DNA of 64,000 nucleotides from contig BPIC01000001.1 of NCBI GenBank assembly GCA_026003895.1, positions 624,128 through 688,127 of the forward strand. Direction: 5' to 3'. Position 1 is the first letter of the stretch. Every line of letters begins with the position of its first letter. Of this stretch, positions 1 through 64,000 are shown piece after piece. Both the position numbers and the translations under genes were made by a program. The DNA is from Dehalococcoidia bacterium. Its GTDB lineage: Bacteria > Chloroflexota > Dehalococcoidia > SpSt-223. The notes under the pieces were generated by a model. The model saw nothing but the letters and a program-made list of their open reading frames with translations. It ran no database searches and was not told where the DNA came from.

Positions 1-592
1 AGCTAAACCCCAGCAATCCCCAGCCGGTGATCGCGACGATCACCGGAAGGGAAAGGACGGAGTCGCGAAACCAATTCACCGTCGGCAGCCCCAAAGGCTG
101 CTGAATAGCGGTGTAGACCAGCCCCTGCGTGGGGTGAAGGATCCAGCGCCAGACCACGGCCACGACGACTGGCGCCATCAGCACGGGCGCGAAGATCACC
201 GCCCGATAGACGCCGCGGAGCGGTCCGCCGATGCCAGCGGTGATGAGCGCGAGCGCCAACGGGAGGCCGACCGAGAACGGAAGCAGGCCAAGCGCGTAGA
301 GCACGGTGTTCCGGAGCGCGATCCCCATCTCCGGCAGCGCCAACACTTGGAGATAGTTCTCGAATCCGACCGGAACTTTTGGCCGCGTCGGCAACAGGTT
401 CCAGCGGTAAAACGACAATTCGACCGTCTGGATCAACGGCCAATAGACCCAAATGCCGACCGCGAGGAACGCCGGCAGCAGGTAGAGATACGGTTCGATC
501 AGCCGAATGCGCTGCCAGATCGTCCGCCGCGTCGCTGTTGCCTGCTGCGGCGAAGGTCTCGCCGCAGTCGAGAGCGGTGTCTCAATCGCCAT
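1..592 (-). CDS. Carbohydrate ABC transporter permease (UgpA/MalF-type), partial at left edge
   Basis: Own translation of minus strand from ATG at 592: MAIETPLSTAARPSPQQ...IEPYLYLLPAFLAVGIWVYWPLIQTVELSFYRWNLLPT...; typical sugar permease N-terminus. Missing from ORF track because it runs off the window. TGATG overlap with upstream gene. Confidence 0.88.
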   Translation of the reverse strand, partial: MAIETPLSTAARPSPQQATATRRTIWQRIRLIEPYLYLLPAFLAVGIWVYWPLIQTVELSFYRWNLLPTRPKVPVGFENYLQVLALPEMGIALRNTVLYALGLLPFSVGLPLALALITAGIGGPLRGVYRAVIFAPVLMAPVVVAVVWRWILHPTQGLVYTAIQQPLGLPTVNWFRDSVLSLPVIVAITGWGLLGFS

Positions 593-1455
593 CAATGAGC
601 CCGGGCGGAGGTCACGTCGGACGAGCGATACGTAAAGAGGACGCGCTGATCGCTGGGAAGCACAATGCTGTTGACAATCAGCGTGCCGTCGCGGACCGTG
701 CAGAGATTGAAGCCAGCGCCATTCAACATCCGGCCGCCATCTCGCGTCGAGGGGTCGCCGAGGAAGGCGGTTGCGGTGCCGGTGAAGGCGGTCGTTCCGG
801 CGAACGACGCTGCTGTCACGACATGGGTATGCCCGGTCAAGATGCCAATCACCGGCCGGCCGTCCAGCACCCGAGCCAATTCGGCGCGGTCGCGCAATAT
901 CAGCCCGTCCTCGCCATGCCGAATGATCCCGCGATGGACCACTGGATGATGGACAACGACGATCTCGCCGATGGGCGCCGGCGTCGCCAGCTCGCGCTCG
1001 AGCCAAGCGAGCTGCTCTTCACCCAAGAGGCCGAAGGTCTCGCCCGGAACCACCGAATCGAGCATCAAGACGCGCACCCCGCCGAACCAGCGGGAGTAGT
1101 AATACGGGGTCGCCTCGTCCACGCCGGGTTCGTCAAGAAAGACCTCGCGGAACGCGGACCGCCGATCATGGTTCCCCAAATTGAGCAAGATTGGCGCCTC
1201 GAAGGTCGCGAATTCTTCATCGAGCAGCGTGCGCAGCCGCTTGTAGGCCGCCACCGTGCCGTGATTGGCGAGGTCGCCGCTGATGACGATGAAGGCGGGC
1301 TGGAGATCCATCCGCCGCATTTCCGCGGCGACGGCCCGCAGGCCATCGGCGGGATCCGCTTGGCCAAAGAGCAGCTCGTCTGGACCTCCCGTCAGATGCG
1401 TGTCGGTGAGATGGAAAAAGATCAGCTCGTCCACGCCAATTCTCCAGCCGGTCAT
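592..1455 (-). CDS. Calcineurin-like metallophosphoesterase (CpdA/GpdQ-like)
   Basis: Motifs FHLTDTHL, ISGDLAN, LGNHD, VVHHPVVH, GHTH; start at MTGWRIG gives ATGA overlap with upstream gene. Confidence 0.88.
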   Translation of the reverse strand: MTGWRIGVDELIFFHLTDTHLTGGPDELLFGQADPADGLRAVAAEMRRMDLQPAFIVISGDLANHGTVAAYKRLRTLLDEEFATFEAPILLNLGNHDRRSAFREVFLDEPGVDEATPYYYSRWFGGVRVLMLDSVVPGETFGLLGEEQLAWLERELATPAPIGEIVVVHHPVVHRGIIRHGEDGLILRDRAELARVLDGRPVIGILTGHTHVVTAASFAGTTAFTGTATAFLGDPSTRDGGRMLNGAGFNLCTVRDGTLIVNSIVLPSDQRVLFTYRSSDVTSARAH

Positions 1456-2810
1456 CGTCGGGGCATCAGTTCCTGAGCTCGCCGTTGCGCGTCCCGCCAA
1501 CTCTGTTCGGGGTCCGCGCCCTGCAAGAGCACCGCCTGTTGGGTCTTCAAGTAGATGTCGCGAATTTGGACGTGGTTGTCGCCCGGATAGGCCGTGCTGG
1601 CCTCCATGCCGTCCAACTGCTCAAGGTTTGGGATGATGAGCGAGGTTTGCGCCCAGCTCTTCAGGTAGCGGTCGTCTTTGATGAGCGCCGGACGCAACGG
1701 CAGATAACCCATCCCCGGCGTGATGATGGTGTAGGCCCGCTCGCTCGTCAGGAACTTGACCAGTTCCCAGGCGGCGCGCTGCTTCGTCGGATCCGAGGCG
1801 AGGATACCGAGGCCAGCCCCCGAGTTTGTCGGCTTGACTGGTTTCGTGCCAAACGTTGGCATCCCGGCGGAGCGAAGTTCCCATTTGTCCTTGGCCGCCG
1901 CGATCAGCCGCGCTTGAATCGCGCTCGTCTGCAAGTACATCGCCATGTTTCCAGCGGAGAAGGCATCGAGCGCCTCCGCGCCCGTCAACTTGACGTGGAC
2001 GCCGGAATTGACGAGGTCCTGCCAGACCTTGAACGCCTCGATGGCGGGCGGCTCGCCGAACAGAATGCGCGAGCGATCGGGACTCAACACCTGCCCGCCA
2101 TTGCTAAAGATCATCGCCTGCGAGCACCAGTCGAGTTCGATGCACGCGATGTACAGCCCTTGCTTGCCGGTCCGTTGGGTGATCTGCAGCCCCATCTGCT
2201 TGACCTCGTCCCACGTTTTCGGCGGGCGGTTCGGGTCGAGCCCAGCGGCCTGGAACAGATCGGCGTTGTAGAACAAGGTCGGCGTGCTGAAGACCCAGGC
2301 CAAGCCGTGCAGCTTGCCATTGCGGCGCGTCAGCTCAATCGCCTTTGGGTGGATCGGAAATTCACCACCGAGGTGGGCCCGCAACTCATCCGGCGGGACG
2401 ATATCGTCGAGCGGAACGGGCGCAAGGTTTTCAACAACGACATCCCACTCGCGCAACAGCAGCATCGATACATCGGGCGGGTTGCCAGCCGCGAGCTGGG
2501 CGCGAACACTCGGGATGATCTCTTGATCGGGGGTCGCCTTCGTCTCGACCTTGATATTGGGGTGGAGCTTGGCGAACTCATCGAGGAGCTGCAACTGCGC
2601 ATCGCGATTGGGCCCGGCCGTCGCCAGCAGGTAGCTCTCGAACCGGATGGTGACGGTCTGATCCTTCGGGATCGGCGGCGGGAAGTTTCGCGAGGCCGTT
2701 CCTTGGCTCGCCGTCGTAGGCCCGGCGGTTGGGCCGGCTGTCGTGCACGACACGACGAGCATGGCGGCCAGACCGGCCGCTGCCAACCGTGTCACTGATG
2801 TGTGCCACAT
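1452..2810 (-). CDS. Extracellular solute-binding protein family 1 (sugar/glycerol-phosphate ABC transporter), lipoprotein
   Basis: Lipobox-like LVVSC, NPPDVSMLLLREWDVVVE, NADLFQAAGLDPNRPPKTWDEV; next to permease. Confidence 0.9.
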   Translation of the reverse strand: MWHTSVTRLAAAGLAAMLVVSCTTAGPTAGPTTASQGTASRNFPPPIPKDQTVTIRFESYLLATAGPNRDAQLQLLDEFAKLHPNIKVETKATPDQEIIPSVRAQLAAGNPPDVSMLLLREWDVVVENLAPVPLDDIVPPDELRAHLGGEFPIHPKAIELTRRNGKLHGLAWVFSTPTLFYNADLFQAAGLDPNRPPKTWDEVKQMGLQITQRTGKQGLYIACIELDWCSQAMIFSNGGQVLSPDRSRILFGEPPAIEAFKVWQDLVNSGVHVKLTGAEALDAFSAGNMAMYLQTSAIQARLIAAAKDKWELRSAGMPTFGTKPVKPTNSGAGLGILASDPTKQRAAWELVKFLTSERAYTIITPGMGYLPLRPALIKDDRYLKSWAQTSLIIPNLEQLDGMEASTAYPGDNHVQIRDIYLKTQQAVLLQGADPEQSWRDAQRRAQELMPRR

Positions 2811-2826
2811 TCGGGGCTCCTTTCCC

Positions 2827-3549
2827 TTATGCGACGATGGCGGCGCGCAGACGGGCGAGCTCGTCGTCCGTCAACCCTGCGCGACGTAGGTAGGCCAGCG
2901 TGTCGCCGAACTCGTCCCTGACAAACGCCAAGGTCGAAAGCATCAATTCAGGCGGGCAGATCAGCAGCTGCTGGTACTCCTCCCACGGAATCCCCGCTGC
3001 TGCGGCGCGCTGCCGAGCCTCGTCCCAATACCCATCCGATTGCGCTGCACTCGTCAGTGCGTAGTCCTCAGCAATCAGCTCATCGGGCACACCCGCCAGC
3101 GACAACACCAGCGCGATCACAATCCCGGTGCGGTCCTTGCCGGCCGTGCAATGGACGACGGCCGGCAGCGAATCGGCGAGCCGTCGCAGGATCAGGGCCA
3201 GCCGATCCTGTCGCTCGATGAGCATGTGCCGATACACCTCCTCGAGCGAGCGCGGTCCTGTGGCCGGCGCGTCGTCGAAGATTGGGAGGGCGACCGTTAT
3301 CAGCCCGTCGGCGTCGAATGCGTACGGGGCAGTTGCCATCTCGCTCGGACGTCGGAGATCGATGAACGCGCGGACGCCCTTCTCGATCAGGAATCGGCGA
3401 CCGTCGACGGTCAGGCGATGAGGACTGTCGGCGCGATACACAGTCCCCCAGCGCGTGTGCCGCCCATCGCGAGTCGGATAGCCTCCGATGTCACGGAGGT
3501 TCCGGACGCCGTCGAGCTGGAGATGCCGTGAGAACGAAGCCGTCGGCAT
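2827..3549 (-). CDS. Tyrosine-protein phosphatase (PtpB-like)
   Basis: RNLRDIGGYPTRDG...RADSPHRL...FIDLR...VVHCTAGKDRTG catalytic CX5R signature. Confidence 0.9.
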   Translation of the reverse strand: MPTASFSRHLQLDGVRNLRDIGGYPTRDGRHTRWGTVYRADSPHRLTVDGRRFLIEKGVRAFIDLRRPSEMATAPYAFDADGLITVALPIFDDAPATGPRSLEEVYRHMLIERQDRLALILRRLADSLPAVVHCTAGKDRTGIVIALVLSLAGVPDELIAEDYALTSAAQSDGYWDEARQRAAAAGIPWEEYQQLLICPPELMLSTLAFVRDEFGDTLAYLRRAGLTDDELARLRAAIVA

Positions 3550-3718
3550 GGCTACCTGCCGGGGGTGGAATCGCCTCTGAACGGTACGCCGCGCTGCGTA
3601 ACCATGAGATTAGGCGAAGGTGAACAGTCGGTTAGGACCGTAAACGTTCTGCAATGGCTGCCCGCCGGCATTGATTGATTGCGCGCCGCCGGCCTAGGAT
3701 CTGCCCGCAGCGGAGGGA

Positions 3719-4816
<1,098 letters not shown>

Positions 4817-4884
4817 GAGACGCGACGGCTGCTACACTTCCGGAATCCGGCTGGCTCGCTGCCGGCTGGTCGAAGGAGAGCAGC

Positions 4885-5373
4885 GTGCCCATCCCATTGC
4901 TCGATGCGACGCGCGCGAACCATGCGCTCGAACACGCGACAATCACGATTCTTCTTGGACGGATGCCTCGCCCGGTGCGGATGCTGGGCCGCTCAACACC
5001 CGGTGGTTTCTACCTTCACGGAAACGTGCCGACCGACGATCTCACCGCGGCAGTCTACGAGGCGCTCGAGCGGTTGCAGGCCGGCGAATCGCGCCTCGCG
5101 GTCTCCCCGCTCTGTGGCACGAACCTCGCCGTTGCCGGGCTGCTTGCCGGGCTCTCGTCCGTCGTGGCGTTTGGCGCGGCAAGCCGGCCCGACCGTTGGT
5201 CGCGTGCCGTCCTCGCGGCCACCGGCGCGGTGCTCCTCTCCCAACCGGTCGGGCACCTGATTCAGCGCTATATCACGACCTCGGCCAACCTCGGCGGGAT
5301 GCGGATCAAGCGCATCCTACGGACGGGACGGGGGGCTTGGACCGTTCACCGGGTCGAGACCGCTTGGTCGTAG
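4885..5373 (+). CDS. Small membrane protein with N-terminal NHALEHATI motif (DUF6391-like)
   Basis: ORF MPIPLLDATRANHALEHATITIL... with hydrophobic segments. Confidence 0.6.
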   Translation: MPIPLLDATRANHALEHATITILLGRMPRPVRMLGRSTPGGFYLHGNVPTDDLTAAVYEALERLQAGESRLAVSPLCGTNLAVAGLLAGLSSVVAFGAASRPDRWSRAVLAATGAVLLSQPVGHLIQRYITTSANLGGMRIKRILRTGRGAWTVHRVETAWS

Positions 5374-6156
5374 CCATTTCGCTTCGATCCGCTCGAGCGT
5401 GCCGTCGGCGCGCATGGCGGCGAGCATGGCGTCGATCTCGGCAAGCAAGGCGTCGTCGCCTCGTCGTGCTGCCACGACATATGGCTCGAGGGTGAACGGC
5501 GGCCCGGCGATGACGACTCCGCTGGCCGGGCTGGCGGCCTCCACCGCCGACAGCCGATCGAGAATGCCGGCCTCAGCCTGACCATCGCGCACCGCCGCCA
5601 CGACCGCTGCCGGCGAATCACGCACCAGCAGCCTCACCTGTCCGCCAGCGGCGATGCGGCGTCCCTCGATTTCGCCGCCGCTCCCGATCTCGACGGCAAC
5701 CGTTCCGCGCAGCGATGCAGGCCCGGCGGGCGGCTCCGTTCCGGCCCGGACGAGAATGACTTGGCCGCCGTTGAAGTAGGGGGCGCTATAAATCACATCG
5801 CGTCCATATTCGGGCAACGGCGGGATGCCCGAGATGATGACGTCGAAGCGGCGCTGACCGAGCCCGTCAAACAGCGCCCCGATGTCCATGCCGATGAAGT
5901 CTGGCCGGACGTTGAAGCGGCGTGCCAGCTCGACGGCCACGTCAACGTCGAGGCCGGAGAGGTTACCGCGGCCGTCGAGCGAAGCGATCGGCGGATAGCT
6001 TGGGTCCATCCCGATCTTCAGCACGCCTTGTAAGCGGGCCTGAGCCGCGCGTGGGTTCGGCGGCGGGGCGGGCGGCCGGATGCTCGCGCCGACCAGCAGC
6101 GCAGCCACTAGGCTCGTGAAGGCGACGGCGCCCACCGCCCGTAGCAACCGCTCCAT
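5317..6156 (-). CDS. Amino-acid-type extracellular solute-binding protein (family 3)
   Basis: GVLKIGMDPSYPPIASLDGRGNLSGLDVDVAVELARRF, RRFDVIISGIPPLPE. Confidence 0.85.
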   Translation of the reverse strand: MERLLRAVGAVAFTSLVAALLVGASIRPPAPPPNPRAAQARLQGVLKIGMDPSYPPIASLDGRGNLSGLDVDVAVELARRFNVRPDFIGMDIGALFDGLGQRRFDVIISGIPPLPEYGRDVIYSAPYFNGGQVILVRAGTEPPAGPASLRGTVAVEIGSGGEIEGRRIAAGGQVRLLVRDSPAAVVAAVRDGQAEAGILDRLSAVEAASPASGVVIAGPPFTLEPYVVAARRGDDALLAEIDAMLAAMRADGTLERIEAKWLRPSGLDPVNGPSPPSRP

Positions 6157-6245
6157 GCCCGATATGCTAGCCGGCGGCGGCCGGCCTGGAAAACGTTACA
6201 CTTCGGTGATCCCTTCGTCCCCGACGACCCTCACTGGAGAACGCG

Positions 6246-7328
6246 ATGGCAAAGCTCCGCACGGCGGTGATCGGCGCGACCGGCGTGGTCGGCCAGCAGT
6301 TCCTCGTGGCGCTGAGCGGACATCCCTGGTTTGCGCTGGAGGGGTTGGTCGCCTCCTCCCGCTCGGCGGGGAAACCGTATCGCGAGGCCGTCCGCGATGG
6401 TTCGGGCGCGTTGCGCTGGCATGTCGCTGAGCCGCCGCCACCCGAATTCCTCGACCTGCCGGTCGTTGCGCTCGACGACTTCAACCCCGAGCAGTATGAC
6501 CTGATCTTCTCGGCGGTCGAATCCGACCTCGCCAAGGAGATTGAACCGCGCTTCGGCGCCATTCGCCCCGTCGTCACGACGGCTTCCGCGTTTCGCACAT
6601 TCGACGATACCCCGCTCATCATCCCAGGGGTGAACAACGACCACGTCCAGCTCGTCCGCCGTCAACAGGCAGTGCGCGGCTGGAAAGGCTTCGTCGTTCC
6701 GCAACCGAACTGCACCACGACCGGTCTCGCGATCACGCTCAAGCCGCTGCTCGATCGCTTCGGCATTCGCCTCGTCCTCATGACCTCGCTCCAAGCGCTC
6801 TCGGGCGCCGGGCGATCGCCCGGGGTCATCGGGCTGGATATCCTCGACAACGTCATTCCATACATCCCGAACGAAGAAGAGAAGGTGCAGCGCGAGACGC
6901 AGAAGATCCTCGGCGTGCTCACTGCCGAGGGGATCGAGCCGGCCCGCTTCGCGGTCTCGTGCACCTGCACCCGGGTCAATGTGCTCGATGGCCACACCGA
7001 GTCGGTCTTCGTCTCGCTCGACCGGCCGGCGACCCTCGATGAGGTGAAGGCGGCCTTCCGCGAGTATGACGCCGGATTTGGCTCGTTGCGGCTTCCGACG
7101 GCTCCGCCGGAGTACCTTGTCGTCCACGATGACCCGTTTCGGCCGCAGCCGCGCCTCGACCGCGACACCAACGGCGGAATGACGACCGTCGTCGGCCGGT
7201 TGCGCGCCGACCCCGCCCTCGACAATGGCGTCAAGTACGTCCTCGTCTCCCACAACACGAAGATGGGCGCAGCGCGCGGCGCAGTGCTGACTGCCGAGTT
7301 CCTCTCGTGTCAGGGGCTGCTGGGGTGA
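6246..7328 (+). CDS. asd: Aspartate-semialdehyde dehydrogenase
   Basis: TAVIGATGVVGQQFLVAL, PQPNCTTTGLAITLKPL (catalytic Cys), ASADH architecture. Confidence 0.92.
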   Translation: MAKLRTAVIGATGVVGQQFLVALSGHPWFALEGLVASSRSAGKPYREAVRDGSGALRWHVAEPPPPEFLDLPVVALDDFNPEQYDLIFSAVESDLAKEIEPRFGAIRPVVTTASAFRTFDDTPLIIPGVNNDHVQLVRRQQAVRGWKGFVVPQPNCTTTGLAITLKPLLDRFGIRLVLMTSLQALSGAGRSPGVIGLDILDNVIPYIPNEEEKVQRETQKILGVLTAEGIEPARFAVSCTCTRVNVLDGHTESVFVSLDRPATLDEVKAAFREYDAGFGSLRLPTAPPEYLVVHDDPFRPQPRLDRDTNGGMTTVVGRLRADPALDNGVKYVLVSHNTKMGAARGAVLTAEFLSCQGLLG

Positions 7329-7419
7329 GACACCGTCCCGGCGATCCCGCGCCCCAAAATAGCGAGAGAAGCCCCCGTCCGATCAAGAACCCCAAGCGCC
7401 CGCCCTTCTCCATGGCGAG

Positions 7420-9675
7420 GTGTCTCGGGAGGGAGCGGTGACCGCTCTCGCTGGCGTCCGTGTTGTCGATGCGGCGACGGGCTGGGCAGCGCTTGCTGGT
7501 CGGCTGCTTGCCGATCTCGGCGCTGAGGTGATCAAGGTGGAGCCGCCGGCAGGCGAATCGGGGCGGGGCGCGCCGCCGATCGTCGGACAGGAAAGCCTGC
7601 CATTTTGGCGGCGCAATCTCGGGAAGGCGAGCCTTCGCCTTGCGCACGACGACCCTCGGCTCGATCTGCTGCTCGCCGGGGCGGATGTGCTGATAGAGGG
7701 CGGTCCTGAGCGGCCCTTCGACTTCGTCCCGCGGGTTGCCGGCCGCACAGACCTGATTCACGCCACGCTCAGCCCCTTTGGCGCCGGTCCCCGCGCCAGC
7801 TGGCGAGCGACCGACCTCGTCGCGCAGGCCGCCGGCGGGATGCTCGCCCTCAACGGCGAGCCAGCCCGCGAGCCGCTTGCCGTGCCGGGGGAGCCAGCCT
7901 ACGCGCTCGCTGCCCACTATCTCGTCGGCGGGATCCTGCTCGCGCTGCGGGCGCGGCGGGAGAAGGGCTGCGGCCAGCGTGTCGAGGTCACGTTGCAGGA
8001 GGCGGTCGCCTCCGCCGTCGAGCCGGTCGGTGTTCTTTACAACTTCGAGGGTAAGACCGTCCAGCGCAACGGCGACCTGCATTGGGTACGCGGCTACGGC
8101 ATCATTCCCTGCGCCGACGGCTATGTTGCGCTATCGTGGAACCGAAACTTCAGCCATATCGTAGCGCTGCTTGCCAGCGACGGGATGGCGGAGGATCTCG
8201 GCGACGAGCGGTTTCTGGATCCGGCCGTCGTCGACGCCGAAATCAGCCATATCCGCGCCGTTCTCGAGCGCTGGGCGGCGACGCGTTCGCGCCACGAGAT
8301 CTTTCAGCGCGCCCAAGAACTGCGCCTCCAATGGGCGCCGGTGAATGCACCCGCCGATGTGCTTGCCGACCCGCAGCTGGCAGCGCGGCGTTTCTTCGTG
8401 CCGCTTCCCGGCCCAGCTGGGATGCTCCCCGCGGCGGGATCACCAGCGATCCTCTCGCGCACGCCTTGGCGCCCATGCCGGCCACCGACCGAATTCGCCG
8501 GTCGGCTCGAACGGCCGCGGGAACGGCGTGCGACGAGGACGGTGCGGCAGGGGGCGCTCGCCGGTGTTCGCGTGCTCGACTTCACCTGGGTGCTGGCGGG
8601 TCCCTACGGAACGCGCATCCTCGCCGACCACGGCGCAGACGTGATCAAAGTCCAGACGGATCGGAAGCTTGTCGGCTACGTCGGCGACGGCTATTTTGCC
8701 ACGTGGAACCGCAACAAGCGCGCCATCACTCTCGACCTCGACCATCGTGAGGCCCGCGACCTCGTCCGCCGGCTCATCGCGCTCTCGGACGTGGTGGCGG
8801 ACAACTTCTCGGCTCGCGTTATGCGCCAGTGGGGGCTCGACGACGAGGCGCTGCTCTCCCTGAAGCCAGACCTCATCATCGCCCATCTCACCGGGATGGG
8901 ACACAGCGGTCCCTACGAGCACTACGTCTCCTACGGACCGACGGCGCAGGCGCTCTGCGGCATGAGCTATTTGACCGCCTATGGGCCGGGCGAGCGGCCG
9001 CTTGGCCTCGGCTTTTCGCTCTCCGACCACATCGCGGGGCTGGTGATGGCGAACGCCGTCCTCGCAGCGCTCGAGCACCGCGACCGCACCGGCGAGGGAC
9101 AGGTCATCGACGTCTCACAATTCGAGGCGTCGGCGACGTTCCTCGAAGAGGCGCTCCTTGAAACAGCGGCGGGACTGCCGGTCGAAGCGCGAGGCAATGG
9201 CGGCGACCGCGGGGCGGCTGGCCCGACCGGGGTCTTTCGGTGTGCCGGTGACGATCGCTGGCTGGCCGTCGAAGTCGAAACACCCGAACAGCAGGCGGCG
9301 CTGGCGAGGTTGCTTGGAGCCGAAGCCTCGGATCTGACCGCTGCGTTGCAACGCTGGGCGCACGAGCGGGAGGCAGACGACGCCATGCGGACGCTACAAG
9401 CGTCTGGCATCGCGGCGAGCGTGGTGGCGAACGCTGTCGACCTCATCGAGCGCGACGAGGGCTTGCGGGAGCGCGGCTTCTGGTGGCGAGCCGAGCATCC
9501 GACACTCGGCCTCTCGCGCACCGACGGCTCGCCGATCCGGCTTGACAAAACGCCGCCACGTCCGCCCCAACCGAGTCCGACGCTTGGTCAACATAACGAT
9601 TCGGTGTTTGGCGAGTTGCTTGGCCTTCGGGCAGAGGAGATTGCTCGGCTGACCGCGGCGGGGGTGCTCCGCTGA
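7420..9675 (+). CDS. CaiB/BaiF-family CoA transferase, tandem two-domain fusion (751 aa)
   Basis: Two CaiB N-terminal signatures in one ORF: LAGVRVVDAATGWAALAGRLLADLGAEVIKVEPP and LAGVRVLDFTWVLAGPYGTRILADHGADVIKVQ. Confidence 0.9.
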   Translation: MSREGAVTALAGVRVVDAATGWAALAGRLLADLGAEVIKVEPPAGESGRGAPPIVGQESLPFWRRNLGKASLRLAHDDPRLDLLLAGADVLIEGGPERPFDFVPRVAGRTDLIHATLSPFGAGPRASWRATDLVAQAAGGMLALNGEPAREPLAVPGEPAYALAAHYLVGGILLALRARREKGCGQRVEVTLQEAVASAVEPVGVLYNFEGKTVQRNGDLHWVRGYGIIPCADGYVALSWNRNFSHIVALLASDGMAEDLGDERFLDPAVVDAEISHIRAVLERWAATRSRHEIFQRAQELRLQWAPVNAPADVLADPQLAARRFFVPLPGPAGMLPAAGSPAILSRTPWRPCRPPTEFAGRLERPRERRATRTVRQGALAGVRVLDFTWVLAGPYGTRILADHGADVIKVQTDRKLVGYVGDGYFATWNRNKRAITLDLDHREARDLVRRLIALSDVVADNFSARVMRQWGLDDEALLSLKPDLIIAHLTGMGHSGPYEHYVSYGPTAQALCGMSYLTAYGPGERPLGLGFSLSDHIAGLVMANAVLAALEHRDRTGEGQVIDVSQFEASATFLEEALLETAAGLPVEARGNGGDRGAAGPTGVFRCAGDDRWLAVEVETPEQQAALARLLGAEASDLTAALQRWAHEREADDAMRTLQASGIAASVVANAVDLIERDEGLRERGFWWRAEHPTLGLSRTDGSPIRLDKTPPRPPQPSPTLGQHNDSVFGELLGLRAEEIARLTAAGVLR

Positions 9676-9736
9676 GCCAGCGTATAATTCTGCGCACTGC
9701 AAGACGAGACTTAAGACGAGATTTAGGGTCACTCGA

Positions 9737-10030
9737 ATGAAGCTGATTCTGGCGATGGGCGGGGGGCTCGCGGCGGCAATGCTCACGCTTGCGGCTTGTG
9801 TGGGGCCGCTGGCGATTCCAGGGCGAACCGACGCGCTCCGCACGGTGACAGCGAGCGGAACAGGAATCTCGGCGGCGCAGACCCAGGTGGCCACCGTCAT
9901 CCCGGGCGTCCAAACTCAACTGGCGACCGTGATTCCGGGCGTGCAAACTCAGCTGGCGACGGCCCTGCCAGTCATCCAGACGCAGGCGGCCAATGCCGCG
10001 GCGACGGCAACCGCGGCGGCGCGGCGCTAA
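9737..10030 (+). CDS. Small lipoprotein with 11-residue TQ-ATVIPGVQ repeats
   Basis: Signal peptide and lipobox MLTLAAC; TQVATVIPGVQ-TQLATVIPGVQ-TQLATALPVIQ. Confidence 0.7.
   Translation: MKLILAMGGGLAAAMLTLAACVGPLAIPGRTDALRTVTASGTGISAAQTQVATVIPGVQTQLATVIPGVQTQLATALPVIQTQAANAAATATAAARR
9878..9976 (+). repeat. Three tandem 33-nt coding repeats
   Basis: Units at 9878, 9911 and 9944, each beginning CA(G/A)AC(C/T)CA; read directly. Confidence 0.85.
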
Positions 10031-10038
10031 GGGGACCG

Positions 10039-10452
10039 ATGACGAGTCGACGGAGCGTCTACGAGCTTGCCGGCGGGGAGGAAACCTTCTTCGCCCTCGT
10101 CGACCGGTTCTATCAGGGCGTTGAGAGCGATCCACTCCTTCGCCCGATGTATCCGGAAGGCGATCTCGCCGAGGCGCGACGAAAGCTGGCGCTCTTCTTC
10201 ATCCAGTATTTTGGTGGTCCGACGACCTATTCCGAAGAGCGCGGCCACCCCCGCCTGCGGATGCGCCACCTTCCCTTTCCAATCGACAAAGCGGCGCGCG
10301 ACGCTTGGATGAGCCACATGCACCGGGCGCTCGATGAAACGCCGATGCCGGACGCGGTGCGTGCTGAAATGCGCCAGTACTTCGAGCACACCGCGACCTT
10401 TCTGATCAACCAGGCCCCGCCAGGCTCCCTGCCGGTGCGCGGCGCCTCCTAA
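10039..10452 (+). CDS. Group II-type truncated haemoglobin
   Basis: MTSRRSVYELAGGEETFFALVDRFYQGVESDPLLRPMYP...RLRMRHLPFPID..RDAWMSHM. Confidence 0.92.
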   Translation: MTSRRSVYELAGGEETFFALVDRFYQGVESDPLLRPMYPEGDLAEARRKLALFFIQYFGGPTTYSEERGHPRLRMRHLPFPIDKAARDAWMSHMHRALDETPMPDAVRAEMRQYFEHTATFLINQAPPGSLPVRGAS

Positions 10453-10800
10453 TCGCGACGGGACCCAAAACTCAATATAAGGGTCATTATGCGCAGTTTT
10501 CCCAGCACGAGATCCGCCTGACCCTCGGTCTGGGCGAGGGGGGGTGCGATCGGGCCCCCTCCAACCGGGTCGGTCGTCGCAGCGATCGTGCCGGCGCCTC
10601 CGCGGCTGGGCGCCCTCGGCGCGCTGATCTCAGCCGGTCTGCGTCTTTCGGTGCGCGACCTATCCGTTGCGATGGCCCGCCAGCTCGTGGTCGGGAGCCG
10701 CCCGGCCGGCGTCCCGCTGGTCGCTCCGAGTCCGCCCGAGACGTCCAAGTGGGATCTCGGTCCAAGCTCGGACGCGGCTTTGCCGGCGGACGCGATTCTG

Positions 10801-11769
10801 TTACGTCAAGCCGCCGGTGGCGCGCGCGAGCGTCCAGCCCTCCTCGTCTGTTGCTACCGTTCCCGGGAGCGCCTTGGCGCGGCGTGCCTCTTCCAGCGTC
10901 GTGCGCATGAACCGCACGACGTCGCCCGGGGCGCGCTGGGCGAGGTACGGGAGGTCGGCGGCGATGACAATCGCCAGCACTGGATAGCCGCCCGTTGGCT
11001 GCCGGTCGGCGAGCAGGGCGATCGGCTGGCCGTCCCCGGGCACCTGAATTGCGCCGACCGGTAGCCCGACCGATGGAATGTCAGCACGGCGCGGCGCGAG
11101 CTGCGGACCGACGAGGCGGGCGCCCATCCGATTCGACTCGGGCGCGACCTGCCACTCGGCTTTGAGAAGGGTGAGGAACGCCCCCGCCGGGAACAGCGGA
11201 CGATGCGGACCAGGCAGGATGCGGAGCGGTCGATTGAGGCCGAGATCGGCTGCTCCCCAGCGGCCAGCCCGGGCAGGCGCGTCCGGAACGGTGAATGCGG
11301 CGAGGACATCTCCAGCCCGCACGGCGCGGCCGGCTAGGCCGCCGAAACCGCCGGCAAGATCGGTGCTGCGTGTGCCGAGGACGGGCGCAACATCCAGTCC
11401 CCCGGCAACGGCGAGGTAGGCACGGGCGCCGCATCGGCGCTCTCCGAACGAGACGGTAGCGCCGGTCCGCACCGCAACGCTCCAGCCGGGCGCGACTGGT
11501 CGGCCATCGACCGTCATTCCAAGGTCAGCGCCGGCCAGTCCGAGGGTGGTGGAACGAAGGACCCGCAGCACCGGTCCGGTGAGGGTCATCTCGAGGACTG
11601 CAGCATCGTCGGGATTGCCGGCAAGCCGGTTGGCGAGCGCCGCCGACCGCGGATCGAGCGCTCCGCCCGCTGCCACGCCGTAGCGACCGAACCGGGCGCG
11701 CGAGCGCGTCTCCTGCACCGTGGTCAGCAGCCCGCCTGCCATCACCTCGAAGATGGGCGCACTTCTCAC
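10801..11769 (-). CDS. pxpC: 5-oxoprolinase subunit C (biotin-dependent carboxyltransferase family)
   Basis: FEVMAGGLLTTVQETRSRARFGRYGVAAGGALDPRSAALANRLAGN; next to pxpB. Confidence 0.9.
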   Translation of the reverse strand: MRSAPIFEVMAGGLLTTVQETRSRARFGRYGVAAGGALDPRSAALANRLAGNPDDAAVLEMTLTGPVLRVLRSTTLGLAGADLGMTVDGRPVAPGWSVAVRTGATVSFGERRCGARAYLAVAGGLDVAPVLGTRSTDLAGGFGGLAGRAVRAGDVLAAFTVPDAPARAGRWGAADLGLNRPLRILPGPHRPLFPAGAFLTLLKAEWQVAPESNRMGARLVGPQLAPRRADIPSVGLPVGAIQVPGDGQPIALLADRQPTGGYPVLAIVIAADLPYLAQRAPGDVVRFMRTTLEEARRAKALPGTVATDEEGWTLARATGGLT

Positions 11770-12404
11770 GTCACGATGAATCGAACACGATCGCGCGGTG
11801 CGAGGCGCGCCGGCGGGTCTGCCGTTGGGTCAAACAGCGGCTCGTCTGTCCGCCCGATGAGCCGCCAGCCGCCAGGCGTCGCCCGAGGATAGATCCCCGC
11901 CCAGCCATCGGCGAGCGCTACCGATCCCGCCGGGACGCGGACGCGCGGCGTTGCCAGTCGCGGCAGCGCCAAGCAGCGCGGAAGCCCGATCAGATACGGG
12001 AAGCCCGGGGCGAACCCGATGAACGCGACGGTAAGCCGGGTGCTGGCCAGCAGGTCGATCAGCGTTTCGGGCGACATCCCGGCGAGCCGCGCTGTCTCCT
12101 CGAGGTCGGGACCGTCCTCGCCGCCAAAGCGGGCCGCAAGCGCATGCTCCCGCCAGGTTCCGCTGGTGACCGGCTTGGCCAGTGCTGCTCGGGCCGCGGC
12201 CGCGAGCACGTGCTCCTCCACACCGTTCACCTCGACCAGCACGCTGGTTGCCGCGGGTACGACGGCTTCCACCCCAGCCAGCCGCTCAAGCGCCGCCGCG
12301 AGGCCAGCAACACGAAGCGCCACCCGAACGCTCGGCCGGCGCGCGATCTCGATCAGCAGCGCCCGTTCCCCGAAGAGCCGCACCCGCGGCCACCGCTCCT
12401 CCAC
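11766..12404 (-). CDS. pxpB: 5-oxoprolinase subunit B
   Basis: FGERALLIEI, VAFIGFAPGFPYLIGLP, PAGSVALADGWAGIYPRATPGGWRLIGRT; GTG start at 12404 preferred over the ORF-track start at 12452. Confidence 0.88.
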   Translation of the reverse strand: MEERWPRVRLFGERALLIEIARRPSVRVALRVAGLAAALERLAGVEAVVPAATSVLVEVNGVEEHVLAAAARAALAKPVTSGTWREHALAARFGGEDGPDLEETARLAGMSPETLIDLLASTRLTVAFIGFAPGFPYLIGLPRCLALPRLATPRVRVPAGSVALADGWAGIYPRATPGGWRLIGRTDEPLFDPTADPPARLAPRDRVRFIVT

Positions 12405-12412
12405 AGTCCCAT

Positions 12413-12420
12413 GGTATACC
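12413..12420. promoter_or_regulatory. Palindromic GGTATACC, candidate symmetric -10 element between divergent pxpB and pxpA
   Basis: Self-complementary octamer in a 38-bp divergent gap; reads TATACC on both strands. Confidence 0.3.
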
Positions 12421-12442
12421 CTCTTCGGAAAACGAGGCAGCC

Positions 12443-13228
12443 ATGAGCGCAATTATGAGTTATGTAGACTTCAATGCCGACCTCGGCGAGAGCTTTGGCC
12501 GGTGGACCCTCTGCGATGACACCGCTCTGCTCCCCTCGATCTCCAGCGCGAACGTTGCCTGCGGCTTTCATGCTGGTGATCCGGCGATCATCGACGCCAC
12601 TGTCGCCGCGTGTGGTGCGGCTGGGGTCGCCGTCGGCGCCCAGCCGAGCTACCCCGATCTGCAAGGCTTTGGCCGGCGGTCGATGGCGCTCTCCCCGCGG
12701 GAAATCGAACAGATCGTCCTCTATCAGGTGGGCGCGGTTGCTGCGTTCTGCGTCGCACACGGCGTCCCACTGACGCACGTCAAGCCACACGGGGCGCTTT
12801 ACCACGACGCCGTCGCCGATTTTGCCCGTGCGCACGCGATCGCCCGCGCAGTCGCGCGGGGTTGGCCGGGACTCCCGCTCGTCGGGCTTGCCGGCTCGGC
12901 CGCCTTTGAGGAGGCGGCGCGGCGTGAAGGACTGCCGTTCGTACCAGAGGCCTTTGCCGATCGGCGCTATTTGCCGGATGGGTCGCTCCAGCCGCGCTCG
13001 ATCCCCGGCTCGCTGATCGACGATCCGGATGAAGCGGCCGAGCAGGCGCTAACCCTCGCCCGCGACGGGATCGTTCGTTGCGTCGACGGCAGCGTTCTCA
13101 CCGTCCGGGCTGCAACGATCTGCTTCCACAGTGACACCCCGGGGGCGCCGGCGATCGTCGCCGCAGCGCGTCAACGACTCGCCCGCGCTGGGATCGAGGT
13201 CCGCTCCTTCGCCGTCAGAAGTCGGTGA
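12443..13228 (+). CDS. pxpA: 5-oxoprolinase subunit A (LamB/YcsF family)
   Basis: VDFNADLGESFGRWTLCDD, SANVACGFHAGDP, HVKPHGALY. Confidence 0.93.
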   Translation: MSAIMSYVDFNADLGESFGRWTLCDDTALLPSISSANVACGFHAGDPAIIDATVAACGAAGVAVGAQPSYPDLQGFGRRSMALSPREIEQIVLYQVGAVAAFCVAHGVPLTHVKPHGALYHDAVADFARAHAIARAVARGWPGLPLVGLAGSAAFEEAARREGLPFVPEAFADRRYLPDGSLQPRSIPGSLIDDPDEAAEQALTLARDGIVRCVDGSVLTVRAATICFHSDTPGAPAIVAAARQRLARAGIEVRSFAVRSR

Positions 13229-13691
13229 AGCGGAACCATTCCTCGCCGCCGAGCACGCCCTGAATGCGGAGGCGTTGGGGCAGATAGCGGTAGGTGGCGT
13301 GGGCGTCCGGGCCGGTTCGGTCGAGCAGTTCCTGCATCCGCGGTCCACTCTTCAAGACCCGTCGCGCCAAAAGGCGGAGCTTCTCCTCGCCTTCGACCGG
13401 CTCGGCAATCGTGTCTAACTGGATCATCCAACGCATGGGCTCGTGCTCGAGGTGACTCCACGACCAGACGAAGGTCGCCCGCGGATCGTGCGCCAGCTCG
13501 CGCGTCTTGAGATTGCCGGCGCGCGTCAGCGTTTCGAGGACCCAGCCCTGATTGAAGTAACCCATCAGCCGGATACGCGGAAAGCCGCGCGCCGGATAGG
13601 TGATCATCTGGACGTTTTTCATCCGGCTGATATGGTCGAGTGCGATGGCGCGTGCGCGTGCCGCCTCCGATGGTGCCTGTTCGGACATCAT
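13215..13691 (-). CDS. Pyridoxamine 5'-phosphate oxidase-like flavin-binding family protein
   Basis: PRIRLMGYFNQGWVLETLTRAGNLKTRELAHDPRATFVW...YRYLPQRLRIQGV. Confidence 0.75.
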   Translation of the reverse strand: MMSEQAPSEAARARAIALDHISRMKNVQMITYPARGFPRIRLMGYFNQGWVLETLTRAGNLKTRELAHDPRATFVWSWSHLEHEPMRWMIQLDTIAEPVEGEEKLRLLARRVLKSGPRMQELLDRTGPDAHATYRYLPQRLRIQGVLGGEEWFRFTDF

Positions 13692-13794
13692 GCGCCTCCG
13701 CTCGTCGAGTGAAGTCCATCGCTATAATCGCGCAACCATACCACGGAGAGCCGAGCGTGCCGCTGTCGCTTCGCCTTCACCCCGGACCGACACC

Positions 13795-15342
13795 ATGACC
13801 GACCGAGTTGACACCGTGATCGTCGGCGGGGGCACCGCCGGATGTGTGCTTGCCAACCGCCTGTCGTCGAACCCCGCGCACCGCGTTGCGCTGCTAGAAG
13901 CTGGGCCGGACTTCGGACCGGTCGCCGAAGGCCGCTGGCCCGCCGAACTGATCGGCGGGGCCTATGTCGAGAGCGAGTACGACTGGGGTTACGAGGTCAT
14001 CGTCCACGGCCAGCGGCTGCGCTATACGCGTGGACGAGTGATCGGCGGCTCCTCGGCGGTAAACGCGACCGGCATCAACTGGGGGTTGCGGCGCGACTAC
14101 GACGCTTGGGCGGCGGCGGGGAACCCAGGCTGGGGCTTCGACGATCTTGCGCCCTACTTCCGTCTGGTCGAGCGCTTCGAGGGCGATGGCCTGCCGGAGC
14201 GGAGCCGGGACGGAATGCTCCCTGTTACCGCGTCCGAAGCCACCTCGCCATTTCTCGAATCGCTGAAGGAGGCCTACGAAGCGGCAGGTCTGCGTCCGGC
14301 CGACATTGGCGGCCCAGATGCTCTCGAAGGCTACGGCGTGACGACCCGCAACCAGCGCAACGGTCGGCGCATCCATGCCGCCGAAGCCTATCTGGATCCG
14401 GTGCGAAATCGGTCGAACTTGACCATCGTTGACCACGCCCTCGTCGATCGGTTGGAGTGGCGCGACGGTCGGGTAACCGGCGTCCGATACCGGCGGAATG
14501 GCGAGGAGCGGACGATCGAGGCCGGGCGGGTCGTCCTTGCTGCTGGGACGATCGGCGACCCGCTGATTCTCCAACGCTCCGGCATCGGCCCAGAGGAGCG
14601 CCTGCGAGTGCTCTTGCCGCGAGGCAGCGCCATCCATCCGCTTGCCGGCGTCGGCCGGAACCTGCACGATCATTTCGGGACGCGCGCCTTCTACCGACCG
14701 TCGCTCCAGTTCTACCAGCTCCTCGCGGAGCGCAACCCTGACCTGCCGCCCGATGGGCGATTTGCCCTCGCGGCGCGGGTCCGTAGCGCACGCAGTCTCG
14801 ACGCCTACGACCTGAATATCGGCATCACCCACACCGCCCGTCCGACTCGGCACTCCAACCCGCTCGCGCCATTGCCCGATGTCATCAGCGCGATTATCTT
14901 CCTCGTTCACCTGAAGGGCACTGGATCGGTCGAGATCTCCGGCCCCGACCCGTCCGACCCGCCCATCATCGACCCTGGCATCGGTGACAACGACGATATC
15001 GAGGCAGTTGCCCGCGGGGTTGAGTGGGTGCGCTCGCGCTTCGCTCACCGCTCGATGTGGGAGTGGATCGGACTCGAGGAGCTTCCTGGCCCGGCCGTGA
15101 ATGGCCCCTCGATCCGGGCGTGGGTGCGCAACCATCTCGCGCTTTACCACCATCCGACCGGCACCTGCAAGATGGGGCCAGCGAGCGACCCGACCGCCGT
15201 TGTGGACCACACTGGCAAGGTGCACGGCTTCGACAACCTCTATGTCGCCGACGCCGCGATCATGCCAAGCATTCCTCGGGGGATGATCGTGCTGACGGTG
15301 TATGCCATCGCCGAGAAGATAGCCGCAGGGCTGGCCGCCTAG
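13795..15342 (+). CDS. GMC-family FAD-dependent oxidoreductase
   Basis: DTVIVGGGTAGCVLANRLS...LLEAGP, GRVIGGSSAVNATGINWG, YHHPTGTCKMGP, LYVADAAIMPSIPRG; start at 13795. Confidence 0.92.
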   Translation: MTDRVDTVIVGGGTAGCVLANRLSSNPAHRVALLEAGPDFGPVAEGRWPAELIGGAYVESEYDWGYEVIVHGQRLRYTRGRVIGGSSAVNATGINWGLRRDYDAWAAAGNPGWGFDDLAPYFRLVERFEGDGLPERSRDGMLPVTASEATSPFLESLKEAYEAAGLRPADIGGPDALEGYGVTTRNQRNGRRIHAAEAYLDPVRNRSNLTIVDHALVDRLEWRDGRVTGVRYRRNGEERTIEAGRVVLAAGTIGDPLILQRSGIGPEERLRVLLPRGSAIHPLAGVGRNLHDHFGTRAFYRPSLQFYQLLAERNPDLPPDGRFALAARVRSARSLDAYDLNIGITHTARPTRHSNPLAPLPDVISAIIFLVHLKGTGSVEISGPDPSDPPIIDPGIGDNDDIEAVARGVEWVRSRFAHRSMWEWIGLEELPGPAVNGPSIRAWVRNHLALYHHPTGTCKMGPASDPTAVVDHTGKVHGFDNLYVADAAIMPSIPRGMIVLTVYAIAEKIAAGLAA

Positions 15343-16715
15343 CGGTTGGCGATCGGGACGAACACTTGGGTCGAGGCGGAGCGCGGCCCGGAGCCGCCGG
15401 GTGCGCCTGGCTGGACCGGCTTGGCAGGTGCGCGGTAGGCCGGCGCGGCGGTCCGCGTGGCCGTCGGAGTTCCTTGTGGTTTTGGCGTCGCGGGCGGCGG
15501 TGTCGATGTGGGGGGTGACGGCGTCGGCGTTGGCTCCAGCAGCGGAAGACCCGTTGCCCGCCGCGCCCACGCCGCGGCGTCGATCCGGCCCGCGCCGAAC
15601 TCGTCGTCGCGCCCGGCTAGGCCCAGATCCACACTCGATTCAAGGATCTGCTGGCGCACTTGCGCTGCGGTGAGCGTCGGTGTTCGCGACCAGACGAGGG
15701 CGGCCAGCCCGGCAACCATCGGCGAGGACATCGACGTGCCGGACATCGTGAGGTACCCGCCGCCACGATAGGTGCTCAAGATGCCAACGCCGGGGGCGGC
15801 GACGCCGACTTGGCTCCCCCGCGTGCTAAAGGTCGCCCGCCGGTCGGAGGCATCGGTTGCCCCGACCGCCAGTACGCCCGACGACGCGCCAGGATAGACG
15901 GCCATATTCCCGCTGGCGCCGGTGTTGCCAGCTGAGGCGATGATGAGCATCCCCGCAGCGGTCGCGCGGTCGATCGCCTCTTGGAGGGCTGGCGAGTTGA
16001 CGGTGGTCCCGAGGCTGATGTTGACGATCTTGGCGCCGCGCTCGCGGGCGTAGTCGATCGCGAGGATGAGGTCCGACCCGTAGCCCGATCCGCTTGCGTT
16101 CAGCACCTTGATCGGCAGGATACTGACGCCCCAAGCCATCCCGGCAATTCCCGACCGATTGTTGCCAGCAGCGGCGATGATGCCGGTGACGTGAGTGCCA
16201 TGACCATAGTCGTCGTTCGTGGCGGCGTTCGAATCGACGAAACTCCAACCGGGGAGCAAGCGGCCAGCGAACTCAGGATGCGTCAGGTCGACGCCCGAGT
16301 CGATCACCGCGACGGTGATTGTCGATGTTCCCGTGATGACTGTCCAAGCGACGGGTGCGCCGATTTTGGAGAGCGCCCACTGTTCTGGATAGCGAGGATC
16401 GTTCGGCTCGGCCTGCGCGTGCACCGGGAAGTCTCGCTCGACGTGACGCACCGCTGGGTCGCGCCAGAGCGCTTCGAGGGCGGCCTGCTCGCCGCCTGGC
16501 GGTGGTTCGAGGATCGCGATGCCCTCGCCGAGAGCGCGGTGGGTGGTCCCGGCTGGCGGACGGTAAAGCGGCCCCTTCGCCGTCGGGTCGTAGAGGACGA
16601 TCAGCCGGCCAGAGGGATTGTCAGCCTCCGCAGCCTGGCCGACCGGGATCCGAACGACCGGGAGGACGAGTCCAATGGCGAGGACGAGACCTAGGAAGAG
16701 AACACCGGGTCGCAT
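15339..16715 (-). CDS. Secreted S8 subtilisin-like serine peptidase with Pro/Thr-rich C-terminal tail
   Basis: Signal peptide; catalytic VIDSGVD, HGTHVTG, GTSMSSPMVAG; PTPTPSPPTSTPPP tail. Confidence 0.93.
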   Translation of the reverse strand: MRPGVLFLGLVLAIGLVLPVVRIPVGQAAEADNPSGRLIVLYDPTAKGPLYRPPAGTTHRALGEGIAILEPPPGGEQAALEALWRDPAVRHVERDFPVHAQAEPNDPRYPEQWALSKIGAPVAWTVITGTSTITVAVIDSGVDLTHPEFAGRLLPGWSFVDSNAATNDDYGHGTHVTGIIAAAGNNRSGIAGMAWGVSILPIKVLNASGSGYGSDLILAIDYARERGAKIVNISLGTTVNSPALQEAIDRATAAGMLIIASAGNTGASGNMAVYPGASSGVLAVGATDASDRRATFSTRGSQVGVAAPGVGILSTYRGGGYLTMSGTSMSSPMVAGLAALVWSRTPTLTAAQVRQQILESSVDLGLAGRDDEFGAGRIDAAAWARRATGLPLLEPTPTPSPPTSTPPPATPKPQGTPTATRTAAPAYRAPAKPVQPGAPGGSGPRSASTQVFVPIANR

Positions 16716-16900
16716 GCCGCCCGCGCGCTCGGGAGAATTTCGCCGCCCGGCTCGCGGGTTCGGCGGTGCCGAATGAGCGCTCCTAGACGCTATTTCGGCG
16801 GGGCCCCGGCTCTTCCGAAGGGGGTACGCCGCTCAGCGGCGCGTGCACGGACCAGAATTACTACCCCGGCCTGAGAACGAGGGTCTCCCCCGGACGGGTG

Positions 16901-17695
16901 CTAGCGCCGGTAGTTCCAGCCTTCCGAGCGGTAGAACGCAGTCAGCGCGGCGACCCGCTCTCGCTCGCCGGGGGTCAGCGCAGCGGGCGTGAGCGCTCCG
17001 ACGACCGCCCGGAACGCGTCGACGATGGCGGCGCAGAGTGCCTGCCACGTGGGTGGCGGCTGCAACACCTCGTCGAGTGCGGTCGCCTCGCGGGTGAGCG
17101 CCGCGACGAGCGCCTCCCGGTCAGCGACCGCCAGCCGTTCGGCAAGAGCGCGGCGGTCGAGCGAGAGCGGAATGCTGCCGTGTTGAAGCAGCGCCCCGGA
17201 GCGCCGGACCTGAGCGCTGCCAACGAGCTTGCGGCCACCGGCGGTCAGCTCATACGGCGACGCGGTGTCGTAGCAGGCCGGCCCGCTCGGCCGGGGAGTG
17301 CGCCGGCCAGTCGGGGCAACGGCGAGACCGGCGACGCTGATTTGTGTCAGCCCCGCGGCGAGTGCCGCGGCAATTCGCCGGTAAGCCGGGCCGATTCCGC
17401 CGACGACGAACGGGTCGTCCTCGCGAGCGACAACAGCGTAGGTCAGCTCGCGGTCGTGGAGCAGCGCCCGGCCACCGGTAGGACGTCGCACCCAGTCGCG
17501 GCCGGGCAGCCCAGGCGCGAAGAGCGTGCGTTCCACCGATTGGAGTGCACCGATCGAGAGGCAGGGCGGCGCCCATCCATACAAGCGCAAGGTGGGCGGC
17601 GCGTCACCGGCCGCGACCGCCTCCAAGATGGCCGTATCAATCGCCATGTTGGTTGCGCCGTCGGCGGGCGAATCGAGGAGCAGCCGCCAGCTCAC
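16901..17695 (-). CDS. Lipoate-protein ligase A family protein
   Basis: NMAIDTAILEAV, LRLYGWAPPCLSIGALQ, VRRPTGGRALLHDRELTYAVV, KLVGSAQVRRSGALLQHGSI. Confidence 0.88.
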   Translation of the reverse strand: MSWRLLLDSPADGATNMAIDTAILEAVAAGDAPPTLRLYGWAPPCLSIGALQSVERTLFAPGLPGRDWVRRPTGGRALLHDRELTYAVVAREDDPFVVGGIGPAYRRIAAALAAGLTQISVAGLAVAPTGRRTPRPSGPACYDTASPYELTAGGRKLVGSAQVRRSGALLQHGSIPLSLDRRALAERLAVADREALVAALTREATALDEVLQPPPTWQALCAAIVDAFRAVVGALTPAALTPGERERVAALTAFYRSEGWNYRR

Positions 17696-18645
17696 CGCGA
17701 GGGCAACAACTCGGTGATGAGCCGGTCGGCTGCGCTGTAGGGGTCGAGCTTCCGGTCGGCGACCTGATCGACCAGAGCTTCGAACTCTCCGCTGCCGCCG
17801 AGAGCGCGGCTGATCCGGCTGAGCAAACCGGCGCGAACGAGTTCGAGGACCCGGCGCTCCGCCTTGCGGCGGTTGAGTCGGTGAAGCTGGCTGCTCGCCG
17901 CGAGGTAGGCAAAATGCGCCTCGACCTCGTCGAGCAGCTGATCGACCCCCTCGCCGGTGGTGGCGACGGTGCGGACGATCGGCGGCGGCCGGTCGATCGG
18001 TGCGCCGAGCGACAGCATGGCGCTCAATTGCCGAGCCACGCTGTCCGCCCCTTCTCGGTCGGCCTTGTTGACGACGAAAATGTCGGCGATCTCGAGCAGG
18101 CCCGCTTTCATCGCCTGAATGTCGTCGCCGAGCCCAGGCACGAGCACGACGATCGTCGTGTGTGCCTCGCGGACAATGTCGACCTCGGCCTGGCCGACCC
18201 CGACCGTCTCAACGAGGATGACATCGTGGCCGACAGCATCGAGCACCGTGATGACGTCGCCCGTTGTTTCGGCCAGTCCACCAAGCGCCTCCCGCGCCGC
18301 CATCGACTTGATGAAAACGCCCGGATCACCGGAAAGGTCCTGCATCCGAATCCGGTCGCCGAGCACCGCGCCGCCGCTCAAGGGACTGCTTGGATCGACG
18401 GGCACGATCGCCACGCGCTTCCCCCGCCGGCGTAGACCAAGCGCGAGAGCGTTCACCAACGTGCTTTTGCCGGATCCGGGCGCTCCAGTAATGCCGACGA
18501 CGTGTGCCTGACCGGTTTGCGGATAGAGCGCCCGTAACACCGCCCGTCCTTCGGGCGTCCGATCCTCAACGCGTCGCAACACCTGCCCCAACGCCCGTCG
18601 ATCGCCGGCTAGGGCGCGTCCCACGAGCTCCATCACGTCTCCCAT
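17692..18645 (-). CDS. meaB: Methylmalonyl-CoA mutase-associated GTPase MeaB (ArgK family)
   Basis: VGITGAPGSGKSTLVNAL, VPVDPSSPLSGGAVLGDRIRM, ETVGVGQAEVDI, VVNKADREGAD; start at 18645. Confidence 0.92.
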   Translation of the reverse strand: MGDVMELVGRALAGDRRALGQVLRRVEDRTPEGRAVLRALYPQTGQAHVVGITGAPGSGKSTLVNALALGLRRRGKRVAIVPVDPSSPLSGGAVLGDRIRMQDLSGDPGVFIKSMAAREALGGLAETTGDVITVLDAVGHDVILVETVGVGQAEVDIVREAHTTIVVLVPGLGDDIQAMKAGLLEIADIFVVNKADREGADSVARQLSAMLSLGAPIDRPPPIVRTVATTGEGVDQLLDEVEAHFAYLAASSQLHRLNRRKAERRVLELVRAGLLSRISRALGGSGEFEALVDQVADRKLDPYSAADRLITELLPSR

Positions 18646-18697
18646 GACGGGCAATTGTCGCGGATCGGCATGGTGCTCCGCCTCTACACTCCCAGCG

Positions 18698-21550
18698 ATG
18701 ACCACCGCAGGCCGCGCTGCGACCCCACCGGCCACCGTCGTTGGCCGCCCGACCGCAGCGCGGCCGACACGCTGGCTGCCCCTCCCCGCATTGGCACTCG
18801 CCGTGGCGCTCGCCGTTCGGCCGTTGGGCCTCGTCTCCTTCCCCGCGACTCATGACGGGCTCAACCATCTGCAACGCCAGGTCGTCTTCGACAGCCTGCT
18901 GCGTGGGGGCATGCTGTATCCGCGGTGGTACCCCGACTTTGCTTCCGGCTACGGCTATCCCCTTGGCAACTTTTACCCGCCGCTTGCGCTCTACATCGCC
19001 GAACTCACCCTCGTCGCGGGGGCAGGGCCAGCGTTGGCGCTGAAATTTGCCTTCGCGCTTGCCCTCGGCCTCGCCGCGGGAGGCGCCTATTGCTTCGTCC
19101 GTCGCGTTGTCGGGACGGCGGCGGCCGGCGTCCTTGGCGGGGCGGCCTATCTCGCTGCACCGTACCTCCTCGCGACGGTGTATGACCGCGGGGCGCTGCC
19201 TGAGGCGCTGGCGCTTGGGCTGCTGCCGTGGTCCCTTTGGGCGCTCGATCGCTGGCGCGGCGGGCGGGCTGGGCTGCCGCTCGTCGCTCTTCTCCTCGCT
19301 GCGTTGGTGGCGACCCATACCATCGTTGCGGCGATGGGCTGGGGGCTCGGTGCGATCTGGTGGGCGGCGAACCGGCGCGGGCCGCTCCGTTGGTTGCCCC
19401 TGCCGTTCCTCGCCGCCGCCGGGTTGTCGGCGTTCGTCTGGCTGCCCGCGCTGGTCGAAGCGCCGGCGGCTGCGCTTGACAACTTCGCCCGCCTTGGCAG
19501 CGCCGCTGCGAACGTTGTCCCGCTCCCAGCTCTTATCGATGGCGCTCTGCTCTACGACTACCGTGCGCTCCCCTACCGGCTCGGTCTTGTACAGGCTGTG
19601 CTCGCCGTCGCGGGTCTTGCCGTGTCGCTGCGATCGCCTGCCTCGCGGTCCGCGGTCACTGCGTTCCTGCTCTTTGGGGGGTGTGCAGTTGCTGCCACAA
19701 CGTTGGCCGGGGGGCTTTGGACGCAGCCGGCGCTTCAGGTAGTTCAGTTTCCGTGGCGGTTGCTCGGTCCGGCTGCGCTGTTCGCTGCGCTGCTCGCCGG
19801 GCTTCTCGCCGGCGGCCGGCACGGTCCGGTGGTCGCTACGGCTGGCGCCGCGATCGTGCTTCTGGGTGGTCTCGGCGCCCTCCAGCCTGTCGATCGGGAC
19901 GTCGATGACCGGGTGCTATCGGTTGGCAGCGCGGTGCGCCGCGAGTGGACTGAAGGGACGATCGGCACCACCACTGCAGCGGAGTATCTCCCGGCGGTCG
20001 CGCGGGGCGGCTACGCGCCGGGACCGCTACCGGCGGCAATCAGCCGCGACGCGCCACCGTTGCGGTCGGCCCGACTGGAATCGTGGACGCCGCTTGGCTG
20101 GCGGATCGCCGTCGTGGCGGATGAACCGACGGTGCTACGTGTCCATCAGTTTCTCTTTCCCGGCTGGTCGGCGTGGCTGGATGGCGCACCCGTTCCCGTC
20201 GCCGCCGACGGACCGCTTGGCCTCGTTGCGGTCGCCGTCCCCACAGGGGAGCACCTGGTCGAAGTGCGCTTCGCGACGACGCCAGCGCGCTCGGCAGGCG
20301 CCCTCCTGTCCGCTCTCTCGGCGATCGCGCTTGGCTGGCTGGTCACGCCGGCGGTCGCCGTTGGGGCAGCCGCGCTGGGGCTCGTCCTCGGGATGGCGCT
20401 GTCTACGCTGCCCGTTCCGCGAAACTCGACCCTCGCTCCGGCGGATCTCGGTGGGGTGCGGCTGCTCGGCGGCACGACCGAGCTGCGCGAGGGCCGCGTG
20501 ACGGCGACGCTCGTCTGGCTCGGTACGCGCCCCGGCGGCGAGCGCATCACCGTGCGCTTGCGTGAGGAAGACGGCGGATTGCTTGCCGAATCGACCGCTT
20601 TCCCGATCTGGAACACCGCAACGCGCTGGTCCGCGAATGAAGTGGTTGCCGAACGCCGGGAGCTGGCGCTCCCGGCTGGCCCGCCCGGCCGGGCGGCGGT
20701 CGAGGTCGAAGCCGCCGGACGCCGCGAGCGCGTGGGGACGGTCACGCTGCCGGGTCGGCGCGAACGGGCGCTCGCGCACCTCGCCAATCGGATCGAGGAG
20801 CGCTTCGGCGGGCAGCTTGCACTGACCGGCTGGGAGGTGGCAGGCCTCGACCGCGACGGCGCACTCGTCCCCGGCGGAGCGATCGATCTCGCCCTCGAAT
20901 GGACGGCGCTCCGCAGCGTCGAGGAAGACTACACGGTCTTCGTTCACGTGATCGGCCCGGACGGTCGCCGCTACGGCCAGTCGGACAGCCAGCCGGCGGC
21001 TGGACTCGCTCCAACGACGCTGTTGCTGCCGGGCGAACCGCTGATCGACCGCCGGCGAGTTGCCCTCGCTGCCGATGCCCCGCCGGGCCGCTACCAGCTC
21101 GATGTCGGGCTGTATCGCCTCGCGACCGGCGAGCGGTTACCGGTCGGCAGCGGCACCGTAGTCTCACTGGGGCCGTTCAAGGTCCCGAGCGTTCCGGCGA
21201 CGGTGCCGCCTGTGGACTCCATCGATGCCCAATTCGGATCCATCGTGCTCGCTGGCGGCCGCGTGGAGGGCGGAGCGCTCACGTTGATCTGGCGCGCCGT
21301 CGAGCGACCGCCAGCCGACCTCCGTGTTGCCGTGCATCTGCTCGATGGCGCTGGCCAGCTCGTCGCCCAAGCAGATGGACCGCCCGACGGTGGCCGCTAC
21401 CCGACGAGTCTCTGGTCGCCGGGCGAGACGATCGTCGATCGTCGTTCGCTGCCCGCGGTCCCAGCGCTGCGCGTTGCGGTCTGGCTCTATGACCCGCTGA
21501 GCGGCGCCCGCCTCGGTGAGCCAGTCGTCCTGCCGATTCCGTCGGCGTAA
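18698..21550 (+). CDS. Large polytopic membrane protein (glycosyltransferase-39/6-PTS-related type) with C-terminal beta-sandwich-like repeats
   Basis: THDGLNHLQRQVVFDSLLRGGMLYPRWYPDFASGYGYPLGNFYPPLALY, many TM stretches, repeated C-terminal extracellular modules. Confidence 0.75.
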   Translation: MTTAGRAATPPATVVGRPTAARPTRWLPLPALALAVALAVRPLGLVSFPATHDGLNHLQRQVVFDSLLRGGMLYPRWYPDFASGYGYPLGNFYPPLALYIAELTLVAGAGPALALKFAFALALGLAAGGAYCFVRRVVGTAAAGVLGGAAYLAAPYLLATVYDRGALPEALALGLLPWSLWALDRWRGGRAGLPLVALLLAALVATHTIVAAMGWGLGAIWWAANRRGPLRWLPLPFLAAAGLSAFVWLPALVEAPAAALDNFARLGSAAANVVPLPALIDGALLYDYRALPYRLGLVQAVLAVAGLAVSLRSPASRSAVTAFLLFGGCAVAATTLAGGLWTQPALQVVQFPWRLLGPAALFAALLAGLLAGGRHGPVVATAGAAIVLLGGLGALQPVDRDVDDRVLSVGSAVRREWTEGTIGTTTAAEYLPAVARGGYAPGPLPAAISRDAPPLRSARLESWTPLGWRIAVVADEPTVLRVHQFLFPGWSAWLDGAPVPVAADGPLGLVAVAVPTGEHLVEVRFATTPARSAGALLSALSAIALGWLVTPAVAVGAAALGLVLGMALSTLPVPRNSTLAPADLGGVRLLGGTTELREGRVTATLVWLGTRPGGERITVRLREEDGGLLAESTAFPIWNTATRWSANEVVAERRELALPAGPPGRAAVEVEAAGRRERVGTVTLPGRRERALAHLANRIEERFGGQLALTGWEVAGLDRDGALVPGGAIDLALEWTALRSVEEDYTVFVHVIGPDGRRYGQSDSQPAAGLAPTTLLLPGEPLIDRRRVALAADAPPGRYQLDVGLYRLATGERLPVGSGTVVSLGPFKVPSVPATVPPVDSIDAQFGSIVLAGGRVEGGALTLIWRAVERPPADLRVAVHLLDGAGQLVAQADGPPDGGRYPTSLWSPGETIVDRRSLPAVPALRVAVWLYDPLSGARLGEPVVLPIPSA

Positions 21551-21661
21551 GTCGGCTCCACTGGGGGGTCAATGTTGACTAACTTGACCAACAAGCCGGA
21601 TACTGCCTGCATCAGTTGTATTTGCAACAATCGCGCCGCGCGCGGCGCAGTGGAGACGCAG

Positions 21662-21955
21662 ATGGCAGTTCTGGTTCGGGTGCCGGGCCCGCTCGAGTCG
21701 GTGACCGGTGGCAAGCGAGTCATCGAGGCGGACGGCGCGACAGTAAGCGAAGTGCTGGAGAGACTCGGCGAAGACTATCCCGGCCTGCGCGAGCGGGTCG
21801 TCGCCGAGAACGGCGAGATCCATCGGTTCGTCAACGTCTATCTCAACGACGAAGACATTCGCTTTATCGGCGGGATCGAAACACCCGTCAAGGACGGCGA
21901 CACGCTGGCGATCCTGCCGGCGCTGGCCGGCGGCGCGACCCATGCGATTCGCTAA
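21662..21955 (+). CDS. cysO: CysO-like MoaD/ThiS-family sulfur-carrier protein with C-terminal extension after Gly-Gly (ORF open upstream to ATG 21572)
   Basis: IHRFVNVYLNDEDIRFIGGIETPVKDGDTLAILPALAGG-ATHAIR closely resembles mycobacterial CysO; overlaps cysM. Confidence 0.85.
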   Translation: MAVLVRVPGPLESVTGGKRVIEADGATVSEVLERLGEDYPGLRERVVAENGEIHRFVNVYLNDEDIRFIGGIETPVKDGDTLAILPALAGGATHAIR

Positions 21956-22880
21956 CGTCGTCGAGGCGGTCGGGCACACGCCACTTGTTGAGTTGCCCAC
22001 GCTCGCGCCCAAGCCAGGCGTCCGGTTGTTCGCCAAGCTCGAAGGCGCGAATCCCGCCGGCTCGGTGAAGGACCGCGTCGCCCGCGCGATGATCCTCGAC
22101 GCCGAGGCGAGCGGCGCCCTGACGAAGGAGAAGATCATCCTCGAGCCGACGAGCGGCAATACCGGGCTAGCGCTCGCCTTGCTCGGCCGGCGGCTCGGCT
22201 ACCGCGTCGCGGTCGTCTTGCCCGACAACGTCGGACCGGAGCGTCAGCAAGCGCTGCAGGCGTTTGGCGCAGAGATCATTCCCTCGGAAGGGCGCTATGG
22301 CTCGAACGGCGCCATCGTCAAAGCGCAGGAGATTGCCGCCCGCGACGACCGCTATTTCATGCCGTTCCAATATGCTAACCCCGCGAATCCACGGGCCCAC
22401 TATGAAACGACCGGCCCCGAGATCTTGGCCGATCTGGACGGTGAGGTCGACGTCTTCGTCGCAGGGCTGGGGACGGGCGGCACGTTGATGGGCGTTGGCC
22501 GGCGCCTGCGCGAGGCGAACCCGAAGGTCAAGGTGGTCGCGGTCGAGCCGCATCCTGGGGAGCAGGTGCAAGGACTGCGCTCCCTTGCGGACGGGTACAT
22601 CCCGCCGATCCTCGACCTCGCCCAACTCGATGCGAAGTTCGTGGTTCGTTCGGCCGATGCCTTCCAAGGTGCCCGGCTCTTGCTCGAAAGCGAAGGGATC
22701 TTTTCCGGTGTCTCGGGTGGCGCGGTGCTCCAAGGGGCGCTGCGCGCCGCGAGCCGCATCGAGCGCGGGAATGTCGTGGCGCTCCTCGCCGACGCCGGCT
22801 GGAAGTATCTTTCGGCAGCCTTCTGGACGGCGCCTCGCGATCAGTTCGAGCGGCTGAGCGAGGGCCAGCTCTGGTGGTGA
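21942..22880 (+). CDS. cysM: CysM-type cysteine synthase (sulfur-carrier-dependent, O-phosphoserine type by similarity)
   Basis: GANPAGSVKDRVA (PLP Lys), EPTSGNTGLALA, GLGTGGTLMGVGR, C-terminal AGWKYLSAAF...EGQLWW as in actinobacterial CysM. Confidence 0.9.
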   Translation: MRFANVVEAVGHTPLVELPTLAPKPGVRLFAKLEGANPAGSVKDRVARAMILDAEASGALTKEKIILEPTSGNTGLALALLGRRLGYRVAVVLPDNVGPERQQALQAFGAEIIPSEGRYGSNGAIVKAQEIAARDDRYFMPFQYANPANPRAHYETTGPEILADLDGEVDVFVAGLGTGGTLMGVGRRLREANPKVKVVAVEPHPGEQVQGLRSLADGYIPPILDLAQLDAKFVVRSADAFQGARLLLESEGIFSGVSGGAVLQGALRAASRIERGNVVALLADAGWKYLSAAFWTAPRDQFERLSEGQLWW

Positions 22881-23677
22881 TCCCCCTGTATCAGATTGAC
22901 GCGTTCACCGACCGGCCGCTGCGCGGCAACCCAGCGGCTGTCTGTGTGTTGCCTCGGCCGGTCGACGAGGACTGGATGCAGGCGCTCGCTACCGAGATGA
23001 ACCTCTCCGAGACCGCGTTTCTTTGGCCGGAAGGCGAGGGATGGCGGCTGCGCTGGTTTACGCCCACGGTCGAAGTCGATCTGTGCGGCCACGCGACGCT
23101 CGCCAGCGCTTACGCGCTCTGGCATTTTGGTCACTTGGCGCGCGGCCTCCCGGCGCGCTTCTTCACGAACAGCGGGCTGCTCACTGCCGTTGAAGAGCAG
23201 GACTGGATCGTGCTCGACTTTCCTGCGCTGCCCGCGACGCCGGCTGAGCCGCCGGCCGAGTTGGTGGCGGCATTGGGCGTCCGGCCGGTCGCCGCGGGGC
23301 GATCCCGTTTCGACTGGCTGATCGAGGTGGAGCACGAGGACGAGGTGCGCGCGTGCGCACCGGACTTCGCCCGGCTGCGCCGCATCGAGATGCGTGGCGT
23401 GGTGCTGACGGCACGAGGACAGGAGTCCGACATCGTCTCGCGATTCTTCGGGCCGGCTGCGGGCGTTGATGAGGACCCAGTCACGGGCTCGGCCCATTGC
23501 ACGCTTGGTCCGTGGTGGGCCGAACGGCTCGGCAAGCACGATCTGCTTGCCTACCAAGCGTCGCGGCGCGGCGGCACACTCCGCGTTCGGGTGGGCGGCG
23601 AGCGGGTCCACCTGCTCGGGAAGGCGGCGACGGTGTTCATAGCGACGCTGGATCGGCTGGCTGGCCCCTATACTTAG
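22874..23677 (+). CDS. PhzF-family isomerase
   Basis: YQIDAFTDRPLRGNPAAVCVL, MNLSETAFLWP, CGHATLASA, DPVTGSAHC. Confidence 0.93.
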   Translation: MVIPLYQIDAFTDRPLRGNPAAVCVLPRPVDEDWMQALATEMNLSETAFLWPEGEGWRLRWFTPTVEVDLCGHATLASAYALWHFGHLARGLPARFFTNSGLLTAVEEQDWIVLDFPALPATPAEPPAELVAALGVRPVAAGRSRFDWLIEVEHEDEVRACAPDFARLRRIEMRGVVLTARGQESDIVSRFFGPAAGVDEDPVTGSAHCTLGPWWAERLGKHDLLAYQASRRGGTLRVRVGGERVHLLGKAATVFIATLDRLAGPYT

Positions 23678-23680
23678 GCC

Positions 23681-24226
23681 ATGGCGGTCGGGACGGCGCT
23701 GCGCATCGTCCGGTTCAACAAGAGCGACCTCGAGGACGAGCGGAAGCAGCTGGTCGACACCTACTTCGCCGCCTACCGGCGTTTCCCCGAGTATGCCTAC
23801 AGCGATCGCCGCGAGGTCGAGGAGTATCTGCACTGGCTCTTCCGTGGCGATAAGAGGGGGTTCTTCGTCGCCCGGGCCGGCAAGACGATCGCCGCGTGGA
23901 TGTCCGTCCACGATTCTTGGCGCGGTTGGCGGGGGGATCAGCGCGAAGCCCAGGGTGAGCTGCAGGAGCTCGTCGTTGCTGAGGAGTTTCAGGGCCAAGG
24001 CCTCGGCCGGCGGCTGCTCGCGCTCGCCATCCGTCACGTTGCCTTCGCGAAGCGGCGCAGCATCGGCCTGTACGTTGGCGAGGGAAACGAGCCAGCGAAA
24101 CGGCTCTACGAGCGCTACGGCTTTGTCGTCGAATCACAGTGGAGCATTTGGCTCCGGATGCGGCGGCCGATCGACCCAGTCGTCGATCAGGATTTGGAGC
24201 ACGTCCCGAACGACCCCAAGGTCTGA
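23681..24226 (+). CDS. GNAT-family N-acetyltransferase
   Basis: ELVVAEEFQGQGLGRRLLALAIRHV, GNEPAKRLYERYGFVVE. Confidence 0.88.
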   Translation: MAVGTALRIVRFNKSDLEDERKQLVDTYFAAYRRFPEYAYSDRREVEEYLHWLFRGDKRGFFVARAGKTIAAWMSVHDSWRGWRGDQREAQGELQELVVAEEFQGQGLGRRLLALAIRHVAFAKRRSIGLYVGEGNEPAKRLYERYGFVVESQWSIWLRMRRPIDPVVDQDLEHVPNDPKV

Positions 24227-25216
24227 CAGGCGCACCGTTTCGCGGTCGCTGTGGGCCGTGCCGAGCTCGCCGGCGCCGAAGACGACCGACGGGATCCCCT
24301 TCATGATCAGGTTGTGCGCATCGGTCCAACTGGCCATGCCGCCGAGGCGCGCCGGGCGACCGGTGCGCTCGACTGCGGCCGCGAGACGGCGGACAATCTC
24401 GGCGTCGGCGTGGAGTTCGAAGCCTGGCGACTCGTCGAGGATGGTGAGGCTGCCGCCGAAGCGCTCGACGACCGCGAGCACCGCGGCGCGCGCCTCGCCG
24501 AGATCGATGCCCGGCCAAATGCCAAGGTCGAAACGCGCGGTGCAGAACGGAGGTACCACGCCGACCTCGTATCCGCCGGCGATCGTGCCGAGCGTTGTCC
24601 AAGGCCGACCGAGCAGCGGGTGTTCGACGGTGAACGGCGGCAACGCGCAGATCTCGCGGTAGCAGTCGACGGCTGCGAGGATGGCGTTGTACCCGAACTG
24701 CGGCACGGTGCCGTGCGCGGGCCGCCCGACGATGCGCAGCTCGCATTCGAGAAACCCGCCTTGCGCCGGGCAGATGGCCAGATCGGTTGGTTCGAGCACA
24801 ACGGCTGCTGCCGCCCGCGGCACGAGCGCTTGCGAGCCGCGGCCGAGCCGCTCCTCGTCCGCCGTGATCGCGACCTCGCATGGTCCGCGACTCGCCTCAA
24901 GCGCGGCGATCAGCGCGGCAATCTGCCCTTTGGTGTCGTTCACTGCACGGCCGATCAACACCTCGCCTTCGCGCCGCAACGTGAAGGGGTCGGGGTGGTC
25001 GTAGGGCGGAAAGGCGTCGGCGTGGCTACAGAGCAGCGGGCCGCCCTCGCCCCGGCACGCGAGGACGTTATACCGGCCCGGGATCACTTCCTGAAGCTCG
25101 ACTCGCAGTCCTATGCGTTCGAGCGCCCGGGCGATGAAGCGCTGGACCTCAGTTTCATCATCGTGGGATGGAAAGGCGATCAATTCGGCGGTGAGCGCCG
25201 CAAGATCGATGCTCAT
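24134..25216 (-). CDS. M20-family metallopeptidase (DapE/ArgE/LysK-like)
   Basis: LLCSHADAFPPYDHPDPF, GRAVNDTKGQIAALIAAL, ITADEERLGRGSQAL; start MSIDLAAL at 25216. Confidence 0.88.
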   Translation of the reverse strand: MSIDLAALTAELIAFPSHDDETEVQRFIARALERIGLRVELQEVIPGRYNVLACRGEGGPLLCSHADAFPPYDHPDPFTLRREGEVLIGRAVNDTKGQIAALIAALEASRGPCEVAITADEERLGRGSQALVPRAAAAVVLEPTDLAICPAQGGFLECELRIVGRPAHGTVPQFGYNAILAAVDCYREICALPPFTVEHPLLGRPWTTLGTIAGGYEVGVVPPFCTARFDLGIWPGIDLGEARAAVLAVVERFGGSLTILDESPGFELHADAEIVRRLAAAVERTGRPARLGGMASWTDAHNLIMKGIPSVVFGAGELGTAHSDRETVRLSDLGVVRDVLQILIDDWVDRPPHPEPNAPL

Positions 25217-26415
25217 TTCGCGGCAGCGAGCCGCCACGCTTCCGAGTTGATGAGGTCGCTGAGCGCTGCACCCAGCTTCTCCGGATCGTGGCGGATCACC
25301 GTCAAGCTCTTGTGCACATCGCGGCCTTCGCGGTCGATGAACAGCTCTTCGCGCATGTCTGTCATCAGGTCGGCCTCGACGAGAAATGCCCCTTCGATCA
25401 GCATGAACTTGTCGGCGGAGTTGGCAAACGTGACCCGGCTGAGCGCCGCCGCGTTCGGGTCGAAGACGACTTGGGACTGCTTTTTGTCGAGGTAGGCGGC
25501 GAGGAGCTTCTCATTCGGCGGTCGCTTGTTGACGAGGATGTAATCGACTTGGATTTTGGCCAGCGACTGAATCGCGTGGACGTGGTCCGCGACCGTGAAC
25601 CCGCTCGTCTTGCCGGCCTGGGTCATGATGTTGCAGACAAACACTTTCTTCGCATTACTGCGCCGCACCGCTTCGGCGATGTCCGGAACGAGCAGCGGCG
25701 GTATCACCGAGCCGAAGAGGTCGCCCGGACCGATCACGAGAATGTCTGCTTTCGTGATCACGTCGACGGCCTCAGCGTTCGCTTCCGGGACGCCACCGCC
25801 GGCGCGCTGCACCTCGACGCGCCGAACGGGCTCGCCGCTGGTGCGCTGAAGGATGGCGGTCTCGCTTTCGAGCCGCTGCCCATCGACGGTGGTGGCGGTG
25901 ACGACCACCTCATCGTCGCTGGCGCGGAGCACTCGGTCGCGCAGCAAGCCCAGTTCGGAGCGGGTTCGCGCTGGTCCCTGACCGAGCGTGATTCCCCAGA
26001 GATTGGCCGTCAGGTTCTTCAGGCCGCGCAGCGCGATCGACAGCCCCGGGCCACCACCGATGCAAACGATGACTGGCGCGTTGCGGAGCGCCTTCTCGCG
26101 GTAGAGGATGTCGACGAGCCGCTCATCGCCGGTGGTAGCGAGAAACGGTTGAAGAAGCGAGCGGTTCAGTCGAATGATGGCAAAGGCAGTGAGAGCGAGG
26201 CCTGCACCAATGAAGAGGACGCCGCGAATCCAGCGGTCGATGAACTGAAGCGTCAGCCAATAGAACACTTCGGGCAGAGGCGCTTGGCGATAGATGGTGA
26301 CCAACAGGTAGCCAATCCCGATGCTGACCATCGCGATACCGACGAGAAGGGCGAGCACCCATCGCTTCACCCCCATCCCGACGAAGAACCAGCGCAGGTC
26401 CGGACGCATGGCCAT
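25213..26415 (-). CDS. YvcK/GlmR (CofD-like) family protein with N-terminal TM region, lacking part of the core domain
   Basis: N-terminal TM segments, VCIGGGPGLSIALRGLKNLTANL, ILVIGPGDLFGSVIPPLLVPDIAEAV, TQAGKTSGFTVADHV. Confidence 0.82.
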   Translation of the reverse strand: MAMRPDLRWFFVGMGVKRWVLALLVGIAMVSIGIGYLLVTIYRQAPLPEVFYWLTLQFIDRWIRGVLFIGAGLALTAFAIIRLNRSLLQPFLATTGDERLVDILYREKALRNAPVIVCIGGGPGLSIALRGLKNLTANLWGITLGQGPARTRSELGLLRDRVLRASDDEVVVTATTVDGQRLESETAILQRTSGEPVRRVEVQRAGGGVPEANAEAVDVITKADILVIGPGDLFGSVIPPLLVPDIAEAVRRSNAKKVFVCNIMTQAGKTSGFTVADHVHAIQSLAKIQVDYILVNKRPPNEKLLAAYLDKKQSQVVFDPNAAALSRVTFANSADKFMLIEGAFLVEADLMTDMREELFIDREGRDVHKSLTVIRHDPEKLGAALSDLINSEAWRLAAAK

Positions 26416-26420
26416 CAGCG

Positions 26421-28271
26421 CTACTCGACCGTCACACTCTTCGCGAGGTTCCGTGGCTGATCAATGTCGCAGCCTCGTGCGACACCACAATGGTAGGCGA
26501 GAAGCTGCAAAGCGACGACATTTGGCACCGGCGCGAGCAAGTCATTCACCCGAGGGACGACAAGCGAATCGGCGAGCATCCCGCGAAGCTCGGTGTCATC
26601 GTCGGCGATCAATCCAGTCACCCACGCTTTACGCGCCAGCACCTCCTGAACGTTCGAAACCATCTTCTCGTAAATCTCGCTCTGCGTGGCGATGGCGATC
26701 ACCGGTGTGCCGGGGGAAAGCAGGGCCAGCGTGCCGTGCTTCAACTCGCCGGCGGCGTAGGCCTCCGAGTGGATATAGCTGATCTCTTTCAGTTTGAGGC
26801 TGCCTTCGCGGGCGATCGGCTCATCGAGATTGCGGCCGATGAAATAGACATCCTCGTGTTCAGCAAGGCGTTCCGCAAACGCCTTGATGGCATCCGCGCG
26901 GGCGAGAACGCGCTCGACGGCATCGCCAAGCTGCCGGAGCCCTTGCCCGACCTGATAAAGCAGCTTATCGTGCTGATGCGGCCGGTACTGCGCCAAATAC
27001 ATCAATAACAGATGATTGGCGACCACCTGAGCGGTGAACGCCTTGGTGGAGGCGACGGCAATTTCTGGCCCGGCGCGGGTGAGCAACACGTGATCGGCGA
27101 TTCGACTGAGCGTGCTGCCGACGACATTGGTGATGGCAACGACGGTGGCGCCGCGCTCCTGAACGCCACGGACGGCGCTTACCGTGTCGGCTGTCTCGCC
27201 CGACTGCGAGATGGCGACGACCAGATCGTCTGGTCCAACGACGGGTTGGCGGTAGCGAAACTCGGAGGCGACCTCGACCTGAACCGGCACGTTCAGCACC
27301 GGCTCGAACAAGTACTGGCCGACAAGGCCGGCGTGGAAGGCGGTGCCGCACCCGAGGAACAGCACGCGCCGGGCCCGCCGGATCACGCTCGGCGGCAGCG
27401 CGAACTCTTCGAGGAGGACGCGACCGTCGTCGAGGAGCCGGTCACGCAGTGTGTCACGAATGGCGCGCGGCTGCTCCTCGATCTCCTTCAGCATGAAATG
27501 GGGGTAGCCGCCGCGCTCGGCGATATCGGCGGGCCAATCCACGCTCAGCACGCGTTCGCTCGCTGGCCGGCGCCGCCCAATCACAGGCTCGGCCCGGAAC
27601 AGGTCGACGTAGACGTTCTTCGGCGTCAGGACCGCCATCTCGCCGTCTTCGAGAATGACCACGCGCTTGGTGAAGCGCAGGAGCGACGAAATGTCCGAGG
27701 CGACGAACAGTTCGTCGGCGCCGATTCCCACCACCAGCGGCGGCGTGTCGAGCTTGGCGGCGATCAACATGCCGGGGTGAAGGCGCGAGGCGACGACGAG
27801 GGCGAACGCGCCGGTCACCTGGCTCAGAGCGGCTTTGACGGCGGCTTCAAAGCTGCCGTCGTAGTTGAGCGCGACCAAATGAGCGAACAGCTCCGTGTCG
27901 GTCTGGGAGCGAATCACGCAGCCTTGGGCGCGCAGCCGCTCGCGCAACTCGTTTGAGTTCTCGAAGATACCGTTGTGGACGACCGCGAAGTCCCCGGCGC
28001 TGTCGGTGTGGGGGTGGGCGTTGACATCGCTCGGCTCACCATGGGTGGCCCAGCGGGTGTGGCCGATGCCCGTCGTGCCGGTGATTGTCGTGCCATCGAG
28101 CCGCGCTGCGAGGTCGCCCACCTTGCCAGCGCACTTCACCACATGCATCGACGTGCCGTTCACCACCGCGACGCCTGCCGAGTCGTAGCCCCGGTAGGTC
28201 AAGCTGGTGAGGCCGGCCATCAAAATGGGAAGGGCGTCGTTCTTGCCGACGTAGCCGACTATGCCGCACAC
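26421..28271 (-). CDS. glmS: Glutamine--fructose-6-phosphate aminotransferase (isomerizing)
   Basis: N-terminal MCGIVGYVG, RWATHGEPSDVNAHPH, two SIS domains, C-terminal DQPRNLAKSVTVE. Confidence 0.97.
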   Translation of the reverse strand: MCGIVGYVGKNDALPILMAGLTSLTYRGYDSAGVAVVNGTSMHVVKCAGKVGDLAARLDGTTITGTTGIGHTRWATHGEPSDVNAHPHTDSAGDFAVVHNGIFENSNELRERLRAQGCVIRSQTDTELFAHLVALNYDGSFEAAVKAALSQVTGAFALVVASRLHPGMLIAAKLDTPPLVVGIGADELFVASDISSLLRFTKRVVILEDGEMAVLTPKNVYVDLFRAEPVIGRRRPASERVLSVDWPADIAERGGYPHFMLKEIEEQPRAIRDTLRDRLLDDGRVLLEEFALPPSVIRRARRVLFLGCGTAFHAGLVGQYLFEPVLNVPVQVEVASEFRYRQPVVGPDDLVVAISQSGETADTVSAVRGVQERGATVVAITNVVGSTLSRIADHVLLTRAGPEIAVASTKAFTAQVVANHLLLMYLAQYRPHQHDKLLYQVGQGLRQLGDAVERVLARADAIKAFAERLAEHEDVYFIGRNLDEPIAREGSLKLKEISYIHSEAYAAGELKHGTLALLSPGTPVIAIATQSEIYEKMVSNVQEVLARKAWVTGLIADDDTELRGMLADSLVVPRVNDLLAPVPNVVALQLLAYHCGVARGCDIDQPRNLAKSVTVE

Positions 28272-28337
28272 GGGCGTTCCTTCGGGCGGTCATCCCTCCG
28301 GGCGCACAGAAAGGTCGCCCCCTGTGCCCGGAAGCGC

Positions 28338-28355
28338 GCGATCCGGCCGGATCGC
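28338..28355. promoter_or_regulatory. 18-bp perfect palindrome GCGATCCGGCCGGATCGC in the ugd-glmS gap (glmS leader)
   Basis: Direct reading; lies upstream of glmS and outside both CDS. Confidence 0.4.
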
Positions 28356-28467
28356 CAGTCCGCAGCGTCTACCGGAACAACGTCCCCGTGCCGCCAGCGG
28401 TTCCGGGGTCGTGCGCCGGTCGATTCTTCTTGGGAGAGTGCCACGTCGGGGAGAGCCACCGGGCGAG

Positions 28468-29820
28468 TTACAGGCCGAGTGCGCCTGCCGCAACGAGACC
28501 GTTCGGATCGTGCGGCACGCGGGGCCGGCCGCGTCCGATCCCGTAGTAGATGAAGCCCTCGCGGCGCATCTCACGCGGGTCGTAGATGTTCCGGCCGTCG
28601 ATGATCACCGGCCGGCCCATCACGGCCTTGAGCTGGTGAAGGTCGAGTTGTTTGAACTCGTTCCACTCGGTGACGACGACGAGCGCATCCGCGCCGGTTG
28701 CCGCGTCGTACGGGTCATGCGCGTAGACCGTGTCCGGCGGCAGGTGCGGCCGCGCCAAGTCCATCGACAATGGGTCGAAGACCCGCAGCTTTGCGCCTTC
28801 GAGGTGGAGGAGGTGGGCGATCTCAAGCGCCGGCGCCTCGCGCGTGTCGTCGGTCTGGGGCTTGAAGGAGAGGCCAAGCAGGGCGATGGTCTTTCCGTCG
28901 AGCGTGCCGAGGATGTCGCGGAGCCGCAGGACGACGAGCCGGCGCTGCGAACGGTTGATCTCCATCACGGCATGCAGCAGCTGCGGATGCCGGCCGTGAA
29001 TCGCCGCCATGTGGGCGAGCGCTTGGACGTCTTTCGGGAAACACGAGCCGCCGTAGCCGACCCCGGCATCGAGGAAGGCGGAGCCGATCCGCTTGTCGAG
29101 CCCCATGCCACGCGCCACTTCTTTCACGTCAGCGCCCAGCTCATCGCAGATGACCGCGATCTCGTTGATGAAGCTGATGCGGGTCGCCAGAAAGGCATTG
29201 GACGCGTATTTGATCATTTCGGCAGTGCGCGTGTCGGTGATGATGACGGGAGCAGCGAGCGGCTTGTGCAGCTCGGCGACGCGCTGGGCGGCCTCGTGGT
29301 CCTCCGCGCCAAGCACGACACGGTCAGGGTTCATGAAGTCGGCGATTGCGCTGCCTTCACGCAGGAATTCTGGGTTCGAGACGACAGCGAACTGGGCATG
29401 CGGGTTGGTCCGACGGATGATCGTCGTCACAAGGTCGCCAGTGCCGATCGGCACGGTGCTCTTGTTAATGATGATCGCGGGCCCCTTCAGGCTGTGGGCG
29501 ATCTGTTCTGCGGCGGCTCGGACGTAGCGGAGATCCGCTTCCCCGTCGGCACCGGAGGGCGTGCCTACGGCGATGAAAACGAACTCAGACTGGCCGACGG
29601 CACGGTCGAAATCGGTGGTGAACTGGAGACGACCAGCCGCCACGTTGCGGCGGACCATCTCTTCGAGGCCCGGTTCGTAAATGGGCAGCTTGCCTTGCAG
29701 CAGCCCACTGACCTTGCGCTCGTCGATGTCCACGCCAACGACGGTGTTGCCGAGGTCGGCAAAGCAGGTGGCCGTGGTCAATCCGACGTAGCCAAGTCCA
29801 ATGACGCTAATCTGCTTCAA
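28468..29820 (-). CDS. ugd: UDP-glucose/UDP-sugar 6-dehydrogenase
   Basis: [59 protein letters not shown]. Confidence 0.95.
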
Positions 29821-29935
29821 ACCGCACTTCCTCCTTGCACCCGAGGCGCCTCAGTGGCCGGACCGCATCGCAGTATAACGGGTGGGTCCTACGAGGACAA
29901 CAGCGAGCGACCGATCGGCCCGCCGAGCGGTCTCG

Positions 29936-30301
29936 TTAGGAGGATCCTTCGGCAACGAGCGCCAAAAGGTTGACCATCACCAGCGGATTCGTCAACAGCG
30001 CGATCGCGCTGCCAAGCGCATAGCCCCAGCCGCGCCCGAGCCCAGTGAAGCGGCCGACGACGAACACGCACAGTCCGATCGTCACCAGCGCGGTGATCAG
30101 TTGGGAGAGGATCGCGAGCGGCACTTCACCGGGGCCGCGCGGCGCCTGGGTGAGCGCCAGCGCGTAGAGCAGTGACCCGAGCAGAAAATTGAGCGGTCCG
30201 GCAATGGCCGCGGTTGCCGTCATGACGAAGAGACCGCGCCAATCCGGTGGCCGAAGAGCGGCCGCGGCGCGCTGCGGCGGACGTTTCCGCTTCTTTCCCA
30301 C
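29936..30301 (-). CDS. Small integral membrane protein, unknown function
   Basis: 121-aa ORF with basic N-terminus and about 3 TM segments. Confidence 0.55.
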   Translation of the reverse strand: MGKKRKRPPQRAAAALRPPDWRGLFVMTATAAIAGPLNFLLGSLLYALALTQAPRGPGEVPLAILSQLITALVTIGLCVFVVGRFTGLGRGWGYALGSAIALLTNPLVMVNLLALVAEGSS

Positions 30302-30307
30302 CTGTGG

Positions 30308-31543
30308 CTACGGGTTGTCCCGCGTTTCCAGTTCGAACGCCGCATGGAGCGACCGGACCGCGTCGGGCACACGATCGGCGGCCACGATGCAGGTGATCCG
30401 GATCTCGGAGGTCGTAATCATCTCGATATTGATCCCGGCGCGGTAGAGCGCTTCAAACATTCTGGCCGCATAGCCCGGGGCACTTTGCATCCCGCTTCCA
30501 ACGATGCTCACTTTGCCGAGATCGCCAGCCGTCGTAACGGCCTCCGCGCCGATCGCCTTGGCCACCTCGCGCGTCAGGGCTTCGGCCTTGCTGAGATCGC
30601 CTTTGGCGACCGAATACGAAAGGTCGGTCTTGCCGTGCTGACCGGTGTTTTGGACGATGACGTCGACGGATATCCCTGCTTCTGCCAGCGGCCCGAACAC
30701 TTGGGCGGCGATCCCTGGCCGATCCGGCACGCCGACGATCGTCACCTTGCCAACGTTGACGTCGTGGGCGATCCCACGCACCTTATTGCCTTTCTCCATC
30801 GATACACCTCGGTGAATGAGGGTGCCGGGTCGGTCGCTGAAGCTGGATGCCACCAAAATCGGCTGGTCGAACAGCTCGCCCAGCTCGACGGCGCGCGCCG
30901 CCATCACTTTGGCCCCTTGGCTCGCGAGTTCCAACATCTCCTCGTAGGAGATGTCCTGCAGTTGGCGCGCCTCGGGGACGATTCGCGGGTCGGCAGTAAA
31001 GACCCCATCGACATCGGTGTAGATCTCGCAGGCCGACGCCTCGAGGGCAGCTGCTAGCGCGACAGCGGTCGTATCCGACCCTCCACGTCCGAGGGTGGTG
31101 ACATCGAACTCCTCGGTGAACCCCTGAAAGCCCGCGACGATAACGATCCGGCCGCGTTCCAATTCGCGCCGAATTCGCATCGGGTCCACGTCCAAGATAC
31201 GCGCCGCACCGTAGCGCGATTCGGTGCGAATGCCGGCCTGATAGCCGGTTAGGCTTATCGCCTCGTGGCCAAGGTCGCGCAGCGCCATGGCGAGCAGCGC
31301 GATCGACACAATCTCGCCGGTCGAGAGCAACAGGTCGAGCTCGCGTGGGTCCGGGTGGGGCGTGATCTGGTGAGCGAGGGCGATCAATTGGTCGGTGGTC
31401 TTGCCCATCGCCGAGACGACGACCACAATGCGCGGCGACCGTCGCTCGTAGGCGGCGCTGACTCGGCGAGCGACGTTACGGATGCGCTCCGGGTCGGCGA
31501 CCGAACTGCCGCCGTACTTCTGGACGATGATGTCGGACCGCAC
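30308..31543 (-). CDS. lysC: Aspartate kinase
   Basis: IVQKYGGSSVADPERIRNVA, GRGGSDTTAVALAAAL, tandem ACT region VTIVGVPDRPGIAAQVF. Confidence 0.96.
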   Translation of the reverse strand: MRSDIIVQKYGGSSVADPERIRNVARRVSAAYERRSPRIVVVVSAMGKTTDQLIALAHQITPHPDPRELDLLLSTGEIVSIALLAMALRDLGHEAISLTGYQAGIRTESRYGAARILDVDPMRIRRELERGRIVIVAGFQGFTEEFDVTTLGRGGSDTTAVALAAALEASACEIYTDVDGVFTADPRIVPEARQLQDISYEEMLELASQGAKVMAARAVELGELFDQPILVASSFSDRPGTLIHRGVSMEKGNKVRGIAHDVNVGKVTIVGVPDRPGIAAQVFGPLAEAGISVDVIVQNTGQHGKTDLSYSVAKGDLSKAEALTREVAKAIGAEAVTTAGDLGKVSIVGSGMQSAPGYAARMFEALYRAGINIEMITTSEIRITCIVAADRVPDAVRSLHAAFELETRDNP

Positions 31544-31689
31544 GCTGTTCCTCCCTGCTGGCGAGAATTGTAGCCGGCGCGTGCCCCGAGCCCGAGGGCG
31601 CGGCGTTCGCTCGTCTACCCCCTATACTGAGTGACAATCGATCGGCGGCGCCCGCCCCGCCTCCCTACTCGATCCTTCGGAGGCCGTTC

Positions 31690-32145
31690 GTGTTCGAAGC
31701 TCTCATCGTGCTCCACAATGTCTTGCGCTGGCTGGTGCTGATCGCGGCCTTGGTTGCCATCGTGAACGCCTTCAGTGGTTGGTTCGGCGGTCGCCGCTGG
31801 ACCCGCCGGGACGCCCGCATCGGGGTCCTCTTCGCCATCGCGATGGATGTCCAAGTCTTGCTCGGGCTAATTCTTTGGGTGCGCTTCGTCCTCGTCGTAC
31901 CGGGTGGCTTCGGCGCTGCGATGGGGAATCCCGGCTTGCGATTCTTCGCCATCGAGCACCTCGTTGGCATGCTCGTTGCCCTCGCGCTCATCCATCTCGG
32001 TCAGGTGCTTGGCCGGCGTGCTCGCAGCGATGCCGCCCGGTTTCGGTCGAATGCCATCTTCTTTCTCGTCGCGACGGTGGTGATTGTGGCGTCGATTCCG
32101 TGGCCCGGCCTGCGGTATGGTCGCGCTCTACTGCCGGTTATCTAG
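31690..32145 (+). CDS. Four-TM conserved membrane protein
   Basis: MFEALIVLHNVLRWLVLIAALVAIVNAF... hydrophobic ORF with histidines in TM segments. Confidence 0.6.
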   Translation: MFEALIVLHNVLRWLVLIAALVAIVNAFSGWFGGRRWTRRDARIGVLFAIAMDVQVLLGLILWVRFVLVVPGGFGAAMGNPGLRFFAIEHLVGMLVALALIHLGQVLGRRARSDAARFRSNAIFFLVATVVIVASIPWPGLRYGRALLPVI

Positions 32146-32933
32146 CGGCGGGCAACCCAGAATCGGCACGGCGCACTGAGCTCCTGAACGGTGGCCGGCT
32201 CTTCACCGAGGTCTGCTCGCCAATAGTCCGCCAACCACGTGAGACCTGCCTCGGCAAGGCAGGCGAGCACCTCGGCGCGATCCGGGATGTGAATGAAGGT
32301 TTCCGCGCCGTCCTGGTCGAAGATGAGGCCGCCGAACTCGGGAATGCGCCGGTCTCGTTTCCCTTTGCGCCACCGGCGGGCCTCGGCGCGCCAGAAGCCC
32401 GGCTCCGGCTCGTCGCGGTCCCGGTCGTGCGTGGTGAAGAGGAAGATCCCGCCCGGTCGCAACACACGGCGCACCTCGGTCATCGCTCGCACTCGGTTGG
32501 CGCGGCCAGGGATTTGCATCAGTCCGTTAAACGAGAAGAGTGCCGCATCGAACGATTCGTCGGGAAAGGGCAGATCGAGCGCATCTGCGACGGTGAAGGG
32601 GAGGGCCAGTCCGGCAGCCGCCGCGAGCGTGCGGGCTGCCGCGATGAGCCGCGGCGAGAGGTCGACCCCCTCGATTCGGGAGTAACCGAGGCGGGCGAGA
32701 CCGATCGTCGTCCGCCCGGCGCCGCAGCCTAGGTCGAGGACGCGGCACGTGCGGCTCACCCAGCGGCGGATGAGCAATCGCTCCGAGCGCCACAGCCCCA
32801 CGGCCACTGCCTGAATGTAGCGTGCAGCGGGGCCGTCCGCCTCGTACGAGCGGCGGACGAAGGCGGTATCGACGATGTCGCCCGCTGGTTGAAGGGCTGG
32901 CGAGTCGCTTGGTATACTTTCAGGCACGTTCAA
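32142..32933 (-). CDS. Class I SAM-dependent methyltransferase
   Basis: VLDLGCGAGRTTIGLARLGYSRIEGVDLSPRLIAAA, DLPFPDESFDAALFSFNGLMQIP; true start uncertain (non-ATG at 32933). Confidence 0.85.
   Translation of the reverse strand: MNVPESIPSDSPALQPAGDIVDTAFVRRSYEADGPAARYIQAVAVGLWRSERLLIRRWVSRTCRVLDLGCGAGRTTIGLARLGYSRIEGVDLSPRLIAAARTLAAAAGLALPFTVADALDLPFPDESFDAALFSFNGLMQIPGRANRVRAMTEVRRVLRPGGIFLFTTHDRDRDEPEPGFWRAEARRWRKGKRDRRIPEFGGLIFDQDGAETFIHIPDRAEVLACLAEAGLTWLADYWRADLGEEPATVQELSAPCRFWVARR
32889..32918 (+). promoter_or_regulatory. Candidate sigma-70-type promoter for tRNA-Trp (TTGAAG-N18-TATACT)
   Basis: Hexamers at 32889-32894 and 32913-32918, upstream of the tRNA. Confidence 0.45.
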
Positions 32934-33009
32934 ACGAGTGTAGCTCAGTCGGTAGAGCAGCGGTCTCCAAAACCGCCGGTCGGGGGTTCGAGTCCCTCCA
33001 CTCGTGCCA
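32934..33009 (+). tRNA. tRNA-Trp (anticodon CCA), CCA end encoded
   Basis: Acceptor ACGAGTG/CACTCGT, anticodon loop CTCCAAA, GGTTCGAGTCC T-arm, GCCA end. Confidence 0.96.
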
Positions 33010-33026
33010 GCCGGTTCGGCTGTAAT

Positions 33027-33111
33027 GCCCAGGTGGTGGAATAGGCAGACACGCCGTCTTGAGGGGGCGGTGCCGCAAGGCGTATGAGTTCAAATCTCAT
33101 CCTGGGCACCA
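33027..33111 (+). tRNA. tRNA-Leu (anticodon GAG), CCA end encoded
   Basis: Acceptor GCCCAGG/CCTGGGC, loop TTGAGGG between CCGTC/GGCGG, long variable arm TGCCGCAAGGCG, GTTCAAATC T-arm. Confidence 0.95.
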
Positions 33112-33356
33112 GAGAGGTTGAGTCTGGGCGGAGCGGTTGCCCGAACCGCTCCGCCCAGTTCGTTTTTCGGCACCACCGAGTTGCGATCGGCAGCCCCGAT
33201 CGATGCCTGTCGCCATGCCGCAACCGACCGCGCCCAACGCGTTGGCGGCAAGCGTCCTCGTTCCGCCAGGCGCTCGCTGCCTCGAGCGCACCGCCGAAGC
33301 TGACCACCTGCTCGCCGATGGTTCGCGGATCAGGTCGAGAATCGCGTCGTCCCTGC

Positions 33357-33875
33357 TTACCAGCGGTACTCCTCGAGCGGGACCACTCGGCAGCGCTCGC
33401 CATCGTCCTCGATCCAGCCGCGCTTCACGAGCCTCGCAATCCCAGTTTCGACGAGGCGTGGGCTACCCACGGCGTAGAGTTCCTCCCGCGTCGTTTCGCC
33501 TGGCGTTTCGGAGTCCAGCAGGCCGAGCAACACGGTCCCTTCGGATTTCCGTAGCGCACGGTTGAACGCTGCTTGCGTGAAGGCGAAGTTCAGTGCTTCG
33601 AGCGGTCCTTCCGGAGCGCTCGGTGGCAGTGTCAGAGAGAAGATGCCGTGGTTCTCGTGGAAGACGACAACCCCGGATTCAATCAATTCCGTCACTGCGG
33701 CTTCCAGCTCGTCGTCCTCTACGTCCCACGTGTCGGTCAGCGCTACAAACTGGATCAGACCGATGTGCGGATTCTGTTCGCGGTCGGCGGCGCCCGCCAG
33801 CGCCAAGGCGATCGCCTTCTTCCAGCCCGTTAGCCGCAGCCTGAGGTAGCTCATGGTATAAGTTGGCTCTACCAT
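33357..33875 (-). CDS. Unknown protein, paralogue B (winged-helix-like; ends RVVPLEEYRW)
   Basis: 172-aa ORF from MVEPTYTMSYL; shares layout and C-terminus with its neighbour. Confidence 0.65.
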   Translation of the reverse strand: MVEPTYTMSYLRLRLTGWKKAIALALAGAADREQNPHIGLIQFVALTDTWDVEDDELEAAVTELIESGVVVFHENHGIFSLTLPPSAPEGPLEALNFAFTQAAFNRALRKSEGTVLLGLLDSETPGETTREELYAVGSPRLVETGIARLVKRGWIEDDGERCRVVPLEEYRW

Positions 33876-34408
33876 TGATAGACCTCCCGCGGGACAATCG
33901 CCCATCCCTCGGCGGTCTCGCGCAGCCAGCCACGACGTGCGAGCGCTCGCGCCCCCGCAACGATGTCGTCGGCTGACGGTGGCTCTAACCCGCGATTCTC
34001 GAAGTACCTGATGACATCGCCGATCGTGAATTGCGGCAATGCGTAATAGTCGGCAGCGAAGAACCAAACCAGAGCTTCTTCGGCCGGTGCATCCGCTACG
34101 ATGATATCGAGGAGCGCTAACCGAGCGCGATCATGCCACGTCGTGATCTCCAGACGTGGCAGGAGCAGCGTCACCTCATTCTCCACGTCGTGCCAGTCGA
34201 TGAGACCGCTCCGGTGGAGGATTCTCAGCCCCTCGCCAACGTGCTCGGCGGTCAGTTCCAACGGTTTCGCCCGCTCGACGACCGCCGAAACCGGGACACG
34301 CCGCTGGCCCGCCGCGTCGGCCGCGCGCGCCACTGCTTGAAGGACTGCGCTGCCTGGCTTCGGCAAGGGGGGAAGCCGAGTAAGCGTCGCCAAAAATGTC
34401 GCACTCAT
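33869..34408 (-). CDS. Unknown protein, paralogue A (winged-helix-like; ends AIVPREVYQW)
   Basis: 180-aa ORF from MSATFLATL; start/stop overlap with paralogue B. Confidence 0.65.
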   Translation of the reverse strand: MSATFLATLTRLPPLPKPGSAVLQAVARAADAAGQRRVPVSAVVERAKPLELTAEHVGEGLRILHRSGLIDWHDVENEVTLLLPRLEITTWHDRARLALLDIIVADAPAEEALVWFFAADYYALPQFTIGDVIRYFENRGLEPPSADDIVAGARALARRGWLRETAEGWAIVPREVYQW

Positions 34409-35187
34409 CGTTTCACCTCTCCGTGGGCAGCGTGCTCGCTGCAAGGTGTGGTGATGCCCAGCTCAATCCGTTGCGTACTCAATCGAGCGGCGTCTCAACT
34501 GCGACTCGGTTCGGGCATCGGCGTGGCGTCCCCCTTCCGTCGCTCCGCCACCATCCGTGGATCGGACTCCGCTCGCCGCGACGGCTTGACGTCATCGATC
34601 CAGTTGCTGCCGCCGGTCATCCTCCCCTCCCTCAACGCGACCGCCGATCGCGCCAACCTCCTGAGCCGTCACCGCGCCCCACGTCGCTGGCCCCTCGCGC
34701 GACCCCGTGGCCCCTCGCGCTCTTCAGCCACGGGAGCATGCGGCTCGCCCTGACCAAGGTTGGGCACGAGGCTGGAACGGCCAAATCGGCAGGCAGCCCC
34801 TACACGCGTTGATCCCGCTCGGACGACGCCGATCACCTGCTCGTCAGTCGTGAGACGAGACGCCTCAGCCCCGGCACCTTCAACGCCGGTCCGGCAGTAC
34901 ACACGCGGGCTGTCCAATCAGACCTGCAATCGGGCGAGACGGTCGCCGAGCGTTTGGTGTACTTGCTGTTCAATTATCCAGTATTTGCTCGAAAACCGCT
35001 AGGTCGGCCGGCAAGCGCTACGCGATCGGTGGTGTCACGAGCGGCTTGGGTGTATCGCGGCACGCCGCCGAGGCTGCATGGGCGGACCGCCGGCACAACG
35101 CCGGCGCGTGTGGCGCTCCCATGGGTCTGTGGTTAGCTTGGGCACCACAACAGGGTGAGAGGGCCAAACGCCCCCACGCAGGTTTCG

Positions 35188-36759
35188 TTAGCCGATCGCC
35201 GAGACGCGGCGCAGCACCCCGCCACCTGTGATGTTGAGGTTCTCAATCGTCACCGTCTCGATGCGGCCATCGATTCCGGCTGAAAACACCACTCGAGCGG
35301 GTCCGGCAGCGTTTTCTCCCGCTGGCTGGTAGAGGAAGATATCACCGTCCCAGTGACGCAGGGCGAACGGGGCTTGCAGAGGGCCGAGCCGCAGCTCGAG
35401 TCCCTCGCTTCCGAGCCCAAGCTCCACGACGCCGACGTAGTCGTTGACGTAGCGGCCGACATAGGCGCCGAGCGGCCGGGCTGGCGCGGGCGCGACTGGC
35501 GGCTGCGAATAGTCGTACTGCCGGCCGTAGGCGGGAGCCAATGCCTCGGCGAAGATGCGGCCGTAGAGCGAAACGTAATCGCGCTGCACCCTGCCCTCGG
35601 TTGCCACGTCGAAGAAGCTCGCGGCAATTGCCTCCGGGACTCCAACTGGCTCGCCGTTGGTCAGTACGACGATGCCGAGTTCCTCGCTCGGAAGCAACAC
35701 GACGACGGTCGCCGCACCGAGCGCAAATGCGCCGGAATGGCTCAGCCGCACGCGCCCGGCAGCGTCGCTGCCGACGTTCCAGCCGAGGCCGTAGAGTTGC
35801 GGATGATCGGTCGCTGGGTTGGCTGGGGGCACTGCGATCGCCTGCGGGCGGTGCGTCTCGGCGAGCGCCTCGGCGCCCACGATTCGGCGACCGTCGACCT
35901 CGCCGTTGCCGAGCTGCAGACGAAGCCACTGCGCCAAGTCGCGTGCCGTGGAGCTGACTCCGCCGGCCGGCGATTGCGCGTCCGGGTTGCGGACGAAGCG
36001 CGGCTCCCAACGGTCGCCGACGCGGACGTGGGTGAGCGCCCGGTCCGGCGCTGTCGCAAAGTCGGCGAAGCGTGAGCTGGTGCGTGTCATCCCCAAGGGG
36101 CGGTAAAGTCGCTCGGCGGACAGGTCTTCCCAGCTTCTCCCAGCGGCCTTCGCCGCGGCCACCGCCGCCTCGGTCATACCGAAGTTGGTGTAGTTGTACC
36201 CGGACCGGAATTGGTAGGCCGGCGGGAGGAAGCGCAGCCGCCGCAGAATTTCCTCCCGGCCATAGCCAAGGTCTTCAAGGTCGTCCCCGGCGTGGTCGGG
36301 AAGGCCGCTGCGGTGACTGTAGAGGTCGCGTATCGTCAGTTGCGCCGTGACCCACTCCTCGTGCATCCGAAACGTCGGGTCAAGGTCGACAATCCGACTG
36401 TCCCAGCCGACAATTCCGTCTCCGACGAGCGAGGCAACGACGGTCGAACCGACCGGCTTCGAGACCGAGGCGAGCTGAAAGACGGTGTCGATCCCAACGG
36501 GCGCCCCGGTCGTCGTGTCGCGCACACCGTAGCCTTTGAGGGCGACGATTCGATCGCGATGGACAACGGCGAGCGCCACCCCCGGCACCCCAGTCCGCCG
36601 CAGCGCGTCGTCGACGATTCGGTCCAGTTGATCGACGGCGCGCTGCACGCTCGCCGGTGTCACCTCGGCGGCGTTCGCTGGCCTGCTGGACAGCGGACTA
36701 AGAACGAGTGCGGCGAGGAGGCCGAGCGCGGCCATCCGGAAGCCAGCGAGGTGCACCAT
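35188..36759 (-). CDS. Secreted serine hydrolase, class C beta-lactamase family
   Basis: Signal peptide; FQLASVSKPVGSTVV (SxxK), SGYNYTNFGMTEAA (YxN), C-terminal DUF3471-like region. Confidence 0.9.
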   Translation of the reverse strand: MVHLAGFRMAALGLLAALVLSPLSSRPANAAEVTPASVQRAVDQLDRIVDDALRRTGVPGVALAVVHRDRIVALKGYGVRDTTTGAPVGIDTVFQLASVSKPVGSTVVASLVGDGIVGWDSRIVDLDPTFRMHEEWVTAQLTIRDLYSHRSGLPDHAGDDLEDLGYGREEILRRLRFLPPAYQFRSGYNYTNFGMTEAAVAAAKAAGRSWEDLSAERLYRPLGMTRTSSRFADFATAPDRALTHVRVGDRWEPRFVRNPDAQSPAGGVSSTARDLAQWLRLQLGNGEVDGRRIVGAEALAETHRPQAIAVPPANPATDHPQLYGLGWNVGSDAAGRVRLSHSGAFALGAATVVVLLPSEELGIVVLTNGEPVGVPEAIAASFFDVATEGRVQRDYVSLYGRIFAEALAPAYGRQYDYSQPPVAPAPARPLGAYVGRYVNDYVGVVELGLGSEGLELRLGPLQAPFALRHWDGDIFLYQPAGENAAGPARVVFSAGIDGRIETVTIENLNITGGGVLRRVSAIG

Positions 36760-36884
36760 CGATCCCTCCAGTTGACCGTTCGTCCGGGCTCGGCGAGTTT
36801 CCTTGATCAGGGTGGCCCCTGTCTAGCCGCGGGCGGCGCGGCTGTGGTAGGATTTGGCGCTACGACGCGGGCAGCCGCGTTTTC

Positions 36885-36956
36885 GGCGACGTAGCCAAGT
36901 GGTAAGGCAGCGGTCTGCAAAACCGCGATTCACCGGTTCGAATCCGGTCGTCGCCT
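36885..36956 (+). tRNA. tRNA-Cys (anticodon GCA), CCA end not encoded
   Basis: Acceptor GGCGACG/CGTCGCC, loop CTGCAAA, GGTTCGAATCC T-arm, discriminator T followed by CCCC. Confidence 0.95.
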
Positions 36957-36980
36957 CCCCCGTCCGTCCCCAGCCTCCTC

Positions 36981-37064
36981 GGGACAGTGGTGGAATGGCA
37001 GACACAGCGGGCTTAAACCCCGTAGCCGCAAGGCGTGCGAGTTCGAATCTCGCCTGTCCCACCA
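36981..37064 (+). tRNA. tRNA-Leu (anticodon TAA), CCA end encoded
   Basis: Acceptor GGGACAG/CTGTCCC, loop CTTAAAC, long variable arm GCCGCAAGGC, GTTCGAATC. Confidence 0.95.
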
Positions 37065-37325
37065 GGGCCGTACTTTGGCCTCGGTTCGGCGCAGGGCGCC
37101 CGACTCCCAGACCGCGGTCCGGTGTAGCGTGCTCCTCTTCGTCAGCGGTCTCGCCGCGAAGTATCTCGCATTCTGTGGCAGCTACCCTGTTGGGCTGGGC
37201 GCTCTCGGGTTGAACGGCGTGGGGGACGTGGGCTGAGGCAACGCTCGGGGCACGGCAGCGCGGAATCCCTCTTGGTCGTTCCGTTGCCGACGGGCTACAC
37301 TCTGGTCCACCGTTCCGGAGCGCTG

Positions 37326-38432
37326 ATGATTCTCTGTGCCAACCCCAAGGCTCAGTATCTCGCCTACCGCGAAGAGATCGACGGGGCGATCCACGCGGCG
37401 CTCGAGAGCGGCAGATACATCCTCGGCGAGCAGGTTGCGGCCTTCGAAGCCGAGTTCGCCGCCTACATCGGCGCGGCCTACGCCGTCGGCTGTGGCAGCG
37501 GCACCGAGGCGCTCCGGCTCGCGCTTGGTGCGCTCGGGATCGGGCCGGGCGACGAGGTGATCACGGTTGGGCACACCGCCGTCGCCACCGTCGCCGCCAT
37601 CGAGTTGGCTGGCGCGACGCCCGTGCTCGTCGACATCGACCCCGTGCACGCGACGCTCGATCCAGCGCGGATCGAGGCGGCATGCACCGCGCGGACGAAG
37701 GCGATCCTTCCGGTCCATCTCTATGGCCAGCCGGCAGATTTGACCGCCATCCTCGCGGTAGCGGCACGCCACGGTCTTCGCGTCGTCGAGGACTGCGCTC
37801 AGGCCCACGGCGCATGCTGGGACGGCCGACGCGTCGGCGCCTTTGGCGATGCCGCCTGTTTCAGCTTTTACCCGACGAAGAACCTCGGCGCGATCGGCGA
37901 CGGCGGGATGGTAGTTACCAACGATCCGGCCGTCGCGAACGAAGCGCGGTTGCTGCGCGAATACGGGTGGGCCGAGCGGTACGTCTCTCACCGCGTTGGC
38001 TGGAACAGCCGCCTCGACGAGCTGCAGGCGGCGGTGCTGCGCGTCAAGCTGCGCCACCTCGACGCCGACAACGCCCGTCGCCGAGCGATCGCGGATCGCT
38101 ACGATCGCGAGCTGGACGGCCTCGGCTTCGCACTGCCGGCACGTCGTCCCGGCGCGACCCATGTCTTCCACTTGTACGTCATCCGCCATCCTGAGCGTGA
38201 CCGATTGCTCGAGTTTTGCCGACGGCACGGTGTCTCACCCGGCATCCATTACCCGGTTCCCGTCCACCTGCAGCCTGCCTACCGCGGACGGATGGCCGGT
38301 GCGGACCGCCTGCCGGAGACCGAGCGTGCCGCTCGAGAGGTACTGTCGCTCCCGATGTATCCGGAGCTGACCGATGATGAGGTCTCCACCGTCACCGCGG
38401 TGCTGCGCGCCTTTGCGGAGGGAGCGAGATGA
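37326..38432 (+). CDS. DegT/DnrJ/EryC1-family PLP-dependent sugar aminotransferase
   Basis: [65 protein letters not shown]. Confidence 0.93.
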
Positions 38433-39409
38433 CCTTCGCCGGCAAGCGCGTCCTGATTACCGGCGGGCTCGGCTTTATCGGCGCAAACCTCGCGCAGCGG
38501 CTGGTTGAGCTCGGCGCAGAGGTGATGGCGGTCGATTCGCTCATCCCGCAGTATGGCGGCAACCTCTTCAACATTGCGCCGATTCAGGACCGCATCCGGG
38601 TCAACATCTCGGACGTCCGGGACGAGTACAGCATGGCCTACATCGTTCAGGGCCAACACTACTTGTTCAATCTTGCCGGGCAGACGAGTCATCTCGATTC
38701 GATGACCGACCCGTACACCGACCTCGACATCAATTGCCGGGCGCAGCTTTCAATTCTCGAGGCATGTCGGAAGCACAACCCGGACATCAAGATTGTCTTC
38801 GCGAGCACCCGTCAGATTTATGGCAAACCGGAATACCTTCCGGTGGACGAGCGGCATCAACTGCGTCCCGTCGACGTCAACGGGATCAACAAGATGGCCG
38901 GCGAGTGGTATCACATTCTCTATAACGACGTCTACGGCCTGCGGGCTACCTCGCTCCGCCTCACCAATACCTACGGGCCGCGGATGCGGATCAAGGACGC
39001 TCGGCAGACGTTCCTCGGCATCTGGATCCGGCGGCTGATCGAGGGTGAGCCGATCGAGGTGTTTGGCGACGGCGAGCAGCTCCGTGACTTCAATTATGTC
39101 GATGATGTCGTCGATGCGTTGCTCCTCGCCGCCGAGCGTGATACGGCGAATGGCTGCGTCTTCAACCTCGGCGCGAACGATTGGCGGTCGTTGAAATCGC
39201 TCGCCGCGCTCCTCGTCGAACTGAACGGCTCCGGAGAGTATCGAATCGTCCCCTTTCCGGAAGACCGCAAAGCGATCGATATCGGCGACTACTATTCCGA
39301 CTTTAGCCGCATTCGACAGACTCTCGGCTGGTCGCCGAAGGTGCCGCTTGAGGACGGGCTGCGACGCACCCTCGCATACTATCATCAGTACTGGCGGCAT
39401 TACGTCTAA
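38429..39409 (+). CDS. NAD-dependent epimerase/dehydratase (nucleotide-sugar)
   Basis: [59 protein letters not shown]. Confidence 0.93.
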
Positions 39410-39420
39410 CTGAGGCGGCG

Positions 39421-40287
39421 ATGCGGTTGCTGCTCGCCTCCCTGCTCGCGCTCCTTGCGGTGATCGCCGGGACTGCCTCGGCGGCCGAGCGGCTGGTGAC
39501 GCCCGTCGCGAACCTGCGCGATGACGCGCTTGCTGACCGGCTCGCTCGCCTTGTCGCTGCCGAGCCGGCGATCTACGGCATCGCCGTCAAGCACCTCGTC
39601 ACCGGCCAACATGCCGCTGTCAACGGCGACCGTGTCTTCGAGGCTGCGAGCCTCTATAAGTTGGCGGTGATGGTCGAGCTGTACGCGCAGCACGCGCTCG
39701 GGGAGATCGACTTCGACGAAGCAGTGCCGGCGTTCGTCATCCTTGGTTACGACAGCAGTGGTTTTCCGATCTATGGCGAGCCAACCACCTATAGCGCCCG
39801 TGAGGCTCTGATCGACATGATCACCGTCAGTGACAACGCGGCGGCGCAGTTTCTCCTCTATCGGCTCGGGCCCAGCCGGGTCAACCAGCGGATGGCAGCG
39901 CTCGGTCTGCCGAACACCACCGTCGACTGGGATACCACGACCACGCCGAACGAAATGCTGGAGCTGCTCGACCTGATGGCGACCGGCCGTCTCGTAAGCC
40001 GCCAAGCGAGCGCCGAGATGATCGATGTCTTGCTCGGTCAGCGGATCAACGATCGTCTCCCGGTCGGGCTACCGCCCGGCGTGCCGATCGCCCACAAGAC
40101 CGGCAACTTGCCCGGCCTCGCGCACGATGCCGGCATCGTCTATGCCCCCGAGGGGCCGTACATCGTCGTCGTTCTCACCGAGGATCTGTGGGATGTCGAG
40201 CGCGGCTATGCGGTCATCCATGACCTCGCCCGGCAGGTGCACACCTACTTCGCTCACCGACCGGCGCTCGTCGCGCTCGCGCCCTGA
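39421..40287 (+). CDS. Exported class A beta-lactamase-like serine hydrolase
   Basis: Signal peptide; FEAASLYKLAVMVELY (SxxK), SDNAAAQFLL (SDN), HKTGNLPG (KTG). Confidence 0.9.
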   Translation: MRLLLASLLALLAVIAGTASAAERLVTPVANLRDDALADRLARLVAAEPAIYGIAVKHLVTGQHAAVNGDRVFEAASLYKLAVMVELYAQHALGEIDFDEAVPAFVILGYDSSGFPIYGEPTTYSAREALIDMITVSDNAAAQFLLYRLGPSRVNQRMAALGLPNTTVDWDTTTTPNEMLELLDLMATGRLVSRQASAEMIDVLLGQRINDRLPVGLPPGVPIAHKTGNLPGLAHDAGIVYAPEGPYIVVVLTEDLWDVERGYAVIHDLARQVHTYFAHRPALVALAP

Positions 40288-40605
40288 GCACCCCGGCCGG
40301 GCTTCGGCGCCGGACAGCGGCCGCGCCGCATCGCGCTGGTCACGAGTGACGGCCCAGACTTGGGCGCCTCGCTCGAACCCAAGGCCGGTGACCGCGTGGA
40401 CGGCCATTCGCAACATCGCTGCTGGTCCCAGTGCAAGCTAAGGTTGTTCCCGAGAGCCGACCCGGAAGACCCAGCGGCGCCGAATCGCCAGCAGCGGGAT
40501 CTCCGCGGCAATCGGAAGCAGCGCGGCGTCGACGCTGTCGACGGTCGCGACGCCCCCGCGCGAGGCCGCCCAATCTCGTGGGCGACGAGCGCAGAGTCGA
40601 GAGAT

Positions 40606-41508
40606 TCATCCCAACGCGGGGCGTCGTGCGAAGAGCAAGACGCTCTCGCGCACGAGCTTGGCGGCGGCGACAGCGGCGATACCAGCCGGGTCGATGGCTG
40701 GGAGCACCTCGACGATGTCGATGGCAACGACATTGAGGCCGCGCAGCGAGGTCAGGAAGGCGGCGAGCTCGCGGAAGGTGGGGCCGCCAGGCTCGGGGCA
40801 GCCGGTGCCGGGCGCTGCGGACGGATCGAGGACATCGATGTCGAGCGAGAGGTAGAGGGGGACGCCTTCCAGCGCAGTACGCGCGGTCGGCGCGAGCGTC
40901 AGCTCACTCGAAGCGGAGAGCAGCCCGTTGGCCGCGCGCCACTCGGGCGCCGTGCCGGAGCGCCCGCCTACCTGCGCCACGCGGCGCGGGCCGATCTCGT
41001 CGCAGATGCGCCGGAGCACGGTCGCGTGACAGATGCGCTCGCCGGCATACTCCTCGATCAGATCGAGGTGCGCGTCGACGTGGAGGAGGTGCAAGTCCGG
41101 GTAGTGCTCGAGGAGGCCGCGCACCGCCCCAAGCGTCAGCGTATGCTCGCCGCCGAGCAGCACCGGGAGCGCCCCCGCTGCGGCGATGGCGCCGGTCCGC
41201 GCGGCGATTGCTGCGAGCGCGGCGTCCATCGTGAGGCCGTCGAGCGGCAGGTCGCCGAGGTCGGCGATCGCGAGTGTTTCGAGGTCGCGATCGAGCGCTG
41301 GGCTGTAGGTCTCGATGCTATCCGAGATGGCGCGGATCGCCGCTGGCCCGTCCGCCGTGCCAGGCCGGAACGACTCGGTCAGGTCAAGCGGCACGCCGAG
41401 GATCGCGACGTCCGGCCGGTCGAGGCCAGGCCGGCTAGCGAGAAACGGCCGCGGAGACGGGGAGGAGGCCAACGGCGTCGTCCTGCCCAGCGGCGAGACT
41501 GCGGGCAA
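40606..41508 (-). CDS. speB: Agmatinase/arginase-family ureohydrolase
   Basis: VLLGGEHTL, LLHVDAHLDL, LSLDIDVLDPSAAPGTGCPEPGG metal-binding motifs; start uncertain. Confidence 0.9.
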   Translation of the reverse strand: MPAVSPLGRTTPLASSPSPRPFLASRPGLDRPDVAILGVPLDLTESFRPGTADGPAAIRAISDSIETYSPALDRDLETLAIADLGDLPLDGLTMDAALAAIAARTGAIAAAGALPVLLGGEHTLTLGAVRGLLEHYPDLHLLHVDAHLDLIEEYAGERICHATVLRRICDEIGPRRVAQVGGRSGTAPEWRAANGLLSASSELTLAPTARTALEGVPLYLSLDIDVLDPSAAPGTGCPEPGGPTFRELAAFLTSLRGLNVVAIDIVEVLPAIDPAGIAAVAAAKLVRESVLLFARRPALG

Positions 41509-42364
41509 GGTCCGCCGGGAGGACGAACGCCGCTTGGTGCATCGCCGGGGTGTAATAGCGAGTCACGATTCCTTCCAGCCGGCGCTCGATCTCTGCCGGC
41601 GGGACGGCTGCCAAATCCTTTCCCTTCGTTGCCGAAAGGAAGCTCCAAATCACGCCTGGGTACGAAGGGATGCTTGCCAAGTACGGCGCGACGACCGGGA
41701 AGACTCGGCGGAGCTGGCGCGCCGCTTTGCCCAATTCCGCGCCCATCAACAGGGGCGAGCCGCTTTGGGTCACGAACACGCCGTCCTCCGCGAGCGCTCG
41801 GAACGCCGCGCGGTAAAACGCCTCGCTAAAGAGCGCTTCGGCGGGGCCAACCGGGTCGGTGGAATCGACAAGAATGGCGTCGAAACGCTCGTTCGTCTCG
41901 GCGAGATACCGTGCGCCGTCGCCGATGACGAGCTCGACGCGCGGGTCGTCGAACGCGCCGGCCGAGATTTCGGGGAGATACTTCAGGCAGGTGTCGACGA
42001 CTGCCCGGTCGAGCTCCACTTGCACCGCGCGCTCCACCGTTGGATGCTCGAGGACGCGCCGAAGGGCGCCGCCGTCGCCACCCCCGATGACCAGCACCGT
42101 GCGCGGCGCGGCGAGGGCGCACAGCGCGGGGTGGACGAGCATCTCGTGGTAAATGTGCTCGTCCACGCTCGAAGTCTGCACCGCGCCTTCGAGGATGAGG
42201 GTGGTGCCCAGCAGATCGGTCTCGATCACCTGGATCGACTGGTAGGGCGAGCGGCCTTGGTAGATTTCGCGGCGGACGTGATAGCCCTGCCGGAATCCTT
42301 GGATTGGGGCTTCAGCGAACCAGCGCCCCAGCGGGAACACGGGCTCGTGCGTCGACAATTCCAC
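41435..42364 (-). CDS. speE: Polyamine aminopropyltransferase (spermidine synthase family)
   Basis: GAVQTSSVDEHIYHEMLVHPAL, VLVIGGGDGGALRRVLEHPTVERAVQVELD, DAILVDSTDPVGPAEALFSEAFY. Confidence 0.95.
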   Translation of the reverse strand: MELSTHEPVFPLGRWFAEAPIQGFRQGYHVRREIYQGRSPYQSIQVIETDLLGTTLILEGAVQTSSVDEHIYHEMLVHPALCALAAPRTVLVIGGGDGGALRRVLEHPTVERAVQVELDRAVVDTCLKYLPEISAGAFDDPRVELVIGDGARYLAETNERFDAILVDSTDPVGPAEALFSEAFYRAAFRALAEDGVFVTQSGSPLLMGAELGKAARQLRRVFPVVAPYLASIPSYPGVIWSFLSATKGKDLAAVPPAEIERRLEGIVTRYYTPAMHQAAFVLPADLARSLAAGQDDAVGLLPVSAAVSR

Positions 42365-42695
42365 GCTTCATCTCCATGACCTGAACATGCCCCGGCGCGA
42401 AATAGCGCTGGAGGACCGGGGCGACCTCTTCCGGCTGGATCCGTTTGCCACAGGTGAAGACATCCACCGCCGCGTAGCCGAGTTCCGGCCAGGTGTGAAT
42501 CAGAATGTGCGATTCTGAAATGACGGCCACCCCGGTGATCCCTTGTGGGGTGAACGGATGGATGAACATTTCGAGCAGCGTCGCGCCACAGGCTTCCGTC
42601 GCCTCGGTGAGCGCGTGCCGCACCGCCTCGACCGAATCGAGGTTCTCGTTACAGTCCCACATCTCCATGATGAGGTGGCGACCAACACTTTCCAT
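42312..42695 (-). CDS. speH: S-adenosylmethionine decarboxylase proenzyme (pyruvoyl)
   Basis: VISESHILIHTWPELGYAAVDVFTCG (self-cleavage ES-HI context). Confidence 0.95.
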   Translation of the reverse strand: MESVGRHLIMEMWDCNENLDSVEAVRHALTEATEACGATLLEMFIHPFTPQGITGVAVISESHILIHTWPELGYAAVDVFTCGKRIQPEEVAPVLQRYFAPGHVQVMEMKRGIVDARARVPAGALVR

Positions 42696-42707
42696 CGGTA
42701 CCCCCCT

Positions 42708-43170
42708 TTACCAGAGCATGACGGCTGCGACCGTGCAGCCATACCGTTCGACGCGATGCTCGCATGACTCGAGGATCAGCTCGTGCAGGTCGAGGCCGCG
42801 GCGGGCAAACGCCTCCTCGACCTGGGCGCGGACGACCGACTCGGCCTCCGCTGCCGTCATCGCCCCAGCATGCTCGAAGATCACCCCATACTGGTCCTTC
42901 GAGCGCCCGACACCGACGCAGCTCGCGATGACCTGCCCCGGCGTATCGCTTTCGGCGACCGAATAGACCATCGGCGCCAAGGTCCCCTCGACGAGATGGC
43001 TCGGCCGCTCAAACATCCGTTGTGCACCCTTTGGCAGGATGCTGCTCACTCGGATGAGGTTGAGATTTCCCACCCCAGCGTTGAGCAGGGCATTGTCAAA
43101 GGCGTTCAGCTCGGTGCCGCCCTCAGCGGCGCCGGACGTTATCCAGAACCGCTCAGGAACTTGCCACATC
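42708..43170 (-). CDS. pdaD: Pyruvoyl-dependent arginine decarboxylase
   Basis: ERFWITSGAAEGGTELNAFDNALLNAGVGNLNLIRVSSILP; start MWQVPERF at 43170, inside longer ORF 42708..43526. Confidence 0.92.
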
Positions 43171-44235
43171 GGAATCCCTCTTGGTGTGGAGTAGGCTCTC
43201 GGCGCCGACGTAGAGCGTCGCCTCGTCGACGGGGGCCGCCGCCAAGACCGAGTCTTCAAACGTCTCGATCCGGTAGAGCGACGACCGATACCAGTTTGTC
43301 TGTGGCGCTCGCCGCAACGGCGCCAAGTCGTCGCGGACGCTGCCGACGAGGTAGCCCCAGTTTTCGTAGGTGCTGAAGTCGCGGATGATGTCGGTGATGG
43401 CCACTCGGTAATAGCCGGTGAGCCGCGCCTGCAGCGCCCGCCAGTTGCGGAACGATGATTCGATGACAGTGACACCGAAGTAGCCGGCGCAGCCCGCGCC
43501 TGCGAGCGCTTCCAGCCCGCGCGCAATGAACAGCTCGAGGCCGGCGAGCGTGTCGGGTGGATCGGTGAAGAAGGTGTGGAAGGAGCCGGCGAGCGAAGGG
43601 GGCAGCGGATTGCGCAAATCGACGGTCTGCACCTCGAGCGGCAGCCGCTCGGCGGCGGCGACCTGCCGGATGAAGTCGTTTAGGCGCTCGTCGATCTCGA
43701 CAACAACGACGCGGCGCGGCAAGCCGGTGAGCGCCGCGGCCACCCCCATCAGGTCGTCGTCGCCCAGCACGATCAGGTCGCGTCCGGCGAGGTCCCCCCG
43801 GTCGGCGAAGGCCGCGAGACGCGCGAAGACCGTGTCGGTCGTGACGTAGGCTTGGTCGTAGGTTTCGATCGGCTGAGGACGACCGCCTTCGATCGCCTCG
43901 AAGCGGCGGCGCGCTTCGGCAAGCTGCTCGTCGCTGACGCCGCGGCCGGCACAGCCGGTGCAGCGGAGCGAGGGCCGCGGAACCGCATTCCGTTCGGCGG
44001 CGAGCGCTCGTCCTCGTTCCGTGAGCGCGATCGACGTCTCACCGACGTCGGCGAGCCCTTCGGCAGCGAGCACCCGCACCGTTTCGACGACTTGGTTGAA
44101 CGGACACTTGGCGAGGTCCACGGTTTGCCACAGGTCGGCCGAAGCCGGAATGGCCGTGAGGATCCGCTCGATGTCGCGTTCCGTCGTCGGGATGGCGGTT
44201 CGTTCGCTGACCAGGGCAGCTAGCCGGGCATACAA
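43153..44235 (-). CDS. bpsA: N4-bis(aminopropyl)spermidine synthase, branched-chain polyamine synthase BpsA family
   Basis: LRCTGCAGRG, YVTTDTVFARLA, DLIVLGDDDLMGVAAAL, FHTFFTDPPDTLAGLELFIARGLEAL; clustered with polyamine genes. Confidence 0.88.
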   Translation of the reverse strand: MYARLAALVSERTAIPTTERDIERILTAIPASADLWQTVDLAKCPFNQVVETVRVLAAEGLADVGETSIALTERGRALAAERNAVPRPSLRCTGCAGRGVSDEQLAEARRRFEAIEGGRPQPIETYDQAYVTTDTVFARLAAFADRGDLAGRDLIVLGDDDLMGVAAALTGLPRRVVVVEIDERLNDFIRQVAAAERLPLEVQTVDLRNPLPPSLAGSFHTFFTDPPDTLAGLELFIARGLEALAGAGCAGYFGVTVIESSFRNWRALQARLTGYYRVAITDIIRDFSTYENWGYLVGSVRDDLAPLRRAPQTNWYRSSLYRIETFEDSVLAAAPVDEATLYVGAESLLHTKRDSDVASS

Positions 44236-44447
44236 TCGTTCTCCCCCTCAGGAGGCCGGAGCTCCTAACCCCTAACCCGCACCGAGGCACGCGGCTCCTC
44301 ATGAGCACGATCACGAGGCGCCGGGAATGGCCTGTTTGGGTTGGCGCGCCCGCATGGGGCGTTCCCCCGACACGACAAAACCCCCGGCTCACTGGGCGGA
44401 GCTGTTTTAGCAGCCGCGCCCGGCCAACCGAGGGCCTTGGTGTCAGG
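44236..44447 (-). ncRNA. Candidate structured 5' leader/attenuator of the bpsA polyamine operon
   Basis: About 210 nt between a strong promoter and bpsA. Nested complementarities: GACAC/GTGTC; CCCTCGGTT/AGCCGGGGG; GGGCGcgGCTG-CTAAAA-CAGCtcCGCCC, followed by TTTT. Confidence 0.4.
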
Positions 44448-44453
44448 ACCTCC

Positions 44454-44482
44454 ATTATACAGCGGGGCGTATGCCCTCGCAA
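44454..44482 (-). promoter_or_regulatory. Sigma-70-type promoter TTGCGA-N17-TATAAT for the polyamine operon
   Basis: Minus-strand -35 at 44482-44477 and -10 at 44459-44454, spacing exactly 17. Confidence 0.65.
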
Positions 44483-44536
44483 ATTTGCCCAGTCTCCCGC
44501 GCCTCTCGCTGCGGATTGCAGGTACTATCTCTTCTC

Positions 44537-45865
44537 ATGACCGCGACCGAGCAGCCAACAGCCGTGCCACGCTGGGCTGGGTTGCTGTACGCCGAAGGCG
44601 CCTTCGGCTTCAACGTGCTCCATCAGATGCAGACCCTTTGGCTCGTCTATTTCTACGCGCCTCCGACCGAGAGCGGGCGAACGGCGCTTGCCCCAATCGC
44701 GCTGCTGACGGTGCTGTTTGCTCTCGGCCGGCTGGTCGAAGCGTTCGACGACCTCGCGATCGGCTATTGGAGCGATGTGACGCGGTCGCGCTGGGGACGG
44801 CGGTTGCCCTTTATCGTCGCTGGCGCCCCGTTTGTCGGCATTCTTTTTGTCCTTCTCTGGCTGCCGCCTCCCCTCGAGCCGGTCGGGGTTGCGTTCTACG
44901 TCTTCCTTGTTCTCCAAGGCTTCTATTTTGCGGCAACGGTCGTGCAGCAGCCGTACGAGGCGGTGCTTGCCGAGATGAGCCGCGATTCGGCGACGCGGGT
45001 GCGTGTCTCGACGTGGAAAGTTGCATTTGGAGTCGTCGGTGCGGCGGTTGGGTTGATCGGAAGCGGTGTCTTGATCGAGCGGATTGGCTTCGCCGCCACC
45101 GGCGCCGTGTTTGCCGTCCTCGGCGTCGGCAGCGTCGTTCTCACGGTCGCTGGCATCCGACGCTTGCCACGCGCCCCAGCGCCCAATCAGCCAATCACCT
45201 TGCCGCGCGCCCTCCTGCTCACCACCACCAATCGGCAGTTTCTGGTCTTCGTGACCAGTTCGGTCCTGTTCTTCCTCGGGCTCAACTTGCTGACGCTGCT
45301 CCTCCCCTACTTCGCGACCGTCATCCTCCGGCAGTCTGAGGGGCTGGTGTCAATGCTGACGGCGGCGTTCACCGCGGTTGCCTTTCTCTCGCTGCCCCTC
45401 GTCGGACGGCTGGCAGCGTGGCGGTCGAAGGCGTTCGCCTTTAAGGCGGCGATGGGGGCGCTCGGCCTCTTGCTGCCGGGCCTGTTCTTCGTCGGGCTCC
45501 TTCCTGGCATCGACCCGGTGACGCAAGGCTTTGTCTACGTCGCGGTGCTCGGCGTGCCGATGGCGGCGTTGTTCGTGCTGCCGAGCCCGCTCATCGCCGA
45601 CATCATTGACGACGATGCGCGCCGCACCGGAATGCGGCGGGAGGGAATTTATTACGCGGCCGACGTGACGGTGCGAAAGCTCGGCTTCGCCCTCTCGACC
45701 GCGATCTTTGGCGCGGTGCTCGCTGCCTTCGGCTATTCGGCGGAGCAACCGCTCGGAGTCCGGTTGGTTGGACCGATCGCTGGGTTCGGCGTGCTCCTTG
45801 GCTTGCTCCTCTTCTCCGTCGGCTACCGGCTGCCCGACCGCATCGACCCCGATCCTTCCAAATAG
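44537..45865 (+). CDS. MFS transporter, MelB/GPH-like cation symporter family
   Basis: LVEAFDDLAIGYWSDVTRSRWGRRLPFIVAGAPF and about 12 hydrophobic segments. Confidence 0.88.
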   Translation: MTATEQPTAVPRWAGLLYAEGAFGFNVLHQMQTLWLVYFYAPPTESGRTALAPIALLTVLFALGRLVEAFDDLAIGYWSDVTRSRWGRRLPFIVAGAPFVGILFVLLWLPPPLEPVGVAFYVFLVLQGFYFAATVVQQPYEAVLAEMSRDSATRVRVSTWKVAFGVVGAAVGLIGSGVLIERIGFAATGAVFAVLGVGSVVLTVAGIRRLPRAPAPNQPITLPRALLLTTTNRQFLVFVTSSVLFFLGLNLLTLLLPYFATVILRQSEGLVSMLTAAFTAVAFLSLPLVGRLAAWRSKAFAFKAAMGALGLLLPGLFFVGLLPGIDPVTQGFVYVAVLGVPMAALFVLPSPLIADIIDDDARRTGMRREGIYYAADVTVRKLGFALSTAIFGAVLAAFGYSAEQPLGVRLVGPIAGFGVLLGLLLFSVGYRLPDRIDPDPSK

Positions 45866-46863
45866 GCGATCGCCCGCACGACGAAGCCTCCCAAGCGGAC
45901 GAGGTCGTGTAGGCTCGCCAGCGACAGCGCAGATCGCGGTTGGACGTGCTCGAACAGGTCGACAATCGCGAGCGCCGCCACACGGTCGGGACCAAGCGCC
46001 CGTGCCAGCTTCAGCGACTCCGAGTAATGGACCATGTGATCCCGCCGATCGTGGAGGATCAGGACGGGCGCACGCAGCCGTTCGATGCCCGTGGCAGGGT
46101 TGAGCGCGGCGAGGATCTCCCGCTCGCGTGCGGGTGCGGCCGCGAGCATCGCGCGGGCCTCGGCCTCGTTCCTCGAGGGAAACATCCGAAGCAGGCCAGG
46201 GGCATGGAGCGCCGCGATGACGGCCAACAGGTGCTCCAGCGCTCCGGCGCTCGGCCTCCAGCGTGTGCCATCGGCCGATGGCACACCCGCTGCCGCCGCG
46301 ACCAGAAAGTCGAAGACGTCGTAGTACCCACCAAAGAAGATGACTGCCCGTACCCGGTCGGCAATCCTGTGGTCGGCGGCGGCCAGCAGCGCTGTCGAGC
46401 CGCCGACCGAAAAGCCGAGCAAACTCACGAGGGCGGGGTCGACTGCCGAATCGCGGCGCATCGCCTCTACCGCGCGGACAAAGCTTTCGGGAGGCTCGAT
46501 GCCGGGCCGCCCCCGATCGAGCGCGGCGAGACGCGGCCAGCAGACGACAAATCCGAGCCGGGCAAGGGAGGTTGCGAACCGGCCGATGACTGGCCGGTCG
46601 TGCGGGGCGGTGCGAACCCCCATCGCGATAACGATGGCCGGCCGGCGACCGCGCCACGGCGCACCGGGAAGCCAGCAATCGGAAACGACGAGGCCGGCCG
46701 GCGACGATTCGGTCGTCCGGCGCCGGCGTGGCCGCGCAGTCAGCCAGCGGAGCGGCTTCACTGGCGCGGGAAACAAGTCGAAAAGCAAAAGAAGCGCTTT
46801 CAGCACGGCGCTCACGGCGCCAAAGCGTGTACGGGGAAACCGGGGGAGACGCAGCCTGTTCAC
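45823..46863 (-). CDS. Alpha/beta hydrolase
   Basis: VSLLGFSVGGSTALLAAADH nucleophile elbow, APVLILHDRRDHMVHY. Confidence 0.85.
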   Translation of the reverse strand: MNRLRLPRFPRTRFGAVSAVLKALLLLFDLFPAPVKPLRWLTARPRRRRTTESSPAGLVVSDCWLPGAPWRGRRPAIVIAMGVRTAPHDRPVIGRFATSLARLGFVVCWPRLAALDRGRPGIEPPESFVRAVEAMRRDSAVDPALVSLLGFSVGGSTALLAAADHRIADRVRAVIFFGGYYDVFDFLVAAAAGVPSADGTRWRPSAGALEHLLAVIAALHAPGLLRMFPSRNEAEARAMLAAAPAREREILAALNPATGIERLRAPVLILHDRRDHMVHYSESLKLARALGPDRVAALAIVDLFEHVQPRSALSLASLHDLVRLGGFVVRAIAYLEGSGSMRSGSR

Positions 46864-46931
46864 AGCGAGATTGTCGCATCCGCCGTCTTGCTGGTGAGCA
46901 CGAGCACATGCTAGCCCGTCCTGAGGGGACG

Positions 46932-47294
46932 ATGTATGATGCGAGCCGAACCGCGGATGAGGGGGCTGGTATCACACACCAGATCGATCTGCGTCGTCTT
47001 CGCAGGCCGTCACTCTTCCGCGACCAGTCGAGCCGCTGGCAGTCGTTCGTCGATCGTGGGGCGGTGGTGGTCGGGATCGTTGCGCCGCTCTCGACGGTTC
47101 CCCAAATCGTCCAGATCTATTCCTCGCGGAGTGCGGAGGACCTGAACTTGGGAACGTGGGGGCTCTTTGTCGCCTTCGGCCTATTTTGGCTGCTGTACGG
47201 CGCGGTCCATCGTTCCCTACCCTTGATCCTCACGAATGCCCTCTGGCTCATTTGCTACGGCGCCGTGATCTTCGGGGCGGTGGTCTATCGCTAG
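46932..47294 (+). CDS. SemiSWEET/PQ-loop family transporter
   Basis: VGIVAPLSTVPQIVQIYSSRSAEDLNLGTWGLFVAFGLFWLLYG, three TM. Confidence 0.85.
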   Translation: MYDASRTADEGAGITHQIDLRRLRRPSLFRDQSSRWQSFVDRGAVVVGIVAPLSTVPQIVQIYSSRSAEDLNLGTWGLFVAFGLFWLLYGAVHRSLPLILTNALWLICYGAVIFGAVVYR

Positions 47295-47315
47295 AGCGTT
47301 GCGTGGGAGGTAGCG

Positions 47316-49790
47316 ATGAGGGGTCGGCTCCTTGCGGGAGGACTGGCTGCCGGGGCGGTGTTGGCTGCTGCGGTTGGTGTCTGGGCCTTCAGCCTCGGCG
47401 CGGCCAGCGCCCAAAGCGGCTGTGAGCGCCCGCCTGCCGACGGCCCGCGCTTCAGCGCTTGGCTCAAAGCGGGCTGTTATCGCGAGTGGTTCCACGACTC
47501 CGAGATTCGCTCGACCGGCCCAGTCATCGACGGCGTCGACAACTCCACCCACGGCCGCGTCCGCGTCTACTACTCCCCCGAGATGGTGCGTTGGCTCGAA
47601 GCCGGGCGTCCCGGCGGGCGGCCTCCGGCAGGCGCGATCCTCGTGAAGGAGCAATATCCTCCCACCGGCAGCGAACTCCAGGGCTGGACCGCCATGCTCC
47701 GCGATGAGCGCATGTCGTGGGACGGCTGGTTCTGGTTTCAAGAGTTCTTCGGTTATGGCATTCAGGCCGAGTTCGGGTCGAGCGGCTGCCTGCGCTGTCA
47801 TGCCTCGGCGGTCAACGGCACGACCTATGCCTCGCTTGCCAACGCTCGCGGCGAGACGATCACCTATCCGGCGCCCGGTGAGATTCAGTGGTATCCCGGG
47901 CACGTCTCGACCATCCAGGACGACCCGGCTGCCTCGCAGTTGCTTCGGAAGCCGCTCGCCCAGCCCGACCCGGCGTTTCTCGCGCTGTTCCCGGGGCTGC
48001 CCATCACCTCCCAGCCCCTTCCAATCCCCAACCACGAGTTCGATCACGTCTGGCGACGGCCGGACGGCGGTCCTCACTTCGTGACCAGCGACCAGTGCAT
48101 CGGCTGCCACAACGCCTACGATCTCCCCAACATGCAACTCACCGACAGCGCAGGCCGTATCCTGAACCTCGCTCCCTATGGCGAGTGGAGCGCCTCGCTG
48201 ATGGGCCTCTCTGGGCGCGACCCAGTCTTCCATGCCCAGCTCGAAGCCGAAACCACGACCTATCGGCCCGGGGTCTCGGCCTTCACCCAAAACCTCTGCT
48301 ACCGCTGCCACGGCGCGATGGGCGAGCGCCAGATCCACCTCGACGGCAAGGGGCCATTCCAGCATGAGATGGTCTATGCCACCAGCGGTCCGAACGCCAT
48401 CTACGGCGCACTCGCCCGCGACGGCGTGTCGTGCATGGTTTGTCACACGATCGCACCGGAAGGCTTGGGCACACCGTCGACGTTCTCGGGCAATTTCAAT
48501 GTTGGACCGTCGAACGCGGTTGTAGGCCCCTTCGAGAACCCGAAAACCTTCCCGATGGAGCAGGCGCTCGGCATCACGCCGAAGTTTGGGAGCCAGATCT
48601 CGTCGAGTGCTCTCTGCGGCTCCTGCCACACCGTCATCCTGCCGAAAGTGCCGACGGGCTACCAAGGCGACCCCACCACCGACCCGACCATCGAATACGA
48701 AGTCGAGCAGGCGACCTACCTCGAATGGCGCAACAGCGCCTACCAGAATGAAATCGAGCCGATCGAGCCGAAGACCGCCCAGACCTGCCAGGGTTGCCAC
48801 ATGCCGCAGACCTTCGACGGCAAAACACTCCGCTTTAAGATTGCGAACATCGAAGAGCCGGATTACCCCCCGACGGACAACCGCGCCCCGGACGACGAGA
48901 TTCGGCTTTCGCCGCGCGAGCCGTTCTCGCGCCACACCCTCGTTGGCATCAACCTCTTTGTCATGCAGATGTTTCAGCAGTTCCGCGGCCTGCTCGGCAT
49001 CGCGGCGCCGGATACCGCCTCCGACCAGAAGCAGACCGCAACCGACTTCCTCACTGCCAACCAAGCGAGCCTCGAGCTTGCGCGGACGGGGAGTGCCCGG
49101 CTGGAGATCGTTGGGACGCGTCTCACCGACGCCGGCCTCGAGACGACGGTCCGTGTGACCAACCTCGCGGGCCACAAGCTTCCCAGCGGCGTCGGTTTTC
49201 GCCGCGCGTGGCTCGAGTTCACCGTCCTCGATGCCAGCGGGCGCGTCCTCTGGGCGAGTGGCCGGCCCAACGCCCTCGGCGTCATCACTGGTCCGGACGG
49301 CGCTCCTCTTGCCACCGAGTTTGCCACCGACACGTGGCAGCCGCACTACCAGCGCATCACCCAGCAAGACCACGTCCAGATCTACGAAGAGCGGACGCTG
49401 GATGACCAGTTCCGCTTGACCACGAGCTTTCTGGCGCGGTTCTACAACGTGAAGGACAACCGGCTGTTGCCGAAGGGGTGGAAGAACGACACGCCCGGGA
49501 CGGAGTTCATGCAGCCCGAGGAGGTGTTTGGGGACGAGCGCTACTTCGATGGGAGCGGCAGCGACGAGGTGGTGTATGTGGTGCCGCGTGAGGTGGCGGC
49601 GCAAGCGGGGAGCGTGCGGGTGGTGCTGCACTATCAGAGCATCCCGCCCTACTACCTGCGGGACCGCTTCCGGACGGCGGGGCCGGAGACGGGGCGGTTG
49701 GCGTATTTGGCCAGCCATCTCCAGACGGCAGGCACGCCCATCGAAGGCTGGACGCTGCGCCTTGCCGAGGCCGCCATCCCTCTCCGCTAA
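47316..49790 (+). CDS. Exported multihaem cytochrome c (six CXXCH motifs)
   Basis: Signal peptide; CLRCH, CIGCH, CYRCH, CMVCH, CGSCH, CQGCH counted in the translation. Confidence 0.9.
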   Translation: MRGRLLAGGLAAGAVLAAAVGVWAFSLGAASAQSGCERPPADGPRFSAWLKAGCYREWFHDSEIRSTGPVIDGVDNSTHGRVRVYYSPEMVRWLEAGRPGGRPPAGAILVKEQYPPTGSELQGWTAMLRDERMSWDGWFWFQEFFGYGIQAEFGSSGCLRCHASAVNGTTYASLANARGETITYPAPGEIQWYPGHVSTIQDDPAASQLLRKPLAQPDPAFLALFPGLPITSQPLPIPNHEFDHVWRRPDGGPHFVTSDQCIGCHNAYDLPNMQLTDSAGRILNLAPYGEWSASLMGLSGRDPVFHAQLEAETTTYRPGVSAFTQNLCYRCHGAMGERQIHLDGKGPFQHEMVYATSGPNAIYGALARDGVSCMVCHTIAPEGLGTPSTFSGNFNVGPSNAVVGPFENPKTFPMEQALGITPKFGSQISSSALCGSCHTVILPKVPTGYQGDPTTDPTIEYEVEQATYLEWRNSAYQNEIEPIEPKTAQTCQGCHMPQTFDGKTLRFKIANIEEPDYPPTDNRAPDDEIRLSPREPFSRHTLVGINLFVMQMFQQFRGLLGIAAPDTASDQKQTATDFLTANQASLELARTGSARLEIVGTRLTDAGLETTVRVTNLAGHKLPSGVGFRRAWLEFTVLDASGRVLWASGRPNALGVITGPDGAPLATEFATDTWQPHYQRITQQDHVQIYEERTLDDQFRLTTSFLARFYNVKDNRLLPKGWKNDTPGTEFMQPEEVFGDERYFDGSGSDEVVYVVPREVAAQAGSVRVVLHYQSIPPYYLRDRFRTAGPETGRLAYLASHLQTAGTPIEGWTLRLAEAAIPLR

Positions 49791-49865
49791 AGCGGTGCTC
49801 CGCCCGGTGCTGGTCGCCGTTTCCTCGTTGGGGTAGCCGCGAGCGGCGGGGCGCAGACCCCGCCG

Positions 49866-50535
49866 CTACGGATCGACGAGGCCGATGCGGACCGCGAATC
49901 GGACGAGCTCGGCCGTTGAGGAGAGCCCGAGCTTGGCCAGGAGGTGGGCGCGGTGCGTCTGGACCGTGCTCGGGCTAATGTAGAGGGTGCTGGCGATTTC
50001 GCGGTTGGACTGACCGAGCGCGATTCCACGCAGCACTTCACGCTCTCGCTCGGTCAGCAGCGCATCGACGGAGGAAGGCGCCGGGTCGCGGCCGTCCTTG
50101 CGCATGAGCTCGATCATCTGCCGGGTGACGTGGGGGTGAAGGTAGGCCTCGCCCGCGGCGACGGCCCGAATCGCACGCACCAACTCATCGCGGCCGACGG
50201 TTTTCAGGAGGTAGCCCGACGCCCCGGCCCGAATCGACTCGAAAAACAGATCGACGTCCTGAAAGAAGGTGAGCATGATGATGGCGGTGTCGGGGATCTC
50301 GGCGCGGATCCTCCGCGCTGCCTCGATGCCGTCGAGCACCGGCATGCGCAGGTCGAGCAGGGGCGACCGTCGGTCGAAGCTGGCGAACGAGCCGCAGCGC
50401 CTCGCTCCCGTTGGCAGCATCACCGACCACCTCGATCCCCGGGACGCTGTCGAGCACCTTGACGATGCCCTCGCGGACGATAGTCTGGTCTTCCGCCACG
50501 ACGACCCGGACGACCGTCTGGTTTTCCTCAGTCAC
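49866..50535 (-). pseudogene. NarL/FixJ-family response regulator split by an apparent +1 frameshift at a C4 tract (G4 at 50360-50363 on + strand)
   Basis: Receiver N-terminus VVVAEDQTIVREGIVKVL...LVRQLRPTVA in one frame; LLDLRMPVLDGIEAARRI...LTEREREVLRGIALGQSNREIA in another. Deleting one C restores continuity. Sequencing error possible. Confidence 0.75.
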
Positions 50536-51184
50536 GGCAGACTGGCGCCCAGACCACGACTCGCCGACCGGTTGGCAACATCTCCACGCTCAGCCGGCCG
50601 CCAATACCCGCGACCCGCTCGCGCATCAAGCGCAGCCCTGCACCGTCTGGGCCGGTCGTCTGGCTGCCCCGACCGTCGTCGACCACCTCAAGCCGCGCGA
50701 TGCCGCCCTCGACGGCGATCGCGACCGAGACCTGTCGCGCCCCGGCGTGGCGGGCGACATTTGTCATCGCTTCTTGGGCTGCCCGGTAGAAGGTGATGGC
50801 GTGCTCTTCCGGCAGGTCGGCAGCCGACTCGGAGACGTCGACCTGGCAGGCGATCCCGCGGGGCGTTAGCACGTTCCGTGCAACACGACGCAGCGCGTCC
50901 GCAAGCCCAAGTCGCATCAGATCCGGCGGAGCGAGCTGCGAAACCACTCGCCGAGTGGCGGCCTCTGTCTCGCCGACCAGCGTCCGCACCCGCGCCAGCC
51001 GTTGGCGGGCACTGTCCGGGAGGGGTTCGCCTTCGAGATCAGCCAGCGCCCACCCCAGTTGGGTAAACAGGCTCCCTAGTTCGTCGTGGAGGTCACCCGC
51101 GATTGCTAGACGCTGCAGTTCGAGGAGCGAGCTGCTTCGGGAGAGAGTATCTGGTTCGTGCCGGAAACCAGAATGTCCGTCCAT
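50528..51184 (-). CDS. NarX-type sensor histidine kinase (HisKA_3/HATPase) without sensory domain
   Basis: RLAIAGDLHDELGSLFTQLGWAL, YRAAQEAMTNVARHAGA, VVDDGRGSQTTGPDGAGLRLMRERVAGIGG. Confidence 0.88.
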   Translation of the reverse strand: MDGHSGFRHEPDTLSRSSSLLELQRLAIAGDLHDELGSLFTQLGWALADLEGEPLPDSARQRLARVRTLVGETEAATRRVVSQLAPPDLMRLGLADALRRVARNVLTPRGIACQVDVSESAADLPEEHAITFYRAAQEAMTNVARHAGARQVSVAIAVEGGIARLEVVDDGRGSQTTGPDGAGLRLMRERVAGIGGRLSVEMLPTGRRVVVWAPVCRD

Positions 51185-51333
51185 CCTGCGCTGCCATCGG
51201 GTCCAAATGAAATCGCTGTCGCTGCATCAACGAGATGGTACCAAATCACTCGAATTCGAACAATCCGTGCATTCCCGGTCATGGCATTCGCCGCTTCCGC
51301 GTGCGATGCGATTGGCCAGGTACAATCGAAACG

Positions 51334-52867
51334 ATGAACGACTCGCCAGACATTCTTCCACCACTTGAGCTTCCGGATCAGCCGGATATGCGAGCTCTGC
51401 TCGATTCGGTGATTGCGAATGTGACCCGGCTGGCTGGCAGCGAGGCCGGGCTCGTGTCGATTTGGGACCCCGGTCGCGGTCGGCTCCGGGCGACGTCCAG
51501 TTATGGCCTCGCGCCGTCCGACGAAGAACGGCTCCAGCAGGCACTCGATGCCGTCCTTCCTGCCTTGCTCGAAGAAGGCCGCGATGTCGCCGAGCTCGAG
51601 GGTGTCTTTCCGCCGCCGACTGGCGAGAAAATCCTCGCGCTGCCGCTTCGCTCCCACGGGCGGACGGTCGGGTTGCTTTGCCTCTTTCTGCCGCCAGACC
51701 AATCGGCGCTGCGAGACGACGGCCGCGTGGTCGATGTGCTGAGCGACCATGTCGATGTCATTCTGCGCAACGCCCAGCTTCTTCAGGGCATCATCGAGGA
51801 GAAACGCTGGCTGGAGGCGATTGTCAACAGCACCGGCGAGGGGCTGCTGATTCTGGACGCCGAAGGACGGATCCTCGGGGCGAACCCGGCGTTCTACCGG
51901 ATGACTGGCCTGACCCCGGAGCGCATCGGCGGCCGGACGCTGACTGACGTGTTCAACATCCCGCCGACTCCGCCCGACGAGCCGCTGGTCGAGCTGACCA
52001 TCCGCCCCGCCGGCCGACGCGTCTTCGAGGCGAACCGAGCGATCATCCGCGGCGACAATGACGAGCCGATCGGCGGCGTTGTCTCGCTTCGCGACGTCAC
52101 GGCCCGCCGTGAGGCCGAGGAACTGCAATCGACCTTTTTCTCGGTTATCTCGCACGAGCTGAAGACTCCGATCGCGGTCATTCGCGGCTATGCCGACTTG
52201 ATCGCCGACTCTTCGGACGAGGCTGACCCCGAGCAACTGCGCCGCCAAGCGCGCGTTATCCGGGACGAGAGCGAGCGGCTGGCCCGGATGGTCGAAAACC
52301 TGCTTGAGGCGACTCGCATCCAAAGTGGGGCGCTCGAGCTCTCGCCCGAGCCGGTCGCGCTCGGCCCGCTAATCGCCCGGCTCGTGCGTCGGATGCGGCG
52401 GGGTGAGCGGCGGACGACCCATTCTCTTCCGCGACCCCGGCGACGTACCGCCTGTGCTGGCGGACGTGCGACGAATCGAGGAAGTGCTCACGAACTTGAT
52501 CGACAACGCGATCAAATACTCGCCGCGCGGCGGAAGGATCACCGTCTCAATCGTCGCGACCGGCGCGGAGGTCATCGTGCGCGTCTCGGACGAGGGGGAG
52601 GGCGTCCCGGAGTCGGAGCGCGAGCGCATCTTCGAGCGCTTTTCGCGGCTCAACTCGCGCGTTGTCCGCCAAGCAAAGGGTGCCGGTCTCGGGCTGTTCA
52701 TCTGCAAAGCGATTGTGGAGGCGCACGGCGGGCGAATCTGGGTCGAGGAATCGCCAGCAGGCGGCGCAACTTTCGCCTTTAGCTTGCCGCAAGAGTGGCC
52801 CGCCGCGCTGCCGCCAAGCGTCGGGTTCGCAGGGCTGCTCGCCCGGCCGGAGGATCGCCGTGAATGA
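51334..52867 (+). pseudogene. GAF-PAS sensor histidine kinase split by an apparent +1 frameshift at G4 tract 52400-52403
   Basis: SVISHELKTPIAVIRGYADL in frame 1; [19 protein letters not shown]...[18 protein letters not shown] in another frame. Removing one G joins RRMRR-VSGGRPILFRDPGDVPPVLADV. Sequencing error possible. Confidence 0.78.
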
Positions 52868-53588
52868 CGGAAAGAAGCCGGTTCCGGCGGAGACCATTCT
52901 CGTCGTTGACGACGAGCCAACGCTCGTTGATCTGACCCGGACCACCCTCGAGCGCGAGGGTTACACCGTCATCGAGGCGTCGAATGGACTCGAGGCGCTT
53001 GGCAAGGTCCGCGACTTGCTGCCCGATCTCGTTCTCCTCGACGTGATGATGCCGGAGATGGATGGATTCGAGACTCTCAAAGCCATCCGCGAGTTTTCGA
53101 ATGTGCCGATCATCATGCTCACCGTCCAAGATAGTGAGGCGAGCAAGGTGCGGGGTCTCGAGCTGGGCGCGGATGACTACGTCTCGAAGACGGCCGGCCG
53201 GCGCGAGCTGGTCAGCCGGATCCGCGCCGTCCTTCGGCGCGCCAGAATGGCGCGCCCGCCGAGCCGGTCGATCGTCCGGATCGACGACGACCTGACGGTC
53301 GACTTCGACCGGCGCGAGGTGATCGTCCGCGGCCACGCGACCAAGCTCCGGCCGACGGAATACAAGCTGCTGCATCACCTGATTCAGAACGCGGGCCGAC
53401 TGATGACCCACGAACAACTCTTGACCAAGGTCTGGGGACGCGAGTATCGCGATGACACGCAGCTGCTGCGGCTCTATATCACCTATCTCCGCCAAAAGAT
53501 CGAGCCCGATCCTTCCAAACCCAAGTACATCCTGAACGAGCGTGGCATGGGCTATCGGTTCGCCGAGCACGAACCGGGGGCAGAATGA
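52860..53588 (+). CDS. OmpR/PhoB-family response regulator
   Basis: [33 protein letters not shown]-terminal [31 protein letters not shown]. Confidence 0.92.
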
Positions 53589-54934
53589 GCGAGACCGGGC
53601 GCGCCAGCTTCCGGGGGCGCCCACTTCGGGCGGTCGATCTCATCGCACAGAAGGCTGCTGGCGGTCGTATCCCGGCCGACGCCCTCCGCTGGCTCGTCGA
53701 CGGCTATACCGCGGGCGTCATCCCCGACTACCAGATGAGCGCCTTCTTGATGGCGGTCTGCTGGCGCGGCATGACCGATGAGGAGACGACCGACCTGACG
53801 CTCGCGATGGCAGAGAGCGGCGTCCAGCTCGATGTATCGGACATCGCGCCACTGGTGGCCGACAAGCACAGCACTGGTGGCGTTGGCGACAAGACCACCC
53901 TCGTTGTCGCGCCGCTGGTGGCCCAGCTCGGGTTGCCTGTTGGCAAAATGAGCGGCCGCGGCCTCGGCCACACCGGCGGCACACTCGACAAGCTGGAGTC
54001 GTTTCCGGGCCTCCGGGTCGAAATGAGTAGCGCCCAGTTTCGGGATCAACTGCGCCGAATCGGGATCGTGATCGCCGGCCAATCGGCCGATCTCGCCCCG
54101 GCCGACGGCAAAATCTATGCCCTGCGCGACGCGACCGCCACCGTGGAAAACCTCTCCCTCATCGCCAGCTCGGTGATGGCCAAGAAGATCGCCGCCGGTG
54201 CGACCGTGATCGGGTTAGACGTCAAGTGCGGCCACGGGGCGTTCATGAAGACGCCCGCCGAAGCCGCGCGGCTCGCCGACCTGATGATCGCGATCGGCGA
54301 CAAGCTTGGCCGGCGGACGGTGGCGATCGTCTCCGCGATGGACCAGCCCCTCGGCGAAGCCGTCGGCAACGTGATCGAAGTCGAGGAAGCGATCGCCACG
54401 CTGCGTGGCGGCGGGCCGGCCGACCTCCGGGTGCTTGCCATTGAGCTGACCACCGATCTGGTCGTCGCCGCCGGCCTGTACGATGCCGAGACGGCCCGCC
54501 GTCGGGCTGAGGCAGCGCTTGATTCCGGCGCTGCCCTCGAGAAGCTTGCCGATCTTGTCGAAGTCCAAGGGGGGCGGCGCGAGGATGTTGCCCACCCCGA
54601 GCGGTTGCCGCATGCTCCGGTCGAGCTGGCGGTCTTTCCGCCGCGAGATGGCGTTGTCGCCGCCATCGATGCAAAACAGGTCGGACTGCTGACAATGCAG
54701 CTCGGCGCGGGGCGCGCCCAAAAGGGCGATCCGATCGATCACCGGGTCGGCATCCGGTTGCTCAGGAAAATCGGTGACCCGGTGCGGCGCGGCGAGCCGG
54801 TTGCGCTCGTTGCTGCGGCAACGGAGCAGGATGCCGAGGCCGTCGCTCCGGCGCTCATCGCCTGCTATCGGTTCAGCGACTCGCCTGTCGCGCCGCCGCC
54901 ACTCATCCTTTCTCGGCACGGAACCGTTAAGTAA
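53585..54934 (+). CDS. Pyrimidine-nucleoside (thymidine) phosphorylase
   Basis: [54 protein letters not shown]. Confidence 0.95.
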
Positions 54935-55043
54935 GCGGAGGATTCATTCTGGCGAACCTGGCATCCTACCGACGCCGCTCCCACGTCGTGCCGGCAGCGC
55001 GAGGGATGGTGCGGCGTTCGCACCGTTGGAGGCGAGCGCACTC

Positions 55044-56702
55044 ATGGATCCGCTGATCGGCCAGACTCTTGGCCAGTATCAGATTGTCGAGTTGCTCGGC
55101 AAGGGCGGCATGGCGACGGTCTACCGGGCGCTGCAGCCTGCGCTTGGCCGCTCGGTTGCGGTCAAGGTGCTGCCTCCCGTCCTTGCCGCGGATGAAACCT
55201 TTGTTGCTCGCTTTCGCCGCGAGGCGATGGTGGTCGCCGGGCTCGCTCACCCGAACATCCTGCCGGTGTACGACTTCGGCGCCTTCAACGGTTACCTCGC
55301 CATCGTCATGATGTATGTGCTCGGGGGGACGCTCCGCATGCGCCTCGGCGAGCCGATGCCGGTCTCCACTGCCGTCCGGATTGTCGGCCAGGTTGCCGAC
55401 GCGCTGAGCTACGCCCACGAGCGCGGCATTATTCACCGCGATGTCAAGCCGACGAACATCTTGATGGCACGACCAGATTGGGCGCTGCTCGCCGACTTCG
55501 GCATCGCCCAGCTTGCCGACCATCGGACGCTGACGCTGACCGGCGGCAAGGTGGGCACGCCACAGTATATGAGCCCCGAGCAGGCTGCCGGAGATCCCGT
55601 CGACGCCCGCAGCGACATCTATTCGCTCGGCATCGTTCTCTATGAGATGCTGAGCGGCCGTGTTCCCTTCACGGCGCCGACGACGCTGGCGACATTGCAG
55701 CAACAGATCAACGCGCCACTGCCGCCGATTACGACCTACCGGCGCGACCTCCCCCCCGGGCTAATCGAGGTGCTGAGCCGGGCGCTTGCAAAGTCGCCGG
55801 CGGCGCGCTTCAGCACGGCGGCAGAATTCCACGGGGCGCTGGAAGCAGCGCTCGAGCCGGCGCCCCTCGAGCCGACGATCGTGGCGCCGCCCGATCGGCG
55901 ATCGCCACTCACTCCGCCGTACCACATCGCGTCGGCAGCGCCGATCGCGCCGCCCGGCCCGCCCCCCGAACCGCCGCGGAAGTCGCGCTGGCTGCCAATC
56001 GCGCTTGGCGGCGCAGTCGGCGGTGTACTGCTCCTCGTTGTCTGCGGCGGCCTCGCGCTCGCCGGCGCGACTGGGCTGTTGAGCGGTCTCGTCGCGGCGC
56101 CCACGGCGACTCCGGCCGCAGGGCCAACATCCACTCCCTCGCCCATCCCTCCGGGCGGCGTTATCTATCAGGCGGATTTCCGCAATTCCGCCCGCGGCGA
56201 CTGGGCACTGGGAGATGGCGCAGAAGCCGCGATCGAGGACGGGCGGCTCTTCGTGACGTCGATCCAAGCGAATAAGGCGTTCCGCGTCTGGCCAGAGCGA
56301 GCGCCGCTCGTGGAGGACTTCATCCTCGAGGCGGAGATCACCAAGCTCACTGGTCCAAACAACTATGGCTACGGTGTTACCTTCCGCGATAATGGCCAAG
56401 GGTCCTACTTCTTCTTCTCGATCACCGGCAACGGCTCGTTCAAGCTCGAAAAGTGGAACGCCGATCCCGGCGAATGGGTCACCTACGTGGATTGGACGAC
56501 CTCAAATGCGATCAACCTCGCCGACAACAATCCGAACGTGCTCCGCGTCATTGCCACCGGGCAGCAGATCAAGCTCATGATCAACGACCGTCCGGTCGCA
56601 ACCGCTGTCGACGACGCGCCGATCAAAGGCAACACTGGCGTCCTCGTCGGGACGACCGGGCTTCGCATCGCCGTGTCCTCGTTCAAAATCCTGCAGCCAT
56701 AG
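55044..56702 (+). CDS. Receptor-type Ser/Thr protein kinase with TM and extracytoplasmic LamG/DUF1080-like domain
   Basis: LGKGGMATVYRA, VAVKVL, HRDVKPTNIL, LLADFGIA, GTPQYMSPEQ; TM IALGGAVGGVLLLVVCGGLALAG; C-terminal GYGVTFRDNGQGSYFFFSITGNGSFKLEKW. Confidence 0.9.
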   Translation: MDPLIGQTLGQYQIVELLGKGGMATVYRALQPALGRSVAVKVLPPVLAADETFVARFRREAMVVAGLAHPNILPVYDFGAFNGYLAIVMMYVLGGTLRMRLGEPMPVSTAVRIVGQVADALSYAHERGIIHRDVKPTNILMARPDWALLADFGIAQLADHRTLTLTGGKVGTPQYMSPEQAAGDPVDARSDIYSLGIVLYEMLSGRVPFTAPTTLATLQQQINAPLPPITTYRRDLPPGLIEVLSRALAKSPAARFSTAAEFHGALEAALEPAPLEPTIVAPPDRRSPLTPPYHIASAAPIAPPGPPPEPPRKSRWLPIALGGAVGGVLLLVVCGGLALAGATGLLSGLVAAPTATPAAGPTSTPSPIPPGGVIYQADFRNSARGDWALGDGAEAAIEDGRLFVTSIQANKAFRVWPERAPLVEDFILEAEITKLTGPNNYGYGVTFRDNGQGSYFFFSITGNGSFKLEKWNADPGEWVTYVDWTTSNAINLADNNPNVLRVIATGQQIKLMINDRPVATAVDDAPIKGNTGVLVGTTGLRIAVSSFKILQP

Positions 56703-57097
56703 CCGCGCTTGGTGGCCAGCCGCACTTGGCCCCCGCTCCGGAGGTCGGTGCGATCTCCCGGTCGAGCGACGAACGCCTTCGCGCTCGCCAGCCATCGCCG
56801 CCCGCGGGAAGTTCGGGTTCAGTTCGGGCGCATCGCGGCGAATGCGGCAGTCGGGGCTCATCGACGTTGGCACGGGAGCGTGGTACGACCTTCCCTCGAA
56901 ACATTCGTCGCAGGGCGGGATCGCTCCCGGCCGGCGCCGATGGCATGAATGTGCAGGCGCAACAGTGGGTGCGAATGCCGTAGGATGAGGATGGCGCACG
57001 GCCATCTCCCCGTGTGCCCGTGCTGGCCGGCGTGCCGGCTTCCGAACGCGGGCGGAAGCGGCCAATTCATTCCGGTCACACTCGGGAGATCCTCGCG

Positions 57098-58015
57098 ATG
57101 CGATCGCTCGTCTTTGGCGTTCTTGCTGCTCTGGGCGCTGGTCTCGTAGTCGCCTGCGCGCCGCCGCCGTCTACCGGTGGAGCGGCACCCTCGGTAGCCA
57201 CACCGGCTGCGACGCGTCCCCTCTACATCGGCGGCATTCCCGATCAAGCGCCAGCAACCCTCGCTCGTTCGTTCGAAGGCTTCGCCAAGTTACTAAGCGA
57301 GAAGACCGGACTGCCCATCAAGTACCAGCCGGCGCAGGACTATGCGGCAATCGTTGCTGCGTTTCGGCGTGGCGACGTCCATCTTGTCTGGTTCGGGGGG
57401 CTGACTGGGGTCCAAGCGCGCGAGGCAGTGCCCGGTGCGCGAGCGGTCGCCCAGCGGCCCATCGATGCCGAGTTTCGATCGGTCTTCATCGTCAATGCCG
57501 ACAGCCGGGCCGAACGCCTCGCGGACCTGAAGGGAATGACCTTCACCTTCGGCAGCGAGAGCTCCACTTCCGGTCATCTCATGCCGCGCTACTTCATGCT
57601 CGAGGCGGGGGTCGATCCGGATAAGGACCTGCGCGGCAAGCCGAACTACTCTGGGGCGCATGACCGAACCTACAAGCTGGTTGAAGCGGGATCCTTTCAA
57701 GCCGGCGCGCTGAACATGGCGGTCTGGGATGCTGCCGTCAAGAACGGCCAGGTCGACACGACAAAGGTGAGGGAGTTCTACCGAACGCCGACCTACTACG
57801 ACTACAACTGGACGATCCATCCCGACGTCGACAAGATTTGGGGCGCGGGCGCGTCGGAAAAGTTGGTTCAGGCGCTCCTGTCGATCCGGGCGAGCGACGG
57901 CCCCGAGGCGAAGGAGATCCTCGACCTGTTTGCGACCGACCGCTTCATCGTTACCCAGGACTCGAATTACGAGGCGATTCGGAAGGTCGCAGCCCAGCTC
58001 GGCATCTTGCGGTGA
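57098..58015 (+). CDS. phnD: Phosphonate/phosphite-type ABC transporter substrate-binding lipoprotein (PhnD/PtxB-like)
   Basis: Lipobox VVAC; LYIGGIPDQAPATLARSFEGFAKLLSEKTGLPIKYQPAQDYAAIVAAFRRGDVHLVWFGG. Confidence 0.9.
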   Translation: MRSLVFGVLAALGAGLVVACAPPPSTGGAAPSVATPAATRPLYIGGIPDQAPATLARSFEGFAKLLSEKTGLPIKYQPAQDYAAIVAAFRRGDVHLVWFGGLTGVQAREAVPGARAVAQRPIDAEFRSVFIVNADSRAERLADLKGMTFTFGSESSTSGHLMPRYFMLEAGVDPDKDLRGKPNYSGAHDRTYKLVEAGSFQAGALNMAVWDAAVKNGQVDTTKVREFYRTPTYYDYNWTIHPDVDKIWGAGASEKLVQALLSIRASDGPEAKEILDLFATDRFIVTQDSNYEAIRKVAAQLGILR

Positions 58016-58761
58016 TCGAAGCCGTTCGTCTCGAAGAGGTCTGCCGCCGCTACCCGAACGGCGCCGGCCTCCACCCAGTCTCCCTTTCGATCGGGGTAGG
58101 CGAAACCGTGGCGATCGTCGGTCCCTCTGGCGCGGGCAAGTCGACGCTGCTTAGCCTGATTGCCGGTGTCTTTCCGCCGGACACGGGGCGGGTGTTTCTC
58201 CACGGAAGGCTTCTTGCTGACCTCGCGCCGGGGCGCGAGTTGGCTCGGCTGGTTGGGATCGTCCACCAGCAGTTCGACCTTGTTCCCCAGTTGTCGGTCC
58301 ACAGCAACGTGCTTGCCGGACGGCTCGGCGAGTGGGGTCTCGCGCGCTCGCTGCTCTCGCTGGTGGTTCCCCAAGATGCCGCCTTGGCCAAGCGGGCGCT
58401 GGAGCGGGTTGGCCTTCTCGACCGCTGGAACGAGCGAACCTCGCGCCTGTCAGGCGGCGAGCAGCAGCGAGTGGCGCTGGCGCGCCTGCTGGTGCAGAAC
58501 CCCCGCATCATTCTCGCGGACGAGCCGGTCGCCTCGCTCGACCCAGCTCGTGCCGAAGATCTTCTCGCGCTGTTAACCGGAATTGCGGCCGGCGAGGGCA
58601 AGACCTTAATCGCCAGTCTGCACTCGGTCGCGTTGGCTCGCCGGTTTTTCAATCGCATCGTGGCGCTTCGCGCGGGTCTCGTTCAGTTCGACCGACCAGC
58701 AGCCGAGGTTGCCGACGACGACCTCGCGGAAATCTACGCCTTGGAGGACCACGTGCGGTGA
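58012..58761 (+). CDS. phnC: Phosphonate-type ABC transporter ATP-binding protein (PhnC-like)
   Basis: GPSGAGKSTLLSL, LSGGEQQRVALARLL, DEPVASLDPARAEDLL; start GTG overlaps phnD stop. Confidence 0.9.
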   Translation: MIEAVRLEEVCRRYPNGAGLHPVSLSIGVGETVAIVGPSGAGKSTLLSLIAGVFPPDTGRVFLHGRLLADLAPGRELARLVGIVHQQFDLVPQLSVHSNVLAGRLGEWGLARSLLSLVVPQDAALAKRALERVGLLDRWNERTSRLSGGEQQRVALARLLVQNPRIILADEPVASLDPARAEDLLALLTGIAAGEGKTLIASLHSVALARRFFNRIVALRAGLVQFDRPAAEVADDDLAEIYALEDHVR

Positions 58762-59543
58762 CCGGCCTGCGCTCGTCGCGCTCGATCCTGACGATCCTGC
58801 TCCTCGCCGCGTTCGGTTGGAGCCTGACCTCCGTCGATTGGCGCGAGGGCGTGCTCAATGTGCAGGGAACACCGGCCCTGCTGGAGTTCCTCGCTGCCGC
58901 CGTTCGACCGGTGCTGACGCCGGCATTCCTCGGGCGCGCCGTTGCCGCCCTCTGGCAGACCGTCGCCTACGCTGTCGCTGGCATGACGGTCGCGTTGCTG
59001 ATCGGAGCGGTGCTTGGAACGCTTGCATCGGGCGCACTGGCGCACCGTCGAGTGGCGCGGTTCGGCGAGGTCGTCGGTGCGCGGGCGACGCTTGGATTGT
59101 TGCGAGCGATTCACGAGCTCGTTTGGGCTTGGTTGTTCATCGCGGCCCTTGGCCTTTCGCCAATCACCGGGGTGCTGGCGCTCGGCGTCGCCTACGGCGG
59201 AATTCTTGGGCTCATCTTCGCGCAGCATCTCGCAGATGCGCCGACCGCGCCGCTGCGCGCCTTACAGGCCGCCGGGGCGCGGCCGTGGCAAGCGTTCCTC
59301 TATGGGCGGCTCCCGCTCGTCTTGCCCGACCTCGTGAGCTACGCCCTCTATCGTTTCGAATGCGCCCTGCGTGCCGCGGCGGTGTTCAGCTTTGTCGGGC
59401 TGGGCGGGCTTGGCGCCGAGCTCCAGCTCTCGCTCCGGGAATTGAACTATGGAGAGGTGTGGACGCTCCTTTTTCTCCTCATTGCCCTGATCGTCGCGGT
59501 CGACTGGTGGAGCGGTGAGGTGCGCCGGAGGATGACGACCTGA
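58758..59543 (+). CDS. phnE: Phosphonate-type ABC transporter permease (PhnE-like) 1
   Basis: AIHELVWAWLFIAALGLSPITGVLALGVAYGGILG; start GTG overlaps phnC stop. Confidence 0.88.
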   Translation: MTGLRSSRSILTILLLAAFGWSLTSVDWREGVLNVQGTPALLEFLAAAVRPVLTPAFLGRAVAALWQTVAYAVAGMTVALLIGAVLGTLASGALAHRRVARFGEVVGARATLGLLRAIHELVWAWLFIAALGLSPITGVLALGVAYGGILGLIFAQHLADAPTAPLRALQAAGARPWQAFLYGRLPLVLPDLVSYALYRFECALRAAAVFSFVGLGGLGAELQLSLRELNYGEVWTLLFLLIALIVAVDWWSGEVRRRMTT

Positions 59544-59599
59544 TCACCCACCGCCGAAGCAGCCTCACCGGTCTGCGGCTCGGGCTGTCGTTTGGACGA

Positions 59600-60409
59600 G
59601 TGTCGCTGGCGGCCGCGGTCATTCTCGTTGTGCTCAGCTGGCTCTGGGTCATCGGTGAAGATCGCGCTCGCGGGGTTGTCTTGATTTCGGCCCAGTCCGC
59701 AGAGCATGTCGGGCAATTCATCGAGGACTTGCTCGGCATTGGCTCGCCATCACCGCCCGCCTACCTTCGACCGGATCGGTGGGCGGCGATGGCAGGTCTC
59801 GCAGCCGAGACACTTGGCATGAGCGTCCTCGCGGCGGGACTCGCTGGCGCAGGAGCGCTGGCGCTTGGTGTGTTCGCGGCACGGACTGTCGCCTTTGGTC
59901 CACTCCGGCCGTCCCGCTCTCCGCTCTGGCCAATGGCGTTTTTTGTGACGCGGGGAGCTTTTATCGTGTCCCGGGCGCTTCCCGAGCTCTTGTGGGCATT
60001 GTTGCTGCTCTTCCTCTTCACGCCGGGAACCTTGCCGGGAGCGCTCGCGCTGGGGCTGCACAACCTCGGTGTAGTCGGAAAATTGGGTGCGGAGGTGGTG
60101 GAGGATCTGAACCTCCGCCCGATCCAGGCGCTTCAGCGAAGCGGTGCGCGGCCCGGTCAACTGCTGGCCTACGGTATTGTGCCGTCGATGTTGCCCCAGT
60201 TGCTTACCTACTTGCTCTATCGCTGGGAGGTGATTATCCGCTCGACAATCGTCGTCGGGTTTGTGGGGGCGGGCGGCCTTGGCCAAGAGTTTCGGCTGCG
60301 CATGAGCTTCTTCCACTACACCGACGTCACCCTCATTCTCCTGGTCTACCTTCTTCTGGTCTTCGGCGTCGATCTCGTCTCGGCCGGGCTGCGACGGCTG
60401 GCGCGCTAA
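59600..60409 (+). CDS. phnE: Phosphonate-type ABC transporter permease (PhnE-like) 2
   Basis: SRALPELLWALLLLFLFTPGTLPGALALGLHNLGVVGKL; upstream frame open, true start may be earlier. Confidence 0.88.
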   Translation: MSLAAAVILVVLSWLWVIGEDRARGVVLISAQSAEHVGQFIEDLLGIGSPSPPAYLRPDRWAAMAGLAAETLGMSVLAAGLAGAGALALGVFAARTVAFGPLRPSRSPLWPMAFFVTRGAFIVSRALPELLWALLLLFLFTPGTLPGALALGLHNLGVVGKLGAEVVEDLNLRPIQALQRSGARPGQLLAYGIVPSMLPQLLTYLLYRWEVIIRSTIVVGFVGAGGLGQEFRLRMSFFHYTDVTLILLVYLLLVFGVDLVSAGLRRLAR

Positions 60410-60660
60410 GCGCACGCAGAGACAGGCCGCTGCAGCTGGGAATCAGCGCTGGCGAACGTCAGCGCCCCTCCGCAGAAAACGTCTGGGTCGGCGTCAGCCC
60501 CCGACTTGGCTACGGTGAGTCCCGTAGGCCCCTCGGGGCAGTCCGTTTGTTCTGTCGTAACGAAGCCGATGTTGTGTTAGTGTTGACAGAGTTGTTGACA
60601 AGTTCTTGCCCGGCGTCCTGTTCAGTCGCCGTGGCGTGACGAGACATTGGAGGACAGACA

Positions 60661-61859
60661 TGAGGATACGCAGCGTCAGCGTGCTGCTCGGCGGGACGCT
60701 CGTGCTCGCTGGGCTGGCTGGGAGCCTGACGGGAGTGGGCGCCAGCCCGCAAACGTTCTACGCGACGAACCAAACCCGCACGAACCCCGATGGCTACGTG
60801 CTTGCCACCACCGAGCCAGACCCGTCGCTGTTATCGCTCTCGATCACCGGTGGTCAACGCTTTTTCTCCGATGCCCAGCGTCGCATCTATGATGCGGGTG
60901 TGTTTCAGGTAGTGCTCACCCAAAGTTGCCTGCTCGGGCTTTCGATCGGGGTACGCGTCAGTCTCCACGTCACGGAACTCGATGGGTCAGCGCCGATTCT
61001 CATCGACTCCCAGCAGCGGCTCGCAGAAGCCTGCCTTGGCGGGACGATTACGCAGGAGTTCAACCTCTTCTCTCCAGCTGCAGTAACGCTTGATGACGAC
61101 CGGCTGCGCCTGACAATCGAGACCCTTGTCCAAGGTAATCTCCTAGCGGGCCAAGCGCGGATGACGACGCCGTCGAGCACGCCGCTTCCCGACGTGTCCG
61201 CCACGCAGACGGCAGCAGCGAATCTGACCGCGACCGCCGCGGCGGGCGCCACCGCCACTGCCAATGCCGCGGCCACCCAAACGGCGATCGCCGGTCTTCC
61301 CGCGGCCACCCAAACGGCCGTCGCGCAAGCCACCGCAACAGCGGGCGCGGCGGCAACTGCAACTGCCGCTGCCGCGGCCACGGCGACCGCAGGTGCGGCA
61401 GCGACGGCTACGGCGCAGGCCGCTCCCCTCGCCACGGCGACCGCAGGTGCGGCAGCGACGTCCACCATTCAAGCGGGGGCGGGGGCAACCGCGACGGCCC
61501 AAGCGGGCGCTGCGGCAACCCAGACAGCCATTGCTTCGTTACCTTCAGCTACCCAGACGAGCATTGCGCAGGTGACAGCAACCGCCAGCGCAAACGCAAC
61601 GGCGACGGCAAGCCCCAACGCAACGGCGACTGCGCAGGCGGCGGCCACGGCGACCGCGGTCGCGGGATTGCCGTCGGCGACGCAGACCGCTCTCGCGAGC
61701 GCCAGTCAGACCGCAACCGCCCGAGCAGCAGCGACGCAGACGGCCATTGCGTTCGCGACCTTCGCCGCCGGCACGTCTCCCCGTCCGAGCCCCCAGCAGT
61801 ATTTTCCCTTCACCGGCAGGTGCGACGATTCGACCGAAAGCCGCTGCCGTGCGTGGTAG
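60661..61859 (+). CDS. Exported protein with N-terminal globular domain and long Ala/Thr repeat region
   Basis: Signal peptide MRIRSVSVLLGGTLVLAGLAGSLTGVGAS; ATQTAIA-LP-ATQT repeats. Confidence 0.8.
61198..61760 (+). repeat. Degenerate Ala/Thr-coding tandem repeats (GCGGCAACGGCGACC-type)
   Basis: Repeated TATA/AAATQTAIA-LPSATQT blocks in translation and DNA. Confidence 0.85.
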
Positions 61860-62138
61860 GTCTGGGAGCGCCACGGGATCTCCAGAGTGCCGCGGATCTC
61901 CCGGAGGTCGTTCGGCAAGCGAAGGACTCAGACGAATGCGGCCAGCTTCTTCGCTTCACCAGCGCGGCCGACGTTCGTTCGCAAGAGCGAGTCCCTTCCC
62001 GTGTAGGCCGCGCTTGCGCAGTGTCCCTGCGTGTTGCGGGGCCGCAGCGGCATGGGTATCGTCGAGGATCACCGGCACCGGGATGCTGCGGGCACAAGGA
62101 CCAGCGGCCGTTGAAGCCGCTTCTGAGCACGAACCGGA

Positions 62139-64000
62139 TTAGCCGGCCTCGCGACTAACTGTGAGTACGCCCTTGATCGCTTCCAGCTTGCCAAGAACCC
62201 GGCTTAACTGCTCGATGCCGGACGTTTCGAGTTTCATCGAGATCGTCGCGGTGCCGTCCGGACTGCTCTCGGTATGCACCGCGCTCATGTTGATGGCTTC
62301 GCCGGCGATGACCGCCGTCACATCGCTCAAGAGCCCGACGCGGTCCCACGCATCGACGCGGACGCGCACCGGGAAGACCTGATCCTTGCCGAGCATCCAG
62401 TCAACGCGAACGATCCGCTCTGGCTCGGCCGGATTGCGGACGTTTGGGCAGTCGGCGCGATGGACCGTCACGCCGCGAAAGCGCGTGATGTAGCCGACGA
62501 TTACGTCACCGGGCACCGGCGAACAGCAGCGCGCCAAGGTTGTGACGAGATCCCCAACGCCCAACACGGCGACGCCGCCGCTCGGCGCCGCGCCGCCGCG
62601 CTTCGGAGACACTGGCAACGTCATTGGCCGCGGCTCGGCGGTTGCAATCTTCACCGCGATCTGGCCGGGGTTCACTTCGCCGATGCCGATCGCCACCAAG
62701 AAGTCGTCGACCTTGTCGTACTTGAAGAGCTTGGCGATCTCGTCGAGCGGTTTGTGAAGCGCCAACCGCTTCAGTTCCTTTTCGAGTAACTCGCGACCGC
62801 GCTCGAGATTGTCGGCCCGCTCTTGCCGGCGAAACCACTGGCGGATTTTCTCGCGGGCATGGGAGGTCTTCACGTAGCCGAGGTTTGGGTTCAACCAGTC
62901 GCGGCTCGGTCCCCGGCCCGACTTGGGGGCGATGATCTCGACGATGTCGCCGTTCTTCAGCGGCGTGTTGAGCGGCACCAGCCGTCCGTTCACCTTCGCG
63001 CCGACGCAGCGGTGGCCGAGGTCGGTGTGGATGCGGTAGGCGAAGTCGAGCGGTGTTGCGCCCGCCGGGAGATCCTTGATCTCGCCCCGCGGCGTATAGA
63101 CGAACACCTGGTCGCGGAACAGATCGGTCTTGACCGAGTCGACAAACTCCTGGGCGCCCCGTACCTCTTTTTGCCATTCGAGGAGCTGCCGCAGCCACGC
63201 GACGCGCTCCTCGAACTTGATGTCGGGTTTCCGGCTGCCTTCTTTGTAGCGCCAGTGCGCCGCGATGCCGTACTCGGCGACCCGGTGCATCTCGTGGGTC
63301 CGAATCTGGATCTCGAGCGGCCTACCCTCTTCCGCGATCACCGTCGTGTGGAGGGACTGATACATCGACTGCTTCGGGTTGGCGATGTAGTCGTCGAACT
63401 GGCCGGGCACCGGGTGCCACAGCGTATGAACAACGCCGAGCGCGTGGTAGCAGTCTGGCACCGTGTCGACCAACACCCGCACGGCGAGCAGGTCGTGGAT
63501 GTCGTCGAACTGGCGGCCAATTGCCTCGTACGCGCGCATCTTGCGGTAGACGCTGTAGAGGTGCTTCGGTCGGCCGGACACCTCCGCCTTGATCGTTGCC
63601 TCTTCGAGCGCCCGGCGCAGCTTCTGGATGACCCGCGAAATGTACTGCTCGCCGGCGGCGCGCCGCTTTGCCACGAGCTGAGCGATCTCGCGATAGTTCT
63701 CCGGTTCGAGATACGAGAAGGCGAGATCTTCGAGCTCGGACTTGATCTGGTAGATCCCAAGTCGGCCGGCGAGCGGTGCGAAAATCTCCATCGTTTCTTG
63801 GGCGATGGCGCGCTGGCGCTCGGGGGGCAGCGCTGAGAGCGTCCGCATGTTGTGCAGCCGATCGGCAAGTTTGATCAGCACGACGCGGATATCCTCCGCC
63901 ATCGCGATCAGCATCTTGCGCAAGTTCTCGGCTTGGACGACCTCCTCGCCGGCCTTGGCAGGGTTTCGCCCGTCGTGCGCGAGGGAGGTGACTTTCGACA
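62139..64000 (-). CDS. RelA/SpoT-family (p)ppGpp synthetase/hydrolase, 5' part truncated by right edge
   Basis: IRVVLIKLADRLHNMRTL, synthetase AAHWRYKEGSRKPD, TGS and ACT domains; frame remains open beyond the listed Met (SKVTSLAHDGRNPAKAGEEVVQAENLRKM) to the window edge. Confidence 0.95.
   Translation of the reverse strand, partial: SKVTSLAHDGRNPAKAGEEVVQAENLRKMLIAMAEDIRVVLIKLADRLHNMRTLSALPPERQRAIAQETMEIFAPLAGRLGIYQIKSELEDLAFSYLEPENYREIAQLVAKRRAAGEQYISRVIQKLRRALEEATIKAEVSGRPKHLYSVYRKMRAYEAIGRQFDDIHDLLAVRVLVDTVPDCYHALGVVHTLWHPVPGQFDDYIANPKQSMYQSLHTTVIAEEGRPLEIQIRTHEMHRVAEYGIAAHWRYKEGSRKPDIKFEERVAWLRQLLEWQKEVRGAQEFVDSVKTDLFRDQVFVYTPRGEIKDLPAGATPLDFAYRIHTDLGHRCVGAKVNGRLVPLNTPLKNGDIVEIIAPKSGRGPSRDWLNPNLGYVKTSHAREKIRQWFRRQERADNLERGRELLEKELKRLALHKPLDEIAKLFKYDKVDDFLVAIGIGEVNPGQIAVKIATAEPRPMTLPVSPKRGGAAPSGGVAVLGVGDLVTTLARCCSPVPGDVIVGYITRFRGVTVHRADCPNVRNPAEPERIVRVDWMLGKDQVFPVRVRVDAWDRVGLLSDVTAVIAGEAINMSAVHTESSPDGTATISMKLETSGIEQLSRVLGKLEAIKGVLTVSREAG

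Follow-up and report, generated by a model that had tools for sequence, protein, structure and literature searches.

A minus-strand operon predicted to make branched polyamines from arginine, with a conserved leader, in a thermophilic Dehalococcoidia bacterium

We analysed a window of 64,000 nucleotides from a bacterium of the class Dehalococcoidia (Chloroflexota) and found five polyamine genes in one compact cluster. The cluster very probably encodes the complete arginine-to-branched-polyamine route of a thermophilic member of this class. PdaD would cleave itself to form a pyruvoyl cofactor and convert arginine to agmatine. SpeH would also self-cleave to a pyruvoyl enzyme and decarboxylate S-adenosylmethionine (SAM), feeding both aminopropyltransferases. 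Most likely as the first aminopropylation, SpeE would transfer an aminopropyl group to agmatine, giving N1-aminopropylagmatine, and SpeB would take urea off this intermediate to yield spermidine. BpsA would then place one or two aminopropyl groups on N4 of spermidine, producing N4-aminopropylspermidine or N4-bis(aminopropyl)spermidine. Such branched polyamines compact and protect nucleic acids in the heat, and a folded leader probably tunes expression of the operon. None of the five enzymes is of a new kind, and the operon belongs to the known Thermococcus/Thermus route. New here are a promoter and a conserved leader upstream of bpsA; any true novelty would lie in the leader.

The original prediction had placed the genes on the minus strand at 44235-40606 in the order bpsA-pdaD-speH-speE-speB, and all five open reading frames were found there. 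bpsA (43153..44235, 360 aa) was a homologue of N4-bis(aminopropyl)spermidine synthase genes with a TTG start and GGGGGAG upstream. It was followed by pdaD (42708..43169, 153 aa, ATG start), encoding a pyruvoyl-dependent arginine decarboxylase, and by speH (42312..42695, 127 aa), a class 1b speD encoding SAM decarboxylase. speE (41435..42364, 309 aa, GTG start with GGAG upstream) encoded an aminopropyltransferase, predicted to be a spermidine and/or N1-aminopropylagmatine synthase. The last gene was speB (40606..41508), whose start was TTG 41508 or TTG 41472 and whose product was an agmatinase-family ureohydrolase for agmatine or N1-aminopropylagmatine. Three of the four junctions overlapped as predicted, by 17 nt (bpsA/pdaD), 53 nt (speH/speE) and 38-74 nt (speE/speB), and pdaD and speH were separated by a 12-nt gap. 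The flanking genes, a class A beta-lactamase-like open reading frame (39421-40287) and an MFS/GPH-type transporter (start at about 44471), were both on the opposite strand. In a second species of the genus (L031/G002) the complete cluster recurred with unchanged gene order and 82-92% protein identity. Because this order was kept in the second species and in distant genomes, five open reading frames arising by chance were excluded. One promoter and overlapping genes implied co-transcription and coupled translation, and from this we infer that the five genes form one co-transcribed unit.

The gene identities were borne out for all five genes by family profiles, relatives of solved structure and conserved active-site or self-cleavage residues. 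BpsA matched Pfam BpsA_C (E 1.2e-78) and no NCBIfam model, so that its family support came from Pfam. The BpsA_C domain and an N-terminal domain covered its full length. Residues 8-329 were aligned with the solved Tk-BpsA of Thermococcus kodakarensis (PDB 5xnc, E 1.7e-83), whose catalytic and spermidine-site residues have been described (PMC12979288). The equivalents GDDD 158-161, D225, E259, Y290 and Y316 were kept, which are all the core residues named for Tk-BpsA catalysis, and D160, D161 and D225 were invariant among 83 aligned homologues. PdaD matched Pfam PvlArgDC (E 9e-41), the NCBIfam equivalog TIGR00286 above its cut-off, and PDB 1n2m (E 5e-30). Its Ser-Ser cleavage site S42-S43 and the partners D25/E99 were all invariant in nine homologues. 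SpeH matched Pfam AdoMet_dc (E 2.7e-39), the equivalog TIGR03330 (136.6 bits, cut-off 75.7) and PDB 1tlu (E 2.5e-29). Alignment to the solved proteins thus agreed with the claim of two self-cleaving pyruvoyl enzymes, with predicted sites at S42-S43 in PdaD and E61-S62 in SpeH. SpeE, a Spermine_synth domain with a tetramerisation domain, was recognised by Pfam Spermine_synth (E 1.3e-61) and NCBIfam NF002010 (335.8 bits, cut-off 260). SpeB was recognised by Pfam Arginase (E 6.6e-72) and retained the arginase-fold metal ligands GGEH, DAHLD and DIDVLDP. The five families and their catalytic residues were consistent with a complete route from one gene set, as had been proposed.

The whole assembly (G000, 3.98 Mb, 80.5% complete) was searched for further polyamine enzymes. 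BpsA_C, PvlArgDC, AdoMet_dc and Arginase each gave one match genome-wide, all in the operon. No PLP-dependent arginine or ornithine decarboxylase was found in this 80.5%-complete assembly (OKR_DC_1 absent). Nor did the assembly reveal a second, PLP-dependent route to polyamines: its sole candidate, the only Orn/Arg/DAP decarboxylase of the genome, was LysA (446 bits, cut-off 298). With single copies and no PLP arginine or ornithine decarboxylase, PdaD must be the source of agmatine and SpeH that of decarboxylated SAM, provided that the assembly lacks no relevant gene. At this completeness, a further decarboxylase or aminopropyltransferase could have been left out of the assembly. Elsewhere (L002), an open frame of 525 aa gave a Spermine_synth match. 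High rRNA G+C marks thermophiles. The 16S G+C was 0.623-0.625 in this genome (62%) and 0.647 in G001, a genome of the same genus. Two class relatives had 0.523-0.535 (52-54%), Thermus parvatiensis 0.641 (64%) and the Thermoflexus-like genome G256 0.648. This high value supported a thermophile independently of bpsA, in line with the thermophily that had been suggested from the operon.

We considered whether either of two enzymes might depart from its assigned function. For BpsA, the question arises from the C-terminal tail, which reportedly bears the aminopropyl group in Tk-BpsA and sets the product range in Tk/Tt-BpsA (PMC12979288). Here the tail differed, with 8 D/E in 36 residues, less clustered than in the Tk-BpsA acidic cluster. 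Because it is less densely acidic, branching efficiency and product may differ. It is nevertheless quite unlikely that this homologue no longer branches or takes another acceptor, leaving mainly linear polyamines or only N4-aminopropylspermidine, since the catalytic core was intact. In addition, bpsA showed 90% protein identity and 64% identity at fourfold sites between the two species and is, by this comparison, under strong purifying selection. The alignment and the core residues pointed to BpsA-type branching as the predicted activity, which upheld that part of the original prediction. Its specific product, N4-bis(aminopropyl)spermidine, needs qualifying, as a tetraamine, a pentaamine or a mixture would all be compatible with the sequence. 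For SpeH, neofunctionalised SpeD homologues are known in Chloroflexota (PMC10407285), and an arginine or ornithine decarboxylase like Anaerolinea SpeD2 would be a conceivable precedent. This function was rejected as highly improbable. The canonical SESH/HTWPE/C residues were present, and E61-S62, H67 and C82 matched the AdoMet decarboxylase of T. maritima. SpeH was also the sole AdoMet_dc of the genome, it lay beside two users of decarboxylated SAM, and a separate PdaD was already available. SAM decarboxylation was therefore retained as the predicted function of SpeH.

The order of the middle steps was less certain than the enzyme set. In the classical order, SpeB would convert agmatine to putrescine, SpeE would convert putrescine to spermidine, and BpsA would branch it, with the same enzymes and the same end product. 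SpeB scored above the cut-off of the NCBIfam agmatinase equivalog (TIGR01230, 213 bits, cut-off 174.3), and the closest PDB chains of SpeE, 1iy9 (E 2e-65) and 3o4f, are both named spermidine synthases. These matches make the putrescine-first order a real possibility, if not the favoured one. However, in Thermococcus and Thermus, the organisms with characterised BpsA, aminopropylation of agmatine comes first (PMC12979288), and in a test of 18 bacterial spermidine synthases, 17 were able to act on agmatine (PMC11107197). By analogy, the agmatine-first order via N1-aminopropylagmatine probably applies here. The original prediction was correct in the set of enzymes for the route, but it had left out the N1-aminopropylagmatine step, which the Thermococcus and Thermus precedent makes probable.

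Upstream of bpsA, a sigma-70-like promoter, TTGCGA-17-TATAAT, was located on the minus strand at 44454..44482 with 10 of 12 consensus matches, and both hexamers were identical in the second species. Between promoter and bpsA lay a conserved, structured 5' leader of about 215 nt (44236..44453, minus strand), a candidate cis-regulatory RNA of which the original prediction made no mention. Its ungapped identity to the leader of G002 was 84% (189 of 225 aligned bases, from two genomes only). Fourfold sites of bpsA, pdaD, speH and speE were 53-66% identical between the same two species. The flanking DNA was unalignable (0.30 upstream of the promoter, 0.23 downstream of speB), and a different gene was found upstream of the leader in G002. 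The leader RNA folded better than shuffled sequences in both species (z -3.95 and -2.93). The predicted fold contained three hairpins, one of them long and conserved and another with a variable loop. When the separate folds were compared, the inner stem of the third hairpin differed in sequence yet paired in both species; RNAalifold on the two sequences gave no compensatory pair. These results suggested that the leader is a candidate for a selected regulatory RNA, as judged from two genomes.

Other explanations for the leader were examined. A known riboswitch, of the SAM-I type or another, was rejected because no Rfam model matched at the gathering score or at a relaxed E-value, SAM-class models included. 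A dispersed repeat was rejected because the leader was single-copy in each of the two genomes. A same-frame 20-codon open reading frame was present in the leader of both species, but its differences (7/4/4) were not concentrated at third positions as they are in the real genes here, which argues against a leader peptide. A search with a leader model, R1 (covering 44453-44262), gave no convincing match elsewhere. The best was in G421 (E 0.0025), with no polyamine gene among the nearby open reading frames inspected, and such weak matches are likely due to chance in G+C-rich DNA. In G001, the leader and the first part of bpsA fall beyond the end of a 2016-bp contig. That the leader represents a new class of regulatory RNA, sensing polyamines or their precursors and switching the whole operon, is a tentative and rather unlikely reading. 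With this leader, the regulation of branched-polyamine synthesis, little treated in the literature examined, becomes directly testable.

The arrangement was then followed across genomes. The BpsA_C cut-off was exceeded in 10 of 399 genomes of the phylum, several of these having distant homologues. The full five-gene order occurred in the second species of the genus, in another Dehalococcoidia family (L033/G004), in an Anaerolineae genome (L044) and in an unclassified bacterium (L062). L046 carried the first four genes and then the contig ended. Partial versions were bpsA-pdaD-speE-speB in an Actinobacteria MAG (L112), bpsA-pdaD-speH-speE in Thermococci (L053, L092) and speB-speE-bpsA in Desulfurobacteriaceae. 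In a Dehalococcoidia MAG (L049/G042), bpsA-speH-speE was followed by a LysA/ODC-like PLP decarboxylase that replaced pdaD and speB. The gene-neighbourhood check that had been proposed thus found bpsA adjacent to pdaD in L031, L033, L044, L046, L062, L112, L053 and L092. The BpsA tree placed the window together with L031, L044 and L049 (98% SH-aLRT); the five-gene clusters, considered for a possible single origin, did not form one clade overall, and branches were long. The arrangement is uncommon but recurrent, including in distant heat-associated bacteria. Its recurrence in several lineages of bacteria, and in part in Thermococci, makes it rare but not unique. A single unit for the complete route had been called unusual; the unit was less unusual than claimed, since two further Chloroflexota lineages and one unclassified bacterium share the order. 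In the literature searched, where subscription papers were mostly out of reach, no description of the five-gene arrangement was found; nor was any report of a branched-polyamine pathway in the class Dehalococcoidia. The genes make up a portable set of about 3.6 kb that would lead from arginine to branched polyamines without PLP decarboxylases. The recurring modules, in which a PLP decarboxylase substitutes for pdaD and speB or speH and bpsA are fused, illustrate how the branched-polyamine route is put together and may be passed on.

The operon was compared with known systems. The spermidine riboswitch, a SAM-I variant, is a leader RNA that precedes genes for polyamine synthesis (PMC10853860); the window leader shares this position but has no SAM-I match. 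Thermoflexus shares the coupling of BpsA and AdoMet decarboxylase, but as one polypeptide. In Thermoflexus and relatives, BpsA and SpeH were fused in one open reading frame of 507-508 aa at eight loci of the tree set (L034, L099, L102-L104, L106, L118, L119). This fusion was the only AdoMet decarboxylase in G256 and G321, which linked BpsA to the supply of decarboxylated SAM, and no pdaD, speE or speB was found in the stretches examined around it. Thermus thermophilus shares a bacterial BpsA and the agmatine-first logic, and the window BpsA was 43% identical to that of Thermus composti/parvatiensis. Unlike in the window, no pdaD, speH, speE or speB was found up to 7 kb from bpsA at two Thermus loci, and PvlArgDC had no match in the Thermus composti control genome. 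The Anaerolineae operon of RSWS13 (L044, JAPWUW010000264.1) had the identical five-gene order with 52-66% protein identity. Its leader was shorter, with a terminator-like hairpin; it shared only the short motif TTTT[AG]TCGTGT after a hairpin and did not match R1. The T. kodakarensis route consists of TK0149 PdaD, TK0147 SpeE, TK0882 SpeB-like and TK1691 BpsA (PMC12979288). It shares the enzyme families, including the archaeal-type pyruvoyl PdaD and a BpsA with the same catalytic residues. However, bpsA (TK1691) and the speB-like gene (TK0882) are far from TK0149/TK0147 by locus number, whereas here the genes lie in one overlapping bacterial unit.

The BpsA-SpeH fusion was the sole S-adenosylmethionine decarboxylase (AdoMetDC) of the Thermoflexus-like genome G256 and of genome G321. 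In the Thermoflexus-type locus L034, BpsA and SpeH were fused in one ORF of about 508 aa (6025-7548), and the fusion was further observed in L099, L102-L104, L106, L118, and L119. Diverged BpsA-like proteins with 27-37% identity were found in other Chloroflexota (L036, 5529-7043; L037, about 3112-4462; L038, 6035-7182). GDDD was present in those of L036 and L038, and the genome's only speH adjoined the BpsA-like gene at all three loci. These proteins possibly represent another aminopropyltransferase branch.

The single-copy, strongly folding bpsA leader (window 44236-44453) was conserved in L031 (8644-8859), from a second species of the genus, as was the promoter ahead of it. Neither leader matched Rfam.

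Two 16S rRNA genes of the window's own assembly (L127, contig C2; L131, contig C7) were only about 94% identical, which may reflect intragenomic divergence or a mixed assembly. An 824-aa ORF (window 47316-49790, plus strand) carried several CxxCH motifs and looks like a multihaem cytochrome. On contig C6 of the assembly, at about 41-62 kb, the four loci L003-L006 are very long open frames, of 912-1332 aa, that gave Spermine_synth-like (methyltransferase-fold) matches.
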